A DNA stretch of 64,000 bases from Minwuiaceae bacterium (GTDB lineage Bacteria > Pseudomonadota > Alphaproteobacteria > Minwuiales > Minwuiaceae). Within the stretch, counting starts at the first letter, position 1; each line of letters starts with the position of its first letter. Below, in pieces: positions 1 through 64,000 of this stretch. The stretch is from contig JANQEE010000049.1 in the NCBI GenBank assembly GCA_028278525.1, positions 186,001-250,000 of the forward strand, written 5' to 3'. The notes under the pieces were generated by a model that was given only the letters and a program-made list of their open reading frames with translations, made no database searches and was not told the origin of the DNA. Made by a program: the position numbers and the translations under genes.

Positions 1-290
1 ATGCCTGTCGCCGGCTGGCCGAGGAGGTCGAGGCCGGCAAGCGTCGCGCGTCGGAGATCGACGCGACGCTTTTCGCGAGTTACCTCCAGACGGCGGATAT
101 TCCCGATCCGGACCTCCTGATCAGGACCAGCGGAGAACAGAGGCTGAGCAACTTCCTGCTCTGGCAATCGGCTTATTCGGAACTGGTTTTCGTCAACACG
201 CTTTGGCCGGATTTCGGTAGAAAGAGCCTTGAAGACGCAATCGATGAGTTTCATCGCCGCGACCGTCGATATGGCGCCACCGAAGGCTGA
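1..290 (+). CDS. uppS: Undecaprenyl diphosphate synthase, C-terminal part
   Basis: Only the last roughly 95 codons are present; the 5' end lies outside the window. The reading frame starting at base 3 contains the cis-prenyltransferase signature [20 protein letters not shown], which carries the Arg/Ser residues that bind isopentenyl diphosphate, followed by [12 protein letters not shown] and the family ending WPDF. The enzyme makes the C55 lipid carrier for peptidoglycan and O-polysaccharide. The stop at 288-290 lies inside the 5' end of cdsA, so the two genes overlap and are probably translationally coupled. Identification is secure from sequence and from the uppS-cdsA-dxr order. Confidence 0.95.
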
Positions 291-1086
291 CGGCGGCGAC
301 ACTCTTGGTCGCCGGGTCCTGTCCGCGGCGGTCTTGGCGCCCCTGGCGTTGGCCGCGGTCTGGTTCGGCGGTTTGGCGTTTCTGGCACTCATCCTTTTGG
401 CGGCAGTCCTTCTCGCCTGGGAATGGAACGGCATGTCTGGCGGCGGCGTCTGGACCCTGGCGGTGCACGGCATCGCCGCGGTGGCGGCCGTGGCGCTGAT
501 CTATTGGGGGCTGGCCGGCTGGTCGCTGTTGGCCGTTGCCGGCGGCGCCGTTGCCGCCGGTATCGTCGGGCTGGTGACGCGATCCGGTCCGGCTTGGCCG
601 TCGCTTGGCGTCGTCTACCTGACCCTGCCCTGCATTGCCCTGGTCTGGCTGCGCGCGGACCCGGCGATTGGCCGGGAGACGATTCTGTGGTTGTTGGCGG
701 TGGTTTGGGCGACCGATATCGGCGCCTATTTCGCCGGCCGCGGCATCGGCGGGCCCAAGCTCGCGCCGCGCTTCAGTCCCAACAAGACCTGGTCCGGCCT
801 GCTCGGCGGCGCCATGGCCGCGGGGCTGGCCTCCGCCGTGGTTGCCTCTGTCGCCGGGCTCGGCGGGGTCCTCGCGCTCGCCCTGGTCGGCGCCATTCTC
901 GCGGTCGTGTCGCAGGTTGGTGATTTGACGGAATCCGGTTTCAAACGGCACTTTGGCGTCAAGGATTCGAGCCACCTGATCCCCGGCCATGGCGGCGTGA
1001 TGGACCGTGTCGACGGGTTGCTGTTTGCCGTTCCAATCTATGCATTGATCGTTTTCGTCGCGGGAGGAACCACTGCATGGTCATGA
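244..1086 (+). CDS. cdsA: Phosphatidate cytidylyltransferase
   Basis: CDP-diacylglycerol synthase, an inner-membrane enzyme that activates phosphatidic acid with CTP for phospholipid synthesis. The protein is almost entirely hydrophobic helices. Its C-terminal third has the CdsA signature region: [12 protein letters not shown], then [20 protein letters not shown] and [11 protein letters not shown]. The start is uncertain. ATG 244 gives 280 residues and ATG 271 gives 271; neither has a clear ribosome-binding site, as expected if translation is coupled to uppS, which ends at 290. A TTG at 229 is unlikely. The last 10 bases overlap dxr. Confidence 0.93.
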
Positions 1087-2297
1087 GCATGCCGACACCT
1101 CAGCCGGTGGCTGATGCCTCCGTTCCCCTGGTTCCCCTGTCGGACGGCGGGCCGCGGCGGGTTACCATTCTGGGTTCCACCGGCTCGGTCGGCTGCAACA
1201 CCATAGACCTGATCCAGCGCCAGCCGGATGCTTTCACCGTGGAGGCGTTGACGGCTTATGGCAACGTCTCGGCGCTTGCCGAGCAGGCCCGCCAGACCGG
1301 GGCCAAGCTTGCGGTCATCGGCGATCCGGCGCTCTATGACGACCTTAAAGAGGCGCTGGCCGGCTCCGACGTGGAAGCCGCGGCCGGGCCGGGCGCGTTG
1401 GTCGAGGCGGCGGCCCGTCCGTCCGACCGCGTGGTGGCGGCAATCGTCGGCGCCGCGGGGCTGGAGCCGACATTGGCCGCGGTGCGCCGGGGCGCGGTGG
1501 TCGCGCTCGCCAACAAGGAATGCCTGGTTTGCGCCGGCGAACTGATGACCAAGGAAGTCGCCGACCATGGCGCCACGCTGCTGCCGGTGGATTCCGAGCA
1601 CAACGCGATCTTTCAGGTCTTCGATTTCGACCGCGCTGACGCCGTGGAGCGGATCATTCTGACGGCGTCCGGCGGCCCGTTCCGTACCTTCGACCTGGAG
1701 GCGATGGCGACCGTCACCCGGGAACAGGCGGTAGCCCACCCCAATTGGGACATGGGCGCCAAGATCTCGGTCGATTCCGCGACCATGATGAACAAGGGCC
1801 TCGAGTTGATCGAGGCCTATCATCTGTTCCCCGTCCCGGCGGAGCGGATCGAGATCCTGGTCCATCCGCAATCGGTGGTGCATTCCCTGGTCGGCTATGT
1901 CGACGGATCGGTGCTGGCGCAGCTCGGCAGTCCGGATATGCGCACCCCGATCGCCTATTCGCTCGGCTGGCCGGACCGCGTGGCCGCGCCGGCGCCCCGG
2001 CTGGACCTCGCATCGCTTGGCCAGTTGACCTTCTATGCTCCTGATTCCGAACGATTTCCGGCGCTCCGGCTGGCGCGCCAAAGCTTGCAAAGCGGAGGCT
2101 CGACCCCTACTATCCTCAACGCGGCGAACGAGGTCGCCGTGGGTGGCTTCCTGCAAAGCCGGATCGGCTTTCTGGATATCGCCCGGATCGTGGAAGCCAC
2201 CTTGGATCGGGTCCCGAACCGGGCGTTTACGACACTCGACGACATGCGCGGCGTGGATGCCGAAGCGCGGCGCGTTGCCGAGACCTACTTGAACTGA
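1077..2297 (+). CDS. dxr: 1-deoxy-D-xylulose 5-phosphate reductoisomerase
   Basis: Second enzyme of the MEP isoprenoid pathway; converts DXP to MEP with NADPH and a divalent metal. Visible motifs in order: Rossmann segment ILGSTGSVGCNTIDLI near residue 25; ANKECLVCAG; metal and substrate region LPVDSEHNAIFQ; TASGGPFR; SVDSATMMNKGLELIEA; and HPQSVVHSLVGYVDGS. The length of 406 residues is normal. ATG 1077 has GGAGG about 10 bases upstream and overlaps cdsA; ATG 1083 or 1089 are possible later starts. It supplies precursors for the undecaprenyl chain made by UppS, encoded two genes upstream. Confidence 0.96.
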   Translation: MVMSMPTPQPVADASVPLVPLSDGGPRRVTILGSTGSVGCNTIDLIQRQPDAFTVEALTAYGNVSALAEQARQTGAKLAVIGDPALYDDLKEALAGSDVEAAAGPGALVEAAARPSDRVVAAIVGAAGLEPTLAAVRRGAVVALANKECLVCAGELMTKEVADHGATLLPVDSEHNAIFQVFDFDRADAVERIILTASGGPFRTFDLEAMATVTREQAVAHPNWDMGAKISVDSATMMNKGLELIEAYHLFPVPAERIEILVHPQSVVHSLVGYVDGSVLAQLGSPDMRTPIAYSLGWPDRVAAPAPRLDLASLGQLTFYAPDSERFPALRLARQSLQSGGSTPTILNAANEVAVGGFLQSRIGFLDIARIVEATLDRVPNRAFTTLDDMRGVDAEARRVAETYLN

Positions 2298-2312
2298 CGG
2301 CGCGGGATTTTC

Positions 2313-3449
2313 ATGGAATTTGTTAATACCGTAGCGATTTACGGCGCGACCTTCCTGGCGGTCCTGACCGTGCTCGTCTTCGTGCACGAGATGGGCCACT
2401 ACCTGGTGGCGCGCTTGTGCGGGGTAAGGGTCGACGTCTTCTCGATCGGTTTCGGGCGGGAAATCTTCGGTTGGAACGACCGTGCCGGGACGCGCTGGAA
2501 AGTCGGCTGGATGCCGCTCGGCGGCTACGTCAAGTTCTTCGGCGATGCCAACGCGGCCAGCGCACCGGATCAGGAACTGGAACAGCAACTGACCGAGGAA
2601 GAACGAAGCGTCTGCTTCCAGTTCAAGCCGCTGGGCCATCGGACCGCCGTGGTCGCAGCCGGGCCGATTGCCAATTTCCTGTTCGCCATCCTGATCTTCG
2701 CCGCGATGTTCGTCATCGTCGGCCAGCCTTACACCCCGGCGGTCATCAGTTTCGTGGACGAGGACAGCGCCGCGGCGGAAGCCGGCTTTGTGGTCGGTGA
2801 TCGGGTCGTCGAAATCAACGAGCAACCGATCGAGCGGTTCGAAGAGATTCAGGCGATGGTCCGCCTCGGTCTCGGCCGCAGTCTGGAAGTGAAGGTGGAA
2901 CGCGACGGCGCGGTCGTGCCGCTGTCCGTGACTCCCAGGATCGTCGAGATCACGGACCAGTTCGGCAACATCCACCGGGTCGGCCGGCTCGGCATCGGCG
3001 TGCCGGAGCGGGCATTTGCGCGTCACGGGCCGGTGGAAGCGCTGTGGCAGGGCGCCAAGCAGACCCTGTTCGTGACGACCTCGACCCTCGATGCGCTCGG
3101 CCAGATGTTCGCGGGCGACCGGTCGGTCGACGAATTGCGCGGCCCGCTCGGCATTGCGCAGATGTCGGGACAGGCGGCGTCCATCGGCGTGGACGCCATC
3201 ATCCAGTTCGCGGCATTCCTGTCGATCAGTCTCGGGCTTATCAACCTGTTTCCCATTCCCATGCTGGATGGCGGTCATTTGTTGTTTTATGCGTTCGAGG
3301 CGGTGCGCGGAAAACCGTTGGGAGAGCGGTCGCAGGAATATGGCTTCCGCATCGGTCTCGCGCTGGTGGTGACCTTGATGCTTTTTGTTACGTGGAACGA
3401 TCTTAAGAATCTGCCGATGGTCGCTGACATGATCGGCTTGTTTTCATAA
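2313..3449 (+). CDS. rseP: RIP metalloprotease RseP
   Basis: Site-2 intramembrane zinc protease of the inner membrane that releases an extracytoplasmic sigma factor by cutting its anti-sigma factor. The zinc motif HEMGH is at residues 25-29 in the first membrane helix. A PDZ domain spans about residues 130-205. The third metal ligand lies in the C-terminal motif NLFPIPMLDGGH near residue 320. At 378 residues it carries one PDZ domain, where the E. coli protein (about 450 residues) has two. It lies 15 bases after dxr and is followed by bamA, the standard alphaproteobacterial arrangement. Confidence 0.95.
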   Translation: MEFVNTVAIYGATFLAVLTVLVFVHEMGHYLVARLCGVRVDVFSIGFGREIFGWNDRAGTRWKVGWMPLGGYVKFFGDANAASAPDQELEQQLTEEERSVCFQFKPLGHRTAVVAAGPIANFLFAILIFAAMFVIVGQPYTPAVISFVDEDSAAAEAGFVVGDRVVEINEQPIERFEEIQAMVRLGLGRSLEVKVERDGAVVPLSVTPRIVEITDQFGNIHRVGRLGIGVPERAFARHGPVEALWQGAKQTLFVTTSTLDALGQMFAGDRSVDELRGPLGIAQMSGQAASIGVDAIIQFAAFLSISLGLINLFPIPMLDGGHLLFYAFEAVRGKPLGERSQEYGFRIGLALVVTLMLFVTWNDLKNLPMVADMIGLFS

Positions 3450-3451
3450 AA

Positions 3452-3467
3452 AGCCGGCGCGCCGGCT
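3452..3467. other. Perfect 16-bp palindrome between rseP and bamA
   Basis: The self-complementary sequence AGCCGGCGCGCCGGCT begins three bases after the rseP stop codon. It has no U-tract, so it is a poor intrinsic terminator. It could be an mRNA-stabilising stem or a protein-binding site. The whole intergenic gap to bamA is 45 bases. Confidence 0.35.
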
Positions 3468-3494
3468 AAGATCTAAACAGGGTGGACGTCAGGA

Positions 3495-5804
3495 GTGTCT
3501 CGGACGCTACGCCGAATATGGGCGGTTTGTGCCGTCGCGTCGATTATGGCGTTTGGGACCTTCGCAGTGCCGCAGGTCGGGCTGGGCGTCCAAACAGCCA
3601 GCGCCCAGAGCGTTGCGTCGATCGCTGAGGTTCTCGTCGAAGGCAATCAACGGATCGAGGCGGACACCGTCCGCTCCTACATGACGGTGCGCGCCGGCGA
3701 TCCGTTCGACGCCGCGGAGATCGATAAGTCGTTAAAGGCGCTGTTCGCCACCGGCCTGTTCGCCGATGTCACCATTCGGCGCCAGGGCACCTCCCTGGTC
3801 GTCAGCGTGGTCGAAAACCCGATCATCAACCGCCTGGCGTTCGAAGGGAACCGCAAGATTTCGGACGATACCCTGGACTCGGAAGTCCAGCTTCGGCCGC
3901 GCGTGGTCTACACCCGCGCGCGGGTACAGTCGGACGTGCAGCGGATCATCGAGATTTACCGCCGCAGCGGGCGGTTCGCGGCGACGGTCGAACCGAAAGT
4001 GATCCAGCTTCCCCAGAACCGCGTCGACCTGGTGTTCGAGATCAACGAGGGCGAGGTGACGGAGATCCGCAAGATCCGGTTCATCGGCAACCGCGCGTTC
4101 TCCGACAGCCGGTTGCGGCGCGAGACCTCGACCAAGGAAGCCGTCTGGTACCGTTTCCTCACCGTCGACGATACCTACGATCCCGACCGCCTGACACTGG
4201 ATCGCGAGTTGTTGCGGAAGTTCTATCTGTCGAACGGCTACGCCGATTTCCGCGTTGTCTCGGCGGTGGCGGAACTGACCCCCAACCGGGAAGAGTTTTT
4301 CGTCACTTTCACTTTGGACGAGGGCGAGGTTTATACGTTCGGCGAGATCGATTTGGAGACGGAGTTAAAGGACCTCGACCCCGATCAATTGCGGCGTCTG
4401 CTCCAGATGAACACGGGCGATACCTACAACGCCGATCTGGTCGAGAACACGATCGAGGACCTGACCTTCGAGCTTGGCCGTCTCGGTTACGCCTTCGTCG
4501 ATATCCGCCCGCGCGTCGACCGCGACCGCGATAACAACATCATCGACCTGACCTTCGAGATTAACGAGGGGCCGCGCGTCTATGTCGAACGGATCGATAT
4601 CGTCGGCAATGTGCGCACCCTCGACAAGGTCGTGCGGCGGGAATTCCGGTTGGTCGAGGGAGATGCCTTCAATACCGCCAAGCTGCGCCGGTCGCGGTCG
4701 AGGATCCGTGGGCTGGCGTTCTTCGAACGGGTCGAAATAACCAACGAGCAAGGCAGCGCGCCGGACAAAACCGTCATCAAGGTGGAGGTCGCGGAAAAGC
4801 CGACCGGCGAGTTGAGCCTGGGTGCAGGCTTCTCGACGACGGAAACGATCATCGGCGACGTAGCGATCCGCGAACGCAACCTGCTTGGCCGCGGCCAGGA
4901 TCTGCGCCTGGCTTTCAGCCTGTCCGCGGTGCGCCGCCAGATCGACTTAAGCTTTACCGAACCGTATTTCCTGGATAAGCCGATCTCCGCTGGTGTCGAC
5001 GTGTTCAACACGTCGACGGATCTTCAGGACCGGTCGTCGTTCGACCGTGACTCCACCGGCGGGTCGCTTCGCATGGGTTTCGATATTACAGAGCGGCTGC
5101 GCCAGACCCTCAACTACACCTTCCGCCGGGACAACATCAGCGACGTCGACGAAGACGCGTCGCGCTTCATTCGCGATCAGGAAGGCTCGACAACCTCTTC
5201 GTCCGTTGGCTACCGCCTGCGCTACGACCGCCGCGATGACCCGATCGAGCCGACCAGCGGCTTCGTCGTAACCCTGAACCAGGATTTCGCCGGCATCGGC
5301 GGCAGCGTCCGCAACATCCGGTCGACGCTGAAATATGCCCATTATTTCGAACTGTTCGACAAGGTGGTCGCCAGCATCGCCCTGAACGAAGGGTATGTGC
5401 TTGGCCTCGGCCAGGACGTTGAGATCAATCAGCGGTTCTTTCTCGGCGGCGATTCCTTTCGTGGATTCGAAAGCGGCGGTGTCGGTCCGCGCGATGTGAC
5501 GACCGACGACTCCCTGGGCGGCAATCTGTTCTATGTCGGCACGGCGGAACTCCAATTTCCCCTGGGTCTGCCGGAGGAGTTTGGTATTCTTGGCCGAATT
5601 TTTACGGAAGCCGGCAGCCTGGTGGACGTGGACGAGGAGGGGCCCGAAGTGTTCGACGAGGGCAGTGTCCGCGTATCCAGCGGCGTGGGCTTGTCCTGGC
5701 GTTCGCCGTTCGGGCCGATCCGGCTGGATCTGGCCCAACCCTGGCTCAAGGAAGACGAAGATGAGATCGAGATCTTCCGATTCAGTTTTGGAACGAGGTT
5801 CTAG
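3495..5804 (+). CDS. bamA: Outer membrane protein assembly factor BamA
   Basis: Central subunit of the BAM machine that folds beta-barrels into the outer membrane. The GTG start at 3495 is chosen because the next in-frame ATG (3549) would remove the basic start of the signal peptide; cleavage is expected after QTASAQS, about residue 39. Residues 40-400 hold POTRA repeats, visible as recurring EGN, GNRAFSD and VGNVRTLDKVVRREF segments. Residues 430-769 are the 16-strand barrel, containing the conserved FRGFES loop motif (usually VRGF) and ending in a C-terminal Phe, the outer-membrane sorting signal. The length of 769 is typical. Confidence 0.96.
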   Translation: MSRTLRRIWAVCAVASIMAFGTFAVPQVGLGVQTASAQSVASIAEVLVEGNQRIEADTVRSYMTVRAGDPFDAAEIDKSLKALFATGLFADVTIRRQGTSLVVSVVENPIINRLAFEGNRKISDDTLDSEVQLRPRVVYTRARVQSDVQRIIEIYRRSGRFAATVEPKVIQLPQNRVDLVFEINEGEVTEIRKIRFIGNRAFSDSRLRRETSTKEAVWYRFLTVDDTYDPDRLTLDRELLRKFYLSNGYADFRVVSAVAELTPNREEFFVTFTLDEGEVYTFGEIDLETELKDLDPDQLRRLLQMNTGDTYNADLVENTIEDLTFELGRLGYAFVDIRPRVDRDRDNNIIDLTFEINEGPRVYVERIDIVGNVRTLDKVVRREFRLVEGDAFNTAKLRRSRSRIRGLAFFERVEITNEQGSAPDKTVIKVEVAEKPTGELSLGAGFSTTETIIGDVAIRERNLLGRGQDLRLAFSLSAVRRQIDLSFTEPYFLDKPISAGVDVFNTSTDLQDRSSFDRDSTGGSLRMGFDITERLRQTLNYTFRRDNISDVDEDASRFIRDQEGSTTSSSVGYRLRYDRRDDPIEPTSGFVVTLNQDFAGIGGSVRNIRSTLKYAHYFELFDKVVASIALNEGYVLGLGQDVEINQRFFLGGDSFRGFESGGVGPRDVTTDDSLGGNLFYVGTAELQFPLGLPEEFGILGRIFTEAGSLVDVDEEGPEVFDEGSVRVSSGVGLSWRSPFGPIRLDLAQPWLKEDEDEIEIFRFSFGTRF

Positions 5805-5807
5805 GTC

Positions 5808-6380
5808 ATGATGCAAGTGGCAACCCGAAGTCTTGCGGCGCTGGCTTTCGCCCTGCTGTGGATTTCCATCGTGCAATCCGGCGCGCAGGCGCAGCAGTTG
5901 CGGCCGACCGTGATTGCCGTGATCGACATGAAGCGGATCGCCCAGGCCTCGGAAGCGACCAAAGATATACGTGCCCAATCGGAGCAGTTCAAAGAGCAGT
6001 TGATCGCCGAGGCCGGGCAGGCGGAAGAACAGCTTCGCGCCGAGGGCGAGGAGCTTAAGCGGCAGCGCGCCATCCTGTCGCCGGAGGCGTTCGCGGAGAA
6101 GCGTCGGGAGTTCGACCGTAAAGCGTCGGACACGCAGCGCTATCTGGTAGACCGGGAGCGGGGATTGAAGCAGTCCTTCGATGCGGCGAGGGCCCAGGTA
6201 TTTCGCGAAATTATCAAGATCGTGTCCGAACTGAGCCAGTCGAAGGGCTACACGATGGTCGTGCGGCGATCACAGGTGGAGTTCTTCACGCCCGACACCA
6301 TGGAAATTACGGACGATGTCATCGCCGTGCTCAACCAGCGGATTCCGAGCTTCAAGGTGGCCACGCCTGGCAGTCAGTAA
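5808..6380 (+). CDS. skp: Periplasmic chaperone Skp/OmpH family
   Basis: 190-residue secreted protein with a signal peptide (residues 1 to about 26, ending AQAQQ). A long charged helical stretch predicted as coiled coil follows (QSEQFKEQLIAEAGQAEEQL and on), as in the tentacles of the trimeric Skp chaperone that holds unfolded outer membrane proteins for BamA. The early motif VIAVIDMKRIAQAS matches the OmpH beta-strand. ATG 5808 or 5811 could be the start; the gap to bamA is three bases, so the two are co-transcribed. In many alphaproteobacteria lpxD stands at this point; here it is missing. Confidence 0.88.
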   Translation: MMQVATRSLAALAFALLWISIVQSGAQAQQLRPTVIAVIDMKRIAQASEATKDIRAQSEQFKEQLIAEAGQAEEQLRAEGEELKRQRAILSPEAFAEKRREFDRKASDTQRYLVDRERGLKQSFDAARAQVFREIIKIVSELSQSKGYTMVVRRSQVEFFTPDTMEITDDVIAVLNQRIPSFKVATPGSQ

Positions 6381-6445
6381 GGGGCCTGGTATTGCCGTGG
6401 CCGACGGGGATGATCTTGGGAAGGCAGTCATGAGGGGAAGTGGCG

Positions 6446-6913
6446 ATGTCTGATCAGACGGCGGTCGAGCAGACCGGATCGGTCGATCTGGAACGCATTA
6501 TGCAGATGATCCCGCATCGCTATCCGCTGTTGCTGGTCGACAAGGTGGTGGACATCGTTGCCGACAAAAGCGCCGTCGGCATCAAGAACGTAACGATAAA
6601 CGAGCCGCAGTTTCAGGGCCATTTCCCGTCCCAGGCGGTCATGCCCGGGGTCTTTATTATCGAGAGCATGGCCCAGACCGCGGCCGTTCTCGTGGTCTAT
6701 ACGCTCGGTCCCGAATCGGAAGGCAAGCTGGTCTATTTCATGACCGTCGACAATGCCCGCTTCCGGCGGCCGGTCGTGCCGGGCGACGTGATGCACGTCC
6801 AGGTCTCGAAGGTGCGCAACCGCGGCGCGATCTGGAAGTTCCGCGGCGAGGTGATGGTCGAAGGTAAGCTGGCGGCCGAGGCTGATTTCTCGGCGATGAT
6901 CCGGGATACGTGA
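6446..6913 (+). CDS. fabZ: 3-hydroxyacyl-ACP dehydratase FabZ
   Basis: Hotdog-fold dehydratase of type II fatty acid synthesis. The catalytic His is in MIPHRYPLLLVDKV and the catalytic Glu region is HFPSQAVMPGVFIIESMAQ, both canonical. ATG 6446 is preferred over GTG 6440 because GAGGGGAAG lies at the right distance upstream. The protein has 155 residues. In other proteobacteria this gene sits between lpxD and lpxA; here it is flanked by skp and a glyoxalase gene, with no lpx gene on either side. Confidence 0.95.
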   Translation: MSDQTAVEQTGSVDLERIMQMIPHRYPLLLVDKVVDIVADKSAVGIKNVTINEPQFQGHFPSQAVMPGVFIIESMAQTAAVLVVYTLGPESEGKLVYFMTVDNARFRRPVVPGDVMHVQVSKVRNRGAIWKFRGEVMVEGKLAAEADFSAMIRDT

Positions 6914-6957
6914 TCGGTTCCGAAACCGGGACCGCAACAGACGAGGAGGCGATAAAA

Positions 6958-7371
6958 ATGGCTGACGCGAACGCCAACAAGGAATTCCGATTGCTGCACA
7001 CGATGCTCCGCGTGCGCGATCTGGACAAGTCTCTCGATTTCTACACCCGCCTTCTCGGCATGAAGCTGATGCGCAAGAAGGATTTCCCGACCGGCGAGTT
7101 CACGCTGGCGTTCGTCGGCTATGGTGAAGAAGAGAGTGATGCGGTGATCGAGCTCACTCACAATTGGGGGCAGGAAGAGCCCTATGAACTGGGCTCGGGT
7201 TTTGGCCATCTGGCCATCGGCGTGCCCGATATCTACGGCACCTGCGAACAGCTCGCGAGCGAGGGAGTCTCGATCCCGCGACCGCCGGGCCCGATGAAGC
7301 ACGGCGGCAGCGTCATCGCCTTTGTCGACGACCCCGACGGCTATAAGATCGAGCTGATCGAACGGTCCTAA
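6958..7371 (+). CDS. gloA: Lactoylglutathione lyase (glyoxalase I)
   Basis: Converts the methylglyoxal-glutathione hemithioacetal to S-lactoylglutathione. The 137-residue protein has two vicinal-oxygen-chelate repeats. The four metal ligands are visible: His in LLHTMLRVRDL, Glu in VIELTHNWG, His in GFGHLAIGVPD and Glu in GYKIELIER. The short, nickel-type bacterial form fits. ATG 6958 is chosen because GAGGAGG lies 9-15 bases upstream; an upstream GTG at 6910 would overlap fabZ and adds no conserved sequence. It occupies the position where lpxA would be expected. Confidence 0.94.
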   Translation: MADANANKEFRLLHTMLRVRDLDKSLDFYTRLLGMKLMRKKDFPTGEFTLAFVGYGEEESDAVIELTHNWGQEEPYELGSGFGHLAIGVPDIYGTCEQLASEGVSIPRPPGPMKHGGSVIAFVDDPDGYKIELIERS

Positions 7372-7386
7372 GCCTTGCCGGGCCTG

Positions 7387-7596
7387 TTACTGCCAGAAAC
7401 TCCATAACAGAACGGCGCTGACCGTCGTCGCGGTCAGCAGCCAGGCCAGCCAGGATTTGAAGCGCCGGCCGGCCGTCGGCCTGTTGTCGTTGGCCGGTTG
7501 TCCAAGGCGGAAGTAGCGCGCCTGGCGGCGGTCGTTCGGGCGGTGGCGCAGGCGGGTCTGGTTGCCGACGATCCGACCTGTTTTACGCACCGCCAC
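7387..7596 (-). CDS. Small membrane protein downstream of gltA, function unknown
   Basis: About 69 residues from a GTG at 7596 (an ATG at 7629 would give 80). The N-terminal two thirds is very basic (RKTGRIVGNQTRLRHRPNDRR), then comes the segment RLGQPANDNRP, then one membrane helix, SWLAWLLTATTVSAVLLW, close to the C-terminus. The GTG start lies upstream of the gltA stop (7604-7606) in another frame, so it could be translated by coupling to gltA. The bipartite basic-then-helix layout suggests a tail-anchored small protein. I do not recognise a family; it may be spurious. Confidence 0.45.
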   Translation of the reverse strand: MAVRKTGRIVGNQTRLRHRPNDRRQARYFRLGQPANDNRPTAGRRFKSWLAWLLTATTVSAVLLWSFWQ

Positions 7597-7603
7597 GCGG
7601 CCC

Positions 7604-8911
7604 TCAGCCGCGTTTCTCGATCGGGACATAGGGCCGTTCCGCGGGACCGGTATAAAGCTGGCGCGGCCGGCCGATCTTCTGGGAGGGATCGGCGATCATC
7701 TCGTTCCATTGCGCGACCCAGCCGACCGTGCGGGCCAGGGCGAACAGCACCGTGAACATTTCCGGTGGGAACCCGATCGCGCGCAGCACGATGCCGGAAT
7801 AGAAGTCGACGTTGGGATAGAGTTTCTTCTCGACGAAGTACTCGTCCTCCAGCGCGATTTTCTCCAGCTTCATCGCCAGTTCCAGCAACGGGTCGTCCTC
7901 GACCCCCAACTCGTTCAGAACCTCGTGGCAGGTCATCTGCATGACCCGGGCGCGCGGGTCGTAATTCTTGTAGACCCGGTGGCCGAAACCCATGACCCTG
8001 AACGAGTCCTGCGGGTCCTTGGCGCGTTTGATGTACTCGCCGACCCGGTCGACGGAGCCGATTTCCTCCAGCATCTTCAACACCGCCTCGTTGGCGCCGC
8101 CATGGGCGGGGCCCCACAGGCAGGCGATGCCGGCGGCGATACAAGCGAACGGGTTGGCGCCCGACGATCCGGCCAGCCGCACGGTCGACGTCGATGCGTT
8201 CTGCTCGTGATCGGCATGCAGGATGAAAATCCGGTCCATCGCCCGCTCGATCGTCGGGCTCAGCTCGTACTCCTCGGCCGGCACGCCATAGACCATGCGC
8301 ATGAAGTTGCCAGCGTAGGAGGACTTGTTGTCCGGATACATGAACGGCTGACCAACGGAGTATTTGTAGGCCATCGCCGCGATGGTCGGCATCTTAGCGA
8401 TCAGCCGGTAGGACGCCACCATGCGCTGGTGCGGATCGTTGATGTCCGTGCTGTCGTGGTAAAATGCGCTCAGCGCGCCGACCACGCCGACCATGATCGC
8501 CATCGGATGCGCGTCGCGGCGGAAGCCGCGGTAGAAGTTGACCATCTGCTCGTGGACCATCGTGTGATAGGTGACGGTCTTGACGAAGCTCTCCTTCTCG
8601 TCGACGGTCGGTAGCTCGCCGAACAGCAGCAGGTAACAGACTTCCATGAAGTCGCTGTGCTCGGCCAGGTGATCGATGGAGTAGCCGCGGTGCAGCAGAA
8701 CGCCCTCGTCGCCGTCGATATAGGTAATCTGGGACTCGCAACTCGCCGTCGCGGTAAACCCGGGATCGAACGTGAAATAGCCGGTTTCGCCGTAGAGTTT
8801 TCGAACGTCGATCACATTCGGCCCGACGGTTCCCCCCAGCAATGGAAGGTCGGTCGAGCCCTTGTTGCCATCGGTTATCTTGACACTACCGGTTGTTGAG
8901 GCATCGCCCAT
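7604..8911 (-). CDS. gltA: Citrate synthase
   Basis: Type II (hexameric, NADH-sensitive type) citrate synthase, 435 residues; condenses acetyl-CoA and oxaloacetate. Catalytic His and Asp regions are visible: [28 protein letters not shown], and [17 protein letters not shown] 8911 is taken as the start because GGAGGG is 8-13 bases upstream; the TTG at 8926 overlaps that ribosome-binding site. The gene is monocistronic or ends with the small ORF behind it, and has its own promoter. Its acetyl-CoA substrate comes from the pyruvate dehydrogenase operon at 53.6-58.7 kb. Confidence 0.96.
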
Positions 8912-8989
8912 CACAAAACCCTCCAAAATTTATTGCTGTATCCGCGGCAGGACGCCGGCACCCTTTGTCTCACGCCGGCTTGCATAAGT

Positions 8990-9020
8990 ATTATACCCGA
9001 TAGTCCAGGATCGTTCACAA
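8990..9020 (-). promoter_or_regulatory. Probable sigma-70 promoter of gltA
   Basis: On the minus strand a perfect -10 box TATAAT occupies 8990-8995. TTGTGA at 9015-9020 is 19 bases upstream; GTGAAC gives a 17-base spacing as an alternative -35. The distance to the gltA start is about 70 bases. Assigned by consensus match only. Confidence 0.55.
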
Positions 9021-9047
9021 CATCATGTGATCGGCGGATCATTTGTC

Positions 9048-10460
<1,413 letters not shown>

Positions 10461-10520
10461 ACGGTCTCGTCTGTTACGGTGACCGGCGATCGGACCTAAG
10501 ATCGCCGCAGGGAGGCGACT

Positions 10521-12662
10521 GTGTATCATATCCGGCAATCGGTTTCGAGATGGCTGTGGGGCGTCTATTCGGCACCCGCCCGGCTGCCGATGCTGGTCCT
10601 CGCGGCGCGCGCGTCGTTCGCTGCGGAGCGGGAGCGGTGGCTGCTTTGGCTGCCGGTCATGTTCGGCGTCGGCATTGCCGTCTACTTCGGCCTGCCAACG
10701 GAACCGCCGCCCTGGTCCGGGGCACTTGTCGTTCTGGCGGGCGGGCTGTTGGCGGTTGTCGCCCGTGCTCGGTTGGCTGCTGTCGTCGTCGGCGTCGCCC
10801 TGTTGATGACGGGCTTGGGCTTCGCTGCGATTCAGTTCAGAGCTTCCGTCGTCGATGCGCCGGTGATCGCCAAGCGGACCGCGCCGGTTTCCGTTGAAGG
10901 CCGCGTCGTCGCAGTCGAGATGCGCGACGTCGGCCACCGCATCCTGCTCCAGGATTTGGTGGTCGTGGGCCTGCCGCCGGCCGAGACGCCGCGCCGGATC
11001 CGCCTCGTCGTCCGCCAGTCCGGCCCGATGCCGGGGCCCGGCGATCGGGTTGGCCTGCGCGCGGTGCTGTTGCCGCCGCCGGCGCCGGCCGCGCCGGGCG
11101 CCTTCGACTTCCAGCGCCAGGCCTGGTTCGCCGGTCTCGGCGGCGTCGGCTTCGCACTGTCTCTGCCGCGCCTGTTGCAGGCGGAGGCGGCCGGCGGCCT
11201 GGCCGTCGTTATCGCCCGATTGCGCCAGTCCATCGCGGCGCGGGCGAGGGACGCCGTGACCGGCCCGTCCGGCGCGATGGCCGCCGCGCTCATGACCGGC
11301 GACCGTGGCGCGATTCCGGCGGAGACGGTTCAGGCGATGCGCGATTCCGGCCTGGCGCATCTGCTGGCGATCTCGGGCCTGCATATGGGGCTGCTCGCCG
11401 GCTGCGTGTTCTTCGCCGTCCGCGGCGGCCTCGCGCTTTGGCCGTCGGTGGCGTTGCGCCATCCGATCAAGAAATGGGCGGCCGCCGCGGCCATCGTCGG
11501 CGCCTTCGCCTATCTGCTGTTGGCCGGCGCCACCTTCCCGACGCAACGCGCCTTCGTCATGACATCCATTGTCCTTATCGCGGTGATCATGGACCGGCGC
11601 GCCGTCTCGATGCGCCTCGTCGCCTGGGCTGCGCTGGCAGTGCTGGCGGTGACGCCGGAAAGCCTGCTGCATGTCGGCTTTCAGATGTCGTTCGCCGCGG
11701 TCGTTGCACTGGTCGCCGCCTACGAGGCGTTGGCGGAGCCGGTCGGCCGCCTGCGCCGCGGCGGCGGGCCGGTGCGCAAGCTGCTGGTCTATCTGCTCGG
11801 CGTTGCCATCACCACGGTCATCGCCGGACTCGCGACCGGATTGATCGCCGCCTACCACTTCAACCGCTTCGTCGATTACGGGCTGGTCGCCAACATGGCC
11901 GCTGTCCCGGTGATGGCGTTCTGGATCATGCCTTTCGCCGTCGCCGCCTTCGCGCTGATGCCATTGGGTCTGGAGGTCCTGGCGCTGGTGCCGATGGGCG
12001 TCGGCATCGACCTGGTCATCCGCATCGCCCACACCGTGGCGGCCTGGCCCGGTGCCGTCACCCTGCTGCCGGCAGTGCCGGTCACGGCGCTGCTGGCGAT
12101 CGCCGCCGGCGGTCTTTGGCTTTGCCTGTGGCGGCTGCCCTGGCGTTGGTTCGGCCTTGCCGGTGTGGCATTCGGCTGTGCGACGTTCGCCGTCACGACA
12201 CCACCCGACATCCTGATTACCGGCGATGCCAAGCTCACTGCGGTGCGGACCGGCGATGGTGGGTTAGCCATGTCGTCACGGCGCGGTTCGACCATCGCAC
12301 GGGAAACTTGGCTCAGGCGCGATGCGCTGGCGGCCGAGTTCCCATGGCCGGGGGACGGGGTCAGCGAAGACGGCCTGCTCCGTTGCGACGGGATCGGCTG
12401 CATCTACCGGGCGAAGGGATGGATGGTTGCGCTGCCGACGGACGACCGCGCCGTGGCCGAGGATTGCGCCCGCGCCGATGTGGTCGTTAGCACCGTGCCG
12501 GTGCGGGGCCGCTGCCCCGCCGCGCGTGTGGTCGTCGACCGTTTCGATCTCTGGCGCAACGGCGCGCACGCCATCTGGCTCGACAAAGCCGGCATCCGCG
12601 TCGACAGCGTCAACCGGAGTCGCGGTACACGTCCCTGGGTATCGCGCCCTGATAGGCGGTGA
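10521..12662 (+). CDS. comEC: ComEC/Rec2 family DNA-uptake channel protein
   Basis: 713-residue polytopic membrane protein of the ComEC/Rec2 family, which carries single-stranded DNA across the inner membrane during natural transformation. The N-terminal half has the DUF4131-type region (residues about 40-200). The competence domain follows with the signature [20 protein letters not shown] near residue 275 and about ten hydrophobic helices to residue 560. The C-terminal 150 residues are short and do not show the metallo-beta-lactamase HxHxDH motif, so the nuclease domain of Gram-positive ComEC is lost or degenerate. GTG start with GGGAGG upstream. No other competence gene is nearby. Confidence 0.9.
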
Positions 12663-12666
12663 ACGC

Positions 12667-13371
12667 CTAATACTGCCGGATCAATCCGATCAGCCGGCCC
12701 TGGATCTTCACCCGGTTGGGCGGGAAGATCCGCGTTTCGTAGTCCGGATTGGCCGCTTCCAGGGCCACCGAATTGCCCTTGCGGCGCAGCCGTTTCAGGG
12801 TTACCTCCTGGCCGTCCACTAAGGCCACGATGATCGATCCGGTCTCGGCCGAGTCGCAGCGTTCGATGATCACCGTGTCGCCGTCGTGAATGCCGGCCTC
12901 GACCATGGAATCGCCGGAAACTTCCAGCGCATAGTGCTCGCCCCGGGTCAGGATGCTGGCCGGTACATCGAACATGTTGGCATTGTCGCGCAAGGCCTCG
13001 ATCGGCGTGCCGGCCGCGATCCGTCCATAAAGCGGCAGGCTAACGGTATCGGCGGCCAGTTCGCGGGTCTCGCGCCGCCGCCGGAAGTCCGGCGTTATCA
13101 CACTCGGTGTCTCGGCCACCGGCGTACCGCGTTGAGCGCGTCCGGTCGGCAACGCCTCGTCGGGCATCTTCATTACTTCCAATGCCCGCGCTCGGTGTGC
13201 CAGGCGGCGTATGAAGCCGCGTTCCTCCAGTCCGGTAATCAGTCGGTGGATCCCCGATTTCGATTTCAGGGCCAGGGCCTCCTTCATCTCGTCGAAGGAG
13301 GGTGAAATTCCGTGTTCTCCCAGGTAACGGTGGATGAACAACAACAGTTCATGTTGTTTTCTCGTCAGCAC
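12667..13371 (-). CDS. lexA: SOS response repressor LexA
   Basis: Repressor of the DNA-damage regulon and self-cleaving serine protease. With the GTG start at 13371 ([13 protein letters not shown], the usual N-terminus) it has 234 residues. An N-terminal winged helix (1-65) binds DNA; the S24 domain contains the cleavage site Ala120-Gly121 (GRIAAGTP), catalytic Ser155 ([14 protein letters not shown]) and Lys193 ([10 protein letters not shown]). ATG 13398 upstream is less likely. It is the last gene of the minus-strand block but has its own autoregulated promoter. Confidence 0.96.
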
Positions 13372-13392
13372 CGGCGCCACCCTCAATATATA

Positions 13393-13445
13393 GAACAAAC
13401 ATGCAACATTTGCACATGTTCTAGTTTAGTTCTGGTTTTTGTCAA
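13393..13445 (-). promoter_or_regulatory. lexA promoter with SOS box (and a second, imperfect box)
   Basis: A perfect alphaproteobacterial LexA box, GTTC-N7-GTTC, lies at 13418-13432. It is embedded in a sigma-70 promoter read on the minus strand: -35 TTGACA (13440-13445, perfect) and -10 TAGAAC (13418-13423), 16 bases apart, so bound LexA would cover the -10 and the spacer. A second near-match, GAAC-N7-CAAC at 13393-13407, lies between promoter and start codon with one mismatch. Bases seen directly; LexA autoregulation is known for the family. Confidence 0.85.
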
Positions 13446-13484
13446 GCGGTTTTTTTAGCCGCCTTCGGTCCCCGATCTGAAACG

Positions 13485-14690
13485 TTAACAGATACCGTCA
13501 AGCCGGACGACTTTAATTGTCGCGCCCGCCTTTTCCGCCGGCGCGTGTGGCCGCCTAACAACAAGGCAGTCGGCGCGGGCCATGAACGACAGCATCGACG
13601 AGTCCTGACGCTCGAACGGTGTCGCCACCGCCTGGCCGTCGTCGCGGTAGATTAGGCTGGCGCGCAGGTAATCTTCGCGCCGGTCGTTCTCCTCCAGGTC
13701 GCGGCCGAGCACGGCGGTGGTCTCCTGCTGGTCCGCGTCCCGCCGGCCGAGCAGCGCGAATAGGGCAGGGCGTAGGAATATCAGCCCGCAGACCAGCGAC
13801 GAAACCGGATTGCCCGGCAGGCCCAGCATCGGTGTGTCGCCGATTTGTCCGAACATCAGCGGCTTGCCGGGCCGCATCGCGATGCGCCAGAAATCCAGGT
13901 CCAGCCCTTGTTCGCCCAGCACGCTCTGCACCAGGTCGTGGTCGCCGACCGAGGCGCCGCCCAGCGTCACCAGCATGTCGGCGCCGCGCGCGCCGGCCGC
14001 CAGCGCCTTGAGCGACGCCTCGTTGTCCTGCGCGATACCCAGGTCGATCGCTTCGCCGCCGCAATTGTCGATCAGCGCGGCCAGTGCCATTGCGTTGGAG
14101 GAGACGATCTGGTCAGGCCCGACCGGCTCGCCCGGCCGGACCAGTTCGTCGCCGGTCGCCAGCAGCGCGACGCGCGGTTTACGGTGGACGTCCAGCCACG
14201 GCACGTTCATCGCCGCCGCCAGCCCGACATCCCGCGCGTTGAGGCGGTGACCGGCATGCAGCCGCACCTCGCCATCCTGGAAGTCCAGGCCGGCCCTGCG
14301 GATGAAGGTCCCTTCCGTGGCAGTCCCGCGCACGGTGACCCGGTCGCCGTCCTGCGCCGCGTTTTCCTGGATGACGATGCTGTCGGCGCCGTCCGGCACC
14401 GGCGCGCCGGTGAAGATCCGGACCGTCTGGCCCGCGCCGACCCGGCCCTCGAAGGCCGCGCCCGCCGGCGCTTCGCCGATCCTGGTCAGGGTCGCCGGCA
14501 CCGTGGCGACGTCCGCCGCCCGCACCGCCCAGCCGTCCATCGCGGATACGTCCTTCGGCGGTTGGGTGCGCCGCGCCGCCACGTCCGCAGCCAGCACCCG
14601 GCCATGCGCACGTTCCAGTCCGACGCTTTCCGCCGGCAGCGGCTCCAGCGCGCCGACGATGCGCCGCCTGGCTTCCTCCACCGAAATCAT
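13485..14690 (-). CDS. moeA: Molybdopterin molybdenumtransferase MoeA
   Basis: Inserts molybdenum into adenylylated molybdopterin. The 401-residue protein has the domain-I start [18 protein letters not shown], the segment [15 protein letters not shown], and the MoCF domain with [14 protein letters not shown] and [19 protein letters not shown] 14690 overlaps the moaC stop by four bases (ATGA), indicating translational coupling; longer frames upstream are antisense artefacts. The order trpC-moaC-moeA-lexA is the usual one in alphaproteobacteria. Confidence 0.95.
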
Positions 14691-15163
14691 GATGCCTCGA
14701 ACGTGCCGCTCTTGCCGCCGGATTTGTGGACCAGCCGGACCTCGTGGATGGTCATGCCGCGGTCGACGGCCTTGCACATGTCGTAGACGGTCAGCGCCGC
14801 GACCGACGCCGCCGTCAGCGCTTCCATCTCCACCCCGGTGCGGCCGGTCACCCGGCAATCGGCCTCGATATCGACCCGGTTGTTCGCCGCATCGCAGGTC
14901 AGGTCCACGCTGACCGACGTTAGCGGCAGCGGATGGCAGAGCGGGATCAGGTCGGACGTCCGCTTGGCCGCCATGATGCCGGCCAGCCGCGCGACGCCCA
15001 GCACGTCGCCTTTCTTGGCGCGGCCTTCCTGGATCAACGCCAGGGTCTCCGGCGCCATGCCGACCGATGCCTTGGCGACGGCGCGCCGCTCGGTCACGTC
15101 CTTCGCGCCGACATCCACCATGTGGGCGCTGCCGGACTCGTCGAAGTGGGTCAGTTTAGACAT
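14687..15163 (-). CDS. moaC: Cyclic pyranopterin monophosphate synthase MoaC
   Basis: Second enzyme of molybdenum cofactor synthesis. 158 residues with the conserved N-terminus [16 protein letters not shown], then [32 protein letters not shown] and CKAVDRGM, the segment with the catalytic Lys and Asp. It overlaps trpC by eight bases upstream and moeA by four bases downstream, so the genes form one transcription unit. moaA, needed for the preceding step, is not in the window. Confidence 0.96.
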
Positions 15164-15962
15164 GGGCGGGAGCGCCGGCCTTAAGCAGGGCGACCGTCGC
15201 CGCCGCCACGTCGTCCTGGCGCATCAGGCTTTCGCCGACCAGGAAACAGCGGCAGCCCGCCTGCGCCATCCGCGCCAGATCGTCCGGCCCGCCAAGGCCG
15301 CTTTCCGCCACGGCGACGCGATCTTTCGGCAGGCTCGGCGCCAGTTGTTCGGTCGTCGCCAGGTCGACGCTGAGCGTCTTGAGGTTCCGGTTGTTCACGC
15401 CGATCAGCCGGCTCTTCAGTTTCAGCGCGCGGTCCAGTTCCGTTCCATCGTGCACCTCGACCAGCACGTCCATGCCCCAGCCGAAGGCCGCCGCTTCCAG
15501 CTCCGCCGCCTGGCCGTCTTCCAGCGCGGCCATGATCAGCAGGATGCAGTCGGCCCCCAGCGCCCGCGCTTCCGTCACCTGATAGGTGTCGAGCATGAAG
15601 TCCTTACGCAGGACCGGCAGGTCGACCGCCGCCCGCGCTTGGGTCAGGTAGTCGTCCGCGCCCTGGAAATAAGGGATGTCTGTCAGCACCGACAGGCAGG
15701 TTGCGCCGCCGTCCCGGTAGGCGCGGGCGAGGGACGGCGGGTCGAAGTCGGCCCGGATCAGCCCTTTCGAGGGCGAGGCCTTTTTGATCTCGGCGATCAG
15801 GCCGTAACCGTCCAGGCTTGCAGCCTCCAGCCGGTCGACGAAACCGCGGGTCGGCGTCTGCGCTCTTGCCGCCTCGGCCAGGTCGGATTCCGAACGTGCC
15901 TGCTTGCAGGCCGCGATATGCTCCCGCTTGTCGTCGCAGATCTTGTCCAGGACGGTGCTCAT
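15156..15962 (-). CDS. trpC: Indole-3-glycerol phosphate synthase
   Basis: Fourth step of tryptophan synthesis: closes the indole ring of CdRP. A (beta/alpha)8 barrel of 268 residues. Visible catalytic segments are [11 protein letters not shown] (Lys), [15 protein letters not shown] (Lys), [10 protein letters not shown] and [14 protein letters not shown] 15962 overlaps the trpD stop by four bases. It is a stand-alone enzyme, not fused to TrpF. Confidence 0.96.
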
Positions 15963-17002
15963 GACTCGTCCGGCGCCGCTTGATTGGTGATCGCGATCAG
16001 CTTGTCCAGGTGCTGCAGCGCCTTGCCGCTGTCCAGCGCGTCCATCGCCATCGCCACGCCGGCTTTGAGGTCCGCGACCTTGTCCGCGATCATCAGCGCG
16101 GCGGCCGAATTGTACAGCACGATGTCGCGGAACGCGCCGGGCTCGCCCTGTAGCACGCCTTTCAAGGCGGCGGCGTTGGTCGCCGGGTCGGCGCCCAGCA
16201 GATCCTCCGGCTTGGCGCGTGCGATGCCGGCCTCCTCGGGCGTCACTTCGAAGGTGCTGACCTTGCCGTCCTTCAACTCGGCAACGAACGTGGGTCCGGC
16301 GGTGGTCATCTCGTCCGTGCCGTCGGAGCCGTGCACGATCCAGACCCGCTCGGCGCCCAGCTTGTTCATCACCTCGGCCATCGGCACCACCCATTCCCGG
16401 GCGAACACGCCGGTGAGCTGCCGTTTGACACCGGCCGGGTTCGACAGCGGCCCCAGCAGGTTGAAAATCGTCCGCGTGCCCAACTCGACCCGCGTCGGTC
16501 CGACATGACGCATCGCGCCGTGATGGCGTGGCGCCATCATGAAGCCGATATTGGCTTCGCGGATCGACTGTTCGATCAGCGCGAAGTCGCAGTCGATATT
16601 GACGCCCAGCGCGGTCTGTACGTCCGCCGTACCGGTCTTCGACGACAGCGCCCGGTTGCCGTGCTTGGCGACCGGCACGCCGCAGGCGGCGACGGTAAAC
16701 GCTGTCGCGGTGGAGACATTCCAGGTGCCCTTGGCGTCGCCGCCGGTGCCGACCACGTCGATCGCGTTCGCCGGCGCCTCGATGGGTAGCGCCTTGTCCC
16801 GCATGGTCATGGCGCCGCCGGTGATCTCGTCCACCGTCTCGCCGCGCACCCTCAACGCCATCAGAAAGCCGCCCATCTGCGACGGCGTCGCGTCGCCGGA
16901 CATCATGATATCGAAGGCCGCGCGCGCTTCGTCGACGGTCAAGGATTTACCGCCGGCAACCTCGCCGATCAGCCGCTTGAATTCGTTCATGTCCTTACTC
17001 AT
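15959..17002 (-). CDS. trpD: Anthranilate phosphoribosyltransferase
   Basis: Joins anthranilate to PRPP in tryptophan synthesis. 347 residues, starting [21 protein letters not shown]. The PRPP-binding GTGGD motif is in [17 protein letters not shown], followed by [16 protein letters not shown] (the family usually has SSKSGSAD) and the ATRHHGA-like segment [16 protein letters not shown]. It is preceded by trpG with 13 bases between them. Confidence 0.96.
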
Positions 17003-17015
17003 GCCCAGTCCTGCG

Positions 17016-17615
17016 TCACGCCAGCTGCGCTCCGGCGGTCTCGGGTCGGCGCACGCGGTCGAGGAAGTTCCGCAACAGCGTATGCCCGTGTTCGGAGGCG
17101 ATGCTCTCCGGGTGAAACTGTACGCCGTGCAGTTCGTATTGGCGATGGGTCAGCCCCATGATCACGCCGTCGGCGCTTTCCGCAGTGATCTCCAGGCAGT
17201 CCGGGAACGATGCCCGCTCCACCGTCAGCGAGTGATAACGCGTGGCGGTAAAATCCTGCGGCAGCCCGGCGAACACGCCGGTGCCGTTATGGTGGATCGT
17301 GCTGGTCTTGCCGTGCATCATTTCCGGCGCCCGCACGACTTTGCCGCCGAACGTCTGGCCGATCGCCTGATGGCCCAGGCAGACACCCAGAAGCGGCAGC
17401 CGGCCGGCGGCGCGGGCGACCAGGTCCAGGCAGATGCCGGCCTTGTCCGGATCGCAGGGGCCGGGCGATATCACGATGGCCGACGCGCCCAGCGCCATCA
17501 CCTGATCCACCGCAATCACGTCGTTGCGGTGAACCACGACGTCTTCGCCCAGTTCGCCCAGATAGTGAACCAAGTTGTAGGTGAAGCTGTCGTAGTTATC
17601 GATAAGAACTATCAT
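17016..17615 (-). CDS. trpG: Anthranilate synthase glutaminase subunit
   Basis: Class I glutamine amidotransferase that supplies ammonia to TrpE. 199 residues, starting [20 protein letters not shown]. The oxyanion strand is [12 protein letters not shown], the nucleophilic Cys is in [11 protein letters not shown], and the His-Glu pair is in [14 protein letters not shown]. It may also serve folate synthesis as PabA. There is no strong ribosome-binding site. It heads the trpGDC-moaC-moeA unit and is divergent from copA; trpE, which normally precedes it, lies 4 kb away beyond the copper cassette. Confidence 0.95.
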
Positions 17616-17734
17616 ATCAATATGTTATCGTACTTTTCTCGGTTCTTATCGAGGGTTTTTCGCCGGCCTGTTGATGGCCCGAGGTAATCAGGCGGGGGCC
17701 CCACCGTCAAGCGGAACTCGCGCAGAAACCCGGC

Positions 17735-17784
17735 TTGATCTTCCAGTGACTGGAAGCCCTATATAAGTTCTAGTTATTGGAAGC
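17735..17784 (+). promoter_or_regulatory. CueR-type copper-responsive promoter of copA, with duplicated operator
   Basis: A -35 TTGATC (17735-17740) and -10 TATATA (17760-17765) are separated by 19 bases, the over-long spacing typical of MerR-family activated promoters. The spacer contains the palindrome CTTCCAGTGACTGGAAG (17740-17756), like CueR/HmrR operators. A second copy, TTCTAGTTATTGGAAGC (17768-17784), matches TTCCAGTGACTGGAAGC (17741-17757) at 14 of 17 bases and lies between the -10 and the copA start codon. Confidence 0.8.
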
Positions 17785-17799
17785 TTTTTGGGGTTCACC

Positions 17800-20013
17800 A
17801 TGGCCGTCGCCACCGCACCGTTGGACGAGCACCAATCCGGTCGGGGCGGAGACCTGGATCTCCGTATTACCGGCATGACCTGCGCCGCCTGTGCGGGCCG
17901 GGTGGAACGCGCGCTCCGCGGCGTCGCCGGTGTCGTTGCGGCGGACGTGAACCTTGCGACCGACCGCGCCCATGTCACCGCCAACGGCGTTCGTCTTGAC
18001 GCCGACGCCTTGCTGCGGGCCGTGCACGATGCGGGATACGAAGCCGCCATCCTGGGCCGGGACGCGGCTTACGCCGAAACCGGCGATCGCCGGGAATCCG
18101 TCGTTCTGGTCCTGTCCGTTCTGCTCACCCTGCCGCTGGTCGCGCAGATGTTCCTGCCGATGCTCGGGCTTGGTCTTCAACTGTCGGGGTGGGCGCAACT
18201 GGCGCTTGCCACCCCGGTCCAGTTCGTTGTCGGCGCCCGGTTCTACGGCGCGGCGTGGCGGGCGCTGCTGGCGCGGTCCGGCAATATGGATCAGTTGGTC
18301 GCGCTCGGCACGTCTGCCGCCTACTTCTTCAGTCTTTACATGCTGCTCGTGCCGGAGGCCGGGGACGGCCATCTCTATTTCGAGGCGGCGGCGGTGGTGA
18401 TCACCCTGGTCAGGCTTGGCAAATGGCTGGAGGCGCGGGCCAAGCGCGCCACCGCGAGCGCGATCCGCGCCCTGGTCCGGCTGCGGCCGGACCGCGCGCG
18501 GGTCGTGCGCGAGGGCGAAGAGGTTGACCTTGCGGTCGACCAGGTGGTGCCCGGCGACCTGCTCGTCGTCCGCCCGGGCGAGCGGCTCGCCGTCGACGGC
18601 GTGGTCGAACAGGGCCAAAGCCAGCTCGACGAGTCGCTGTTGACCGGCGAGAGCATGCCGCAGGAGCGTGGGCCCGGCGACCGGGTGATTTCCGGGTCGA
18701 TCAACGGTCCCGGCCTGCTGCGCGTTCGGGCGACCGAAGTCGGCGGGGATACCACGCTGTCGCGCATCGTCGCCATGGTCGAGGGCGCGCAGGCGCGTAA
18801 AGCCCCCGTCCAGCAGCTGGTCGACCGGGTCAGCGCCGTGTTCGTGCCCATGGTTATCGGGCTGGCGATCGGCACCTTCGCCGGCTGGCTCCTTTATGGC
18901 GCGGGCGTCGAGCAGGCATTGCTTGCCGCGGTCTCGGTCCTGGTCATCGCCTGCCCATGCGCCCTCGGGCTGGCGACGCCTGCGGCGATCATGGCCGGCA
19001 CGGGCGCGGCCGCCCGCGCCGGCATCCTGATCCGCGATCCTGAAGCGCTGGAGCATATCCAACGCCTGGACACCATCCTGCTGGACAAGACCGGTACGCT
19101 GACCGAAGGCCGGCCTGCCGTGACGGACGTCGTCGCGCTTCAGGGCGACGAGCAGGGCTTGTTGCTGCTGGCGGCCGCTGCCCAGCAGGGCAGCGAGCAT
19201 CCGCTTGCCCGGGCGGTGATCGCCGCCGCGGGCGACAGCCCGCTACCGCCGCTCGAAACCTTCGTTGCCGAACCCGGGCGCGGCCTGCTCGCCACCGTCG
19301 ACGGCCGGGAAATCCTGATCGGCAATCAGCGGCTGATGGGCGGGCACGCCATCGACACGGCGCCTCTATCGTCCCATGCGGATTTGCTGGAGCAACAGGC
19401 GCGCACCGTCATGTGGGTGGCGGAAAGGGGCGGCGGATTGCTCGGTTTGATTGCGGTTGCCGATCCGTTGCGCGGCGGTGCGGCTGAGGCGGTCGCCGAC
19501 TTGAGGGCCCTGTCCCTGGAGCCGATGCTGTTGACCGGTGACAACCGACAGGCCGCGGCCGCGGTCGCATCCGCGCTTAATATAGAAAAGGTGAGGGCCG
19601 AGGTCCTGCCCGGCGACAAGGCGGCGGAAGTCGTGGGCTTGCGTCAGGCCGGGCATCGGGTCGGCATGGTCGGCGATGGCGTGAACGACGCGCCCGCCCT
19701 GGCCGAGGCGGATATCGGCATCGCCGTGGCCAGCGGCACCGACGTCGCCGTGGAAACCGCGGGCATCACCTTGATGCGGGGCGATCCGCGCCTGATTGCG
19801 GAGGCTATCGCGATTTCCCGCGCGACCTACTGGAAGATCCGGCAGAACCTGTTCTGGGCGTTCATCTACAATGTCGTCGGCCTGCCGCTCGCCGCCTTCG
19901 GGCTGCTCAACCCCGTCTTCGCGGGCGCGGCCATGGCCCTGTCGAGCGTCAGTGTCGTCGGCAACGCGTTGCTGTTGCGACGCTGGCGCACATCCGTTGG
20001 GAGCAAACCATGA
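17800..20013 (+). CDS. copA: Copper-exporting P1B-type ATPase
   Basis: Pumps Cu(I) out of the cytoplasm. 737 residues from ATG 17800 (a TTG at 17788 lies in the operator region and is rejected). One N-terminal heavy-metal domain with [15 protein letters not shown] (residues about 20-35); then eight membrane helices with the copper motif [15 protein letters not shown]; the phosphorylated Asp in [13 protein letters not shown]; and the hinge [21 protein letters not shown] of cueR overlaps its stop by four bases, so pump and regulator are co-expressed. Confidence 0.95.
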
Positions 20014-20411
20014 AAATCGGCGATGCGGCGAAACAGTCGGGGGTGCCGGCGAAAACCATCCGCTATTACGAAAGCGTCGGGTTGATCGAAGCCGCGACGC
20101 GCCAGGATAACGGCTACCGCGACTACTCCGAGACGGATGTGCACACACTGCGTTTCATCAGCCGGGCGCGTGGACTCGGCTTCACCGTTAAGGATGTGGC
20201 AATGCTGCTGGCCCTATACCGGGACAGTTCGCGAGCCAGCGCCGACGTCAAGGCAGTGGCGGCGCGCCATGTCGACCGCATCGACGAAAAGATCGCCGAA
20301 TTGCAGTCGATGCGCCAAACTCTGCTGCACCTGATCGATCGGTGCCACGGCGACGACCGGCCCGACTGCCCCATCCTGGCGGACCTCGCCGGCGCCCGGG
20401 TTAGCGCCTGA
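20010..20411 (+). CDS. cueR: MerR-family copper-responsive regulator CueR/HmrR
   Basis: 133-residue activator that untwists over-spaced promoters when it binds Cu(I). The N-terminal helix-turn-helix and wing ([20 protein letters not shown]) are typical, then a dimerisation helix, then the metal loop [12 protein letters not shown] with two cysteines eight residues apart, as in CueR. It is translationally coupled to copA and should act on the copA promoter, making a feedback loop. Silver or gold could also be sensed. Confidence 0.92.
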
Positions 20412-20453
20412 GCGAACAATAACACTGGCCCTGGAATCTCTAGGGGCTATATA

Positions 20454-21647
20454 TTGTGGACCGAATCACCTCGTGGCCCTTCATTTTGGGCTTTGCCAAG
20501 GATTGAAATTCTGTCGCGTCGGTCGAAAGCAAGGCAGGTTCGCAACCGCGTACGGGAACGCCGGCAGGCGGCGCGTGCCGCGGCAATCGGGTCGGTTCGC
20601 CGCTGGCGCATGCTGGCGGTGGCGGCGCTGGTCTTCGCCGGCGGCGTCGCAATCGGCGCTTTCGTGTCGGACCGTTGGGACCGGCCGCCGAAAACGGTTG
20701 TCTCCAGCATTGAGACACCGCCGCAATCCGTGCCCCCCGATCCCGTCGAGCCGGTCGAATTGGAGCCGATCCCGCCGCAATTGCCGGCGCTCGGTGCCTC
20801 GCCGACCGAGACACTGGAACAGCCGGAACCGGACACGGCGGCGATACCCGAACCCGCCGAGCAGCCGCAATGGCTGCGCAACGCCGTGGCGGTGCCGGAT
20901 GCGGCCGGCCGCCCCCTTATTGCCGTCGTGATTGACGACCTGGGCCTCAGCGAGGAAAAGGTGCGGCGCACGTCAGCCTTGCGGGGGCCTTTGACCCTTG
21001 CCTTTCTTCCCTATGCCGATGACCTGTCCGATTTGACGGCGGTCGCACGGGCAGGGGGCCATGAGCTGCTGGTTCACCTGCCTATGGAGCCGGGCAGCAA
21101 GGCTACCGATCCCGGCCCCAATGCGCTCCTCACCGAATACGGCGTTCGCGACCTGCTAAGCCGGATTGAGTGGAACCTCGGCCGCCTCGACGGCTATGTC
21201 GGCATCAACAACCACATGGGCAGCCGCTTCACCGCCGACCCGTCGGGCATGGCGGTAGTATTGTCGGAGCTCAACCGCCGCGGCCTGATGTTCCTGGACT
21301 CCCGCACCTCGGCCAAGACCGTGGGCGACAAACTGGCCCGCACCATCGGCCTGCCGTCGGTCGAACGCGACGTGTTCCTCGATCCGGATGGCGCGCGTTC
21401 CGACGTCGCGGGCCAACTGGTCGAACTCGAACGCACCGCCCGTCGTCAGGGCTACGCCGTCGGTATCGGCCATCACTACGACGTGACGCTGGATACACTG
21501 GAAGGTTGGCTAAGCACTTTGGAAGACCGCGGCTTCGTCCTCGCGCCAATCACGGCCATCGCCAAACTGCGCATCGCTCGGGAGGAGAGGGCGCTGGCCG
21601 CCATCCGTCCCAGCGCCATTGACTTAGGCGTTGCGTCCCGTCCGTGA
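20454..21647 (+). CDS. Divergent polysaccharide deacetylase family protein
   Basis: Protein of up to 397 residues with a basic cytoplasmic start, a membrane helix at about residues 52-70 and a Pro/Glu-rich linker (residues 80-150). A C-terminal divergent NodB-like domain (YibQ family) follows: VVIDDLGLSEEKVRR, LLVHLPMEPGSK, INNHMGSRFTADPSGM, FLDSRTSAKT, GIGHHYDVTLDTLEGW. These give the Asp-Asp and His residues of the metal site; the substrate is unknown, probably an envelope glycan. The start is unsure: TTG 20454 has no good ribosome-binding site, and ATG 20610 would start just before the helix. The 3' end overlaps convergent trpE by 24 bases. Confidence 0.85.
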   Translation: MWTESPRGPSFWALPRIEILSRRSKARQVRNRVRERRQAARAAAIGSVRRWRMLAVAALVFAGGVAIGAFVSDRWDRPPKTVVSSIETPPQSVPPDPVEPVELEPIPPQLPALGASPTETLEQPEPDTAAIPEPAEQPQWLRNAVAVPDAAGRPLIAVVIDDLGLSEEKVRRTSALRGPLTLAFLPYADDLSDLTAVARAGGHELLVHLPMEPGSKATDPGPNALLTEYGVRDLLSRIEWNLGRLDGYVGINNHMGSRFTADPSGMAVVLSELNRRGLMFLDSRTSAKTVGDKLARTIGLPSVERDVFLDPDGARSDVAGQLVELERTARRQGYAVGIGHHYDVTLDTLEGWLSTLEDRGFVLAPITAIAKLRIAREERALAAIRPSAIDLGVASRP

Positions 21648-23141
21648 CGCGAAGCGGACGGCTTCTTCCGCCGCTCGCACCAGCGCCCGCGCCTTATTCA
21701 CTGTTTCCTGATATTCCGCTTCCGGGTCGCTGTCGGCGACCACGCCGCCGCCGGCCTGCACGTACATGGTGCCGTCCTTGATCACCGCTGTCCTCAGCGC
21801 GATGCAGGTGTCCATCGACCCGTTGGCGGAGAAATAGCCGATGGCGCCGGCATAGACGCCGCGCCGGTCCTTCTCCAACTCGTCGATGATTTCCATTGCC
21901 CGCACCTTCGGCGCGCCGGACACCGTTCCGGCGGGAAAGCCGCCGACCAGGGCATCGACCGCATCGTGGTCCGGGGCGATATCGCCCTCCACATTCGAGA
22001 CGATATGCATCACGTGGGAGTAGTTCTCGATCTGCATATACTCCGTCACCTCGACGCTGCCGATCTTGGCGACCCGGCCGACGTCGTTGCGGCCGAGGTC
22101 CAGCAGCATCAGATGTTCCGCGCGCTCCTTCGGATCGGACAGCAGGTCCGCCGCCAGCGCTTTGTCCTTGGCCGCGTCCGCGCCGCGCGGCCGGGTGCCG
22201 GCGATTGGTCGGATCGTGACCTTCTCGTCGCGCAGCCGGACCAGGATTTCCGGGCTGGAGCCGACCACGGCGAATTCCGGGAAGTTCAGGAAGAACATGA
22301 ACGGCGACGGGTTGGTGCGCCGCAGCGCCCGATACAGCGCGAACGGCGGCAGTTGGAACGGCACCTCGAATCGCTGCGACGGCACCACCTGGAACACGTC
22401 GCCGGCGCGGATGTACTCCTTCGCCCGCTCGACCATGGCGTGGTACTCGGCACGCGTGGTGTTGGACCCCGGTTCGGGCAGGTCGCCGATATCCTGCGGG
22501 TTGGAGCGGCTGTAGGGCAGGGACCGTTCGAAGTCGGCGATCACGTCCGTGAGCCGCTCGCTGGCGATGGCGTAGGCCGACCGGGCGTCGCGGCCCGGCT
22601 CGGGCCGGACCGGCGTAATCACCGTGACCACGTCGAGGACGGAATCGAAAATCGCCATCACGGTCGGGCGGACGAACAGGCCGTCCGGCAGGTCCAGCGC
22701 CTTCGGATTGTCGTCCGGCAGCCGTTCCATCAGCCGCACCATGTCGTAGGACATATAGCCGACTAGGCCGGCGGCCATTGGCGGCAGGCCTTCGGGCAGG
22801 TCGATCCGCGACTCGTCGATCAGCGCCCGCAGGCTTTCCAACGTCGGCTGTCCGGTCGGCTCAAAGGCGTCGGGTTCATAGCGCGCCCGCCGATTGATCT
22901 CCGCTTTGTCGCCGTCGCAGCGCCAGATCAGGTCCGGCTTGATGCCGATGATCGAATAGCGGCCGCGCACCGCGCCGCCCTCGACCGATTCCAACAGGAA
23001 GGAATAGGGCCGCGTATCGGCCAGCTTTAGCATCGCCGAAACCGGTGTTTCCAAATCGGCGACCAGGCTGGTCCAGACGACCTGGGCCCGTCCGGCGTTA
23101 TAGGTGGCTTCGAAGTCCGGGAAGGCCGGTGTTACGGTCAT
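21624..23141 (-). CDS. trpE: Anthranilate synthase component I
   Basis: Makes anthranilate from chorismate with ammonia from TrpG. 505 residues. The N-terminal tryptophan-feedback region contains the LLES element (YSFLLESVEGG). The chorismate-binding domain carries PSPFMFFLNFPEF, PIAGTRPRGADAAKD, LMLLDLGRNDVGRVA and GGFPAGTVSGAPKVRAMEII. It follows ppiD by four bases and is therefore probably read from the ppiD promoter. No leader peptide or attenuator is visible between them. Confidence 0.96.
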   Translation of the reverse strand: MTVTPAFPDFEATYNAGRAQVVWTSLVADLETPVSAMLKLADTRPYSFLLESVEGGAVRGRYSIIGIKPDLIWRCDGDKAEINRRARYEPDAFEPTGQPTLESLRALIDESRIDLPEGLPPMAAGLVGYMSYDMVRLMERLPDDNPKALDLPDGLFVRPTVMAIFDSVLDVVTVITPVRPEPGRDARSAYAIASERLTDVIADFERSLPYSRSNPQDIGDLPEPGSNTTRAEYHAMVERAKEYIRAGDVFQVVPSQRFEVPFQLPPFALYRALRRTNPSPFMFFLNFPEFAVVGSSPEILVRLRDEKVTIRPIAGTRPRGADAAKDKALAADLLSDPKERAEHLMLLDLGRNDVGRVAKIGSVEVTEYMQIENYSHVMHIVSNVEGDIAPDHDAVDALVGGFPAGTVSGAPKVRAMEIIDELEKDRRGVYAGAIGYFSANGSMDTCIALRTAVIKDGTMYVQAGGGVVADSDPEAEYQETVNKARALVRAAEEAVRFASRTGRNA

Positions 23142-23145
23142 CGGG

Positions 23146-25062
23146 TTACTGGAACTGGTATCGGTGCGGATTGGCGGACGCGGCCATGGCGTTGCGGTCG
23201 ATGCGCACGCCGATCTGCTGTTCCAGCGCGGCTTGGTACTGGCGCAGCAGGTCCGCGGCGATGCCGTTGGCCAGCTGGTCTTTGAGCGAGGCCGTCAGTT
23301 CCGTATCCGCCGACGGGTCGGCCCCTTGCACGGCGGTCAGCACCGCCACCACGTGGCTGCCGTCCAGCGGGTTGGCCGCCGTCGCCGCTTCGTTGGCATC
23401 CAGTTCGAACAGGTCCGACAGCAGCGTCGCGGGCAGGGCCGTGTCCGTATTGGTCGGATTGCCGCGGGTGATCGGCTCCGACTTCACCAGCGGCACGCCC
23501 AGCTCGACAGCGATCGTCGCCAGGCTCTCGCCGCCCTCGATCCGGGCTACGATGGCTTCCGCCGCCTCGGCATTCGCCTTGTTGCGCTGGTCGGCCCGCC
23601 AGGATTCGATCACCGCGTCGCGCACCTCGTCCAGCGGCCTGAGCGCCGGGTCGATGATCTCGTCGACCTCCAGCAGGAAGTAGCTGCCGTCGTCGCTTTC
23701 GATCAGCTCCAGCTCGGCGTTCATTTCGGTGGAGAAGGCGGTCGGCATGAATTCCGGCTGCGGCGGCAGGTCGGGCGCTTGGGCGCCGCGGGCGGGTTGT
23801 CCGACCGAGTCCACTTGCTCGATCCGTTTGACTGTCAGCCCGACGGCCGCCGCTGTCTCCTGCAGGCTGGAACCGCCGGCCAGTTCGTCCTCGATGCTCT
23901 GCGACAGCTCGAACAGCGCGTCGGTTGCCCGGTTCAGCCCGACTTCCTCGCGCAACGCATCCTTCACTTCCTCGAAGCTGCGGGTGCGGCCCGGCTGAAT
24001 GCCGGTGACGCGCAGGACGTGCCAGCCGAAATCGGATTGCACCGGGCGCGACGCCTCGCCTTCGCTAAGCGCGAAGGCCGCATCGCCCAGGTCGCCCGGT
24101 AGGTCGGCCTGGGTCACGCGGCCGAGCGACAGGTCGTCGGCGTCCTCGTCAAGCAGGTCGCGGGCAACCGTTGCGAAATCGATGCCGCTTTGCAGCATCT
24201 CGTAGGCTTTCTCGGCCTCCGCTTCCTCGGCGAAGACAAGCTGTCCGACCTCGCGGGTTTCCCGCTGCACATACTCGTCGACCCGCTGGTCGTATTCGTC
24301 ACGAAGGTCGGCCTCGCTGATTTCGATTTCGTCCAGGATGTCCTCCGGCGATATCGTCGCATAGCTGATCGTGCGGTATTCCGGCGCGGTGAACCGGTTC
24401 GCATGGTCCTTGTGGAAAGCCTCCAGTTCCGCGTCGGTCGGCGTCGGGATCTCCGTTATTCGTTCGTTCGGCAGCACGATGTAGTCGGCGAAGCGCCGCT
24501 CCATCCGGTATTTGTACAGTTCGTCGACCAGCAGCCCGGGCGCCGCATCCGCCCCCGTGCCGATTGTTTCGACCAGTTGGTTGCGGGCGATGTCGCGCTT
24601 GGCCAAGTCTACATAGATCTCCTCGGTCCAGCCGTTCTGCGCCAGGATCTGCTGGAACTGGAACTGGTCGAACTGCCCGAAGCTGTTGCGGAACGACGGG
24701 TTGCTGCGAATGTCGTCGGCGACCACGCTGTCCGGCACGTCCAGGCCCAGCCGCTCGGTGCCCTGGTCGACCACCAGCCGCGCGACGATCTGTTGCAGGG
24801 CCGCTTCGTCCAGGCCAAGCTGGGCGGCCTGTTCGGCGTCGATGACCTGGCCGAACTGCTGCTGCATCCGCACCAGGCTGCGTCTCAGCTCGTTCTGGAA
24901 CTCGATGCCGGAAACCTCGGCGTTGCCGACCTCGGCGACCGTCACGTCGCCGCCGCCGGTGACGTAGTCGCCGACGCCCCAGACCGCGAAACTCGCGACC
25001 AACAGGCCCAGAAACACCTTGGTGATCCATGAACCGGACTTTTCGCGCAACGAGGTAAGCAT
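23146..25062 (-). CDS. ppiD: PpiD-like peptidyl-prolyl isomerase/periplasmic chaperone
   Basis: 638 residues anchored by one helix near the N-terminus (VFLGLLVASFAVWGVGDYV), with the rest in the periplasm. Residues about 40-230 form a SurA_N-like chaperone region; residues about 265-365 are a parvulin (PPIC) domain ending SDFGWHVLRVTGIQPG; a second, degenerate PPIC-like region follows. It works on newly exported proteins at the Sec translocon. ATG 25062 gives the usual start MLTSLREKSGSWITK; the longer frame from 25125 is rejected. The ppiD-trpE order is typical of alphaproteobacteria. Confidence 0.92.
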   Translation of the reverse strand: MLTSLREKSGSWITKVFLGLLVASFAVWGVGDYVTGGGDVTVAEVGNAEVSGIEFQNELRRSLVRMQQQFGQVIDAEQAAQLGLDEAALQQIVARLVVDQGTERLGLDVPDSVVADDIRSNPSFRNSFGQFDQFQFQQILAQNGWTEEIYVDLAKRDIARNQLVETIGTGADAAPGLLVDELYKYRMERRFADYIVLPNERITEIPTPTDAELEAFHKDHANRFTAPEYRTISYATISPEDILDEIEISEADLRDEYDQRVDEYVQRETREVGQLVFAEEAEAEKAYEMLQSGIDFATVARDLLDEDADDLSLGRVTQADLPGDLGDAAFALSEGEASRPVQSDFGWHVLRVTGIQPGRTRSFEEVKDALREEVGLNRATDALFELSQSIEDELAGGSSLQETAAAVGLTVKRIEQVDSVGQPARGAQAPDLPPQPEFMPTAFSTEMNAELELIESDDGSYFLLEVDEIIDPALRPLDEVRDAVIESWRADQRNKANAEAAEAIVARIEGGESLATIAVELGVPLVKSEPITRGNPTNTDTALPATLLSDLFELDANEAATAANPLDGSHVVAVLTAVQGADPSADTELTASLKDQLANGIAADLLRQYQAALEQQIGVRIDRNAMAASANPHRYQFQ

Positions 25063-25161
25063 AATCGTCCTGCCAGAATTGTTTGCGGCCAATCGTGAAC
25101 AGGAAAATATGGCCGAAACCGGCATTCCGCCAGAGATATTGCGATCAAATCTTCGCGGACT

Positions 25162-25191
25162 TTGACAGGCCCGTACCCTCTCGGCTAAGAG
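25162..25191 (+). promoter_or_regulatory. Probable promoter of tpiA
   Basis: TTGACA at 25162-25167 (perfect -35) followed after 18 bases by TAAGAG at 25186-25191 (weak -10), 33 bases before the tpiA ATG. It lies in the divergent gap between ppiD and tpiA. Consensus match only. Confidence 0.5.
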
Positions 25192-25223
25192 CCTGACCCG
25201 TCAACACAAAACGAGGGGGCATC

Positions 25224-25997
25224 ATGCCGAAGGGACCGCGTCCGCTGATTGCGGGCAATTGGAAGATGAACGGGCTTGCCAAACCGGCCATGCGCGAGGT
25301 CACGGCGCTTGCCAAGCATCTCGATAAAGCCGCAGGAAAGCAGGCTTTCGACCTGCTGATCTGCCCGCCCGCGACGCTGATTGCCCCCTTGCGCGCGGGC
25401 ATCGCCAAGCTCGGCCTGACCCGGCGTATCCGGCTCGGCGGCCAGGATTGCCACGCTTCCGCAAGCGGCGCCCATACCGGCGACATTGCCGCGCCGATGC
25501 TTAAGGACGCCGGCTGCGCCTACGCCATCGTCGGCCATTCGGAGCGTCGCACCGACCACGGCGAGTCCGACGCGGCGGTCCATGCCAAGGCCGAGGCGGC
25601 CCATGCCGCCGGCCTGATCGCCATTATCTGCATCGGCGAGACCCGGGCCGAACGGGACGCCGGCCAGACGCTGCGCATCCTGACCCGCCAGTTGAAGGGC
25701 TCGGTCCCGGCCGCCGCCACGGCGCGCAACACCGTCATCGCCTACGAGCCGGTCTGGGCCATCGGCACCGGCCTTACCCCCACCGCCGCCGACGTCGCCA
25801 AGGCCCACGCCCATATCCGCAAGCGCCTGGCCGCCCGGTTCAAGGACGCGGCCGGCTTCCGCATCCTCTACGGCGGCTCGGTCAAAGGCTCGAACGCCGC
25901 CGAACTCATGGCCCTCGCCAACGTCGACGGCGCCCTGGTCGGCGGCGCCAGCCTGAAGGCGACCGACTTCTGGCCGATCGCCCTGGCGGTGGGATAG
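25224..25997 (+). CDS. tpiA: Triosephosphate isomerase
   Basis: Interconverts dihydroxyacetone phosphate and glyceraldehyde 3-phosphate. 257 residues with all catalytic elements: Lys in [10 protein letters not shown], His in [10 protein letters not shown], Glu in [10 protein letters not shown], and the phosphate loop [10 protein letters not shown]. The start has GAGGGGG a few bases upstream. In related genomes secG follows directly; here a block of about 16.6 kb lies between the two. Confidence 0.97.
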
Positions 25998-26006
25998 GCG
26001 TCTACC

Positions 26007-27071
26007 TCACGAATACCGGTAAGGCTTGCCTGCGTTGGCCATGGTCTCGGCATACTGCTTGAAGATCTCGATCACCCGGGCGTTGCGCGGGCTCTCCTTG
26101 GCGATTTCGTCCCAGAACTTGAAGGCCTCGTTCTCGACCGTCTTCCACTCCTCGTCGGGAATGGTGGTGAGCTTCAGCTTCGTGCCCTGGGTGCGCAGTT
26201 TCGCCTCGCCGCCCCAATACCAGTGCTGCCGGTAGTAATGCGAGGAATCCATGCAGAGCCGGAACAGCTCTTGCAAATGCGCCGGCAGGGCCTCCCAGCG
26301 CTCGGTGTTGGCGAAGTACGATCCGCACCAGGCGCCGGAGATGTTGTTGGTCAGGAAGTAGTTGGTCACGTCCGCCCAGCCGACCGTATAGTCCTCGGTA
26401 ATGCCGGACCAGGCGATGCCGTCCAGTTCGCCGGTCTGCACCGCGACCTCGATGTCCTCCCACGGCAGGCTCACCGGCACCACGCCGAAGCGCGACAGGA
26501 AGCGGCCTGCGGTCGGGAAGGTGAAGACCCGCTTGCCCTTCAGGTCTTCCAGGCTGCGGATCGGGTCGACCGTGTTGAAGTGGCAGGGGTCCCAGGCGCC
26601 GGCGCTCAGCCAGGTGACGCCGTCGACCTCGCCGTAGGCCTCCTCCCAGATCTCCTTCAGGCCGTATTCGTTGAACAGCACCGGCACGTCCAGGCTGTAG
26701 CGCGTGGCGAACGGGAAGTAGCCGCCGAAGACGGAAATATCCACCGGCGCGGCGATCGAATCGTCGTCGCTCTGCACCGCGTCGATGGTGCCGCGCTGCA
26801 TCGCCCGGAACAGTTCGCCGGTCGGCACCAGCTGGTCGGCGAAGTAGAGCTCAATCTCCATCTCGCCATTGGCGACCTTGTTGAAGGAGTCGATCGACGG
26901 CTTGATGACATGTTCGGCCAGCGCCGCGCCGGCATAGGTTTGCAGGCGCCATTTGATCTTGCTCTGGGCCTTCACATAGGGCGCGGCCAAGGTGCTGGCG
27001 CCGACCGCGGCCCCACCGGCGACTGACGCCGCACCCGCTTTTTTCAGAAAATCGCGTCTGTTCTTTTTCAT
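26007..27071 (-). CDS. dctP: TRAP transporter solute-binding protein (DctP family)
   Basis: 354-residue periplasmic receptor. The N-terminus has a Tat-type signal, MKKNRRDFLKKAGAASVAGG, with the RRDFLK motif, so it is probably exported folded. The mature part begins near SKIKWRLQTYAG, with further DctP features such as ADQLVPTGELFRAMQRGTID and ELDGIAWSG. The Tat signal and tryptophan-rich pocket resemble the TRAP subgroup for 2-oxo acids or mannitol/chloroaromatic-type solutes, but the substrate cannot be named. It is the last gene of the dctQ-dctM-dctP unit, convergent with tpiA (9-base gap). Confidence 0.9.
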   Translation of the reverse strand: MKKNRRDFLKKAGAASVAGGAAVGASTLAAPYVKAQSKIKWRLQTYAGAALAEHVIKPSIDSFNKVANGEMEIELYFADQLVPTGELFRAMQRGTIDAVQSDDDSIAAPVDISVFGGYFPFATRYSLDVPVLFNEYGLKEIWEEAYGEVDGVTWLSAGAWDPCHFNTVDPIRSLEDLKGKRVFTFPTAGRFLSRFGVVPVSLPWEDIEVAVQTGELDGIAWSGITEDYTVGWADVTNYFLTNNISGAWCGSYFANTERWEALPAHLQELFRLCMDSSHYYRQHWYWGGEAKLRTQGTKLKLTTIPDEEWKTVENEAFKFWDEIAKESPRNARVIEIFKQYAETMANAGKPYRYS

Positions 27072-27127
27072 TTCGACTGTCTCCCATGTCGACTGTGATT
27101 ATCGGTACGCAACGTTAAGCCCATCTC

Positions 27128-28450
27128 TTATCTGCTGTAGTAGAGGTCCGGCAGCCACAAGGCAATCTGCGGGAACGCCATCACCAGCGCCAGCCCGACG
27201 ATCATGACGCCGACGAACGGAATGATCGAGCGGTAGATGTCCAGCAGTGTCACCTCCGGTGGCGCCATCGCCCGCATCAGGAACAGGTTGTAGCCGAACG
27301 GCGGCGTCATATAGGCGATCTGGCAGGTGATGGTGTAGAGCACGCCGTACCAGACCAAATCGAAGCCGAGCGCGCCGACCAGCGGCACGTACAACGGCGC
27401 GACGATCACCAGCATCGCCGTATCGTCCAGGAACGTGCCCATCAGCAGGTAGGAAAGCTGCATCAGGATCAGGATGCCCCAGGGGCCGAGCCCCATCCGG
27501 TCGACGAAGAAGCCCTCGATCGCCCGCACCGCGCCCAGCCCGTCGAACACCGCGCCGAAGCAGAGCGCCGTGAGGATGATCCACATGAACATGCAGCTGA
27601 TCGCCAGGGTCTTGCGCACGGTGTCTTCCAGCACCTGATAGGTCAGCCGCCGCTTGATCAGTGCCGCGAGCGTCGCCGCTGTTGCGCCGACGGCGGAACT
27701 TTCCACCAGGCTGGTGATGCCCATCAGGAACAGCCCTGTCATCGAAAAGAAGATAAGGAACGGCAGGATGCCGGCTCGGAGCAGCCTGATCTTCTCGCCC
27801 CAGGAGATCTGCCGCTCTTCTTCCGGCAGCGCCGGGCCCAGGTTCGGCTGCAGCCGGCAGCGCACGACGATGTAAAGGATGAACAGCGCGGCCATCATCA
27901 GGCCGGGCACCGCGCCCGCCAGCCAGAGCTGGCCGACCGGCTGCCGCGCGATCATGCCGTAGAGGACCAGCACCACGCTCGGCGGCACCAGGATGCCGAG
28001 CGAGCTGCCGGCCTGGATCACGCCGGTCACCATAATCTTGTCGTAGCCGCGCCGCAGTAGTTCCGGCAGCGCGATGGTGGCGCCGATCGCCATGCCGGCG
28101 ACGCTTAAGCCGTTCATGGCCGAGATCACCACCATCAGGCCGATGGTGCCGATGGCCAGGCCGCCTTTCAGCGGCCCGAACCAGACATGAAACATGCGGT
28201 AGAGGTCGTCGGCGATGCCGGATTCCGACAGGATGTAGCCCATATAGATGAACAGCGGCAGCGTCAGCAGCGGGTACCACTTCATCAGCTTGATGGTCTG
28301 GCTGAATGCCATCTCGGAGCCGCCGTCGCCCCACAGCAGCAGCGCCGACAAAACGGCGACGAAGCCGATGGCCGCGAACACCCGCTGCCCGGTCAGCAGC
28401 ATCGCCATCATCGACGCGAACATCACCAGCGCGATCAGTTCATGGCTCAT
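27128..28450 (-). CDS. dctM: TRAP transporter large permease
   Basis: 440-residue inner-membrane protein with about 12 helices, the sodium-driven transport subunit. Conserved parts: LLTGQRVFAAIGFVAVLSAL, the NGLSVAGMAIGATIALPEL segment, GSSLGILVPPSVVLVLYGMI and MGTFLDDTAMLVIVAPLYVP. ATG 28450 is coupled to dctQ by a four-base overlap; the open frame upstream to 28705 is antisense noise. The gap to dctP is 56 bases. Confidence 0.93.
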   Translation of the reverse strand: MSHELIALVMFASMMAMLLTGQRVFAAIGFVAVLSALLLWGDGGSEMAFSQTIKLMKWYPLLTLPLFIYMGYILSESGIADDLYRMFHVWFGPLKGGLAIGTIGLMVVISAMNGLSVAGMAIGATIALPELLRRGYDKIMVTGVIQAGSSLGILVPPSVVLVLYGMIARQPVGQLWLAGAVPGLMMAALFILYIVVRCRLQPNLGPALPEEERQISWGEKIRLLRAGILPFLIFFSMTGLFLMGITSLVESSAVGATAATLAALIKRRLTYQVLEDTVRKTLAISCMFMWIILTALCFGAVFDGLGAVRAIEGFFVDRMGLGPWGILILMQLSYLLMGTFLDDTAMLVIVAPLYVPLVGALGFDLVWYGVLYTITCQIAYMTPPFGYNLFLMRAMAPPEVTLLDIYRSIIPFVGVMIVGLALVMAFPQIALWLPDLYYSR

Positions 28451-28977
28451 GCCAGGCTCCTCCCGCGCAGCTTGGCGATATCCTTGATCAGCACGGAAAT
28501 CACCTGCAGCAGCATCAGGAACACGCCGACGCACATCACGATCTTGATCGGCGCCATATAGGGCCGCCAGGCCGAATGGCTCCGTTCGCCGTATTCCAGC
28601 GCGTAAGAGGTGCTCGACAACCCGCCATAGAACAGGAACACCAGATAGAAGATCAGGAACAGCACGGTGACCGAATCGACCCAGGTCCGCGTCCGATCCG
28701 ACCACTGGCCGTACAGCAGGTCCATACGCACGTGGCTGTCCAGTTGCATCGAATAGCCGCCGCCCAGCAGGTAGTAGGCGACCATCAGGAACTGCGCCAC
28801 TTCCAGCGTCCAGAGCGACGGCAGGAAAAATGTCTTGGAGATCGAGGAATAAAGCAGCACGCCCATCATCGCGAAGATCATGTACATCACGATCCGCCCG
28901 ATGAATCGGTTCGCCCGGTCCACGACGCGCACATAGGCGCGCAGCGCGCCGGGCATCTTCTTGATATCGCCGTCCAA
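28447..28977 (-). CDS. dctQ: TRAP transporter small permease
   Basis: 176 residues with four membrane helices (about 28-48, 62-82, 105-125, 147-167). The order Q-M-P and the four-base overlap with dctM identify it as the DctQ subunit. The conserved segment GGGYSMQLDSHVRMDLLY (dctQ pattern with HVRxD) is present. It is the first gene of the unit; its promoter must lie in the 835-base region that follows on the plus-strand map. Confidence 0.9.
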   Translation of the reverse strand: MDGDIKKMPGALRAYVRVVDRANRFIGRIVMYMIFAMMGVLLYSSISKTFFLPSLWTLEVAQFLMVAYYLLGGGYSMQLDSHVRMDLLYGQWSDRTRTWVDSVTVLFLIFYLVFLFYGGLSSTSYALEYGERSHSAWRPYMAPIKIVMCVGVFLMLLQVISVLIKDIAKLRGRSLA

Positions 28978-29084
28978 CCGAACCCCCGCTTCGTTGATCT
29001 CCCGCCGCTCTCGCGGCGGCGCCTAGGTTAGGTTTTCTCGCTCCGGCGGTCGAGCATTATGCGGTTGGCCGACCTGCTTCCGTT

Positions 29085-29130
29085 GTCATTGCGAGCGAAG
29101 CGAAGCAATCTGGAAGGGCTAGGCTTTGCC
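29085..29130 (+). repeat. Dispersed repeat, copy 1 (GTCATTGCGAGCGAAGCGAAG family)
   Basis: Starts GTCATTGCGAGCGAAGCGAA and continues GCAATCTGGAAGGG. A second copy stands after kdsA at 47233. Such units are common non-coding dispersed repeats in proteobacteria; here the matching right half is missing or decayed. Confidence 0.7.
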
Positions 29131-29170
29131 GTCCCGGGATCGCCACGGCGTCGCTGGTCGCATAGACGTC

Positions 29171-29237
29171 GTCATTCCGGCGAAGGCCGGAATCCAGAAT
29201 GACCGCTGTGCTTTATTCCGGCCTTCGCCGGAATGAC
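29171..29237. repeat. Inverted repeat pair GTCATTCCGGCGAAGG...CCTTCGCCGGAATGAC
   Basis: The left arm, starting GTCATTCCGGCGAAGGCCGG (29171), is answered by ATTCCGGCCTTCGCCGGAAT followed by GAC, ending 29237. Each arm can itself fold into a small hairpin. It is a REP/BIME-like intergenic element. Confidence 0.75.
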
Positions 29238-29683
29238 CATTGTGGTTGTGCTTCAATCCTGAGCCTGTCGAAGGACGGATAGCCGCTCCCTGCCTCCCCG
29301 ATACCCTTCATATTTTCTACACAATCCTTAATGCAGCGGCGCATTTTCCTTATGCGGTTTCTCGGGTTCTCGTCCCGCGGACCAGGCCGTAAACCGAGGG
29401 GTATCGGGAACGTGCCGGCCGGCGTTAACCATGTCAGGTAAGGCCGGGCCGGCCATCGACCCAAACCGAGAGGAGGGCTACGCCCATGCGCCTCGGCGGT
29501 GACGGCCGCTCGTTTTGGCGGTGGCGGTGTTCGTCGGTATCGCGGCGGACGATTCGCGCGACGCGAATACGAGACGTGCCGCTTTCGGTTTCACTCGCGC
29601 ACTGTCGGCGCTTTTTACAGATTGGCGGTGGGCGTTTTGCGCGGATCTCGGTAAGCCGTTGGCGGCAAATGAATTTGCAGGTC

Positions 29684-29699
29684 CGGCACGGATGTTGCT
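29684..29699 (+). promoter_or_regulatory. Probable sigma-54 promoter of the PEP-CTERM cluster
   Basis: CGGCACGGATGTTGCT matches the RpoN consensus TGGCACG-N4-TTGC(A/T) at every conserved base except the first T. The invariant GG (-24) and GC (-12) are correctly spaced. It sits about 115 bases before the first PEP-CTERM start codon. PEP-CTERM genes in other bacteria are known to be controlled by the PrsK/PrsR system acting with RpoN, which fits; neither regulator is in this window. Confidence 0.65.
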
Positions 29700-29812
29700 T
29701 GGCATAAAACATCATGCTGATTCCAGATACGTATTAAGTAATATTTCAGAACTTGATGCGTGAACCTGTCGCTGTGACGCAGCGCGAACAGCGAAAGAGA
29801 AGGGAACTGCGA

Positions 29813-30493
29813 ATGTTTTTGACGAAACTGAAACCGCTCTTCCTGGCGGCCGCGGTTTCCGCCTTCGCCGGTATGGCGACGGAGGCGTCGGCCGCCGTTG
29901 TCCACAACGTTCTTGGCGGCCAGTTGGTCGGCGCCCAGAACGTCGACGTCAATGGCACCTTGTACGATGTCTCGTTCCAGGACGGCAGTTGCGCCGCGTT
30001 GTTCGATGGCTGCGACAACGCGGCTTCGGATTTCGCATTCACCACGCTGGGCGATGCGCTGGCGGCCGCGCAGGCATTGCTGGATCAGGTCTTGCTCGAC
30101 AAGCCGGAAGGCGCGTTCGACACCGATCCGTCCACTATCGCGGGCTGCGGCAGCGCGCTCGTCTGTCTGGCCTTCATCCCCTACGACCCGACCGACCCCG
30201 GTCCGTTTTCGCTCGATGCGACGGCGGCCCAAAACAACGATGATCCGGCGTTGGACGTCGCCTTGAGCATCGGCGGCGCATCGCCTGACCTGGACTTCGG
30301 ATCGATCGAAAATTTCACCTGGGCTGTTTTCACCGCCACCGGCGTGGACCTGCCGCCGGCCGACGTTCCGGCGCCGGGCGCGTTATTGCTGCTGGGCTTC
30401 GCCCTGGCCGGGCTCGGCATCGCCAACCGGAGGGCTCGCGCGACCATCGCAACGGCCGAAGCGGTCATCAGTGCGACAGAAGCTCAAACCTGA
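29813..30493 (+). CDS. PEP-CTERM sorting-domain exoprotein, paralogue A
   Basis: 226 residues: signal peptide FLTKLKPLFLAAAVSAFAG (cleavage near EASAA); a domain beginning GGQLVGAQNVDVNGTLYDVS with cysteines in GSCAALFDGCD; a variable middle; and the C-terminal sorting signal VPAPGALLLLGFALAGLGIA followed by NRRARA. Exosortase is expected to cut at this signal. Unlike its neighbours it carries about 18 extra residues after the basic tail. ATG 29813 is preferred (AAGGGA upstream). First gene of a four-gene run; related to the genes at 31102 and 31764. Function unknown, probably a surface or matrix protein. Confidence 0.85.
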   Translation: MFLTKLKPLFLAAAVSAFAGMATEASAAVVHNVLGGQLVGAQNVDVNGTLYDVSFQDGSCAALFDGCDNAASDFAFTTLGDALAAAQALLDQVLLDKPEGAFDTDPSTIAGCGSALVCLAFIPYDPTDPGPFSLDATAAQNNDDPALDVALSIGGASPDLDFGSIENFTWAVFTATGVDLPPADVPAPGALLLLGFALAGLGIANRRARATIATAEAVISATEAQT

Positions 30494-30512
30494 AATGAGA
30501 AGGAACGGAACC

Positions 30513-31067
30513 ATGTATCGAAACATACGGCGGACCCTGTTCGCCATGGCTGGCCTGGCCGCCCTTGGGATTGCGGCGCCGGCCAATGCGACCCTGATCG
30601 GCGACGATATCGATTTGACCGTCTCGTTAGAGGGCGCGTCCGACAAAATGTTCGCGGCGACGGTGGGGAACGGCATCGAATTCGATCTCGGCGATATCAC
30701 CATCGATGTCGGTGCCTCCCGTATCGATTTCGCGATCGTCGACCCCGACGCCGCCTTCGCAGCAGGCGTTACTTATGCGCTGACCGACCTGGATTGGTTC
30801 GGCATGGCGGGCGAGATCACGGATGCAGTCCTGATCATGTTCCAAGAGGTAGACAGCCAAATTGAATTCACGGCCGATAGCGTGACGCTGGAACGGGGCG
30901 ACTTCAGTCTCGTCGAGCTCGAGGCGGGTCTTTTCGCTTCGATAGAGCTTGTGACGCAACATTCCGGCGGCGGCGGCGACGTTCCCGGACCCGGCGCGTT
31001 GGCCCTATTTGCCGTCGGCCTCGCCGGACTCGGCCTCGCGACCGGAAGAGGTCGCTCGGCTGCTTAG
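30513..31067 (+). CDS. PEP-CTERM sorting-domain exoprotein, unrelated N-terminal domain
   Basis: 184 residues from ATG 30513 (AAGGAACGG upstream). Signal peptide RTLFAMAGLAALGIAAPANA, then an acidic, beta-rich domain without cysteine (IGDDIDLTVSLEG, GNGIEFDLGDITIDVGASRI). A Gly-rich linker GGGGD and the sorting signal VPGPGALALFAVGLAGLGLA with the end GRGRSAA follow. The body does not resemble the three paralogues around it. It lies 19 bases after the first gene and 34 before the next, so it is co-transcribed. Confidence 0.82.
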   Translation: MYRNIRRTLFAMAGLAALGIAAPANATLIGDDIDLTVSLEGASDKMFAATVGNGIEFDLGDITIDVGASRIDFAIVDPDAAFAAGVTYALTDLDWFGMAGEITDAVLIMFQEVDSQIEFTADSVTLERGDFSLVELEAGLFASIELVTQHSGGGGDVPGPGALALFAVGLAGLGLATGRGRSAA

Positions 31068-31101
31068 GAACCTCAACATCCGAACGAAGAGGAGTAGCGT
31101 C

Positions 31102-31749
31102 GTGTTTATCCCAAGACTGAAACCGTTTGTCCTTGCTACGGCCATCGTGGCGTCCGTGGGCCTAATGACTGAGTCCCGCGCCGCAGTGCTGCTCATCGAT
31201 GATACTGGCCAGCTCACCGGCGCCCAGGGCGTCGACGTCAACGGCACGCTCTACGACGTCACCTTCGCTGACGGTACCTGCGCCGGCCTGTTCGACGGCT
31301 GCGACGACGCCGGCGACTTCACCTTCAACAACCAGGCAGATGTCCTTGCCGCGGCGCAGGCACTGCTCGATCAGGTGTTTGTCAACACCGTGTCGGGTGC
31401 CTTCGACGACGACACCGGCCTTACCAACGGCTGCGAGGGCGGCGGAAATTGCTTTACGCACATTCCGTTTGCGATCGCTGATTTCGAGGCCAATGTGCCT
31501 ACCGCTATGGTGATAAACGCCCCAATCGAGGCGGATGACGCCGCTTTGGCAAATATGGTCCCCGAAAATACTCCGACGGAACTCTTTCCACAGCAGAACT
31601 ACGCGCTGTTCGCGGCCACCGGACCCGGCGGCCCGGACACCCCGGGCGCGGACGTGCCGGCGCCTTCCGCTCTGCTGCTGTTCGCGGCCGGCCTGGCAGG
31701 TCTGGCCGCGGCCGGACGCCGCCACCGCCGGGAACGAAACCTGGACTGA
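31102..31749 (+). CDS. PEP-CTERM sorting-domain exoprotein, paralogue B
   Basis: 215 residues from GTG 31102 (AAGAGGAG upstream); longer frames would overlap the previous gene. Signal peptide ending ESRAA; domain TGQLTGAQGVDVNGTLYDVT with GTCAGLFDGCDD and AAQALLDQVFVNTVSG; a divergent middle with two further cysteines; and the ending GADVPAPSALLLFAAGLAGL with a basic tail RRHRRERN. The first third and the last 100 bases are very close to paralogue C, the centre is not. Confidence 0.85.
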   Translation: MFIPRLKPFVLATAIVASVGLMTESRAAVLLIDDTGQLTGAQGVDVNGTLYDVTFADGTCAGLFDGCDDAGDFTFNNQADVLAAAQALLDQVFVNTVSGAFDDDTGLTNGCEGGGNCFTHIPFAIADFEANVPTAMVINAPIEADDAALANMVPENTPTELFPQQNYALFAATGPGGPDTPGADVPAPSALLLFAAGLAGLAAAGRRHRRERNLD

Positions 31750-31763
31750 AGGGATAATTGGAA

Positions 31764-32384
31764 ATGCGTTTGACGAAACTGAAGCCGCTTTTTCTTGCCG
31801 CCACGGTCGCGGCGTTCGCCGGCATGGCGGCGGAGGCACGTGCCGCGGTGCTGCTCGTCGATGATACCGGCCAGCTCACTGGCGCCCAGGACGTCGACGT
31901 CAACGGCACGCTCTACGACGTAACCTTTGCCGACGGCTCCTGTGTCGGCCTCTTCGACGGCTGCGATCAGGCCGCAGATTTCGCCTTCAACAGCAAGGCC
32001 GATGCATTCGACGCGAGTTTAGCGTTGTTGGAACAGGTATTCGTGAACACCGAGCAAGGCAGTTTCGGCGACGATCCCACCCTTATCAGCGGCTGCACGG
32101 ATGCCTTACTCTGCCGAGCGTTTGTTCCTTTTGCGGTATCCGACGTCGTTAACGTCGCTGTCTCCGGTGTCTCGGTTTCGGAGGAGGGACCTATCTTCGC
32201 CATTCTTGAAATAGACGTAGATCCCCTCGCGCCTACCTCCGAACGCGAAATCTACGCGCTGTTCGCCGCCGCCGGGCCCGGCGGCCCGGACACCCCGGGC
32301 GCGGACGTGCCGGCGCCTTCCGCCCTGTTGCTGTTCGCGGCCGGCCTGGCAGGTCTGGCCGCGGCCGGACGCCGCCGGCGTTAG
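31764..32384 (+). CDS. PEP-CTERM sorting-domain exoprotein, paralogue C
   Basis: 206 residues from ATG 31764 (RLTKLKPLFLAATVAAFAG, nearly the same signal peptide as paralogue A). Domain TGQLTGAQDVDVNGTLYDVT, GSCVGLFDGCDQAADFAF, then a variable segment with CTDALLCRAF, and the sorting signal GADVPAPSALLLFAAGLAGL ending GRRRR. The gene follows paralogue B by 14 bases and closes the array. Surface location is inferred from the sorting signal; the role is unknown. Confidence 0.85.
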   Translation: MRLTKLKPLFLAATVAAFAGMAAEARAAVLLVDDTGQLTGAQDVDVNGTLYDVTFADGSCVGLFDGCDQAADFAFNSKADAFDASLALLEQVFVNTEQGSFGDDPTLISGCTDALLCRAFVPFAVSDVVNVAVSGVSVSEEGPIFAILEIDVDPLAPTSEREIYALFAAAGPGGPDTPGADVPAPSALLLFAAGLAGLAAAGRRRR

Positions 32385-32394
32385 CGTTCCGATC

Positions 32395-32433
32395 CCGACG
32401 GCCGGGCGGCCTTTTGGTGGGCCTGGCCGTCGG
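32395..32433 (+). terminator. Stem-loop after the PEP-CTERM array
   Basis: Arms CCGACGGCC (32395-32403) and GGCCGTCGG (32425-32433) pair perfectly with a 21-base loop that can form an inner GGCC/GGCC pair. It begins 11 bases after the last PEP-CTERM stop codon. No U-tract follows, so a processing or stabilising stem is as likely as a true terminator. Confidence 0.4.
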
Positions 32434-32575
32434 AGAGCGGCTCGGGCCACGTATCGCGAACAACCGTCCTCTCCCCAATAAACCGCTTGCCGGTTGCGCC
32501 TCGTCGGTAGATCATCGCCTGTCAGGCAACCAGTAGAATAGCCGACCGACGTCAACAAAATGGGGAGGGGGGACG

Positions 32576-33487
32576 ATGCCGACGGAGCCGGGCGCCTGGC
32601 CCGCAAAGACCAGGGAACTTCACAACCACCATTTCGATTCCACCATCTGGGACGATTTCCGGTTCCGCGACGACGATATCGTCATCTCGACCTACGCCAA
32701 GGCCGGCACCACCTGGATGCAGCAGATCATCGCGCAGTTGATGTTCAACGGAGCGGAAGGGCTGGAGGTGGCCGAGATGTCGCCCTGGTTGGATCTTCGC
32801 GTGCCGCCGAAGCAGGTCAAGCTGCCGGCGGTGGAGGCGCAGACGCACCGCCGCTTCGTCAAGACGCACCTGCCGGTCGACGCGCTGGTGTTCTCGCCGA
32901 AGGCCAAATACATCTACATCGGCCGCGACGGCCGCGACGTGGTCTGGAGCCTGTACAACCACCACGCCAACGCCAACGACCTCTGGTACGAAGCGCTGAA
33001 CGACACGCCCGGCCGCGTCGGCTCGCCGATCGAGAAGCCGCCCGAGTCCGTCCGGCAGTATTTCCTCGACTGGCTGGAGAAGGACGGCCATCCGTTCTGG
33101 TCGCTCTGGGAGAACGCGCGAAGCTGGTGGGCGATCCGCGATCTGCCCAACGTCCTGTTCGTGCATTTCGCCGATTTGAAAAAGGACATGCCGGGCGAGA
33201 TCCGCCGGATCGCCGCCTTCCTCGACATCGCGATAGACGAGGCGGCCTGGCCCGCGATCCTGGAGCATTGCAGCTTCAAGTACATGAAGGCCAACGCCGT
33301 GAAGTCCGTGCCGCTCGGCGGCGCCTTCTGGGACGCCGGCGCGGAAGTCTTCATCCACCGCGGTGAAAACGGCCGCTGGCGGGACGTGCTGACCGAGGCG
33401 GATTGCGACGCCTACGAAACGAAAGCGCTGCATGAACTGGGCGCCGCCTGTGCCCGCTGGCTTGCGGAAGGCGGCCCGGCGGACTGA
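32576..33487 (+). CDS. PAPS-dependent sulfotransferase
   Basis: 303-residue cytosolic enzyme of the Sulfotransfer_1 family, moving sulfate from PAPS to a hydroxyl or amine. The 5'-phosphosulfate loop is YAKAGTTWMQQII (residues about 40-52), the 3'-phosphate strand is YIGRDGRDVVWSLYNHH, a catalytic His is likely in KTHLPVD, and the C-terminal PAPS loop is GENGRWRDVLTE. ATG 32576 has GGGGAGGGG just upstream. The acceptor is unknown; a small phenol or alcohol is usual for this cytosolic type. It is a single gene, convergent with the next. Confidence 0.88.
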   Translation: MPTEPGAWPAKTRELHNHHFDSTIWDDFRFRDDDIVISTYAKAGTTWMQQIIAQLMFNGAEGLEVAEMSPWLDLRVPPKQVKLPAVEAQTHRRFVKTHLPVDALVFSPKAKYIYIGRDGRDVVWSLYNHHANANDLWYEALNDTPGRVGSPIEKPPESVRQYFLDWLEKDGHPFWSLWENARSWWAIRDLPNVLFVHFADLKKDMPGEIRRIAAFLDIAIDEAAWPAILEHCSFKYMKANAVKSVPLGGAFWDAGAEVFIHRGENGRWRDVLTEADCDAYETKALHELGAACARWLAEGGPAD

Positions 33488-33545
33488 ACGGCGCCCACAG
33501 GTTCGGGATGTTCCTGCCGCCGGGCGCGGTACGCCGGCCGGTTCG

Positions 33546-34577
33546 TCAGCCTGAGGCCTTGCGCAGCATCGGCAACACCTTGTCGCCGAGCAGTTCGATG
33601 GTTCTGAGCACGACCGCCTGATCCATGCCCATCCACTGTATCCGGGTTATCAGCCTGTTGTAGCCGGTCGCCTCGGCAAGGCCCGCCAGTTCTTCCGCGC
33701 ATTGTTCCGGCGAGCCGATGATGACCCGGCCGGCGATCAACTCGTCGAAATCGAGTTGCGCCTTGCCGGCGCCGACGACGTCGGTGAACAGGCCCCATTG
33801 ACCGAAGACCTTGTAGCTGGCGGCGACAAACGGGCCTGCCTCGCGGATCGCGGTCTCCCGGTCCGGGGCGACGACGATGTTGCGCAGCAGCGGGAACTCC
33901 GCCGGCATGTCCTTGCCCAGCGACGCCAGGGTTTCGCGAAAGACATGCGCCTGCTCGACGATCACGTCCTTCACCAGATGGGACGACGCGACCCAGCTAT
34001 CGCCGACGGCGGTGTCCGCTAGTTTGGCTGCCCGTTCCACGGCTTTCGCGACGCTGCCGCCGAACCAGAACGGCGGCCGAGGCTGCTGCGCCGGCTTCAG
34101 CGCGAGCGTCACGTCCTCGATTTGGAAATGCTTCCCGGAAAACGTTACCCGCTCTTCGGTGAACAGCCGCCGGATCAGTGTCGCACCTTCCAGAAACCGG
34201 CCGATCCGTTTGCCGTGGTCCAGGCCCAGGAGCTTGAATTCGTCCTCCTGCCAGCCTGGCGCGACGCCGAGCCGCAGTCGTCCGCCGCAGGTGGCGTCCA
34301 CCAGAGCGGCCTGCTGCGCCACAAGCAGTGGATGGTAAAGCGGTAGGACCAGCATGCAGGTGGCAAGCGACATGCCTTCCGCCGCCGGCGCGAGGTGCAT
34401 CAGCGTTTCCATAGCCGGAAGCCAGGCCGCCTCGCCGTAACAAAGGTGGCTGCCGATCGCCACGCCGTCGAAGCCCGCCTGTTTCGCAAGCCGCACCTGC
34501 TCGACATGCTCGGCCAGGCGCTGTTGCATCGACTCGCCCGGGCGATGCTCGGCGCTGATGAACAAACTCAATTTCAT
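33546..34577 (-). CDS. LLM-class (luciferase-like) flavin-dependent oxidoreductase
   Basis: 343-residue TIM-barrel enzyme of the bacterial luciferase-like superfamily, using reduced FMN or F420. Typical segments: the N-terminal strand KLSLFISAEHRPGES, VRLAKQAGFDGVAIG, VAQQAALVDATCGGRLRLGVAPGW, PPFWFGGSVAKAVERAAKLAD, and the end region VIIGSPEQCAEELAGLAEAT. The substrate cannot be predicted. It is preceded by about 130 bases without a gene and convergent with the sulfotransferase; a functional link between the two is not shown. Confidence 0.87.
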   Translation of the reverse strand: MKLSLFISAEHRPGESMQQRLAEHVEQVRLAKQAGFDGVAIGSHLCYGEAAWLPAMETLMHLAPAAEGMSLATCMLVLPLYHPLLVAQQAALVDATCGGRLRLGVAPGWQEDEFKLLGLDHGKRIGRFLEGATLIRRLFTEERVTFSGKHFQIEDVTLALKPAQQPRPPFWFGGSVAKAVERAAKLADTAVGDSWVASSHLVKDVIVEQAHVFRETLASLGKDMPAEFPLLRNIVVAPDRETAIREAGPFVAASYKVFGQWGLFTDVVGAGKAQLDFDELIAGRVIIGSPEQCAEELAGLAEATGYNRLITRIQWMGMDQAVVLRTIELLGDKVLPMLRKASG

Positions 34578-34710
34578 GTCGCTTCCCCTCTCGGGACCAG
34601 CGACTGATCATATCAGTACGGCGCGGTTCCGCCCCGACGATGGGTAATAGCTCGGTCAAGAAATCGTCCGATGGCTCGCACGGTTTCTTCCGGCTGTTCG
34701 AATGCCCGCC

Positions 34711-35445
34711 CTAAACCGGCCCATCGATCGCGACTTGCAGCTTGCCCGTGACCCCATGCTTGTCGATCAGGCCGGCGACCAGCCCGCTTGCCTTGGCGTC
34801 GGCGATGAACGCCTGGGCGAAGGCGTTCAGGGCCGCGCTTTCCGGCTTGGTCCCGATCGACTGTTGCACCGTCGTGTAGCGCCCCGCCAGCACGCGCGCG
34901 CCTGGCAGCGTCGCGGCGTTCTCCGTCAACGCCGGTACCAGCCCCGCCAGAGCGTCCAGTTTCTCCGTCCTGAACAGTTCCAGCGCCCCGGCCAGCCCCT
35001 TGGCGCGGCGGAGTTCCGCATGCTTCAGCGTGCGGGTGAGATAAAGGTCGTAGGCAGCGCGTGCCGACACCGCGATCTTCACCCCCGGCCTATCAACGTC
35101 CGCGACCGACTGAGACGGCGAGTCCTCCGGCACCAGGTAGCTCGTCTCGATCTCCACGTAGGCGTCGCAGAACGCCACCGTCTCGGCCCGCTTCGGCTCG
35201 GCCGCGATCAACGCGATGTCCCAGGCGTCGCCGGTCACCGCATCCGCGACCTCGCCGGGTGAGGGGAAAGTGACGTAGTCGACCGTAACGCCGAGCCGCT
35301 CGGCCAGCGCCGCCGCCATGTCGGGCGCCACCCCCTGCGGTTCGCCGTCCGGGCCGGTCCCGGTCACCAGCAGCATGTTGCCCAAGTTGATGCCGGCGCG
35401 GAGCGTGCCGGGCACCGTCAGGTCGGAGAGCGCGTCGTCGGTCAT
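34711..35445 (-). CDS. SBP_bac_3-type solute-binding protein lacking a signal peptide
   Basis: 244 residues of the amino-acid-type periplasmic-binding fold: GTLRAGINLGNMLLVTGTGP, GVAPDMAAALAERLGVTVDYV, AWDIALIAAEPKRAETVAFC, KIAVSARAAYDLYLTR, and a C-terminal lobe ending in a long helix. It starts MTDDALSDLTVPGTLRAG with no hydrophobic segment, so it should stay in the cytoplasm unless the true start is far upstream, for which no coding sequence is seen. No permease or ATPase gene is adjacent. It may be a ligand sensor or a decayed transporter part. Confidence 0.8.
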   Translation of the reverse strand: MTDDALSDLTVPGTLRAGINLGNMLLVTGTGPDGEPQGVAPDMAAALAERLGVTVDYVTFPSPGEVADAVTGDAWDIALIAAEPKRAETVAFCDAYVEIETSYLVPEDSPSQSVADVDRPGVKIAVSARAAYDLYLTRTLKHAELRRAKGLAGALELFRTEKLDALAGLVPALTENAATLPGARVLAGRYTTVQQSIGTKPESAALNAFAQAFIADAKASGLVAGLIDKHGVTGKLQVAIDGPV

Positions 35446-35505
35446 GGTTGCACCTTCGGCGGAGAAGCGGATCGCCCGCGACGATCCGCTTTTCCCGGCC
35501 GGAAA

Positions 35506-36948
35506 TCAATCCTCTGTCGGCGCGACCTCCGCCTCCCGCCGCGCCGGCGTCAGCCGCCCGCCCAGCGCGTACCAGTCGAAGTTCCGCGTCACGTACATCG
35601 CCGCGGCCAGCAGGACCAGCAGCAGCAGGCTGCCCATCAGCAGGGCCCGGTCTTCCGCCTGCACGGTGATGAACAGATAAAGGTACACCGCCGCCAGCAG
35701 CCCGCCGAGCAGCAGACCCTTGGCCCGGCTCTCGGTGATCGTCGCGGCGTAGAGCGCGACCAGCAGCACGCAGGCCGCCGCCGCCAGCCCGAAGGCGGGC
35801 GCGAAGCCGACCACCTCCGCGAGCGATACCTGCAACAGGAAGAACAGCGTCACCGCCGCGCCGACGAACAGATACTGCACCGCGTGCAGCCGCCGCCGCC
35901 CCAGCGCCTCGAACACGAACAGCGTGCCGAAGGTGACGATCACGAACAGCATCCCGTATTTCACCGACCGCTCGCTCATGCGGTAGAAGTCGACCGGGTT
36001 GATCAGCCGGGTGCGCACCACGTTGTCGCGGATCTGCTGCGCCAGCACCTGGGCGCCGCCGTTGTCGTCGCGTAAGACCTGCGGCAGTCCGCGCGCCAGG
36101 TGGGAGACCTGCCATTCCGCGGCGAAACCGTCCGCCGCCACCTCGTTGGCGACGGGGAGCTGTAAGCCGCTGAAGCTCGGATGCGGCCAGTCGCCGGTCA
36201 GCGAAAAGACGCTCTCCCGGCCGAGCGGCACGAACCGCAATTCCCCGCTGCCCTTCAGCCGGATATCGAAGGCGTAGTCCACCGGCCCAGCGCCCGGCTG
36301 CAATTTTGGCAGCGGTGCCTGGATCCAGCCGGAACTGCCCGGCACGCTCTGGTGTAGGCGCTCGCTCCGCACGTCGAACGGAATGGTCTCGCCGCCCCAG
36401 TCCAGCACCGGCGCATTGGCGCTGCCGCGCAGGTCGGAAAGATGCACCAGCAGCGTCGCCTGGTCCCACAGCACGCGCGCGTCCGGCTCGACGGGCAGTG
36501 TATCGGCCGCCGGCACCCGGACGCTGCCGCGGGCCTCCGCATCGGCCGTGAACAGCAGCGCCTCGTAGATGCCGCGCCGCCGCGTCTGGCTGGTCAGGCC
36601 GGCCGCGATCTTCTGCTGTTCCGGCAGGATATAGAGGTTGTGGCGGAACCACCGAGTCTCTTCGATATAGACCGGTTTCGCGTCCGTATAGTCCGGCGCC
36701 CGCACCTTGACCTGTTTGGACTCCTCGACCGGCAGCAGCAGGATCGGCCCGGCGATGGTCTGCGACCGGCCCCAGCTCGCGCCGAGGTCGCTCGTCACCG
36801 CCTCGCTCAAAAAGGCCCGCTCGGTAACCACCGATCGCACATATTCGAACGCGACCAGCATCATTAGCGCCAGCACGCCGAGCAGCGCGAGTTTGAACAG
36901 CGCCGCATGGCGCGCGAGAAACGGCGTTTCGCTTCGTCCGTCATCCAT
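35506..36948 (-). CDS. creD: Inner membrane protein CreD
   Basis: 480 residues. One N-terminal helix (LFKLALLGVLALMMLVAFEYV), a large extracytoplasmic domain (about 45-320) and a C-terminal bundle of five helices (about 330-455). Family features are seen in ERAFLSEAVTSDLGASWG, the segment GPILLLPVEE, and NPVDFYRMSERSVKYGMLFV. CreD is linked to envelope integrity and beta-lactam or colicin response in E. coli, but the molecular role is not known. The partner genes creA, creB and creC are not beside it. 60 bases upstream of the solute-binding gene on the same strand. Confidence 0.9.
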   Translation of the reverse strand: MDDGRSETPFLARHAALFKLALLGVLALMMLVAFEYVRSVVTERAFLSEAVTSDLGASWGRSQTIAGPILLLPVEESKQVKVRAPDYTDAKPVYIEETRWFRHNLYILPEQQKIAAGLTSQTRRRGIYEALLFTADAEARGSVRVPAADTLPVEPDARVLWDQATLLVHLSDLRGSANAPVLDWGGETIPFDVRSERLHQSVPGSSGWIQAPLPKLQPGAGPVDYAFDIRLKGSGELRFVPLGRESVFSLTGDWPHPSFSGLQLPVANEVAADGFAAEWQVSHLARGLPQVLRDDNGGAQVLAQQIRDNVVRTRLINPVDFYRMSERSVKYGMLFVIVTFGTLFVFEALGRRRLHAVQYLFVGAAVTLFFLLQVSLAEVVGFAPAFGLAAAACVLLVALYAATITESRAKGLLLGGLLAAVYLYLFITVQAEDRALLMGSLLLLVLLAAAMYVTRNFDWYALGGRLTPARREAEVAPTED

Positions 36949-37160
36949 AGCATATGCCCCCAGGCCGGATGGTTCGGCGCGGCGGCCAATACGCTACCCC
37001 CACGCTACTCCCGCTGTCGGTCCCGCCGTTTATCGCCGCCGTTTGTGGCGCTCGCGTGGCAGGCCGGTGTCGATTGTAGGGAAATTGTACAACGCCGAGC
37101 GGAATTCCAAACCCCGCGCACTTTCGCTACGCTATCGCGAGGCAGAGGAGGGAAGGCGCC

Positions 37161-38078
37161 ATGGCCTATCGCGGACTGGAGACGTTGCCGTTCGTCGGCG
37201 AGGCGGAAATCGCGGCGGCGCTTGACTCGCTGCCGCTGATCGACGCGATGGAGCGGGCGATGATCGCCTTTTCCGCCGGCGAGGTCGCGCAACCGGTCCG
37301 CCAGATGGTGCCGGTCCCCGGCCACGACGCCATCATCGCCGCCATGCCCGCGGTGGGCGAGGCCATGGCCGTCAAGGTCGTCACCCTCTATCACGGCAAC
37401 GCCGGCACCGACATCCCCACCCACCAGGCGGTGATCCTGCTGTTCGACAAGGCCAACGGCTCGCCGCTCGCCGTCCTCGACGGCCGCCTGATCACCGAGA
37501 TGCGCACGGCCGCCGGCTCGGCCGCCGCCGCGCGCAGGCTCGCCGTCGAAGAGCCAAAGGTCGTCGCGATCCTCGGCAACGGCGTCCAGGCCCGCGCCCA
37601 CGCCAAAGCGCTCGCCGCCGTCCGCCCATTCGACGAGCTCCGCCTCTGGGCCCGCAACGCGGAAAAGGGCCGTGCGGTCGCTGAGGAGATCGGCGCCGTC
37701 TTCCACCCCGACGCGGAGCAGGCCGTCCGCGACGCCGACATCGTCGCCTGCACCACCTCGGCCACCGAACCGGTGCTGCAAGGCGCCTGGCTGAAACCCG
37801 GCGCCTTCGTCACCGCCGTCGGCTGGAACACCCTGGACGGCCGCGAACTGGACGACACGGCCATGGCCAACACCGTCATCGTCGAGTCCGTCGACGCCGC
37901 CCACAACCAGGCCGGCAACATCAGAGGCTCCGGCTGCGCCATCTTCGCCGAGATCGGCGAGATCTACGCCGGCGCAAAAGAAGTGCCCACCGGCGCCACC
38001 GTGATCTACGATTCCGTCGGCATCGCCATCATGGACGCCGCCGCCGCCAAGCTCGCCTACGACCTGACCAGAGGGTAG
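37161..38078 (+). CDS. Ornithine cyclodeaminase/mu-crystallin family protein
   Basis: 305-residue NAD(P)-dependent enzyme of the ornithine cyclodeaminase, alanine dehydrogenase and ketimine reductase group. Residues 1-120 form the dimer domain with LITEMRTAAGSAAAARRLA. The Rossmann part has VVAILGNGVQARAHAKAL and DIVACTTSATEPVLQGAWLK. The catalytic Asp of true cyclodeaminases is expected near VESVDAAHNQAG. Whether the substrate is ornithine, alanine or a cyclic imine is open. Single gene, divergent from creD across 212 bases. Confidence 0.86.
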   Translation: MAYRGLETLPFVGEAEIAAALDSLPLIDAMERAMIAFSAGEVAQPVRQMVPVPGHDAIIAAMPAVGEAMAVKVVTLYHGNAGTDIPTHQAVILLFDKANGSPLAVLDGRLITEMRTAAGSAAAARRLAVEEPKVVAILGNGVQARAHAKALAAVRPFDELRLWARNAEKGRAVAEEIGAVFHPDAEQAVRDADIVACTTSATEPVLQGAWLKPGAFVTAVGWNTLDGRELDDTAMANTVIVESVDAAHNQAGNIRGSGCAIFAEIGEIYAGAKEVPTGATVIYDSVGIAIMDAAAAKLAYDLTRG

Positions 38079-38502
38079 GGCGGCTAGCCCGCCGTTCCGC
38101 TCCAATCCGTCGCCCTCGGACTTGATCCGAGGGTCCATTCCACCACTCGCAACAACCCAACCGCCGCATCGACCGGCTGAGCATTCGGATTGTTGAGGGG
38201 GAGTAGGTGTCTGCATTTGATTACTTTTCCAACCATTCGAGTTCGGCTTCCGTCGCAACGCGATTAGCGCGTAGTTTCTCAGAATTTCGATTCAGTAATA
38301 CAACTTTTTGATTGTATATCAGAATCCTGCTAATCTGTTTGGTGTAACAACGCTGATTAGCCGGTAGCTTGTCGCTTTCCATCGCGTAAGCATCCATCAG
38401 CCCTTTCAGGTCGTCGCGTTTCCAAGTTCATGCGGAGTGGTCCGCCAGAGACCGCGAATGTTTCGCGATCGTTGGACTGCAAACGACACAGGGAGAACGG
38501 CT
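38079..38502. other. Intergenic region at the left edge of the AT-rich island
   Basis: 424 bases. Near 38114-38142 is a hairpin-like repeat, CCTCGGACTTGATCCGAGG, related to the elements at 42971 and 46203. 38169-38196 holds a motif, TCGACCGGCTGAGCATTCGG, repeated with changes at 40263. After about 38210 base composition becomes AT-richer. A 58-codon frame on the minus strand (38221-38397) is listed separately. Confidence 0.6.
38221..38397 (-). CDS. Small ORF or gene remnant, 58 residues
   Basis: Reading from ATG 38397 gives MDAYAMESDKLPANQRCYTK, then a charged, helix-forming stretch ending EAELEWLEK and a TAA stop. The frame is open a further ten codons upstream (TWKRDDLKGL) until a TGA, with no better start. 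This continuity suggests either a real small protein or the 3' end of a decayed gene. The composition is unlike a random antisense frame (no Arg/Ala runs). I do not recognise the protein. Confidence 0.35.
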   Translation of the reverse strand: MDAYAMESDKLPANQRCYTKQISRILIYNQKVVLLNRNSEKLRANRVATEAELEWLEK

Positions 38503-39036
38503 ATGGTTCCTCGCATTTTCCAGAACTTGTTTTTTGCGTTGGTAGCCTTGGCAGTTACGGCCACCGCGCATTCGTCTCTCGCCCAAGATACAAGCACTTC
38601 ACCCTTGGCAGAGACCGCAGATACTTTGGAGGCAATGGCTACGCGGACATCGAGCCTTGGCATCTTTGGCCGCAGCGTTAAGGACGGCGCTCTGCTAGCC
38701 GCGGCAAGCCAGCTTAGAAAAGGAGATGTAAAGGACGATGTTGTCGAAGTCGGTCTGAATTTTTCTGTAACTGAGTTATCGAGGCCCAGAGTTCCAAATC
38801 GATGTTTTGAAATCTGTCTTGCCAGGGGGCAGAGTTCGGCACGCGGGTGTTATGTAGAGTGTGAAGCGCCAATACCTCCCATCGAGCCGGTTCGCGTGGA
38901 TGACCTCTGCACCCAGTTGTGGGAGGAGTTCCGCGAAGGCACTGGCAACGTGATGATTATTCTTCAGCTTATGCGAAACGGCTGCATTGAAATAGTTAGA
39001 GCGCGCCGAGCAGTGACCTTTGGATCAGGAGAGTAG
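38503..39036 (+). CDS. Secreted cysteine-containing protein, unknown
   Basis: 177 residues from ATG 38503 (AGGGAGA upstream). Signal peptide IFQNLFFALVALAVTATAHS with cleavage near SSLAQ. The mature part is helical at first (LAETADTLEAMATRTSSLG), then has six cysteines: CFEICLARGQSSARGCYVEC, DDLC and NGC, an even number suited to disulfides in the periplasm. No family recognised. First gene of the AT-richer island; base composition differs from the ornithine cyclodeaminase gene just before it. Confidence 0.7.
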   Translation: MVPRIFQNLFFALVALAVTATAHSSLAQDTSTSPLAETADTLEAMATRTSSLGIFGRSVKDGALLAAASQLRKGDVKDDVVEVGLNFSVTELSRPRVPNRCFEICLARGQSSARGCYVECEAPIPPIEPVRVDDLCTQLWEEFREGTGNVMIILQLMRNGCIEIVRARRAVTFGSGE

Positions 39037-39231
39037 GTAAGACAGACCGCGACCGAGCGGGACTGGTTGCGTGTCCGGGTCGAGGACCAGGGCCGCTTCC
39101 TGTTCGACTGGGTGTACTCACTCTCAATCGTGCTGCCGAGTGCTTGCCGATCGCGCTCCTCGCTGACTATTTCCTTCTACTTTCTGGCCTCGGTCAATCA
39201 GTCGGAGCACAGCGCGAGGTTGGACAAGTAA
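39037..39231 (+). pseudogene. Possible remnant of a secreted-protein gene
   Basis: After the previous stop codon a frame stays open to a TAA at 39229-39231 and reads TATERDWLRVRVEDQGRFLF and then DWVYSLSIVLPS, with no start codon except an internal TTG. The beginning resembles the DxDWFRVxLEAGxxYxFD pattern of domains found in exoproteins such as serralysin-like and pre-peptidase C-terminal modules. This may be a decayed fragment; the similarity is from memory and short. Confidence 0.3.
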
Positions 39232-39321
39232 TTGCCGTTACAGCCTTGGAACCCGTACGCAGGATGAGGCCCGTATAAATCGAAACGCTGATGGCTTATG
39301 GCAATCTATTGGAGAATCGAA

Positions 39322-40209
39322 ATGATCAATGGTCGCATTGTCGGTTTGATTTTTCCAATTACCATGTCGTTTCTAGCGTTTCCCACGACTGTGCGGAATG
39401 AGACCGCGCAGATGGGATACTATCAACGCAATACCGAATATGTACTCCAAAACGCAGCCAAGCTCGTGCGCCCCGTGCTGTCAGCGGACGAACGGCGCAT
39501 TCAGTCATCTGTGAGACTGTGGGTGCCTGCCGTTGTGGCGGTAGTCGCGCAAGCTTACCCCGGTAATATCGCCATTTCGGCGGGCTTTGCGTCGATCCTG
39601 GAACAGTTGGCCGTCTCTCACTTCGCTGATCACGAGCTTGGGCTCGACGGGTGCGACGAGGCGTACACGCTCTATGTTGCACAAAGAATTGCAGACAACA
39701 CCGAACGAGTCGCACGAGGTCGTAAGCCACAGCTCATTTATGGTGCGGAATTGTACGGGCGCCATTTCGGCGGCCCGTGCGAGAACCTGAGACTACAGGA
39801 TATAAAGGAGTCTGATAACAGCGAGTACCTGGCCACGCTCGTAGAAGCGAGTTTGATGTTTCTCTATCTTCACGAACTTGGTCACCACGTGAACGGACAC
39901 GTTGATAATCCGCCCATTGAGCTCAACTACAGCCGTCGCGCCGAGGCAGAGGCCGATGCGTGGGCGATAGACGTGGCTTTTCGGGCTGGCTACCAGGTTT
40001 TGGCCGCGGCACCGATGCTCAACTTGCTGGCAGCGCTCGGCGGGGCTTCCCTTGAAGCGGAGCGAAAGCGAACGCATCCTCGTGGCATTCGGCGAGTCAG
40101 AGAATTGTTGCTGGAAGCGCGGAACGTGCTGATCAAGCAAGGGAATGATAAAGCTGTTCGTCGGCTTGATGAAAACCTCACTCGAGCCAAAACACTGAGT
40201 TCCGACTAG
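39322..40209 (+). CDS. M48-like zinc metallopeptidase, probably exported or membrane-bound
   Basis: 295 residues from ATG 39322 (GGAG seven bases upstream; the ATG at 39298 has no such site). The hydrophobic N-terminus GRIVGLIFPITMSFLAF may be a signal peptide or anchor. The zinc motif HELGHH is at residues 184-189 in LMFLYLHELGHHVNGH, and the third ligand is probably Glu208 in RRAEAEADAWAID, the ExEAD pattern of M48 gluzincins. The middle has cysteines at 111 and 153. The substrate is unknown. It lies in the AT-richer island between two unrecognised genes. Confidence 0.72.
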   Translation: MINGRIVGLIFPITMSFLAFPTTVRNETAQMGYYQRNTEYVLQNAAKLVRPVLSADERRIQSSVRLWVPAVVAVVAQAYPGNIAISAGFASILEQLAVSHFADHELGLDGCDEAYTLYVAQRIADNTERVARGRKPQLIYGAELYGRHFGGPCENLRLQDIKESDNSEYLATLVEASLMFLYLHELGHHVNGHVDNPPIELNYSRRAEAEADAWAIDVAFRAGYQVLAAAPMLNLLAALGGASLEAERKRTHPRGIRRVRELLLEARNVLIKQGNDKAVRRLDENLTRAKTLSSD

Positions 40210-40506
40210 CTGCTTTCCATCATCCATGAGTGCACTACGGCGGTCGGCCCTAACTGCCGAGTCGACCGGCTGACCATTGGGGTCGTTGACGGGCAACTGT
40301 CGCCTGGGACCGATTGTCGTACCGACCCATGAAAATCGAGAATGTGTGGGAACACTAATTACGTTTATATTGTCTGATGTATGTTGATCTTTGATTGATT
40401 TCAGGCTCAACTCTGGATATTGTGAGAATTATCACATGCAACTGTATGGAGAGTCGGTATTCTTTAGTCTGACAAGTGCTTTCGCGACTTCCATGAGGAG
40501 GCTTAC
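40210..40506. other. Intergenic region inside the AT-rich island
   Basis: 297 bases. At 40263-40290 a segment beginning TCGACCGGCTGACCATTGGG repeats the motif seen at 38169-38196 (about 23 of 28 bases). The part 40320-40506 is AT-rich and carries the GAGGAG ribosome-binding site (40495-40500) of the next gene. No gene seen. Confidence 0.55.
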
Positions 40507-42288
40507 ATGGAACCGTTCGCAGTGGCATCTTTCGTCGATTGGTCTTTGTTTGTTCTGGATCGCTATTGGCTAGCGGCATGCGGTGCCGGAGTTCTAGCCG
40601 TGTTCGCGGCACACCATTTTAACTCACCGGATTACGTACTCTCGAAGCGTGCGGGTGGTGATAGCGAAAGCATAAGGTCTAACCCAAGGCAAGCAGCGCT
40701 GGCGCGTACAAAAATTGAAGCTCCGCCAATTTTCACGACCCAGCGCGAGCGTTATCGTCGGTCACAGGTCAAATATATCGCCGCGCTTGAAGTGATTTTC
40801 ATCTTCTACGTCGTCTTTCCCGAGATCTTCAGCAGCATCGGCGATGTGACGCAGGTGGAGATCGTCGTACCGGAGGCCCTTAATGACCGTGTGATATATG
40901 GCTTGTTCGGCTTGATGGGCCTCTATGCGACATTTCCGGGATTGAACCGTTTGGACAGAAGAATTCGCGAAAAGCTTCACCGGAAAGCCATCATTCCTGA
41001 AGTCGTAACACTAATGGCCGAACGGATATCAGAATCAGACTACAAACCACCGCGTGAAATCGAGGAAGCAGTTATCGAGCACCTGAGCGGGGTTGTTCCT
41101 TCGGTTGACTTCGAAAAAACCGGCGACTCGTTGAAACAGGAATGGTTTCGTTTGAGTTGCGTCCGCACTCAGTTGAAACAAATGTTGTCGAGGGACGAAC
41201 TTAGCGCCCTCAACCGTTTTCTATCTCCTGATGCTGAGGATATCGATCGAGAGTATAGCATACGCCAGCAGCAGTTAGTTGAGTTGATAGCTAAAGAAAA
41301 TCAAATTGAACCGCCAGCCGGTAAACCAATAAGGGTTGGAAAAGAGGAGGAGGATCTTGAGGAATTAGGGACACTTGAGGCGGAATTCCTTCTCAATATT
41401 CGCAAAAACCTGCGTTTTAAGATTTCAGTCCTCTATTATCGGATCTGTATATTGCATAGTATGATTTTTGTCGCTTTGGAAAAAACCACATCCAGAATTG
41501 AACGCCGCTTTCATGAAATCGGCTACGACGTGGAAGTAATACCCATTCCACGCATTGATTGGGAATCGATCATAAAGACACTGCTGACGATTAGTATCGT
41601 CATTTTTGTGCCCAGTGTTGTCTACGTTTTCACCAAAAGTCAGCTTGATATCGTCACGCCCGGCGGCTTCGAGGGCACAGTCCCCGAAACGATGGATCAG
41701 ACACTTCTCTGGTCATTGAACATTCTGATCCTGCACGTGCTCTGCATCTTCGTCGCGATGTGGACCAAACGGCTGTTGGCCAGGAGGCGTGCGCGATTGG
41801 AACAGGGTCAGCCGGCGCACCGCCGATCAATTATAGTCGAAAATGCGTTGGTCTTGGTTCTCTGCTATGGCGTGACATATTTGTTGGGCGTGCTCCTTTT
41901 TTATTCGGATCACGGCTTACGCGTGTTCAGGCTAGGCATTCCCTGGGCGGCCGTGCCAGCAATTACCGGGTGTTTCGTTGGCTTTTACATAGATCGTATC
42001 ATGGCAGGTGCGGACATCGGTTGGTGGCGCAAGTATTCTCAGGGTTTGCTGACGTGTCTCTTTGCTGCCATAGCTTCATTCCTATTCACGCCACCGCAAC
42101 CGTTAGTGGACGATATCCCGGCGGCTATTTGGCTGTACGTCGTTTACATATCTGGAATGCAACTCTTGGTCGGATTGGGGGTCGGATGGATTTTCCCCAA
42201 CTCCTATAGAAAGCAGATGGCGGATGCCGAAAAGCTCCTGGAAGAGGAGGCGGCTGCATCACCAGCAAGTCTCGTTACCCAATCATGA
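40507..42288 (+). CDS. Polytopic membrane protein with large cytosolic insert, unknown
   Basis: 593 residues. Predicted helices by hydropathy are about 20-36, 91-110, 128-145, 356-375, 399-419, 444-466, 479-497, 511-528 and 538-563. A soluble insert of roughly 200 residues (about 150-350) is rich in Glu, Arg and Leu and likely alpha-helical, with EEEDLEELGTLEAEF and RKNLRFKISVLYYRICIL. The C-terminus is acidic (EKLLEEEAAA). I know no family with this layout. The gene is clearly AT-richer than the core genes, with codons such as AAA, TTA and ATA that they avoid, pointing to transfer from outside. Confidence 0.75.
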   Translation: MEPFAVASFVDWSLFVLDRYWLAACGAGVLAVFAAHHFNSPDYVLSKRAGGDSESIRSNPRQAALARTKIEAPPIFTTQRERYRRSQVKYIAALEVIFIFYVVFPEIFSSIGDVTQVEIVVPEALNDRVIYGLFGLMGLYATFPGLNRLDRRIREKLHRKAIIPEVVTLMAERISESDYKPPREIEEAVIEHLSGVVPSVDFEKTGDSLKQEWFRLSCVRTQLKQMLSRDELSALNRFLSPDAEDIDREYSIRQQQLVELIAKENQIEPPAGKPIRVGKEEEDLEELGTLEAEFLLNIRKNLRFKISVLYYRICILHSMIFVALEKTTSRIERRFHEIGYDVEVIPIPRIDWESIIKTLLTISIVIFVPSVVYVFTKSQLDIVTPGGFEGTVPETMDQTLLWSLNILILHVLCIFVAMWTKRLLARRRARLEQGQPAHRRSIIVENALVLVLCYGVTYLLGVLLFYSDHGLRVFRLGIPWAAVPAITGCFVGFYIDRIMAGADIGWWRKYSQGLLTCLFAAIASFLFTPPQPLVDDIPAAIWLYVVYISGMQLLVGLGVGWIFPNSYRKQMADAEKLLEEEAAASPASLVTQS

Positions 42289-42615
42289 GAGGCGTTTGGA
42301 ATTCGGGGCTGGTTGGGAGAAATTCGGACAGTGGGCTGCCTTGATCGGCTGCTGTTTGGGGCGTTCGGACTTCAACCTCTACATGACTGCTTCGCTCATC
42401 TACACTCGCTAAAAGAACGCAATGTTGTGCTGCTGCGGCTCACCCGCCAACTCAACTCAATCAGATGGTCCACTGTGAAAGAATAGGGCACGCTTCCAAT
42501 CTAGCGAAAGGTAAGCGCCACTTTGGGCAACCCTACACAGCACTAGTATCTGATCCCATATTGAGTTAAAAGCGCCCCGGCTTGGGCTAACGCCGCCCGG
42601 AAAAGGTTTTCGGTC
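42289..42615. other. Intergenic region at the right edge of the AT-rich island
   Basis: 327 bases. Composition returns to the GC-rich norm after about 42560. No gene, tRNA or clear inverted repeat is seen. A short open frame running on from the preceding gene (42224-42412) has no support. An AAAAGG ribosome-binding site precedes secG. Confidence 0.55.
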
Positions 42616-42942
42616 ATGATTACCATTGTTCTCGTCATTCACGTGCTGATCGCGGTCGCGATGGTCGGCGTGATCCTGCTGCAGCGGTCCGAGGGCGGGG
42701 CGCTTGGCATCGGCGGCGGGGGAGGCGGTGGCGGCGGAGGTCTGATGACCGGGCGCGGCGCGGCCAACCTGTTGACCCGCTCCACCGCGATTCTGGCCGT
42801 GGCGTTCTTCGCCACCTCGATCGCGCTCGCCTTCCTGTCGGGCAGCCATACCGAGCGCCGCTCGATCCTCGACCAGCCGGCGACCGAAGCCCCGGCGGCG
42901 CCGGCCCCGCCGGCCGGCCCGTCGGTGCCGCTGTCGGAGTAG
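42616..42942 (+). CDS. secG: Preprotein translocase subunit SecG
   Basis: 108 residues, two membrane helices (ITIVLVIHVLIAVAMVGVIL; STAILAVAFFATSIALAF) joined by the conserved loop QRSEGGALGIGGG and GLMTGRGAANLLTR. SecG is the accessory subunit of the SecYEG channel. The loop contains a run of ten glycines encoded by a G/C-only tract (about 42715-42740), longer than usual and possibly slippage-prone. The C-terminal tail is Pro/Ala-rich. The tpiA-secG-pyrG order is standard, so this marks where the backbone resumes. Confidence 0.95.
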   Translation: MITIVLVIHVLIAVAMVGVILLQRSEGGALGIGGGGGGGGGGLMTGRGAANLLTRSTAILAVAFFATSIALAFLSGSHTERRSILDQPATEAPAAPAPPAGPSVPLSE

Positions 42943-42970
42943 GCGGGTAGCGCCGACGCTGCCTCTAGTC

Positions 42971-43050
42971 GTCATTGCCGGACTTGATCCGGCAATCCAG
43001 CTCAATAGAGACCGCACCTTTCTGGATGCCCGGATCAAGTCCGGGCATGA
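42971..43050. repeat. Large palindromic intergenic repeat after secG
   Basis: The left arm starts GTCATTGCCGGACTTGATCC (42971) and runs through GGCAATCCA; the right arm, starting TGGATGCCCGGATCAAGTCC, ends near 43050 with GGGCATGAC and is nearly its reverse complement. Another copy of the left arm is at 46203. Each arm is a hairpin on its own. Dispersed non-coding repeat family. Confidence 0.8.
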
Positions 43051-43300
43051 CGCATTTGGGTCGGCCGCACCGGCTGGATTTGCCGGGCAGCATCGCTTCC
43101 GGCAAAACCTGCCCGGGTCGGGCCGGCAGGTTTCGCCGCCGGCACCGTGCAGTGCGGCGGGTGCGCTTCCGGTTGTCGCCGGTTTCGGCGGCGAACCAAG
43201 GCGCGCCAACGTGAATCCTTTGTCACCAACGGCTTGGCGTGGTTGTTGCATCCCGAAACGCGGGTAGAGCGAAGCCTGATTGACCAAGGAGAGCCCTGCG

Positions 43301-43816
43301 ATGACGTCGATTTTCGACGGCTTGCCGGTGGCCGGCGCGGCCGCGTCGCCGTTCGACAGCGCGAGTGCGCGGCGGACGTCCAATGAGGCGTTCGACCGCT
43401 ATATCGAAGCCGTACACGAAGACCTGCAATTGCACTTCTGGCCGCAGCACGACACCGCCGAAGCCCGCGAGATCATGCAAAACGCCCTGCCGGCGGAAAC
43501 CGCCGTCCTGGCCCAGGAGATAGCCCAGGAAGGAGGCGACGCCGACGGCGATGCGGCGGCGGCCGGCCCCGACGAAGGCGCGGTCCAGCGGCCGGACCCC
43601 GTGCAGGTCTTTCTGGACTACATGGCCAAGACACCGGAGGAGCGCTACTTCGACAGCTTCCTGAAGTCGAAGGGCCTGACCGAGGAGTCGTTCGAAGCGC
43701 TGCCGGCCGAGGAACGCCAAGCCCTGATGCGGGAGTTCGAGGAACTCGTGAAAACGCGCATTGAGAAGCAGGCCGCCGAAAATCCGGCCGAGCCTCAGGC
43801 CCCCGGCGTGATGTGA
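43301..43816 (+). CDS. Hypothetical acidic helical protein between secG and pyrG
   Basis: 171 residues from ATG 43301 (AAGGAGAG upstream). Cytosolic, no signal or helix for the membrane. It starts TSIFDGLPVAGAAASPFDSA. Next comes a helical region EAVHEDLQLHFWPQHDTAEA and an acidic low-complexity linker (EGGDADGDAAAAGPDEG). The C-terminal helical domain is YFDSFLKSKGLTEESFEALP followed by EERQALMREFEELVKTRI. Function unknown. The coding bias looks native. Confidence 0.68.
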   Translation: MTSIFDGLPVAGAAASPFDSASARRTSNEAFDRYIEAVHEDLQLHFWPQHDTAEAREIMQNALPAETAVLAQEIAQEGGDADGDAAAAGPDEGAVQRPDPVQVFLDYMAKTPEERYFDSFLKSKGLTEESFEALPAEERQALMREFEELVKTRIEKQAAENPAEPQAPGVM

Positions 43817-43866
43817 CGCTGATCCATGGTTTCGGGACCTAGCCGGCCCACTTGCCCCTCACCCAA

Positions 43867-44022
43867 CCCTCTCCCTCGGGGAGCAGGGGAATCGCATATG
43901 GCTCTTTGGGAAGAATTGGAGTGTTTCTAGACTCAGTAATTCCAAGGGTTTCGAGAGCAGATGAAGTCCAAAACGCTCTCGGAATCTCCAAATGCGATAG
44001 CCCTGCTCCCCATGGGAGAGGG
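43867..44022. repeat. 156-bp element with 31-base terminal inverted repeats
   Basis: Left arm 43867-43897 starts CCCTCTCCCTCGGGGAGCAG; right arm 43992-44022 ends TGCTCCCCATGGGAGAGGG. The arms match as inverted repeats at 27 of 31 positions and enclose 94 bases of AT-richer sequence. The structure resembles a MITE or a long folded intergenic unit. No target-site duplication is obvious. Confidence 0.7.
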
Positions 44023-44054
44023 AGGGCCCCGACGCGTAGCGCCACACAAAGACT

Positions 44055-44215
44055 CCTGGGTGGTCGGGTGGGGGCGTGGGCCGGCAAGGCCCACCAAACG
44101 GAATCAGGGTGAGGGGATTAAGAATCTCACCGTTCAACCCCAGGTGCACACCCCTAACCCGCCAACCACCGAATCGCCCCCAAGCCCTTATGAATCCTGG
44201 GTGGTCGGGTGGGGG
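44055..44215 (+). repeat. Two direct copies of a G-rich 20-base motif
   Basis: CCTGGGTGGTCGGGTGGGGG occurs at 44055-44074 and again exactly at 44196-44215, 141 bases apart. In both, a GC-rich segment able to pair internally follows. The runs of G are spaced as in potential G-quadruplexes. The right arm of the hairpin before kdsA is related. Confidence 0.7.
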
Positions 44216-44283
44216 AGCGGGATGGAACAGCCCGCCAACAAAGAATCTGAAAGGGGCAGCGGGCCGATCCGGCCTGCTGATGC

Positions 44284-44308
44284 CCGCAAAAACCAAGGGT
44301 TTTTGCGG
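44284..44308 (+). other. 11-bp stem-loop 54 bases upstream of pyrG
   Basis: CCGCAAAAACC (44284-44294) and GGTTTTTGCGG (44298-44308) pair perfectly around an AAG loop. Being in the probable leader of pyrG it could act as an attenuator, terminator of an upstream transcript or RNA stabiliser. No poly-U run follows directly. Confidence 0.5.
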
Positions 44309-44361
44309 CCGTCCAAAAACCCCTTTCAGTTGCGCCCCGAAATGCTGTAAACGGAAGGTCC

Positions 44362-45993
44362 ATGACGCGGTTCATCTTCATCACCGGCGGCGTGGTTTCC
44401 TCCCTCGGCAAGGGTCTCGCCAGCGCGGCGCTCGGGTCGCTGCTTCAGGCGCGCGGTTACAAGGTGCGTCTGCGCAAGCTCGACCCCTACATCAATGTCG
44501 ATCCGGGGACCATGAGCCCCTATCAGCACGGCGAGGTCTACGTCACCGACGACGGCGCGGAGACCGACCTCGACCTCGGCCATTACGAGCGCTACACCGG
44601 CGTGCCGGCGCGCCAGTCGGACAACATCACCACCGGCCGCATCTACCAGAACGTCATCGCCAAGGAACGGCGCGGCGCCTATCTCGGCTCCACCGTGCAG
44701 GTCATTCCCCACGTCACAGACGAGATTAAGGCCTTCGTCCGCTCCGACGTCGACGACAACGATTTCGTGCTGGTCGAGATCGGCGGCACCGTCGGCGACA
44801 TCGAAGGCCTGCCCTTCCTGGAGGCGATCCGCCAGCTCGGCAACGAACTGGGGCGGGAACGGGCGCTCTACATCCATCTCACCCTGGTGCCGTTCCTCGG
44901 CGCCGCCGGCGAGATCAAGACCAAGCCGACCCAGCATTCGGTGAAGGAGCTGCTGGCGATCGGCATCCAGCCGGACATCCTGCTCTGCCGCTGCGACCGG
45001 CCGATCCCCGACGGGGAGCGGCGCAAGATCGCGCTGTTCTGCAACGTCCGCAACGAGGCGGTGATTCCGGCCGAGGACGTTTCCAGCATCTACCACGTGC
45101 CGCTCGCCTACCGGCGCGAGGGGCTGGACCGGCAGGTGCTCTCCCATTTCGGCCTTGACCACGAGACGCCGCCTGACCTGACCCGCTGGCAGGAGATCGC
45201 CAAGAAGGTCGACGCGCCGGAGGGCGAGGTGACCATCGCCGTGGTCGGCAAGTACGTGGCCCTGCTGGACGCCTACAAGTCGCTGGCCGAGGCGCTGACC
45301 CACGGCGGCTTCGCCAACAACGTCAAGGTCAACCTGGAATGGGTCGACTCGGAAGTGTTCGAGAACGGCGACGACGCGGTGCAGCGGCTGGAGGGCGTGG
45401 ATGGCATCCTGGTGCCCGGCGGCTTCGGCGAGCGCGGCGCCGAGGGTAAGATCGAGGCGGCCACCTTCGCCCGCACCCACAACATTCCCTATTTCGGCAT
45501 CTGCTTCGGCATGCAGATGGCGGTGATCGAGGCGGCGCGCAACCTGGCCGGCATCGATAACGCCAACAGCACCGAGTTCGGCCCGGCCGAGGAGCCTGTG
45601 GTCGGCCTGCTCACGGAATGGGTGCGCGGCAACCTGACCGAAACCCGCGGCGAGGACGACGACAAGGGCGGCACCATGCGGCTCGGCGCCTATCCCTGCC
45701 AGATGGCCCCCGACAGCCAGGTGGCCGAGATCTACGGCGCCACCGCCATCGAGGAGCGCCACCGCCACCGCTACGAGGTGAATATCAACTACCTCAAGCG
45801 GCTGGAGGAGAGCGGCCTCCGCTTCTCCGGCCTCTCGCCCGACGGCGAACTGCCGGAGATCGTCGAACTGCCCGGCCACCCCTGGTTCATCGGCGTGCAA
45901 TTCCACCCCGAACTAAAGTCGAAACCCTTCGATCCCCACCCCCTGTTCGCGTCCTTCATCGCCGCCGCCGTCGCCCAGTCGCGGCTGGTGTAG
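44362..45993 (+). CDS. pyrG: CTP synthase
   Basis: Aminates UTP to CTP with glutamine. 543 residues. Synthetase domain (1-270): [19 protein letters not shown] with the P-loop, [31 protein letters not shown]. Glutaminase domain (290-543): [11 protein letters not shown], nucleophile Cys in [11 protein letters not shown], and the His-Glu pair in [10 protein letters not shown]. Standard length. The product CTP also serves CdsA. Confidence 0.97.
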
Positions 45994-46035
45994 AGAAGGG
46001 ACGCCATGGCCCCCCGCCAAACCCACCGTTTCTTC

Positions 46036-46171
46036 CCCTCTCCCCCCGCAAGCGGGGGGAGAGGCCGGGTGAGGGGGGCGTGGATACAGCGCGCTTCCCG
46101 TCACCCCGTCGCTACGGCCCTGACGCCCGCCACCCCCTCACCCAACCCTCTCCCCCTCAAGGGGGCGAGGG
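46036..46171. repeat. Palindromic intergenic repeat, CTCTCCCC/GGGTGAGGGGG family
   Basis: The left arm (46036-46080) contains a hairpin CTCTCCCCCCGCAAGCGGGG and then GGGTGAGGGGGGCG. The right arm (46130-46171), starting CCACCCCCTCACCCAACCCT, is the inverted counterpart. A second complete copy is at 60216-60335 and a partial one at 43856. About 50 unrelated bases lie between the arms. Confidence 0.8.
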
Positions 46172-46202
46172 CTTATAGCCGGACCCCAACACCTTCCAAA
46201 CC

Positions 46203-46237
46203 GTCATTGCCGGACTTGATCCGGCAATCCAGCTCAA
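46203..46237 (+). repeat. Second copy of the GTCATTGCCGGACTTGATCC repeat
   Basis: The sequence beginning GTCATTGCCGGACTTGATCC and continuing GGCAATCCAGCTCAA matches 42971-43005 exactly over 35 bases. The right-hand partner present at 43022-43050 is lacking here. Confidence 0.8.
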
Positions 46238-46273
46238 CAAGACTCACGCCCGCCAAACTTGTCCACGATCCCA

Positions 46274-46341
46274 GGCCCGCTCCCCCGTCCCAACCGCCCA
46301 TAAAGGGTATCCTCGGGGCGGTTGGGACGGGGGAGCGGGCC
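46274..46341 (+). other. Perfect 25-bp hairpin just upstream of kdsA
   Basis: Arms at 46274-46298 and 46317-46341 are exact reverse complements (left begins GGCCCGCTCCCCCGTCC), with an 18-base loop CATAAAGGGTATCCTCGG. The stem ends 45 bases before the kdsA ATG. It is the longest perfect inverted repeat found in the window. Confidence 0.85.
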
Positions 46342-46386
46342 GGCCGGGCCTTTCCACGGCAGTGGAAAATCAAATAAAGGACTCCC

Positions 46387-47217
46387 ATGCCCACCACCCG
46401 CCACATCACCATCGGCCCGCTCAGCGTCGGCAACGACCTGCCGCTCACCATCCTTGCCGGCCCGTGCCAGCTCGAAAGCCGCGACCACGCGCTGGAGATG
46501 GCCTCGGCCCTGAAGGAGATCACGCAGGGCCTCGGCATAGGCCTCGTCTACAAGTCCTCGTTCGACAAGGCGAACCGGACCAGCGCCAACACCAAGCGCG
46601 GCCTCGGCCTCGAAGCCTGCCTGCCGATCTTCGCCGAGGTCCGCGAGACCGTCGGCTGCCCGGTCCTGACCGACGTGCATACGCCCGAGCAATGCGCCGT
46701 GGCCGCGCAGGCCGTCGATGTGTTGCAGATTCCGGCCTTCCTCTGCCGCCAGACCGACCTGGTGCTGGCCGCCGGCGAGACCGGCAAGGCCGTGAACGTG
46801 AAGAAAGGCCAGTTCCTGGCGCCTTGGGACATGAAGAACGTGGTCGCCAAGCTGGAGAGCACCGGCAACGAGAACGTCATGGTCTGCGAGCGCGGCGCGT
46901 CGTTCGGCTACAACACCCTGGTGAGCGATATGCGGAGCCTGCCGATCATGGCCGAGACCGGCTACCCGGTCGTCTTCGACGCGACCCATTCGGTGCAGCA
47001 GCCGGGCGGGCAGGGGACCACCTCCGGCGGCCAGCGCGAGTTCGTCCCCGTCCTGGCCCGCGCCGCCGTCGCGGTCGGCGTCGCCGCCGTCTTCATGGAA
47101 ACCCACCAGGACCCCGACAACGCCCCCTCCGACGGCCCGAACATGGTCCACCTGAAGGACATGCCCGGCCTGCTTGCCAAACTGGTGGAGTTCGACCGCT
47201 TGGCCAAGGCCGCCTGA
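46387..47217 (+). CDS. kdsA: 3-deoxy-8-phosphooctulonate synthase
   Basis: Condenses arabinose 5-phosphate and PEP to Kdo-8-phosphate, the precursor of Kdo in LPS or capsule. 276-residue TIM barrel: [106 protein letters not shown]. The metal-type residues cannot be assigned with certainty. The pyrG-kdsA-eno order is canonical. Its presence matters because the lpx genes expected near fabZ are absent. Confidence 0.96.
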
Positions 47218-47232
47218 CATCGCCATAACGCG

Positions 47233-47290
47233 GTCATTGCGAGCGCAGCGAAGCAATCTCGAAGGGCAGGGCTCTATGCCGCCGAGATCG
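47233..47290 (+). repeat. Dispersed repeat, copy 2 (GTCATTGCGAGCGCAGCGAAG)
   Basis: GTCATTGCGAGCGCAGCGAA followed by GCAATCTCGAAGGGCAGGGC closely matches the unit at 29085. Non-coding, 15 bases after kdsA. Confidence 0.7.
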
Positions 47291-47452
47291 CCGCGGTCCT
47301 CCGGGCCTCGCGACGACGGCAATCAATTGTACGTCTTTGCGTTTAATCATCTCTTCGCGAAACCTTCCCTTGTCCCCCGCCCCGCCTAGGTATTAGCTTC
47401 CGCCTAGGCTGTATGTCATGCGGCCGGGTCGGAGCAACGGAGGCAAAGCCGG

Positions 47453-47872
47453 ATGGCGTACGAACGGTTCGACTTCAAGGACTTCCTGATCCGCTGGGGC
47501 ATCGCCCTGGTGCTGGTCTTCGCGACCTTCAACCCGACGCAATGGTCCTACTTCCGCTGGGTGATGGACGTCGAAGGCGGAAACTGGCCGCTGAAGCTCC
47601 TGGCCGGCGTGGTGCTGCTGATCCTCTACGTCATCTTCCTCCGCGCCACCTGGCGCTCGATCGGCCCGATCGGCCTCGCGCTCGCCGCCGCCTTCTTCGG
47701 CGCTTTGGTCTGGGTGTTCGTCGACTTCGGTCTGCTCAACGTCTACGAGCCGACGATCATGACCTACGTGCTGCTGTTCGTGCTGGCCACCATCCTGGCG
47801 ATCGGGCTCTCGTGGTCCCACGTCCGGCGCCGCATCGCCGGCCAGGCGGACGTCGACGACGTCGACGATTGA
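47453..47872 (+). CDS. Four-helix membrane protein, DUF6524-like
   Basis: 139 residues from ATG 47453 (GGAGGC upstream). Four membrane helices at about 14-30, 45-63, 70-90 and 102-121; the first carries RWGIALVLVFATFNPTQWSY, a pattern I associate with the DUF6524 family (assignment from memory, moderate). The C-terminus is acidic (DVDDVDD). Function unknown. First of three small membrane-protein genes inserted between kdsA and eno. Confidence 0.7.
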   Translation: MAYERFDFKDFLIRWGIALVLVFATFNPTQWSYFRWVMDVEGGNWPLKLLAGVVLLILYVIFLRATWRSIGPIGLALAAAFFGALVWVFVDFGLLNVYEPTIMTYVLLFVLATILAIGLSWSHVRRRIAGQADVDDVDD

Positions 47873-47910
47873 GCGCTACCGTCCGCCGCCGGTCTCGGCA
47901 TAATGGCGGC

Positions 47911-48497
47911 ATGTCGCAGGATCGGGATTTTCGGGCCGCGCTGCAGGCCATCGTCAACCGCCATCGCAGCCAGCATCTGGCGGCCGGGCAGGCGCTCACC
48001 TCCTGGCTGACCGGCGGCTCGCCGATGCACCACCACGTCCGCACCCGGCCCGATCCCTGGCCGGAATTCGACCGCGCGCGCGAGAGTTTCGGCCGCTGCC
48101 TCTCGGCCGCGGTCGACGCCGCGTTCGCCGCGACGGGCGGGGATGGCGCGCGCTTTACGGCGCTCGGCCCGGCGATCCGGGAGGAAATCGGCGGCTTCCG
48201 CAACGAGATCGCCAACCTGCTCTACGCCGACCATGTGGAGCCGACGCCGCACCGCCAGCACCTGGATATGACGGCCCAGGGTAACCTGGAGGAATTCGGC
48301 CGTTGGACCGACGAGATGATCGAGGGCGCCATCGCCGCCGGCGCGCAGGGCATCCGTGACGGTCGTCTCGCGCCTTATGCCGAAGACGCCTACGCCCGCT
48401 GGAGCAAGCGGCTCAGCCGGATGCAGATCGTCGTCGGCGCGGTCGCCTTTCTGCTGTTCCTGATCTATCTCGGCACCGGCGGCCTCGGAGGCGGCGG

Positions 48498-48501
<4 letters not shown>
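47911..48501 (+). CDS. Hypothetical protein with C-terminal membrane helix
   Basis: 196 residues from ATG 47911. The N-terminal 170 residues are soluble and helical with many His and Arg (GSPMHHHVRTRPDPWPEFDR), and a single helix MQIVVGAVAFLLFLIYLG sits just before the Gly-rich end, as in tail-anchored proteins. No family recognised. The frame remains open upstream to 47413 but that part shadows the preceding gene. Its stop overlaps the next gene by four bases (GTGA). Confidence 0.65.
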
Positions 48502-50244
<1,743 letters not shown>

Positions 50245-50290
50245 TGGTTACTTTGGCATATTCGTAAACAACCTTTGAATAGATTGAGGT

Positions 50291-50400
50291 TTCACGGTCA
50301 ATTCATTGAAGATGAATTAATTGTGAAAACATCCACCTAACACTTCTCAAAAGATAACCGCGTGTCATATTTAGAAGTGTGAGCCGTTTTCCTTACGGCT
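50291..50400 (+). other. AT-rich structured region after eno
   Basis: Three inverted repeats in succession: TTCAC/GTGAA enclosing AATTCAT/ATGAATT (50291-50327), ACACTTCT (50340-50347) with AGAAGTGT (50373-50380), and AGCCGT/ACGGCT (50382-50400). The AT content is high for this genome. It may hold the eno terminator or a small RNA; no long U-tract is seen. Confidence 0.45.
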
Positions 50401-50511
50401 ACGGATCTCAGCTTTCGAAACGGCTCGCAGTGGGCTTGTCTGTACGCTCCGAAACCTGGCGTTGAAAGGTGCCGGCGTGGCGGAGCGTGCGGCGATGATC
50501 AGGAGCATATG

Positions 50512-50883
50512 ATGCGCAGATGGACCGTCTTGTCCGCCTTGCTGGGTTGCCTGTCGGTCGGCATCCCGGCGGCGGCCGCCGAGCCGCTGGACGATGCCGC
50601 CAATTGGCTGCGCGAGCACTACTTCGAAATCCCGATCGGCGCGGGCTGGCGCGTCACCGGCATCGATCGCGGTCAACGCGACATTTTCGTCAATGTAACG
50701 GTGCCCAGGGACGACGCCGCGACGCTTAGGGAGATGCCGCCGGAGCGTCAGCTTCAGGTGGTCGGCATCGTCTGCCCCAGCGCCTATGCCGATGTCTGGG
50801 CGATGATGCCGTCGCGCAGCGACATCGTCGTTCGCGACGCCGTCGGCGGAAAGATCTTCCACGACGTCGCCTGCCGTCGCTGA
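50512..50883 (+). CDS. Small secreted protein, unknown
   Basis: 123 residues from ATG 50512 (AGGAG six bases upstream; ATG 50509 is too close to it). Signal peptide RRWTVLSALLGCLSVGIPAA with cleavage near AAAAEP. The mature protein of about 100 residues contains GWRVTGIDRGQRDIFVNVTV and two cysteines (VCPSAY and VACRR) that could form a disulfide. No family recognised. It is convergent with the dehydrogenase gene, three bases apart. Confidence 0.68.
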   Translation: MRRWTVLSALLGCLSVGIPAAAAEPLDDAANWLREHYFEIPIGAGWRVTGIDRGQRDIFVNVTVPRDDAATLREMPPERQLQVVGIVCPSAYADVWAMMPSRSDIVVRDAVGGKIFHDVACRR

Positions 50884-50886
50884 CCC

Positions 50887-51870
50887 TCACGCGTCGCGTT
50901 CGGCGTCCCCGCCGCCGGCCAGTACTTTGCCGGCGCCGATCCGGTATTTCTTCAGCGCGGTCATGATGTCGATCAGGCAATCGTCGCGCAGCCGCTCCAA
51001 CTCGGCCACCGGTTGCGCGCCGGCCTGCGCCCGCGTGCCCTCGACCATACGGGCACGCAGTTCGTCGGTAAGGTCGGGCGCCTCCAGGCGCGTCCACGGC
51101 AGCTTCAGCGCAGGGCCGAACTGCGCCAGCATATGCGCCATTCCATCCGCGCCGCCGGCCAGGTGAAAAGTCAGGCAGGGGCCCATGAAAGCCCAGCGTA
51201 GGCCGGGACCGTAGACGATCGCATCGTCGATCTCCCCGGTATCGGCGGTGCCGTCCGCTACCATATGCAGCGCTTCGCGCCACAGGGCTTCCTGCAGCCG
51301 GTCCGAGATATAGCCTTCGACTTCCTTGCGGACGTGCAACGGCTGCATGCCGACGGACCGGTAAAAGGCGGTGGCCCGGTCGACCGCCTCGGACGCCGTC
51401 TTGTCGCCGCCGACGATCTCGACCAGCGGCAGCAGATACACTGGATTGAACGGATGGCCGATCAGAACGCGTTCGGGATGCCGGCAGTCCGCCTGGATCC
51501 GGCTCGGCAACAGGCCCGAGGAGCTTGACGCGACAATCGCCTCCGCCGGGGCGGCGGCGTCGATACGGGTCAGCAGGTCGCGTTTCAGGTCCTCGTTTTC
51601 CGGGGCGCTTTCCTGAATCCAGTCCGCATCGCGGATCGCCGTTTCCAGATCCGCTTCGAATGCCAGCCGTTCCCGGGCGGCGCCGTCGGCGAGACCGAGT
51701 TTCGACACCGCGGGCCAGGCATTGGCGATGCTCTGCCGCAATCGGTCCTCGGCGCCGGGCGAGGGGTCCGTCGCGACGACGTCGTGGCCATGTGCCAGGT
51801 AGCGGGCGGCCCAGCCCGCGCCGATCACGCCGGTGCCGACCAGCGCGATCCGTCCGATCTTTCTGTTCAT
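50887..51870 (-). CDS. L-carnitine dehydrogenase (3-hydroxyacyl-CoA dehydrogenase fold)
   Basis: 327 residues. NAD site VGTGVIGAGWAARYLAHGHD near residue 12, acidic residue in ATDPSPGAE, then QESAPENEDLKRDLL, and the catalytic segment ERVLIGHPFNPVYLLPLVEI with His and Asn; the C-terminal domain starts RLQEALWREALH. These features and the neighbour at 51889 point to oxidation of L-carnitine to 3-dehydrocarnitine, not to a fatty acid step. A plain 3-hydroxybutyryl-CoA dehydrogenase is the alternative. The gap to the upstream gene is 18 bases. Confidence 0.8.
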   Translation of the reverse strand: MNRKIGRIALVGTGVIGAGWAARYLAHGHDVVATDPSPGAEDRLRQSIANAWPAVSKLGLADGAARERLAFEADLETAIRDADWIQESAPENEDLKRDLLTRIDAAAPAEAIVASSSSGLLPSRIQADCRHPERVLIGHPFNPVYLLPLVEIVGGDKTASEAVDRATAFYRSVGMQPLHVRKEVEGYISDRLQEALWREALHMVADGTADTGEIDDAIVYGPGLRWAFMGPCLTFHLAGGADGMAHMLAQFGPALKLPWTRLEAPDLTDELRARMVEGTRAQAGAQPVAELERLRDDCLIDIMTALKKYRIGAGKVLAGGGDAERDA

Positions 51871-51888
51871 TCGACTATGTGATCCGTT

Positions 51889-52770
51889 TCAGGTCCGGCC
51901 GCGCAGGCCAAGCCGTTGCCGCGCTTCCGCCGGCGTCAGGGTGCGGCCGCCCAGCAGCCGGACGATCTCGACCGCCCGGGCGACCAGATCGCCATTGGAG
52001 GCGGGTACGCCTTTGTCGAGGTAGAGGTTGTCCTCCAGGCCGACGCGGACATGTCCACCCAGCAGCATGGATTGCGCCACCATCGGCATCTGCAGCCGTG
52101 AGATGCCGAAGCCGGCCCATTCCGCGTTGGCGGGCAGCATGTTCCGCATCGCCGCCATCGTATTCGTATCGGCGGGCGCGCCCCAGGGGATGCCGAGGGC
52201 AAGCTGGAAGAACGGCGGGTCCTCGATCAGCCCTTCGGCGACCAATTGAGCGGCAAACCGCACATGCCCTATGTCGAAGCATTCCAGTTCCGGTTTGACG
52301 CCGCAGTCCTTGATCCGTTCTGCCATGGTCCGGAGGTAGGCGGGTGTGCTGATGTAGGTACCCTCCGCGAAATTGAGGGTGCCGCAATCCAGGCTGCAGA
52401 TCTCCGGCCTGAGTTCCTCGACATGGGCCAGCCGCTCGTCCGGCCCGACCATATCGGTGCCCGGTCCGCCGGTTGCCGGGTTTTCCTCATCGGGGAAGAA
52501 ATCGCCCCCCATGCCCGCGGTCAGGTTGATGACCACATCGGTGTCGCTGGACCGGATCAGATCCACCACCTCGCGGTAGCAATCCAGGTCGCGCCCGGCG
52601 GCGCCGGTTTTCGGATCGCGAACGTGAATATGCGCCACCGCCGCGCCGCACCGGGCCGCTTCGATGGCGGCGTCGGCAATCTGTCCCGGGGTCACGGGAA
52701 TTCCCGGATGTTTGTCAACGGTATCGCCCGCGCCGGTGACGGCGCAGGTAATGATGACGTCGTTGTTCAT
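51889..52770 (-). CDS. BKACE (DUF849) enzyme, probable 3-dehydrocarnitine cleavage
   Basis: 293-residue TIM-barrel zinc enzyme of the beta-keto acid cleavage family, which transfers an acyl group from a beta-keto acid to acetyl-CoA. Zinc ligands in [12 protein letters not shown]; substrate loops [36 protein letters not shown] and [17 protein letters not shown]. With the dehydrogenase next to it the likely reaction is dehydrocarnitine + acetyl-CoA giving betainyl-CoA + acetoacetate. The betainyl-CoA thioesterase and a carnitine transporter are not in the window. Confidence 0.84.
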
Positions 52771-52982
52771 GGCACGGATCCGTTGCTTGTTCTGTTGGTC
52801 GGCAGTCTGTTTGCCGTAGCGCGGGTTGGCAAACGAAACTTATCGATTGAGGCGATGCCGTTCGTCGTTCGGGTGCGGGCGTGGGTTTGATCGACTCATG
52901 ACTCAGCGAATCTCGACAAGCCACTGACTCAAAATTGAAATTTCTTCTTGACCCGGCGAATCGAGTCTGATTCGATCCGGTC

Positions 52983-53297
52983 ATGGGGTTGATCTACGAA
53001 ATTCGCCGCCGCGCCACCGCGGTCCTGCTGCCGGCGCTGTTGATTTGCGTCGCCAGTTACTTCGCCTATTACGCCATTCAGGGCGAGCGGGGCATGATCG
53101 CCTATTTCCAACTTGTCGACGAGATCGAGAAGGCCGAACAGGCCGTAGAGGCGACATCGGCCGAACGGGAGCGGCTGTCGCGGCGCGTCACGCTTCTGAA
53201 GCTCAGCGCTCTTGATCTCGACATTCTGGACGAGCAGGCCCGCCGGGTGCTTGGCTTGGCTCATCCGGACGAAGTGGTGATCTACGAGATCGACTGA
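52983..53297 (+). CDS. ftsB: Cell division protein FtsB/DivIC family
   Basis: 104 residues. Short cytosolic start, one membrane helix (TAVLLPALLICVASYFAYYA), then a coiled coil (DEIEKAEQAVEATSAERERL) and the end region LDILDEQARRVLGLAHPDEV. It links FtsQ and FtsL in the divisome. The eno-ftsB-pdhA order is the normal alphaproteobacterial one, here interrupted by three genes after eno. Confidence 0.9.
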   Translation: MGLIYEIRRRATAVLLPALLICVASYFAYYAIQGERGMIAYFQLVDEIEKAEQAVEATSAERERLSRRVTLLKLSALDLDILDEQARRVLGLAHPDEVVIYEID

Positions 53298-53440
53298 CCC
53301 CTCCGTCGCGGTCCGGCGTCCCACCGTTCCAAACAGGCAAGAAATCCGCCACCCGTCTTCGCGGATGCGGTATCTCGTTGGAATTCAACAAGCATTAACC
53401 ATGCCGCGCCATTGTGTCGCAGAGTCTTGAAATCGTCGTA

Positions 53441-53459
53441 TTAACTGTAATCAAGTTAA
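53441..53459. promoter_or_regulatory. Candidate operator upstream of the pdh operon
   Basis: TTAACTGTAATCAAGTTAA is a perfect 6-7-6 inverted repeat (TTAACT / AGTTAA) about 140 bases before pdhA. A second small palindrome, CTTGTTTTACAAG, follows near 53472. The surrounding 300-base gap (53298-53597) has no gene and is AT-richer than the coding sequence. A binding protein cannot be named. Confidence 0.45.
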
Positions 53460-53597
53460 TTTCCGATTTCTTCTTGTTTTACAAGGACTTTTGCACCAAT
53501 CTCTACATGGTTTCGAGCCTTGTCGGCAGGCCGTTTTCGGCTCGAAATTGCCCCTCTCGACCGGCTCAATCGGTCGCGGAATTCCAGCGGAGGATCC

Positions 53598-54638
53598 ATG
53601 GCCAAAGCAGCCGCGAAGCGCACCAAAGCCTCGCCCGGCACAGCGAAGGGCGCGCGCGCTCCCGCAAACCGGCAGGCTTCGACTGAAGAGTTGCTGCATT
53701 ACTACAAAGAAATGCTGCTGATCCGCCGGTTCGAGGAAAAGGCCGGCCAGATGTACGGCATGGGCCTGATCGGCGGCTTCTGCCATCTCTATATCGGGCA
53801 GGAGGCCGTGGTGGTCGGCCTGCAGGCAGCGGTCACCGAAGCGGACGCCTCGATCACCACCTATCGCGATCACGGCCACATGCTGGCCTGCGGCATGGAT
53901 CCGAAGGGCGTGATGGCCGAGCTGACCGGCCGGCGCGGCGGCTATTCGCGCGGCAAGGGCGGTTCGATGCACATGTTCAGCCGCGAGAAGAAGTTCTTCG
54001 GCGGCCACGGCATCGTCGGCGCCAGCGTACCCATCGGCACCGGGCTCGCGTTCGCGCAGCGCTACCTGGACACCGGGGAACTGACGCTCTGCTATTTCGG
54101 CGACGGCGCGGTCAACCAGGGCCAGGTCTACGAAGCCTTCAACATGGCGGCGTTGTGGAAGCTGCCGGTGATCTACGTGATCGAAAACAACCAGTACGGC
54201 ATGGGTACGTCGATCCAGCGCCATTCCGCCCAGACCGAACTGTTCCGCCGCGGCGAGAGCATGGGCGTGCCCGGTTCGCAGACCGACGGCATGGACGTTC
54301 TGGCGGTCAAGGAAGCGGCCGACGTCGCGGTCAAGCATGTCCGCGACGGCAACGGCCCGATGATCCTGGAGATGATGACCTACCGGTATCGCGGCCATTC
54401 CATGTCCGATCCGGCCAAATACCGCTCGAAGGAAGAGGTCAACAAGATGCGCGCGGAGCACGACCCGATCGAGCAGGTGCGCCGCCGCCTGCTGGACGGC
54501 GGCTCGGTTGACGAAGCCGCGCTTAAAGATATCGACAAACAGGTGAAGGCCGTGGTGTCGGAAGCGGCGGAATTCGCCACCAACAGCCCGGAACCGGACC
54601 CGTCGGAACTTTATACCGACGTTCTGGTCGAAGCCTGA
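53598..54638 (+). CDS. pdhA: Pyruvate dehydrogenase E1 component, alpha subunit
   Basis: 346 residues from ATG 53598 (CGGAGGA upstream). Thiamin-diphosphate motif GDGAVNQGQVYEAFNMAALW ending in IENN; phosphorylation-loop region TYRYRGHSMSDPAKYR; SRGKGGSMHMF. The basic Ala/Lys-rich N-terminus (AKAAAKRTKASPGTAKG) is a flexible tail. Forms the E1 heterotetramer with PdhB and decarboxylates pyruvate. First gene of pdhA-pdhB-pdhC-lpd-lipA, with short gaps throughout. Confidence 0.96.
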   Translation: MAKAAAKRTKASPGTAKGARAPANRQASTEELLHYYKEMLLIRRFEEKAGQMYGMGLIGGFCHLYIGQEAVVVGLQAAVTEADASITTYRDHGHMLACGMDPKGVMAELTGRRGGYSRGKGGSMHMFSREKKFFGGHGIVGASVPIGTGLAFAQRYLDTGELTLCYFGDGAVNQGQVYEAFNMAALWKLPVIYVIENNQYGMGTSIQRHSAQTELFRRGESMGVPGSQTDGMDVLAVKEAADVAVKHVRDGNGPMILEMMTYRYRGHSMSDPAKYRSKEEVNKMRAEHDPIEQVRRRLLDGGSVDEAALKDIDKQVKAVVSEAAEFATNSPEPDPSELYTDVLVEA

Positions 54639-54656
54639 AGCCGGGGAGGGGAACCC

Positions 54657-56048
54657 ATGCCGATACAGGTATTGATGCCGGCGCTCTCGCCGACGATGAC
54701 CGAGGGCACGCTGGCCAAATGGCTGGTCAAGGAGGGCGATACCGTCTCTTCCGGCGATATCCTGGCCGAGATCGAAACCGATAAGGCCACCATGGAAGTG
54801 GAGTCGATTGACGAGGGTGTCGTCGGCCGCATCCTGGTTGCCGAGGGGGTCGAGGAAGTCGCCGTAAACACACCGATTGCCGTGCTGTTGGAGGAAGGCG
54901 AGGACGCGTCGGCCCTGGATGCGGTCGCCACGCCCGCGCCGGCCGCATCGGCCGAGCCCGCCCCGGCGGCAACGGGCGGCAACGGCATGGATCCGTCCCC
55001 CGCCGCGGTTGTACCGTCGCCGTCTCCCGTGGCGGCGGAGCCGGATGTCCCGGCGGGCACCGAGATGGCGACGATTACCGTCCGCGAGGCGTTGCGCGAC
55101 GCCATGGCCGAGGAAATGCGCCACGACGACACCGTGTTCCTGATGGGCGAGGAGGTCGCCGAATATCAGGGCGCCTACAAGATCAGCCAGGGCCTGCTGG
55201 ACGAGTTCGGGGCCAAGCGGGTCATCGACACGCCGATTACCGAGCATGGCTTTGCCGGCCTCGGCGTCGGCGCCGCCTTCTACGGCCTCCGCCCCATCGT
55301 CGAGTTCATGACCTTCAACTTCGCCATGCAGGCGATCGACCAGATCATCAATTCCGCGGCCAAGACGCTTTATATGTCCGGCGGCCAGATGGGTTGCCCC
55401 ATCGTCTTCCGCGGCCCGAACGGCGCGGCGTCGCGCGTGGCGGCGCAGCATTCGCAGTGTTACGCCGCCTGGTACGGCCATATTCCCGGCCTCAAGGTCG
55501 TCGCGCCCTACAGCGCGGCGGACGCCAAAGGCCTGCTGAAATCGGCGATCCGCGATCCGAATCCGGTCGTCTTCCTGGAGAACGAGATCCTCTACGGCCA
55601 AAGCGGCGAGGTGCCGCTGCTCGACGACTTCACCGTGCCCATCGGCAAGGCGCGGGTGGTGCGCGAGGGCAGCGACGTCACCATCGTCGGTTACTCGATC
55701 ACTGTCGGCCGCGCGATCGAGGCGGCGGCGGCGCTCGCGGAACAGGGCATCGATGCGGAGGTGATCGATCTCCGCTCGCTCCGGCCGCTCGACACCGCGA
55801 CGATTATGGCGTCGGTGCAAAAGACCAACCGCTGCGTTTCGGTGGAAGAGGGCTGGCAGAAGTTCGGCGTCGGCTCGGAGATCGCCGCGTCGATCATGGA
55901 AACGGCGTTCGACTGGCTCGACGCGCCGGTGCAACGGGTCAGCGGCGCCGACGTGCCGATGCCCTATGCCGCCAACCTGGAAAAACTGGCATTGCCTCAG
56001 GTCGAGGACATTGTCGCGGCGGCCAAAGCCGTCAGCTATCGCGCGTAA
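54657..56048 (+). CDS. pdhB: Pyruvate dehydrogenase E1 beta subunit with N-terminal lipoyl domain
   Basis: 463 residues. Residues 1-80 are a lipoyl domain with the modified Lys in [14 protein letters not shown]; a Pro/Ala linker follows (85-135); residues 140-463 are the E1 beta domain with [31 protein letters not shown] and [17 protein letters not shown] lipoyl domain on E1 beta is a known alphaproteobacterial feature. The lipoyl part is almost the same as that of PdhC, showing a domain duplication. Confidence 0.95.
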
Positions 56049-56060
56049 TCGGAGGGGGAC

Positions 56061-57335
56061 ATGCCGATAACAATCACCATGCCGGCGCTGTCGCCGACCA
56101 TGACCGAGGGCACCCTGGCCAAGTGGCTGGTCAAGGAAGGCGATACCGTCTCCTCCGGCGATATCATGGCCGAGATCGAGACCGACAAGGCGACCATGGA
56201 GGTCGAGGCGGTCGACGAGGGCGTCATCGGCAGGATCCTGGTCAACGAGGGCACCGAGAACGTCGCCGTCAACGCGCCGATCGCCGTGCTGCTGGAAGAA
56301 GACGAGGACGCCGCCGCATTGGACAGCTTCACGCCTGCCGGCGGTCCGGCGCCCGCCGCTGAGCCGGCGGCGCCGGCGGCCGAGCCCGCAGCGGCGGCAC
56401 CGGCTGCGGCGCCCGCACCGGCGGCTCAGCCGACCAACGGCGCGCGCGTGTTTGCCAGCCCGTTGGCGAAACGCATGGCCCAGCAGGCCGGGTTGGACAT
56501 CGCCGCCATCGCCGGGTCCGGCCCGAACGGCCGGGTGGTTAAAAGCGATATCGAAGCGGCCTTGGCCGCGCCCCGGGCCGCGGCGGCGCCCGCTGCAGCG
56601 CCTGCCGCGACACCCCCGGCGCCGGCCGCCAGGCCGGCCGCGCCGGTTACCGCCGATTACGAGGAACTGCCGCTTAATTCGATGGGCAAGACCATCGCGC
56701 GGCGCATGACCGAGTCCAAGCAGACGGTCCCGCATTTCTACCTGACCATCGATTGCGAGATCGACAACCTGCTGGCGTTGCGCAAGGACCTGAACAGCCG
56801 CTCCGACGACTACAAGGTCTCGGTCAACGACTTCGTCATCCGGGCCGCGGCCCTGGCGCTGCAGAAGCACCCGGAGGTGAACAGCCAGTTCGCCGAGACG
56901 TCGATCCTGCGCCACAACCGGGTCGACATCTCGGTCGCGGTCGCCATCGACGGCGGCCTGATCACGCCGATCGTGCGCGACGCCGACCGCAAGGGCTTGG
57001 CCACCATCGCCAACGAGATGAAGGACCTCGCGGCCCGCGCCCGCGACCTCAAGCTGATGCCGGAGGAGTTCCAGGGCGGTACGTTCTCGATCTCCAACCT
57101 CGGCATGTTCGGCATCGACGAATTCGTCGCGGTGATCAACCCGCCCCAGGCCGGCATTCTGGCGACTGGCACCGGCAAGCAGAAGCCGGTGGTCAAGGAC
57201 GGCGCGGTGGCGGTCGCCACCGTCATGACCTGCACGCTGTCGGGCGACCACCGCGTCTATGGCGGCGCCGAGGGCGCGCGCTTCCTGGCCGACTTCCGCC
57301 AGTTGATCGAAGATCCCATCACCATGCTGCTGTAA
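56061..57335 (+). CDS. pdhC: Pyruvate dehydrogenase E2, dihydrolipoamide acetyltransferase
   Basis: 424 residues. One lipoyl domain (1-80, Lys in [12 protein letters not shown]), a long Ala/Pro linker, the E3/E1-binding domain ([20 protein letters not shown]) near residue 135, a second linker and the catalytic domain (from about 200; [20 protein letters not shown]). The active-site motif reads [18 protein letters not shown], so the usual DHRxxDG is DHRVYGG: His is kept and the following Asp is replaced by Gly. It moves the acetyl group to CoA. Confidence 0.94.
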
Positions 57336-57345
57336 GGGGCGCGTT

Positions 57346-58749
57346 ATGGCCGACACCACTTTCGACCTCGTCGTCATCGGCGGCGGGCCGGGCGGCTACG
57401 TCGCGGCAATCCGCGCCGCCCAGCTTGGCCTGAAGACGGCCTGCGTAGAGCGCGAACATCTCGGCGGCATCTGCCTGAACTGGGGCTGCATCCCGACCAA
57501 GGCGTTGCTGCGCACGTCGGAGATCTATCACCTGATGCAGAACGCCGGCGAGTTCGGCCTGAAGGTCGACGGCATCGGCTTCGACGTGGCCAAGGTGGTC
57601 AAGCGCTCGCGCCAGGTCGCGGGCCAGCTCAGCGCCGGCGTCAAGCACCTGCTGAAGAAGAACAAGGTCACCGTGTTCGACGGCGACGGCAAGCTGGCCG
57701 GCAACGGCAAGGTCGCGGTCGCCAAGGACGGCAAGCCTGTCGCCGACTTGACCGCCAAGCACATCATCCTCGCCACCGGCGCGCGGGCCCGCTCGCTGCC
57801 GGGGCTGGAGCCGGACGGCAAGCTGATCTGGACCTACAAGGAAGCGATGGTGCCCGATACGATGCCGAAGTCGCTGCTGGTGATCGGCTCCGGTGCCATC
57901 GGCATCGAGTTCGCCAGCTTCTACCGCACCATGGGCGCCGAGGTGACCGTGGTCGAGGTGCTCGACCGCGTGCTGCCGGTCGAGGACGAGGAGATCTCCG
58001 CCTTCGCCCACAAGGCGTTTGAAAAGCAGGGCATGCGCATCCTGACCGGCGCCACCGTCGAGCAGTTGAAGGCGTCCGGCGGCAAGGTCACCGCGTCGAT
58101 CAAGCTGAAGGACGGCAAGACCGAAAGCCTGACCACGGAAAGGGCGATCCTCGCCGTCGGCATCGTCGGCAATGTGGAGAACATCGGCCTCGAGGGCACC
58201 AAGGTGAAGGTCGACCGCAGCCACGTGGTGATCGACGAATACTGCCGCACCGGCGAACCCGGCGTTTACGCCATCGGCGACCTCTGCGGCCCGCCCTGGT
58301 TGGCGCACAAAGCGATGCATGAAGGCGTCATCTGCGTCGAGAAGATCGCAGGTGTGAAGGACGTGCATCCGATGGATGTCCGCAACGTGCCCGGCTGCAC
58401 CTACTGCTGGCCGCAGGTCGCGTCGGTCGGGCTGACCGAGGCGGCAGCGAAAGAGCAGGGGCACGCGGTCAAGGTCGGCCGCTTCCCGTTCATCGGCAAC
58501 GGCAAGGCCATCGCGCTGGGCGAGCCGGATGGCCTGATCAAGACCGTTTTCGACGCCAAGACCGGCGAGCTGCTGGGCGCGCATATGGTTGGCGCCGAGG
58601 TAACCGAGCTGATCCAGGGCTATACCATTGCCAAAACCATGGAAACGACGGAGGCGGAACTGATGCACACCATCTTCCCGCACCCGACGATCTCGGAAGC
58701 CATGCACGAGTCCGTGCTTGACGCCTATGGCCAGACCCTCCATTTCTAG
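57346..58749 (+). CDS. lpdA: Dihydrolipoyl dehydrogenase (E3)
   Basis: 467-residue flavoprotein that re-oxidises dihydrolipoamide with NAD. FAD site VVIGGGPGGYVAAIRAAQLG; redox disulfide in GGICLNWGCIPTKALL; NAD site LLVIGSGAIGIEFASFYRTM; GVYAIGDLCGPPWLAHKA; catalytic His in the C-terminal segment HTIFPHPTISEAMHES. Ten bases after pdhC. Dedicated to the pyruvate complex; related genomes have another copy for 2-oxoglutarate dehydrogenase. Confidence 0.96.
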   Translation: MADTTFDLVVIGGGPGGYVAAIRAAQLGLKTACVEREHLGGICLNWGCIPTKALLRTSEIYHLMQNAGEFGLKVDGIGFDVAKVVKRSRQVAGQLSAGVKHLLKKNKVTVFDGDGKLAGNGKVAVAKDGKPVADLTAKHIILATGARARSLPGLEPDGKLIWTYKEAMVPDTMPKSLLVIGSGAIGIEFASFYRTMGAEVTVVEVLDRVLPVEDEEISAFAHKAFEKQGMRILTGATVEQLKASGGKVTASIKLKDGKTESLTTERAILAVGIVGNVENIGLEGTKVKVDRSHVVIDEYCRTGEPGVYAIGDLCGPPWLAHKAMHEGVICVEKIAGVKDVHPMDVRNVPGCTYCWPQVASVGLTEAAAKEQGHAVKVGRFPFIGNGKAIALGEPDGLIKTVFDAKTGELLGAHMVGAEVTELIQGYTIAKTMETTEAELMHTIFPHPTISEAMHESVLDAYGQTLHF

Positions 58750-58752
58750 ACC

Positions 58753-59712
58753 ATGACCGCTCCAACCAAAATCCAGGCGCTGCGCCATCCGGAGAAGGCG
58801 CATCGGCCCGACCAGCCGGTGCAGACCCGCAAACCCGCCTGGATTCGCGTAAAAGCGCCGGTTTCGGCCGAATACCACGCGACCCGCAAGGTTGTTCGCG
58901 ACAACAACCTGCACACGGTCTGCGAAGAGGCGGCCTGCCCGAACATCGGTGAATGCTGGGCCAAGAAGCACGCCACCATGATGATCATGGGCGACACCTG
59001 CACGCGCGCCTGCGGCTTCTGCAACGTCAAGACCGGCAAGCCCGGCCGGCTCGATCCGTTCGAGCCGGAGAACGTCGCCCACGCAGTGGCCACGCTCGGG
59101 CTGGAGCACGTCGTCGTCACCTCGGTTGACCGCGACGATCTGGACGACGGCGGCGCCGAACACTTCGCCCGCGTGATCCAGTGCATTCGCGAGGCCGCGC
59201 CCGGCACCACCGTCGAGGTGCTGACCCCCGACTTCCTGCGCAAGGACGGCGCGGGCGAGGTGGTGGTCGACGCCAAACCGGACGTCTTCAACCACAATCT
59301 GGAGACCGTGCCGCGGCTCTACCCCAGCGTCCGGCCTGGCGCGCGCTACTTCAACTCCCTGCAACTCCTGGCCAAGGTGAAGGAACGCGACCCGTCGATG
59401 TTCACCAAGTCCGGCATCATGGTCGGCCTTGGCGAGACCCGCGAAGAAGTGATGCAGGTGATGGACGATCTGCGCGCGGCGGACGTCGATTTCCTGACCA
59501 TCGGCCAGTACCTGCAGCCGACGCCGAAACACTGCGCCATCGACCGCTTCGTCACGCCGGACGAGTTCGAAAGCTACAAGCAGGTCGCCTTCGGTAAGGG
59601 CTTCCTCATGGTCTCGGCCTCGCCGCTGACCCGGTCCTCCTACCACGCGGGCGACGACTTCGCGCGGCTGCGCGCCGCCCGGGCCGAGAAGCTGGCCGCC
59701 GAGGCGGACTGA
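58753..59712 (+). CDS. lipA: Lipoyl synthase
   Basis: Radical SAM enzyme that inserts two sulfurs into octanoyl groups on the lipoyl domains of PdhB and PdhC. 319 residues. Auxiliary cluster cysteines in [12 protein letters not shown] (57, 62, 68); radical SAM cluster CTRACGFC (83, 87, 90); [14 protein letters not shown]; and the C-terminal Ser ligand in [12 protein letters not shown]. It starts three bases after lpdA, linking cofactor synthesis with its targets. Confidence 0.96.
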
Positions 59713-59713
59713 C

Positions 59714-60193
59714 GTGCCGACCCACGCCGAACGGCGGCAGCTGCCATACACGCCGGAGCAGCTTTACGATCTGGTGGCCGACGTAGCGCGCTACCCTGAA
59801 TTCCTGCCATGGTGCCGTGCCGCCCGTATCCGGGAGCGTAAGGACAATCTGCTGGTCGCCGATTTGATCATCGGCTTCAAAGTGTTCCGCGAGCGGTTTA
59901 CCTCGCGGGTGGAGCTCGACCCCAAGGCCATGCGGATCGACGTCGCCTACGCCGAAGGGCCGTTCCGCTACCTCAACAATCACTGGGTGTTCGAACCTGC
60001 CGAGGGCGGCAAGGCATGCGTGATCGACTTCTACGTCGATTTCGAATTCCGCTCGGCGATGCTGCAGAAAGCGATCAGCGTGCTGTTCAACGAAGCGGTG
60101 CGCCGCATGGTCGCGGCCTTCGAAGCCCGCGCCCACGACCTCTACGGCGAACCCGACGCCCCGCTCGCCCTGGCCGGCACGGAGGACGGCTAG
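59714..60193 (+). CDS. ratA: RatA/COQ10-family START-domain protein
   Basis: 159 residues from GTG 59714, one base after the lipA stop. Polyketide cyclase/START fold: YTPEQLYDLVADVARYPEFL, PWCRAARI, SRVELDPKAMRIDVAYAEGPF, NHWVFEPAEGG, and a long C-terminal helix. The relatives bind ubiquinone and support respiration (COQ10) or are reported as ribosome association toxins (RatA); the position after lipA and before cinA is typical of alphaproteobacteria and favours the ubiquinone role. Confidence 0.9.
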   Translation: MPTHAERRQLPYTPEQLYDLVADVARYPEFLPWCRAARIRERKDNLLVADLIIGFKVFRERFTSRVELDPKAMRIDVAYAEGPFRYLNNHWVFEPAEGGKACVIDFYVDFEFRSAMLQKAISVLFNEAVRRMVAAFEARAHDLYGEPDAPLALAGTEDG

Positions 60194-60215
60194 CTCTCTG
60201 GTGACCCGGTCTTGT

Positions 60216-60335
60216 CCCTCTCCCCACGCTTGCGGGGGGAGAGGTTAGGTGAGGGGGGCGTTCGGGGAAGGCAACGGCCGTTGTTGGTGCCGGCCACCCC
60301 CTCACCCAACCCTCTCCCCCTCAAGAGGGAGAGGG
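60216..60335. repeat. Palindromic intergenic repeat, second copy
   Basis: Same family as 46036-46171. The left arm (60216-60260) has CCCTCTCCCCACGCTTGCGG and TTAGGTGAGGGGGGCG, and the right arm (60293-60335) CCACCCCCTCACCCAACCCT and a small stem. About 32 bases separate the arms. It lies between ratA and the DoxX gene. Confidence 0.8.
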
Positions 60336-60421
60336 CTCACGTGAGCTTGAACCGCCAAACCTTCCTGCAGCATTCGAATGACGTCACTATGCACCGGCGC
60401 GAAGCTGGCGGGGGGTGGCGC

Positions 60422-60886
60422 ATGTTGTGGTCTTCCGAAGAAAACACAGTAGCCAAACGCGAAGCGCTGGGCCTTTTGCTGCTGAGGCTCGGCCTCGGCT
60501 ATTTCCTGCTGGTATGGGGCGTCACGAAGTTCCTGGTGCCGCAGCAGACCGTCGCGATCTGGGGTTACTTCTACGGTATCGAGATCGACAAGGCTTTGCC
60601 GCTTCTGTTCGGCGGCGGCGAGGTGATCGTGGCGCTCGCCATTGTCTTCGGCGTGGCGCGGCCGATCAGCTACGCCGTCGGTTTCCTGATCCATGCGGTC
60701 ACGGTCGTGGTCATCAGCCAGAGCCTGTTCATGCCGTTCGTCGTCAAGGACGGCTTCCCGGTGAACCGCAATTCCTCGGTGGCTCTCGCAGCCTTGATGG
60801 GTTTTGCCGCGCTTTACCTGTTGCGGGCCAGGGATCGTTGGTCGGTGGATGCCTGGTTCCTGGCGCGGCGCGCAGGAAAGTCTTAG
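60422..60886 (+). CDS. DoxX-family membrane protein
   Basis: 154 residues from ATG 60422 (GGGGGGTGG upstream); ATG 60389 is a possible longer start. Four membrane helices: LLLLRLGLGYFLLVWGVTKF, LLFGGGEVIVALAIVFGVA, YAVGFLIHAVTVVVISQSL, SSVALAALMGFAALYLL. DoxX proteins are poorly characterised; some are linked to redox or thiosulfate metabolism. First of five genes placed between ratA and cinA. Confidence 0.8.
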   Translation: MLWSSEENTVAKREALGLLLLRLGLGYFLLVWGVTKFLVPQQTVAIWGYFYGIEIDKALPLLFGGGEVIVALAIVFGVARPISYAVGFLIHAVTVVVISQSLFMPFVVKDGFPVNRNSSVALAALMGFAALYLLRARDRWSVDAWFLARRAGKS

Positions 60887-60890
60887 CTAT

Positions 60891-61076
60891 TCAGGACTCG
60901 CCGCCGTCGTCTTCCAAATAGGCGTCCGGCCGCCGCCAGTAGTGGACGTGGCCGCATTCGGCGCATCGAACTGACTTCTCGTCGATCTGAACGGAATCGA
61001 ACGCCGTATAGCTGAAGTTCATGCCGGTATAGACCGGCTTGTCCGATTCCGGACATTTGATCATCACACGTGCCAT
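60891..61076 (-). CDS. Small zinc-ribbon protein
   Basis: 61 residues from ATG 61076 (TTGGAGG upstream; a GTG or ATG farther up is unnecessary). MARVMIKCPESDKPVYTGMN supplies one cysteine and RCAECGHVHYWRRPDAYL a CxxC, so three cysteines plus nearby His could bind one zinc. Proteins of this short type, with KCPE and GMNF segments, are widespread in alphaproteobacteria without known function. Convergent with the DoxX gene, four bases apart. Confidence 0.75.
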   Translation of the reverse strand: MARVMIKCPESDKPVYTGMNFSYTAFDSVQIDEKSVRCAECGHVHYWRRPDAYLEDDGGES

Positions 61077-61123
61077 TCGGACCTCCAATGCGGTGTCTTG
61101 GGTGGTGCTGGAGCGCCGGCCGT

Positions 61124-61681
61124 TCAGGCTTCTGCGCGCGCCCTGTCCAGCGTCAGGATATCGGCGAACAACCTCTCGAACCGTTTTTGCACCGTGGCCA
61201 TGGCGCTTTCCGCTTCGCTCGACCGGGCCTCGATATCGCGCCAGTCTTCGCTGGTCAGGCGTTCGGCTGCGGTCGGGTAAAGGACTTTTTCCTCCATCTC
61301 CATATGCCGCCGGCAGAACTCGGCGAAATTTCGTCCGGCGTTGGTGAACATGTCGCGCGACAGTTCCACGTCTTCCAACAGTCGGTCGAACGCGTCCGAG
61401 AACCGTTTCGCGTAGTGACCGAAGTCCGCCTGCATCTGATTGAGAGCGCCGATTTCCTCTGCCGTTTCGCCGTCGCGTTCGCTGAGCTTGCCGATTATCA
61501 AATTCTCTTTCAGATTGTGCAGTTTCTCGCGGCGATAGAGGCAGTAATCGACGATCGCTTCCAGGACTTCGTAGTCGGCGATTCCGGTATTCTTCAGGGC
61601 CGTGGCCTGACGGTCGAACGCGTCCAGAACTTTCGCCAGGTTCGCGTTTTCTCGCCTTAAGCTACGCAGGAATTCCACCAT
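61124..61681 (-). CDS. Hemerythrin-like (HHE) domain protein
   Basis: 185 residues from ATG 61681 (AGGAGG six bases upstream); a longer frame to 61846 is not needed. A four-helix bundle with candidate iron ligands His/Glu in REKLHNLKENLI, FGHYAKRFSDAF and FCRRHMEMEEKVLYP. It could sense or store oxygen, nitric oxide or iron, or protect against oxidative stress; no partner domain shows which. The first ligand helix lacks the usual HxxL opening and is less certain. Confidence 0.78.
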   Translation of the reverse strand: MVEFLRSLRRENANLAKVLDAFDRQATALKNTGIADYEVLEAIVDYCLYRREKLHNLKENLIIGKLSERDGETAEEIGALNQMQADFGHYAKRFSDAFDRLLEDVELSRDMFTNAGRNFAEFCRRHMEMEEKVLYPTAAERLTSEDWRDIEARSSEAESAMATVQKRFERLFADILTLDRARAEA

Positions 61682-61926
61682 CTGTTGCCTCCTGTTCAGG
61701 CAGTACCTGCGGATCGAGTACGATAACACACCCGTTACCGCATCGGAACCGATATGGTTAAACCCGAACAGTCTACAAACGACATATGACATGCCGGTTG
61801 CGGCTTCGTCGGCAGGGAGGGACGAAAAAAGCGTGCCGCCCTGCATCTGCGTTGCGCCGCCAGTGACGACTGGACTGCGCTCCGGAGTACCGTCGACTTG
61901 CTACCAGCGGTTTAGTATCGACTGGC

Positions 61927-62706
61927 TTAGAAGGCGCTGTTGTAAACGCCGCCGTCGATCAGCAGGCTTTGTCCGGTGATGTAGCCGGCCTGGGCGCTGC
62001 AAAGAAACGCGCAGGCCTCGCCGAATTCGGCCGGCGTGCCGAACCGCTTGGCCGGCACTTCGTTGGCGCGCTGTTCGGCCAGTTCGTTCTCCGACATGCC
62101 CAACATCTTCGCGGTCGCGGTGAAACCGCCGCGCAGCCGGTCGGTATCGAAGAAGCCCGGCAGCAGGCAGTTGATGGTGACGTTGTGCTCGGCGACGGTT
62201 CGCGCCACGCCGGCCATGAAGGCCGTCAAGCCGGCGCGCGCGCCACTCGACAGATCGAGGCCGGCGACCGGCATCTTCACCGACAGCGAGGTGATGTTGA
62301 CGATACGACCGAACCTGCGTTCGATCATGCCGTCGATGGTGGCTTTGATCAGTTCGATCGGCGTCACCATGTTCATCGTGACGCCGTCCAGCATCTTTTC
62401 CCGGTCCAGTTCGCGGAAGTCGCGGAACGGCGGCCCGCCGTTGTTGTTGACCAGGATGTCCGGGTCGGGGCAGGCGGCCAGCACTGCGGCCTGACCGTCC
62501 GGCGAACTGATGTCCGCGATCACCGGCGTCACCGCAACGCCGGTCGCCTTGCGGATCTCCTCGGCCGTCGCTTCCAGCGCGGCGGGATCGCGCCCGTTCA
62601 GCGTGACGTCGACGCCGGCCCGCGCCAGCGACGTCGCGCAGGCTTTGCCAAGTCCGCGGCTGGACGCACAGACAATCGCCTTGCGCCCGTTCAGTCCCAG
62701 ATCCAT
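61927..62706 (-). CDS. SDR-family protein with altered catalytic residues
   Basis: 259-residue Rossmann protein: cofactor loop ASSRGLGKACATSLARAGVD, NNNGGPP, and the Ser-containing strand GRIVNITSLSVKMPVAGLDL. Where the catalytic YxxxK should follow, the sequence is SSGAR (Ser instead of Tyr at +13, Arg instead of Lys at +17). The lid and C-terminus (LLPGFFDTDRL, GQSLLIDGG) are normal. A subgroup of SDR proteins with this pattern is known; true reductase activity is doubtful. Annotated elsewhere as 3-oxoacyl-ACP reductase-like. Confidence 0.82.
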   Translation of the reverse strand: MDLGLNGRKAIVCASSRGLGKACATSLARAGVDVTLNGRDPAALEATAEEIRKATGVAVTPVIADISSPDGQAAVLAACPDPDILVNNNGGPPFRDFRELDREKMLDGVTMNMVTPIELIKATIDGMIERRFGRIVNITSLSVKMPVAGLDLSSGARAGLTAFMAGVARTVAEHNVTINCLLPGFFDTDRLRGGFTATAKMLGMSENELAEQRANEVPAKRFGTPAEFGEACAFLCSAQAGYITGQSLLIDGGVYNSAF

Positions 62707-62743
62707 GTCGGTCCCCTCCCTGAGGTTATGGTTCCGACATAGT

Positions 62744-63853
62744 CTAACCCGAAGCGCCGGGCCTTCGCGGCAGGACTCGCGTTTCGCCGATCCGCATGAT
62801 CCAGGCCCGGTCCTCGCCGAGGCCCGCCGCCCGCGCCGCCTCGGCGAAGCGTTCCGCCGGCTCGGCCAGCGGCTCGTCGCTCAGGCGTACCGTTCCCCAA
62901 TGCATGCCGACCATGGCGTGGCTGTTCAGGTCCAGCGCGATCTGCACGCAGTCCTCGGGCACGCAGTGCGATCCGTTCATCACGACCCGCGGCATGTAGG
63001 CGCCGATCGACATCAGCGCTAGGTCGAAGCCGGGCTCGCGGTCGGCGACGCGCTTGTAGACCGGCCCGTATTCGGCGTCGCCGCCGAAATAGATCCGTCG
63101 CCCGCTGGCGGTTTCGAGGGCGAAGCCGGCCCACAGCGTATCGTTGGTCCTGAACAGCGACCGCTTCGACCAGTGGATCACCGGCAGTGCCGTGATCTCG
63201 ATGCCGTCGATATCGGTCGATTCATGCCAGTCGAGTTCGATGACGCGCCCGTAGCCGGCTGCCGTGAAGTAATGGCCGAGCTTCAGCGGCACCACGGCGA
63301 TGATGTCCTTCTTGCCGGGCAGCCGCCTGATGGTGCGTAGATCCAGATGTTCGAAATGGCTGTGCGACAACACCACGATGTCGATTTTCGGCAAGTCGTC
63401 GAAATCGAACGCCGGTGGAAAGACCCGCTTCGGGCCGAGTGGCGGGATCGGCGTTGCGTAGTCGGTGAGCCACGGGTCGGTCAGTACCGTCTTGCCCTCC
63501 AGCCTCAGCAAAGCGGTCATATGGCCGATCCACGTCACCGTGTCCTGGCCCTCCAAGGCCTTGAACTGCGCCAGGCTCTCGTCGCGCGGCATCACGTGGT
63601 TCGCGGGCAGGGCGGATGCCTCCGCCGTGCCGGCGAACGCCCAGATCCTGCTGACCAGCCAGCCGGCACGGTCGGTCCAACTGTTCCGCTCCGGGCTGTC
63701 CGGCGGGTTGCGGAATCCGTTGGTGGTGTGGTGGTAGGGCGCGCCCGGTTTCTGTTCCGGCGCGGTGCAGGCGGCGAGGGCGACGGCGCATAGTCCCAGC
63801 AGCGCCGCGCGCGTGGTTTTGCCGGGACGGTTCGATCCGTTTGGTCGGGTCAT
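62744..63853 (-). CDS. Metallo-beta-lactamase-fold lipoprotein, NAPE-PLD/UlaG-like
   Basis: 369 residues from ATG 63853. The N-terminus ALLGLCAVALAACTAP has a lipobox (LAAC), so it is a lipoprotein of the periplasmic side. Residues about 100-369 are the MBL fold: TWIGHMTALLRLEGKTVLTDP, LSHSHFEHLD, YFGGDAEYG, and HWGTVRLSDEP. The usual HxHxDH is HSHFEH, with Glu in place of the catalytic Asp. The closest known type is the N-acyl-phosphatidylethanolamine phospholipase D group. It starts 14 bases after cinA. Confidence 0.82.
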   Translation of the reverse strand: MTRPNGSNRPGKTTRAALLGLCAVALAACTAPEQKPGAPYHHTTNGFRNPPDSPERNSWTDRAGWLVSRIWAFAGTAEASALPANHVMPRDESLAQFKALEGQDTVTWIGHMTALLRLEGKTVLTDPWLTDYATPIPPLGPKRVFPPAFDFDDLPKIDIVVLSHSHFEHLDLRTIRRLPGKKDIIAVVPLKLGHYFTAAGYGRVIELDWHESTDIDGIEITALPVIHWSKRSLFRTNDTLWAGFALETASGRRIYFGGDAEYGPVYKRVADREPGFDLALMSIGAYMPRVVMNGSHCVPEDCVQIALDLNSHAMVGMHWGTVRLSDEPLAEPAERFAEAARAAGLGEDRAWIMRIGETRVLPRRPGASG

Positions 63854-63867
63854 GAGGGTGCTACGCG

Positions 63868-64000
63868 TCAGAACTGCCGCCGGATCAGTTCCAGGGCCGC
63901 GCGCACGGAAGCGATACGAACCTCCGTGCGCCCAATGTCGCCGAACCGGCATTCCCGGTGGATCGCCGGCCGGCCGCGCCGCGCCGCCGCCAGATGCACC
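63868..64000 (-). CDS. cinA: CinA/PncC-type nicotinamide-nucleotide amidohydrolase, C-terminal end
   Basis: Only the last 44 codons are present (stop 63868-63870): VHLAAARRGRPAIHRECRFG then DIGRTEVRIASVRAALELIR. The pattern of a conserved H and FGDxGRxxxR followed by an ALELI helix matches the end of the CinA/PncC amidohydrolase that recycles nicotinamide mononucleotide. The lipA-ratA-cinA neighbourhood in related genomes supports it. Identification rests on a short piece. Confidence 0.65.
   Translation of the reverse strand, partial: VHLAAARRGRPAIHRECRFGDIGRTEVRIASVRAALELIRRQF

Follow-up and report, generated by a model that had tools for sequence, protein, structure and literature searches.

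Three genes of a Minwuiaceae genome, lying in a 64,000-nt window (the whole stretch of DNA that was analysed), are by their sequences members of an uncatalogued PEP-CTERM protein family. What this adds to the knowledge of such proteins is that, between syntenic orthologues, half of a folded domain appears to have been replaced as one segment. We put the probability of the whole scheme, in which exopolysaccharide-linked surface or matrix proteins have their face exchanged by block recombination, at about one half.

An uncatalogued domain in a PEP-CTERM array

The array reads A-D-B-C, with all genes on the forward strand. Gene A (29813-30493) encodes 226 aa with a putative signal peptide, a VDVxGTLYDV domain and a PEP-CTERM signal, whereas B (31102-31749, GTG start) and C (31764-32384) encode 215 and 206 aa, respectively. 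These three had been described as tandem paralogues and their kinship is clear, since query P0002 matches A at E=2e-49 and B at E=2e-69, but the array is not uninterrupted: gene D (30513-31067, forward strand, 184 aa), an unrelated PEP-CTERM protein of the LIGDD...LVTQH family, sits between A and B. In Denitrobaculum, Pelagibius and two Kiloniellaceae genomes, homologues of D lie immediately before an A/B/C-family gene or share an array with it, and this adjacency suggests that the two families form a functional pair.

The same query retrieves 8 further copies elsewhere in the genome at E<=4e-22, which excludes chance. The family thus counts 11 copies at six places (six contigs), in tandem on contigs C35 (three copies), C60, C54 and C69 and singly on C27 and C70. 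Among GTDB genomes, 44 family loci were obtained from Nitrospirota, Myxococcota and the Alpha-, Beta- and Gammaproteobacteria, along with one labelled Deltaproteobacteria. An alignment query was needed for these loci, the single-sequence search of genome contigs having found no relatives. The protein family was absent from all eight genomes examined from the same bacterial family, Minwuiaceae (0/8), and phage and plasmid records gave no match to it.

As the original prediction had it, the GAQxVDVNGTLYDV...LFDGCD domain is common to A, B and C, each of which also carries a PEP-CTERM signal, and this domain has no name. No Pfam or NCBIfam model covers it, scans with Pfam, NCBIfam and PHROGs give a name to the tail alone, and the mature domains of A, B and C, taken by themselves, match nothing in NCBIfam up to E=10. 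The profile-type search proposed for the shared domain extends the family to the genomic copies and multi-phylum relatives described above and brings in no named family; the family profile found nothing among PDB sequences.

The conserved part covers ~95 residues, extending beyond LFDGCD to take in a second pair of cysteines and a P-Y/F motif (29897-30181 in A, including both cysteine pairs; 31186-31467 in B; 31848-32129 in C; all forward strand). Its consensus is GxLxGAxxVDVxGTLYDVxFxDGTCxxLFxGCDxxSDFxF...ALLDQVFxD..GxFDxxPxLTxGCx(5)CxxxxPY, after which come a weakly conserved stretch, in which one Asn and one Asp are almost invariant (N in 52/58 and D in 50/58 members of the family alignment), then (F/Y)AVF and the tail. 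The middles of the three proteins do differ, but because the shared domain continues through the second cysteine pair and P-Y/F, the variable centre amounts to ~40-45 residues and not to the 60-80 first supposed. Nor does cysteine content vary among the centres, as had been claimed: A, B and C each contain four cysteines in all, at corresponding positions (60, 67, 112 and 118 in A; 60, 67, 111 and 117 in B and C). The second pair is missing as a pair in 8/58 members; such joint loss is the pattern expected of a disulfide, and we infer that the cysteines are bonded in this way.

Structure prediction had been proposed for all three proteins; A and C were modelled with AlphaFold from an input alignment of 48 sequences (mean pLDDT 89.7 and 84.5), each as one small alpha/beta domain with three strands, a helix and then four strands. 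Since each is predicted as a single domain, the variable centre would be no separate module but would supply two strands, with loops, to the common sheet (in A, 30182-30313, forward strand, where strands are predicted at 134-142 and 149-156, with loops besides). Block means of confidence reach 92-98 over residues 131-170 in the centre of A and are lower, 70-87 over residues 121-160, in that of C. The constant scaffold would then comprise the domain's N-terminal half, with its three strands, helix and both cysteine pairs, together with the final strand and sorting signal, and the exchangeable half-domain would consist of the middle strands and loops. Foldseek searches of PDB and BFVD with both models gave no match with E<=0.001. 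C-type-lectin domains (CD23, Ly49, PLA2R, rhodocetin, intimin tip) recur among the insignificant matches of both; kinship with this fold was not accepted, at E ~1-10, a TM-score of at most 0.42 and no sequence support, and is kept as a lead.

Upstream motifs and sorting signals

A pattern scan upstream of A detected a putative PrsR enhancer site of the motif-1 pattern of PEP-CTERM genes (29603-29619, forward strand, 17 nt, TGTCGGCGCTTTTTACA) and, 65 nt after its TTTACA, a sigma-54 promoter (29683-29700, forward strand, CCGGCACGGATGTTGCTT) with GG at -24 and GC at -12, in the layout TGTCGG-N5-TTTACA, 65 nt, GG-N10-GC. This spacer fits the motif-1/motif-2 arrangement of PEP-CTERM genes (mean spacing 62.8, s.d. 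10.6; Haft 2006, PMC1569441); the motif pair spans 29603-29700. Genome-wide, 18 exact motif-pair sites occur against 0 for the reversed-pattern control, and PEP-CTERM genes lie downstream of 16 of the 18. Exact sites at C14:1113 and C17:19302 precede lipoprotein-like and hydroxyphenylpyruvate dioxygenase-like genes, named by eye from sequence. Among the family copies, C27, C54 and C69_2 have the pair and C60 and C70 are without it; a family-wide PrsR/sigma-54 promoter was rejected, as 2/45 relatives elsewhere have the pair. The best genome matches to the PrsR and PrsK models (378 and 96 bits) fall below the curated cut-offs of 502.6 and 300, respectively.

The first gene of the array, A, would be activated through PrsR/sigma-54, the system governing exopolysaccharide-linked PEP-CTERM genes, and the proteins are most likely co-expressed with exopolysaccharide and placed at the surface or in the matrix. 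In Aquincola, the RpoN-dependent PEP-CTERM protein PepA shifts exopolysaccharide from the soluble to the bound form, into flocs (PMC9850573). PepA of Aquincola/Zoogloea (NF033554, flocculation-associated) resembles the proteins described here as a PEP-CTERM protein under RpoN, and a role in holding exopolysaccharide to the cell is plausible for them too; however, the NF033554 model, whose cut-off is 80 bits, gives A 20.2, B 24.2 and C 11.1, and it finds nothing when the mature domain is searched by itself.

A signal peptide shared by all three proteins had been expected; those of A and C are alike (82%), whereas that of B differs (39-46%). The 11 genomic copies have a hydrophobic N-terminus with an A-x-A-like site at its end, predicted as a helix in the models of A and C. 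At the C-terminus, the PEP-CTERM motif scores 24.4 bits in B and 22.9 in C, above the cut-off of 20.7, and 20.5 in A, just under it. No exosortase (TIGR02602, PF09721) was matched in the 98.5% complete assembly, where the gene may lie in a gap. For this reason we call A, B and C PEP-CTERM proteins rather than proven exosortase substrates; in the proposed scheme they would be secreted and C-terminally anchored, with a single small alpha/beta domain, stabilised by disulfides, as their common basis. With PEP-CTERM/exosortase substrates (TIGR02595, PF07589) they share the signal-peptide-like hydrophobic N-terminus, the C-terminal PEP-type motif, hydrophobic helix and basic tail, the PrsR/sigma-54 promoter before A and the abundance of paralogues (44 PEP-CTERM matches in the whole genome). 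They differ by a body domain outside Pfam and NCBIfam and by an assembly in which no exosortase was found. The coexistence of so many PEP-CTERM matches with no TIGR02602 or PF09721 exosortase, and with PrsR and PrsK matches below curated cut-offs, was also noted in this genome.

Probable exchange of the variable centre

The constant-variable-constant design that had been proposed for the array is seen again both within tandem pairs and among syntenic orthologues. Between B and C, an independent repeat search found 75% DNA identity over a 300-nt N-part and 96% over a 125-nt end, the repeat that holds the final strand and sorting signal (31599-31723 in B, 32252-32376 in C, forward strand), with nothing matching between; the two centres (31468-31596 and 32130-32249, forward strand) are not alignable. 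In the tandem pairs C60_1/2 and C54_1/2, N-part and end reach 82-89% nucleotide identity and the centre 33-36%, where alignment is nearly random and synonymous estimates are unreliable. The pS of the ends is 0.13-0.29 in these pairs and 0.15 in the B/C end. Divergence is more even along the gene in the C69 tandem pair. A, B and C themselves appear mosaic, A and C being grouped by the signal peptide and B and C by the body (p=3e-7), although faster change of B's signal peptide alone would look similar. For none of the replaced centres could a donor be identified, and no member pair combines a similar centre with a dissimilar N-domain; the DNA of C's centre occurs just once in the genome.

One syntenic locus was compared in four genomes, those of Denitrobaculum (Den), Kiloniellaceae 2-526A_2 (K526), Kiloniellaceae 2B2-119-4 (Kil) and Pelagibius (Pel); the DNA on either side of the gene is for the most part 75-93% identical. 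Amino-acid identity of the centres is 96% for Den/K526, 67% for Kil/Pel and 22-28% across these pairs, against a baseline of 13.6% for the centres of distant family members. Sliding-window nucleotide identity is 66-100% in the N-part, drops to 33-58% over the centre and rises again to 60-83% along the last strand and the tail. At informative sites of Den, Kil and Pel, the Kil+Pel grouping is found 27 times vs 63 for the others in the signal peptide and N-domain, 46 vs 14 in the centre (Fisher p=2e-8) and 13 vs 34 in the end (Fisher p=6e-7); these site patterns, in tests that count linked sites as independent, reject a single history for the gene. The K526 gene has another signal peptide fused to an otherwise Denitrobaculum-like protein. 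As a control, a divergent single-copy homologue present in three of the four genomes aligns over its full length; the syntenic pair Den_C10/Pel_C3 shows gradual and not block-like divergence.

Diversifying selection, raised as a possibility for the centres, is unsupported at the level of point mutation because pN/pS is below 1 where they align (0.42 and 0.58, the second from very few changes). To judge from these comparisons, the centres look replaced as blocks by recombination, with no hypermutation. New variants would be generated when tandem or dispersed copies recombine via their conserved ends, by gene conversion or unequal crossing-over, with the result that the centre is swapped as a block.

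Alternative explanations and related systems

Another explanation, possible but in our opinion rather doubtful, is a birth-and-death process with concerted ends, in which tandem copies with old, functionally specialised centres come and go and conversion keeps the signal peptide, N-part and sorting signal uniform; the centre would then be a weakly constrained structure and its diversity would not itself be selected. The tandem copies, the strong likeness of their ends at synonymous sites and the pN/pS values of the alignable centres all agree with such a process, as do the copy numbers, which vary among genomes at the syntenic locus, and the frequent duplication and loss of PEP-CTERM genes (Haft 2006, PMC1569441). 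It is countered by the Denitrobaculum gene, both sides of which map with the right spacing to one Pelagibius copy. As its centre matches neither Pelagibius copy, differential loss of the two known copies is insufficient.

We consider unlikely a static matrix or structural role, with the centre as filler in an ordinary exopolysaccharide-associated protein devoid of recognition. PEP-CTERM proteins are mostly without recognisable function and evolve rapidly (Haft 2006, PMC1569441), and the few anchors kept in the centre are what a structure would keep, but block replacement beside a constant scaffold in four species speaks against this role and the confidence of A's modelled centre argues for a folded segment over filler. 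Programmed rewriting of the centres by a diversity-generating retroelement or silent-cassette switching would share the constant-variable-constant layout, and the weak C-type-lectin-like matches recall retroelement target proteins, yet it is highly improbable and both models were rejected, since there is no template repeat and no nearby reverse transcriptase (the genome's only two are on other contigs), C's centre is single-copy, and centres differ at all bases and in length, not at template adenines.

Pilin, Opa and vls are tandem surface-protein families diversified by recombination. The A/B/C family is similar to them in its constant ends, variable middle and mosaic copies, but no silent cassettes were found for it and the swap concerns half of a folded domain. 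As to its likeness to surface proteins that diversify a binding face, the diversification is retained, in the form of block replacement; we infer that the centre is the binding face, that the location is the surface or matrix and that diversity is useful. The proteins would act as binders in the exopolysaccharide matrix or at the cell surface, the bound target being set by the centre. A broader proposal, speculative and improbable as it stands, is that PEP-CTERM arrays are a recombination-fed repertoire in which a binding half-domain is exchanged en bloc between its constant ends, providing strain-specific cell-cell or matrix recognition in biofilms or flocs.

The function of PEP-CTERM proteins, numerous, fast-evolving and mostly without recognisable domains, is a long-standing question. 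A family whose domain is defined and foldable, with its constant scaffold mapped, an exchangeable half and natural syntenic swaps, offers constructs for testing recognition specificity. Finally, as a minor feature of the syntenic locus, ~1 kb with an unrelated ORF (L045, ~4553-5595) stands right after the family gene of Kiloniellaceae 2B2-119-4 and is absent from Denitrobaculum (L047).
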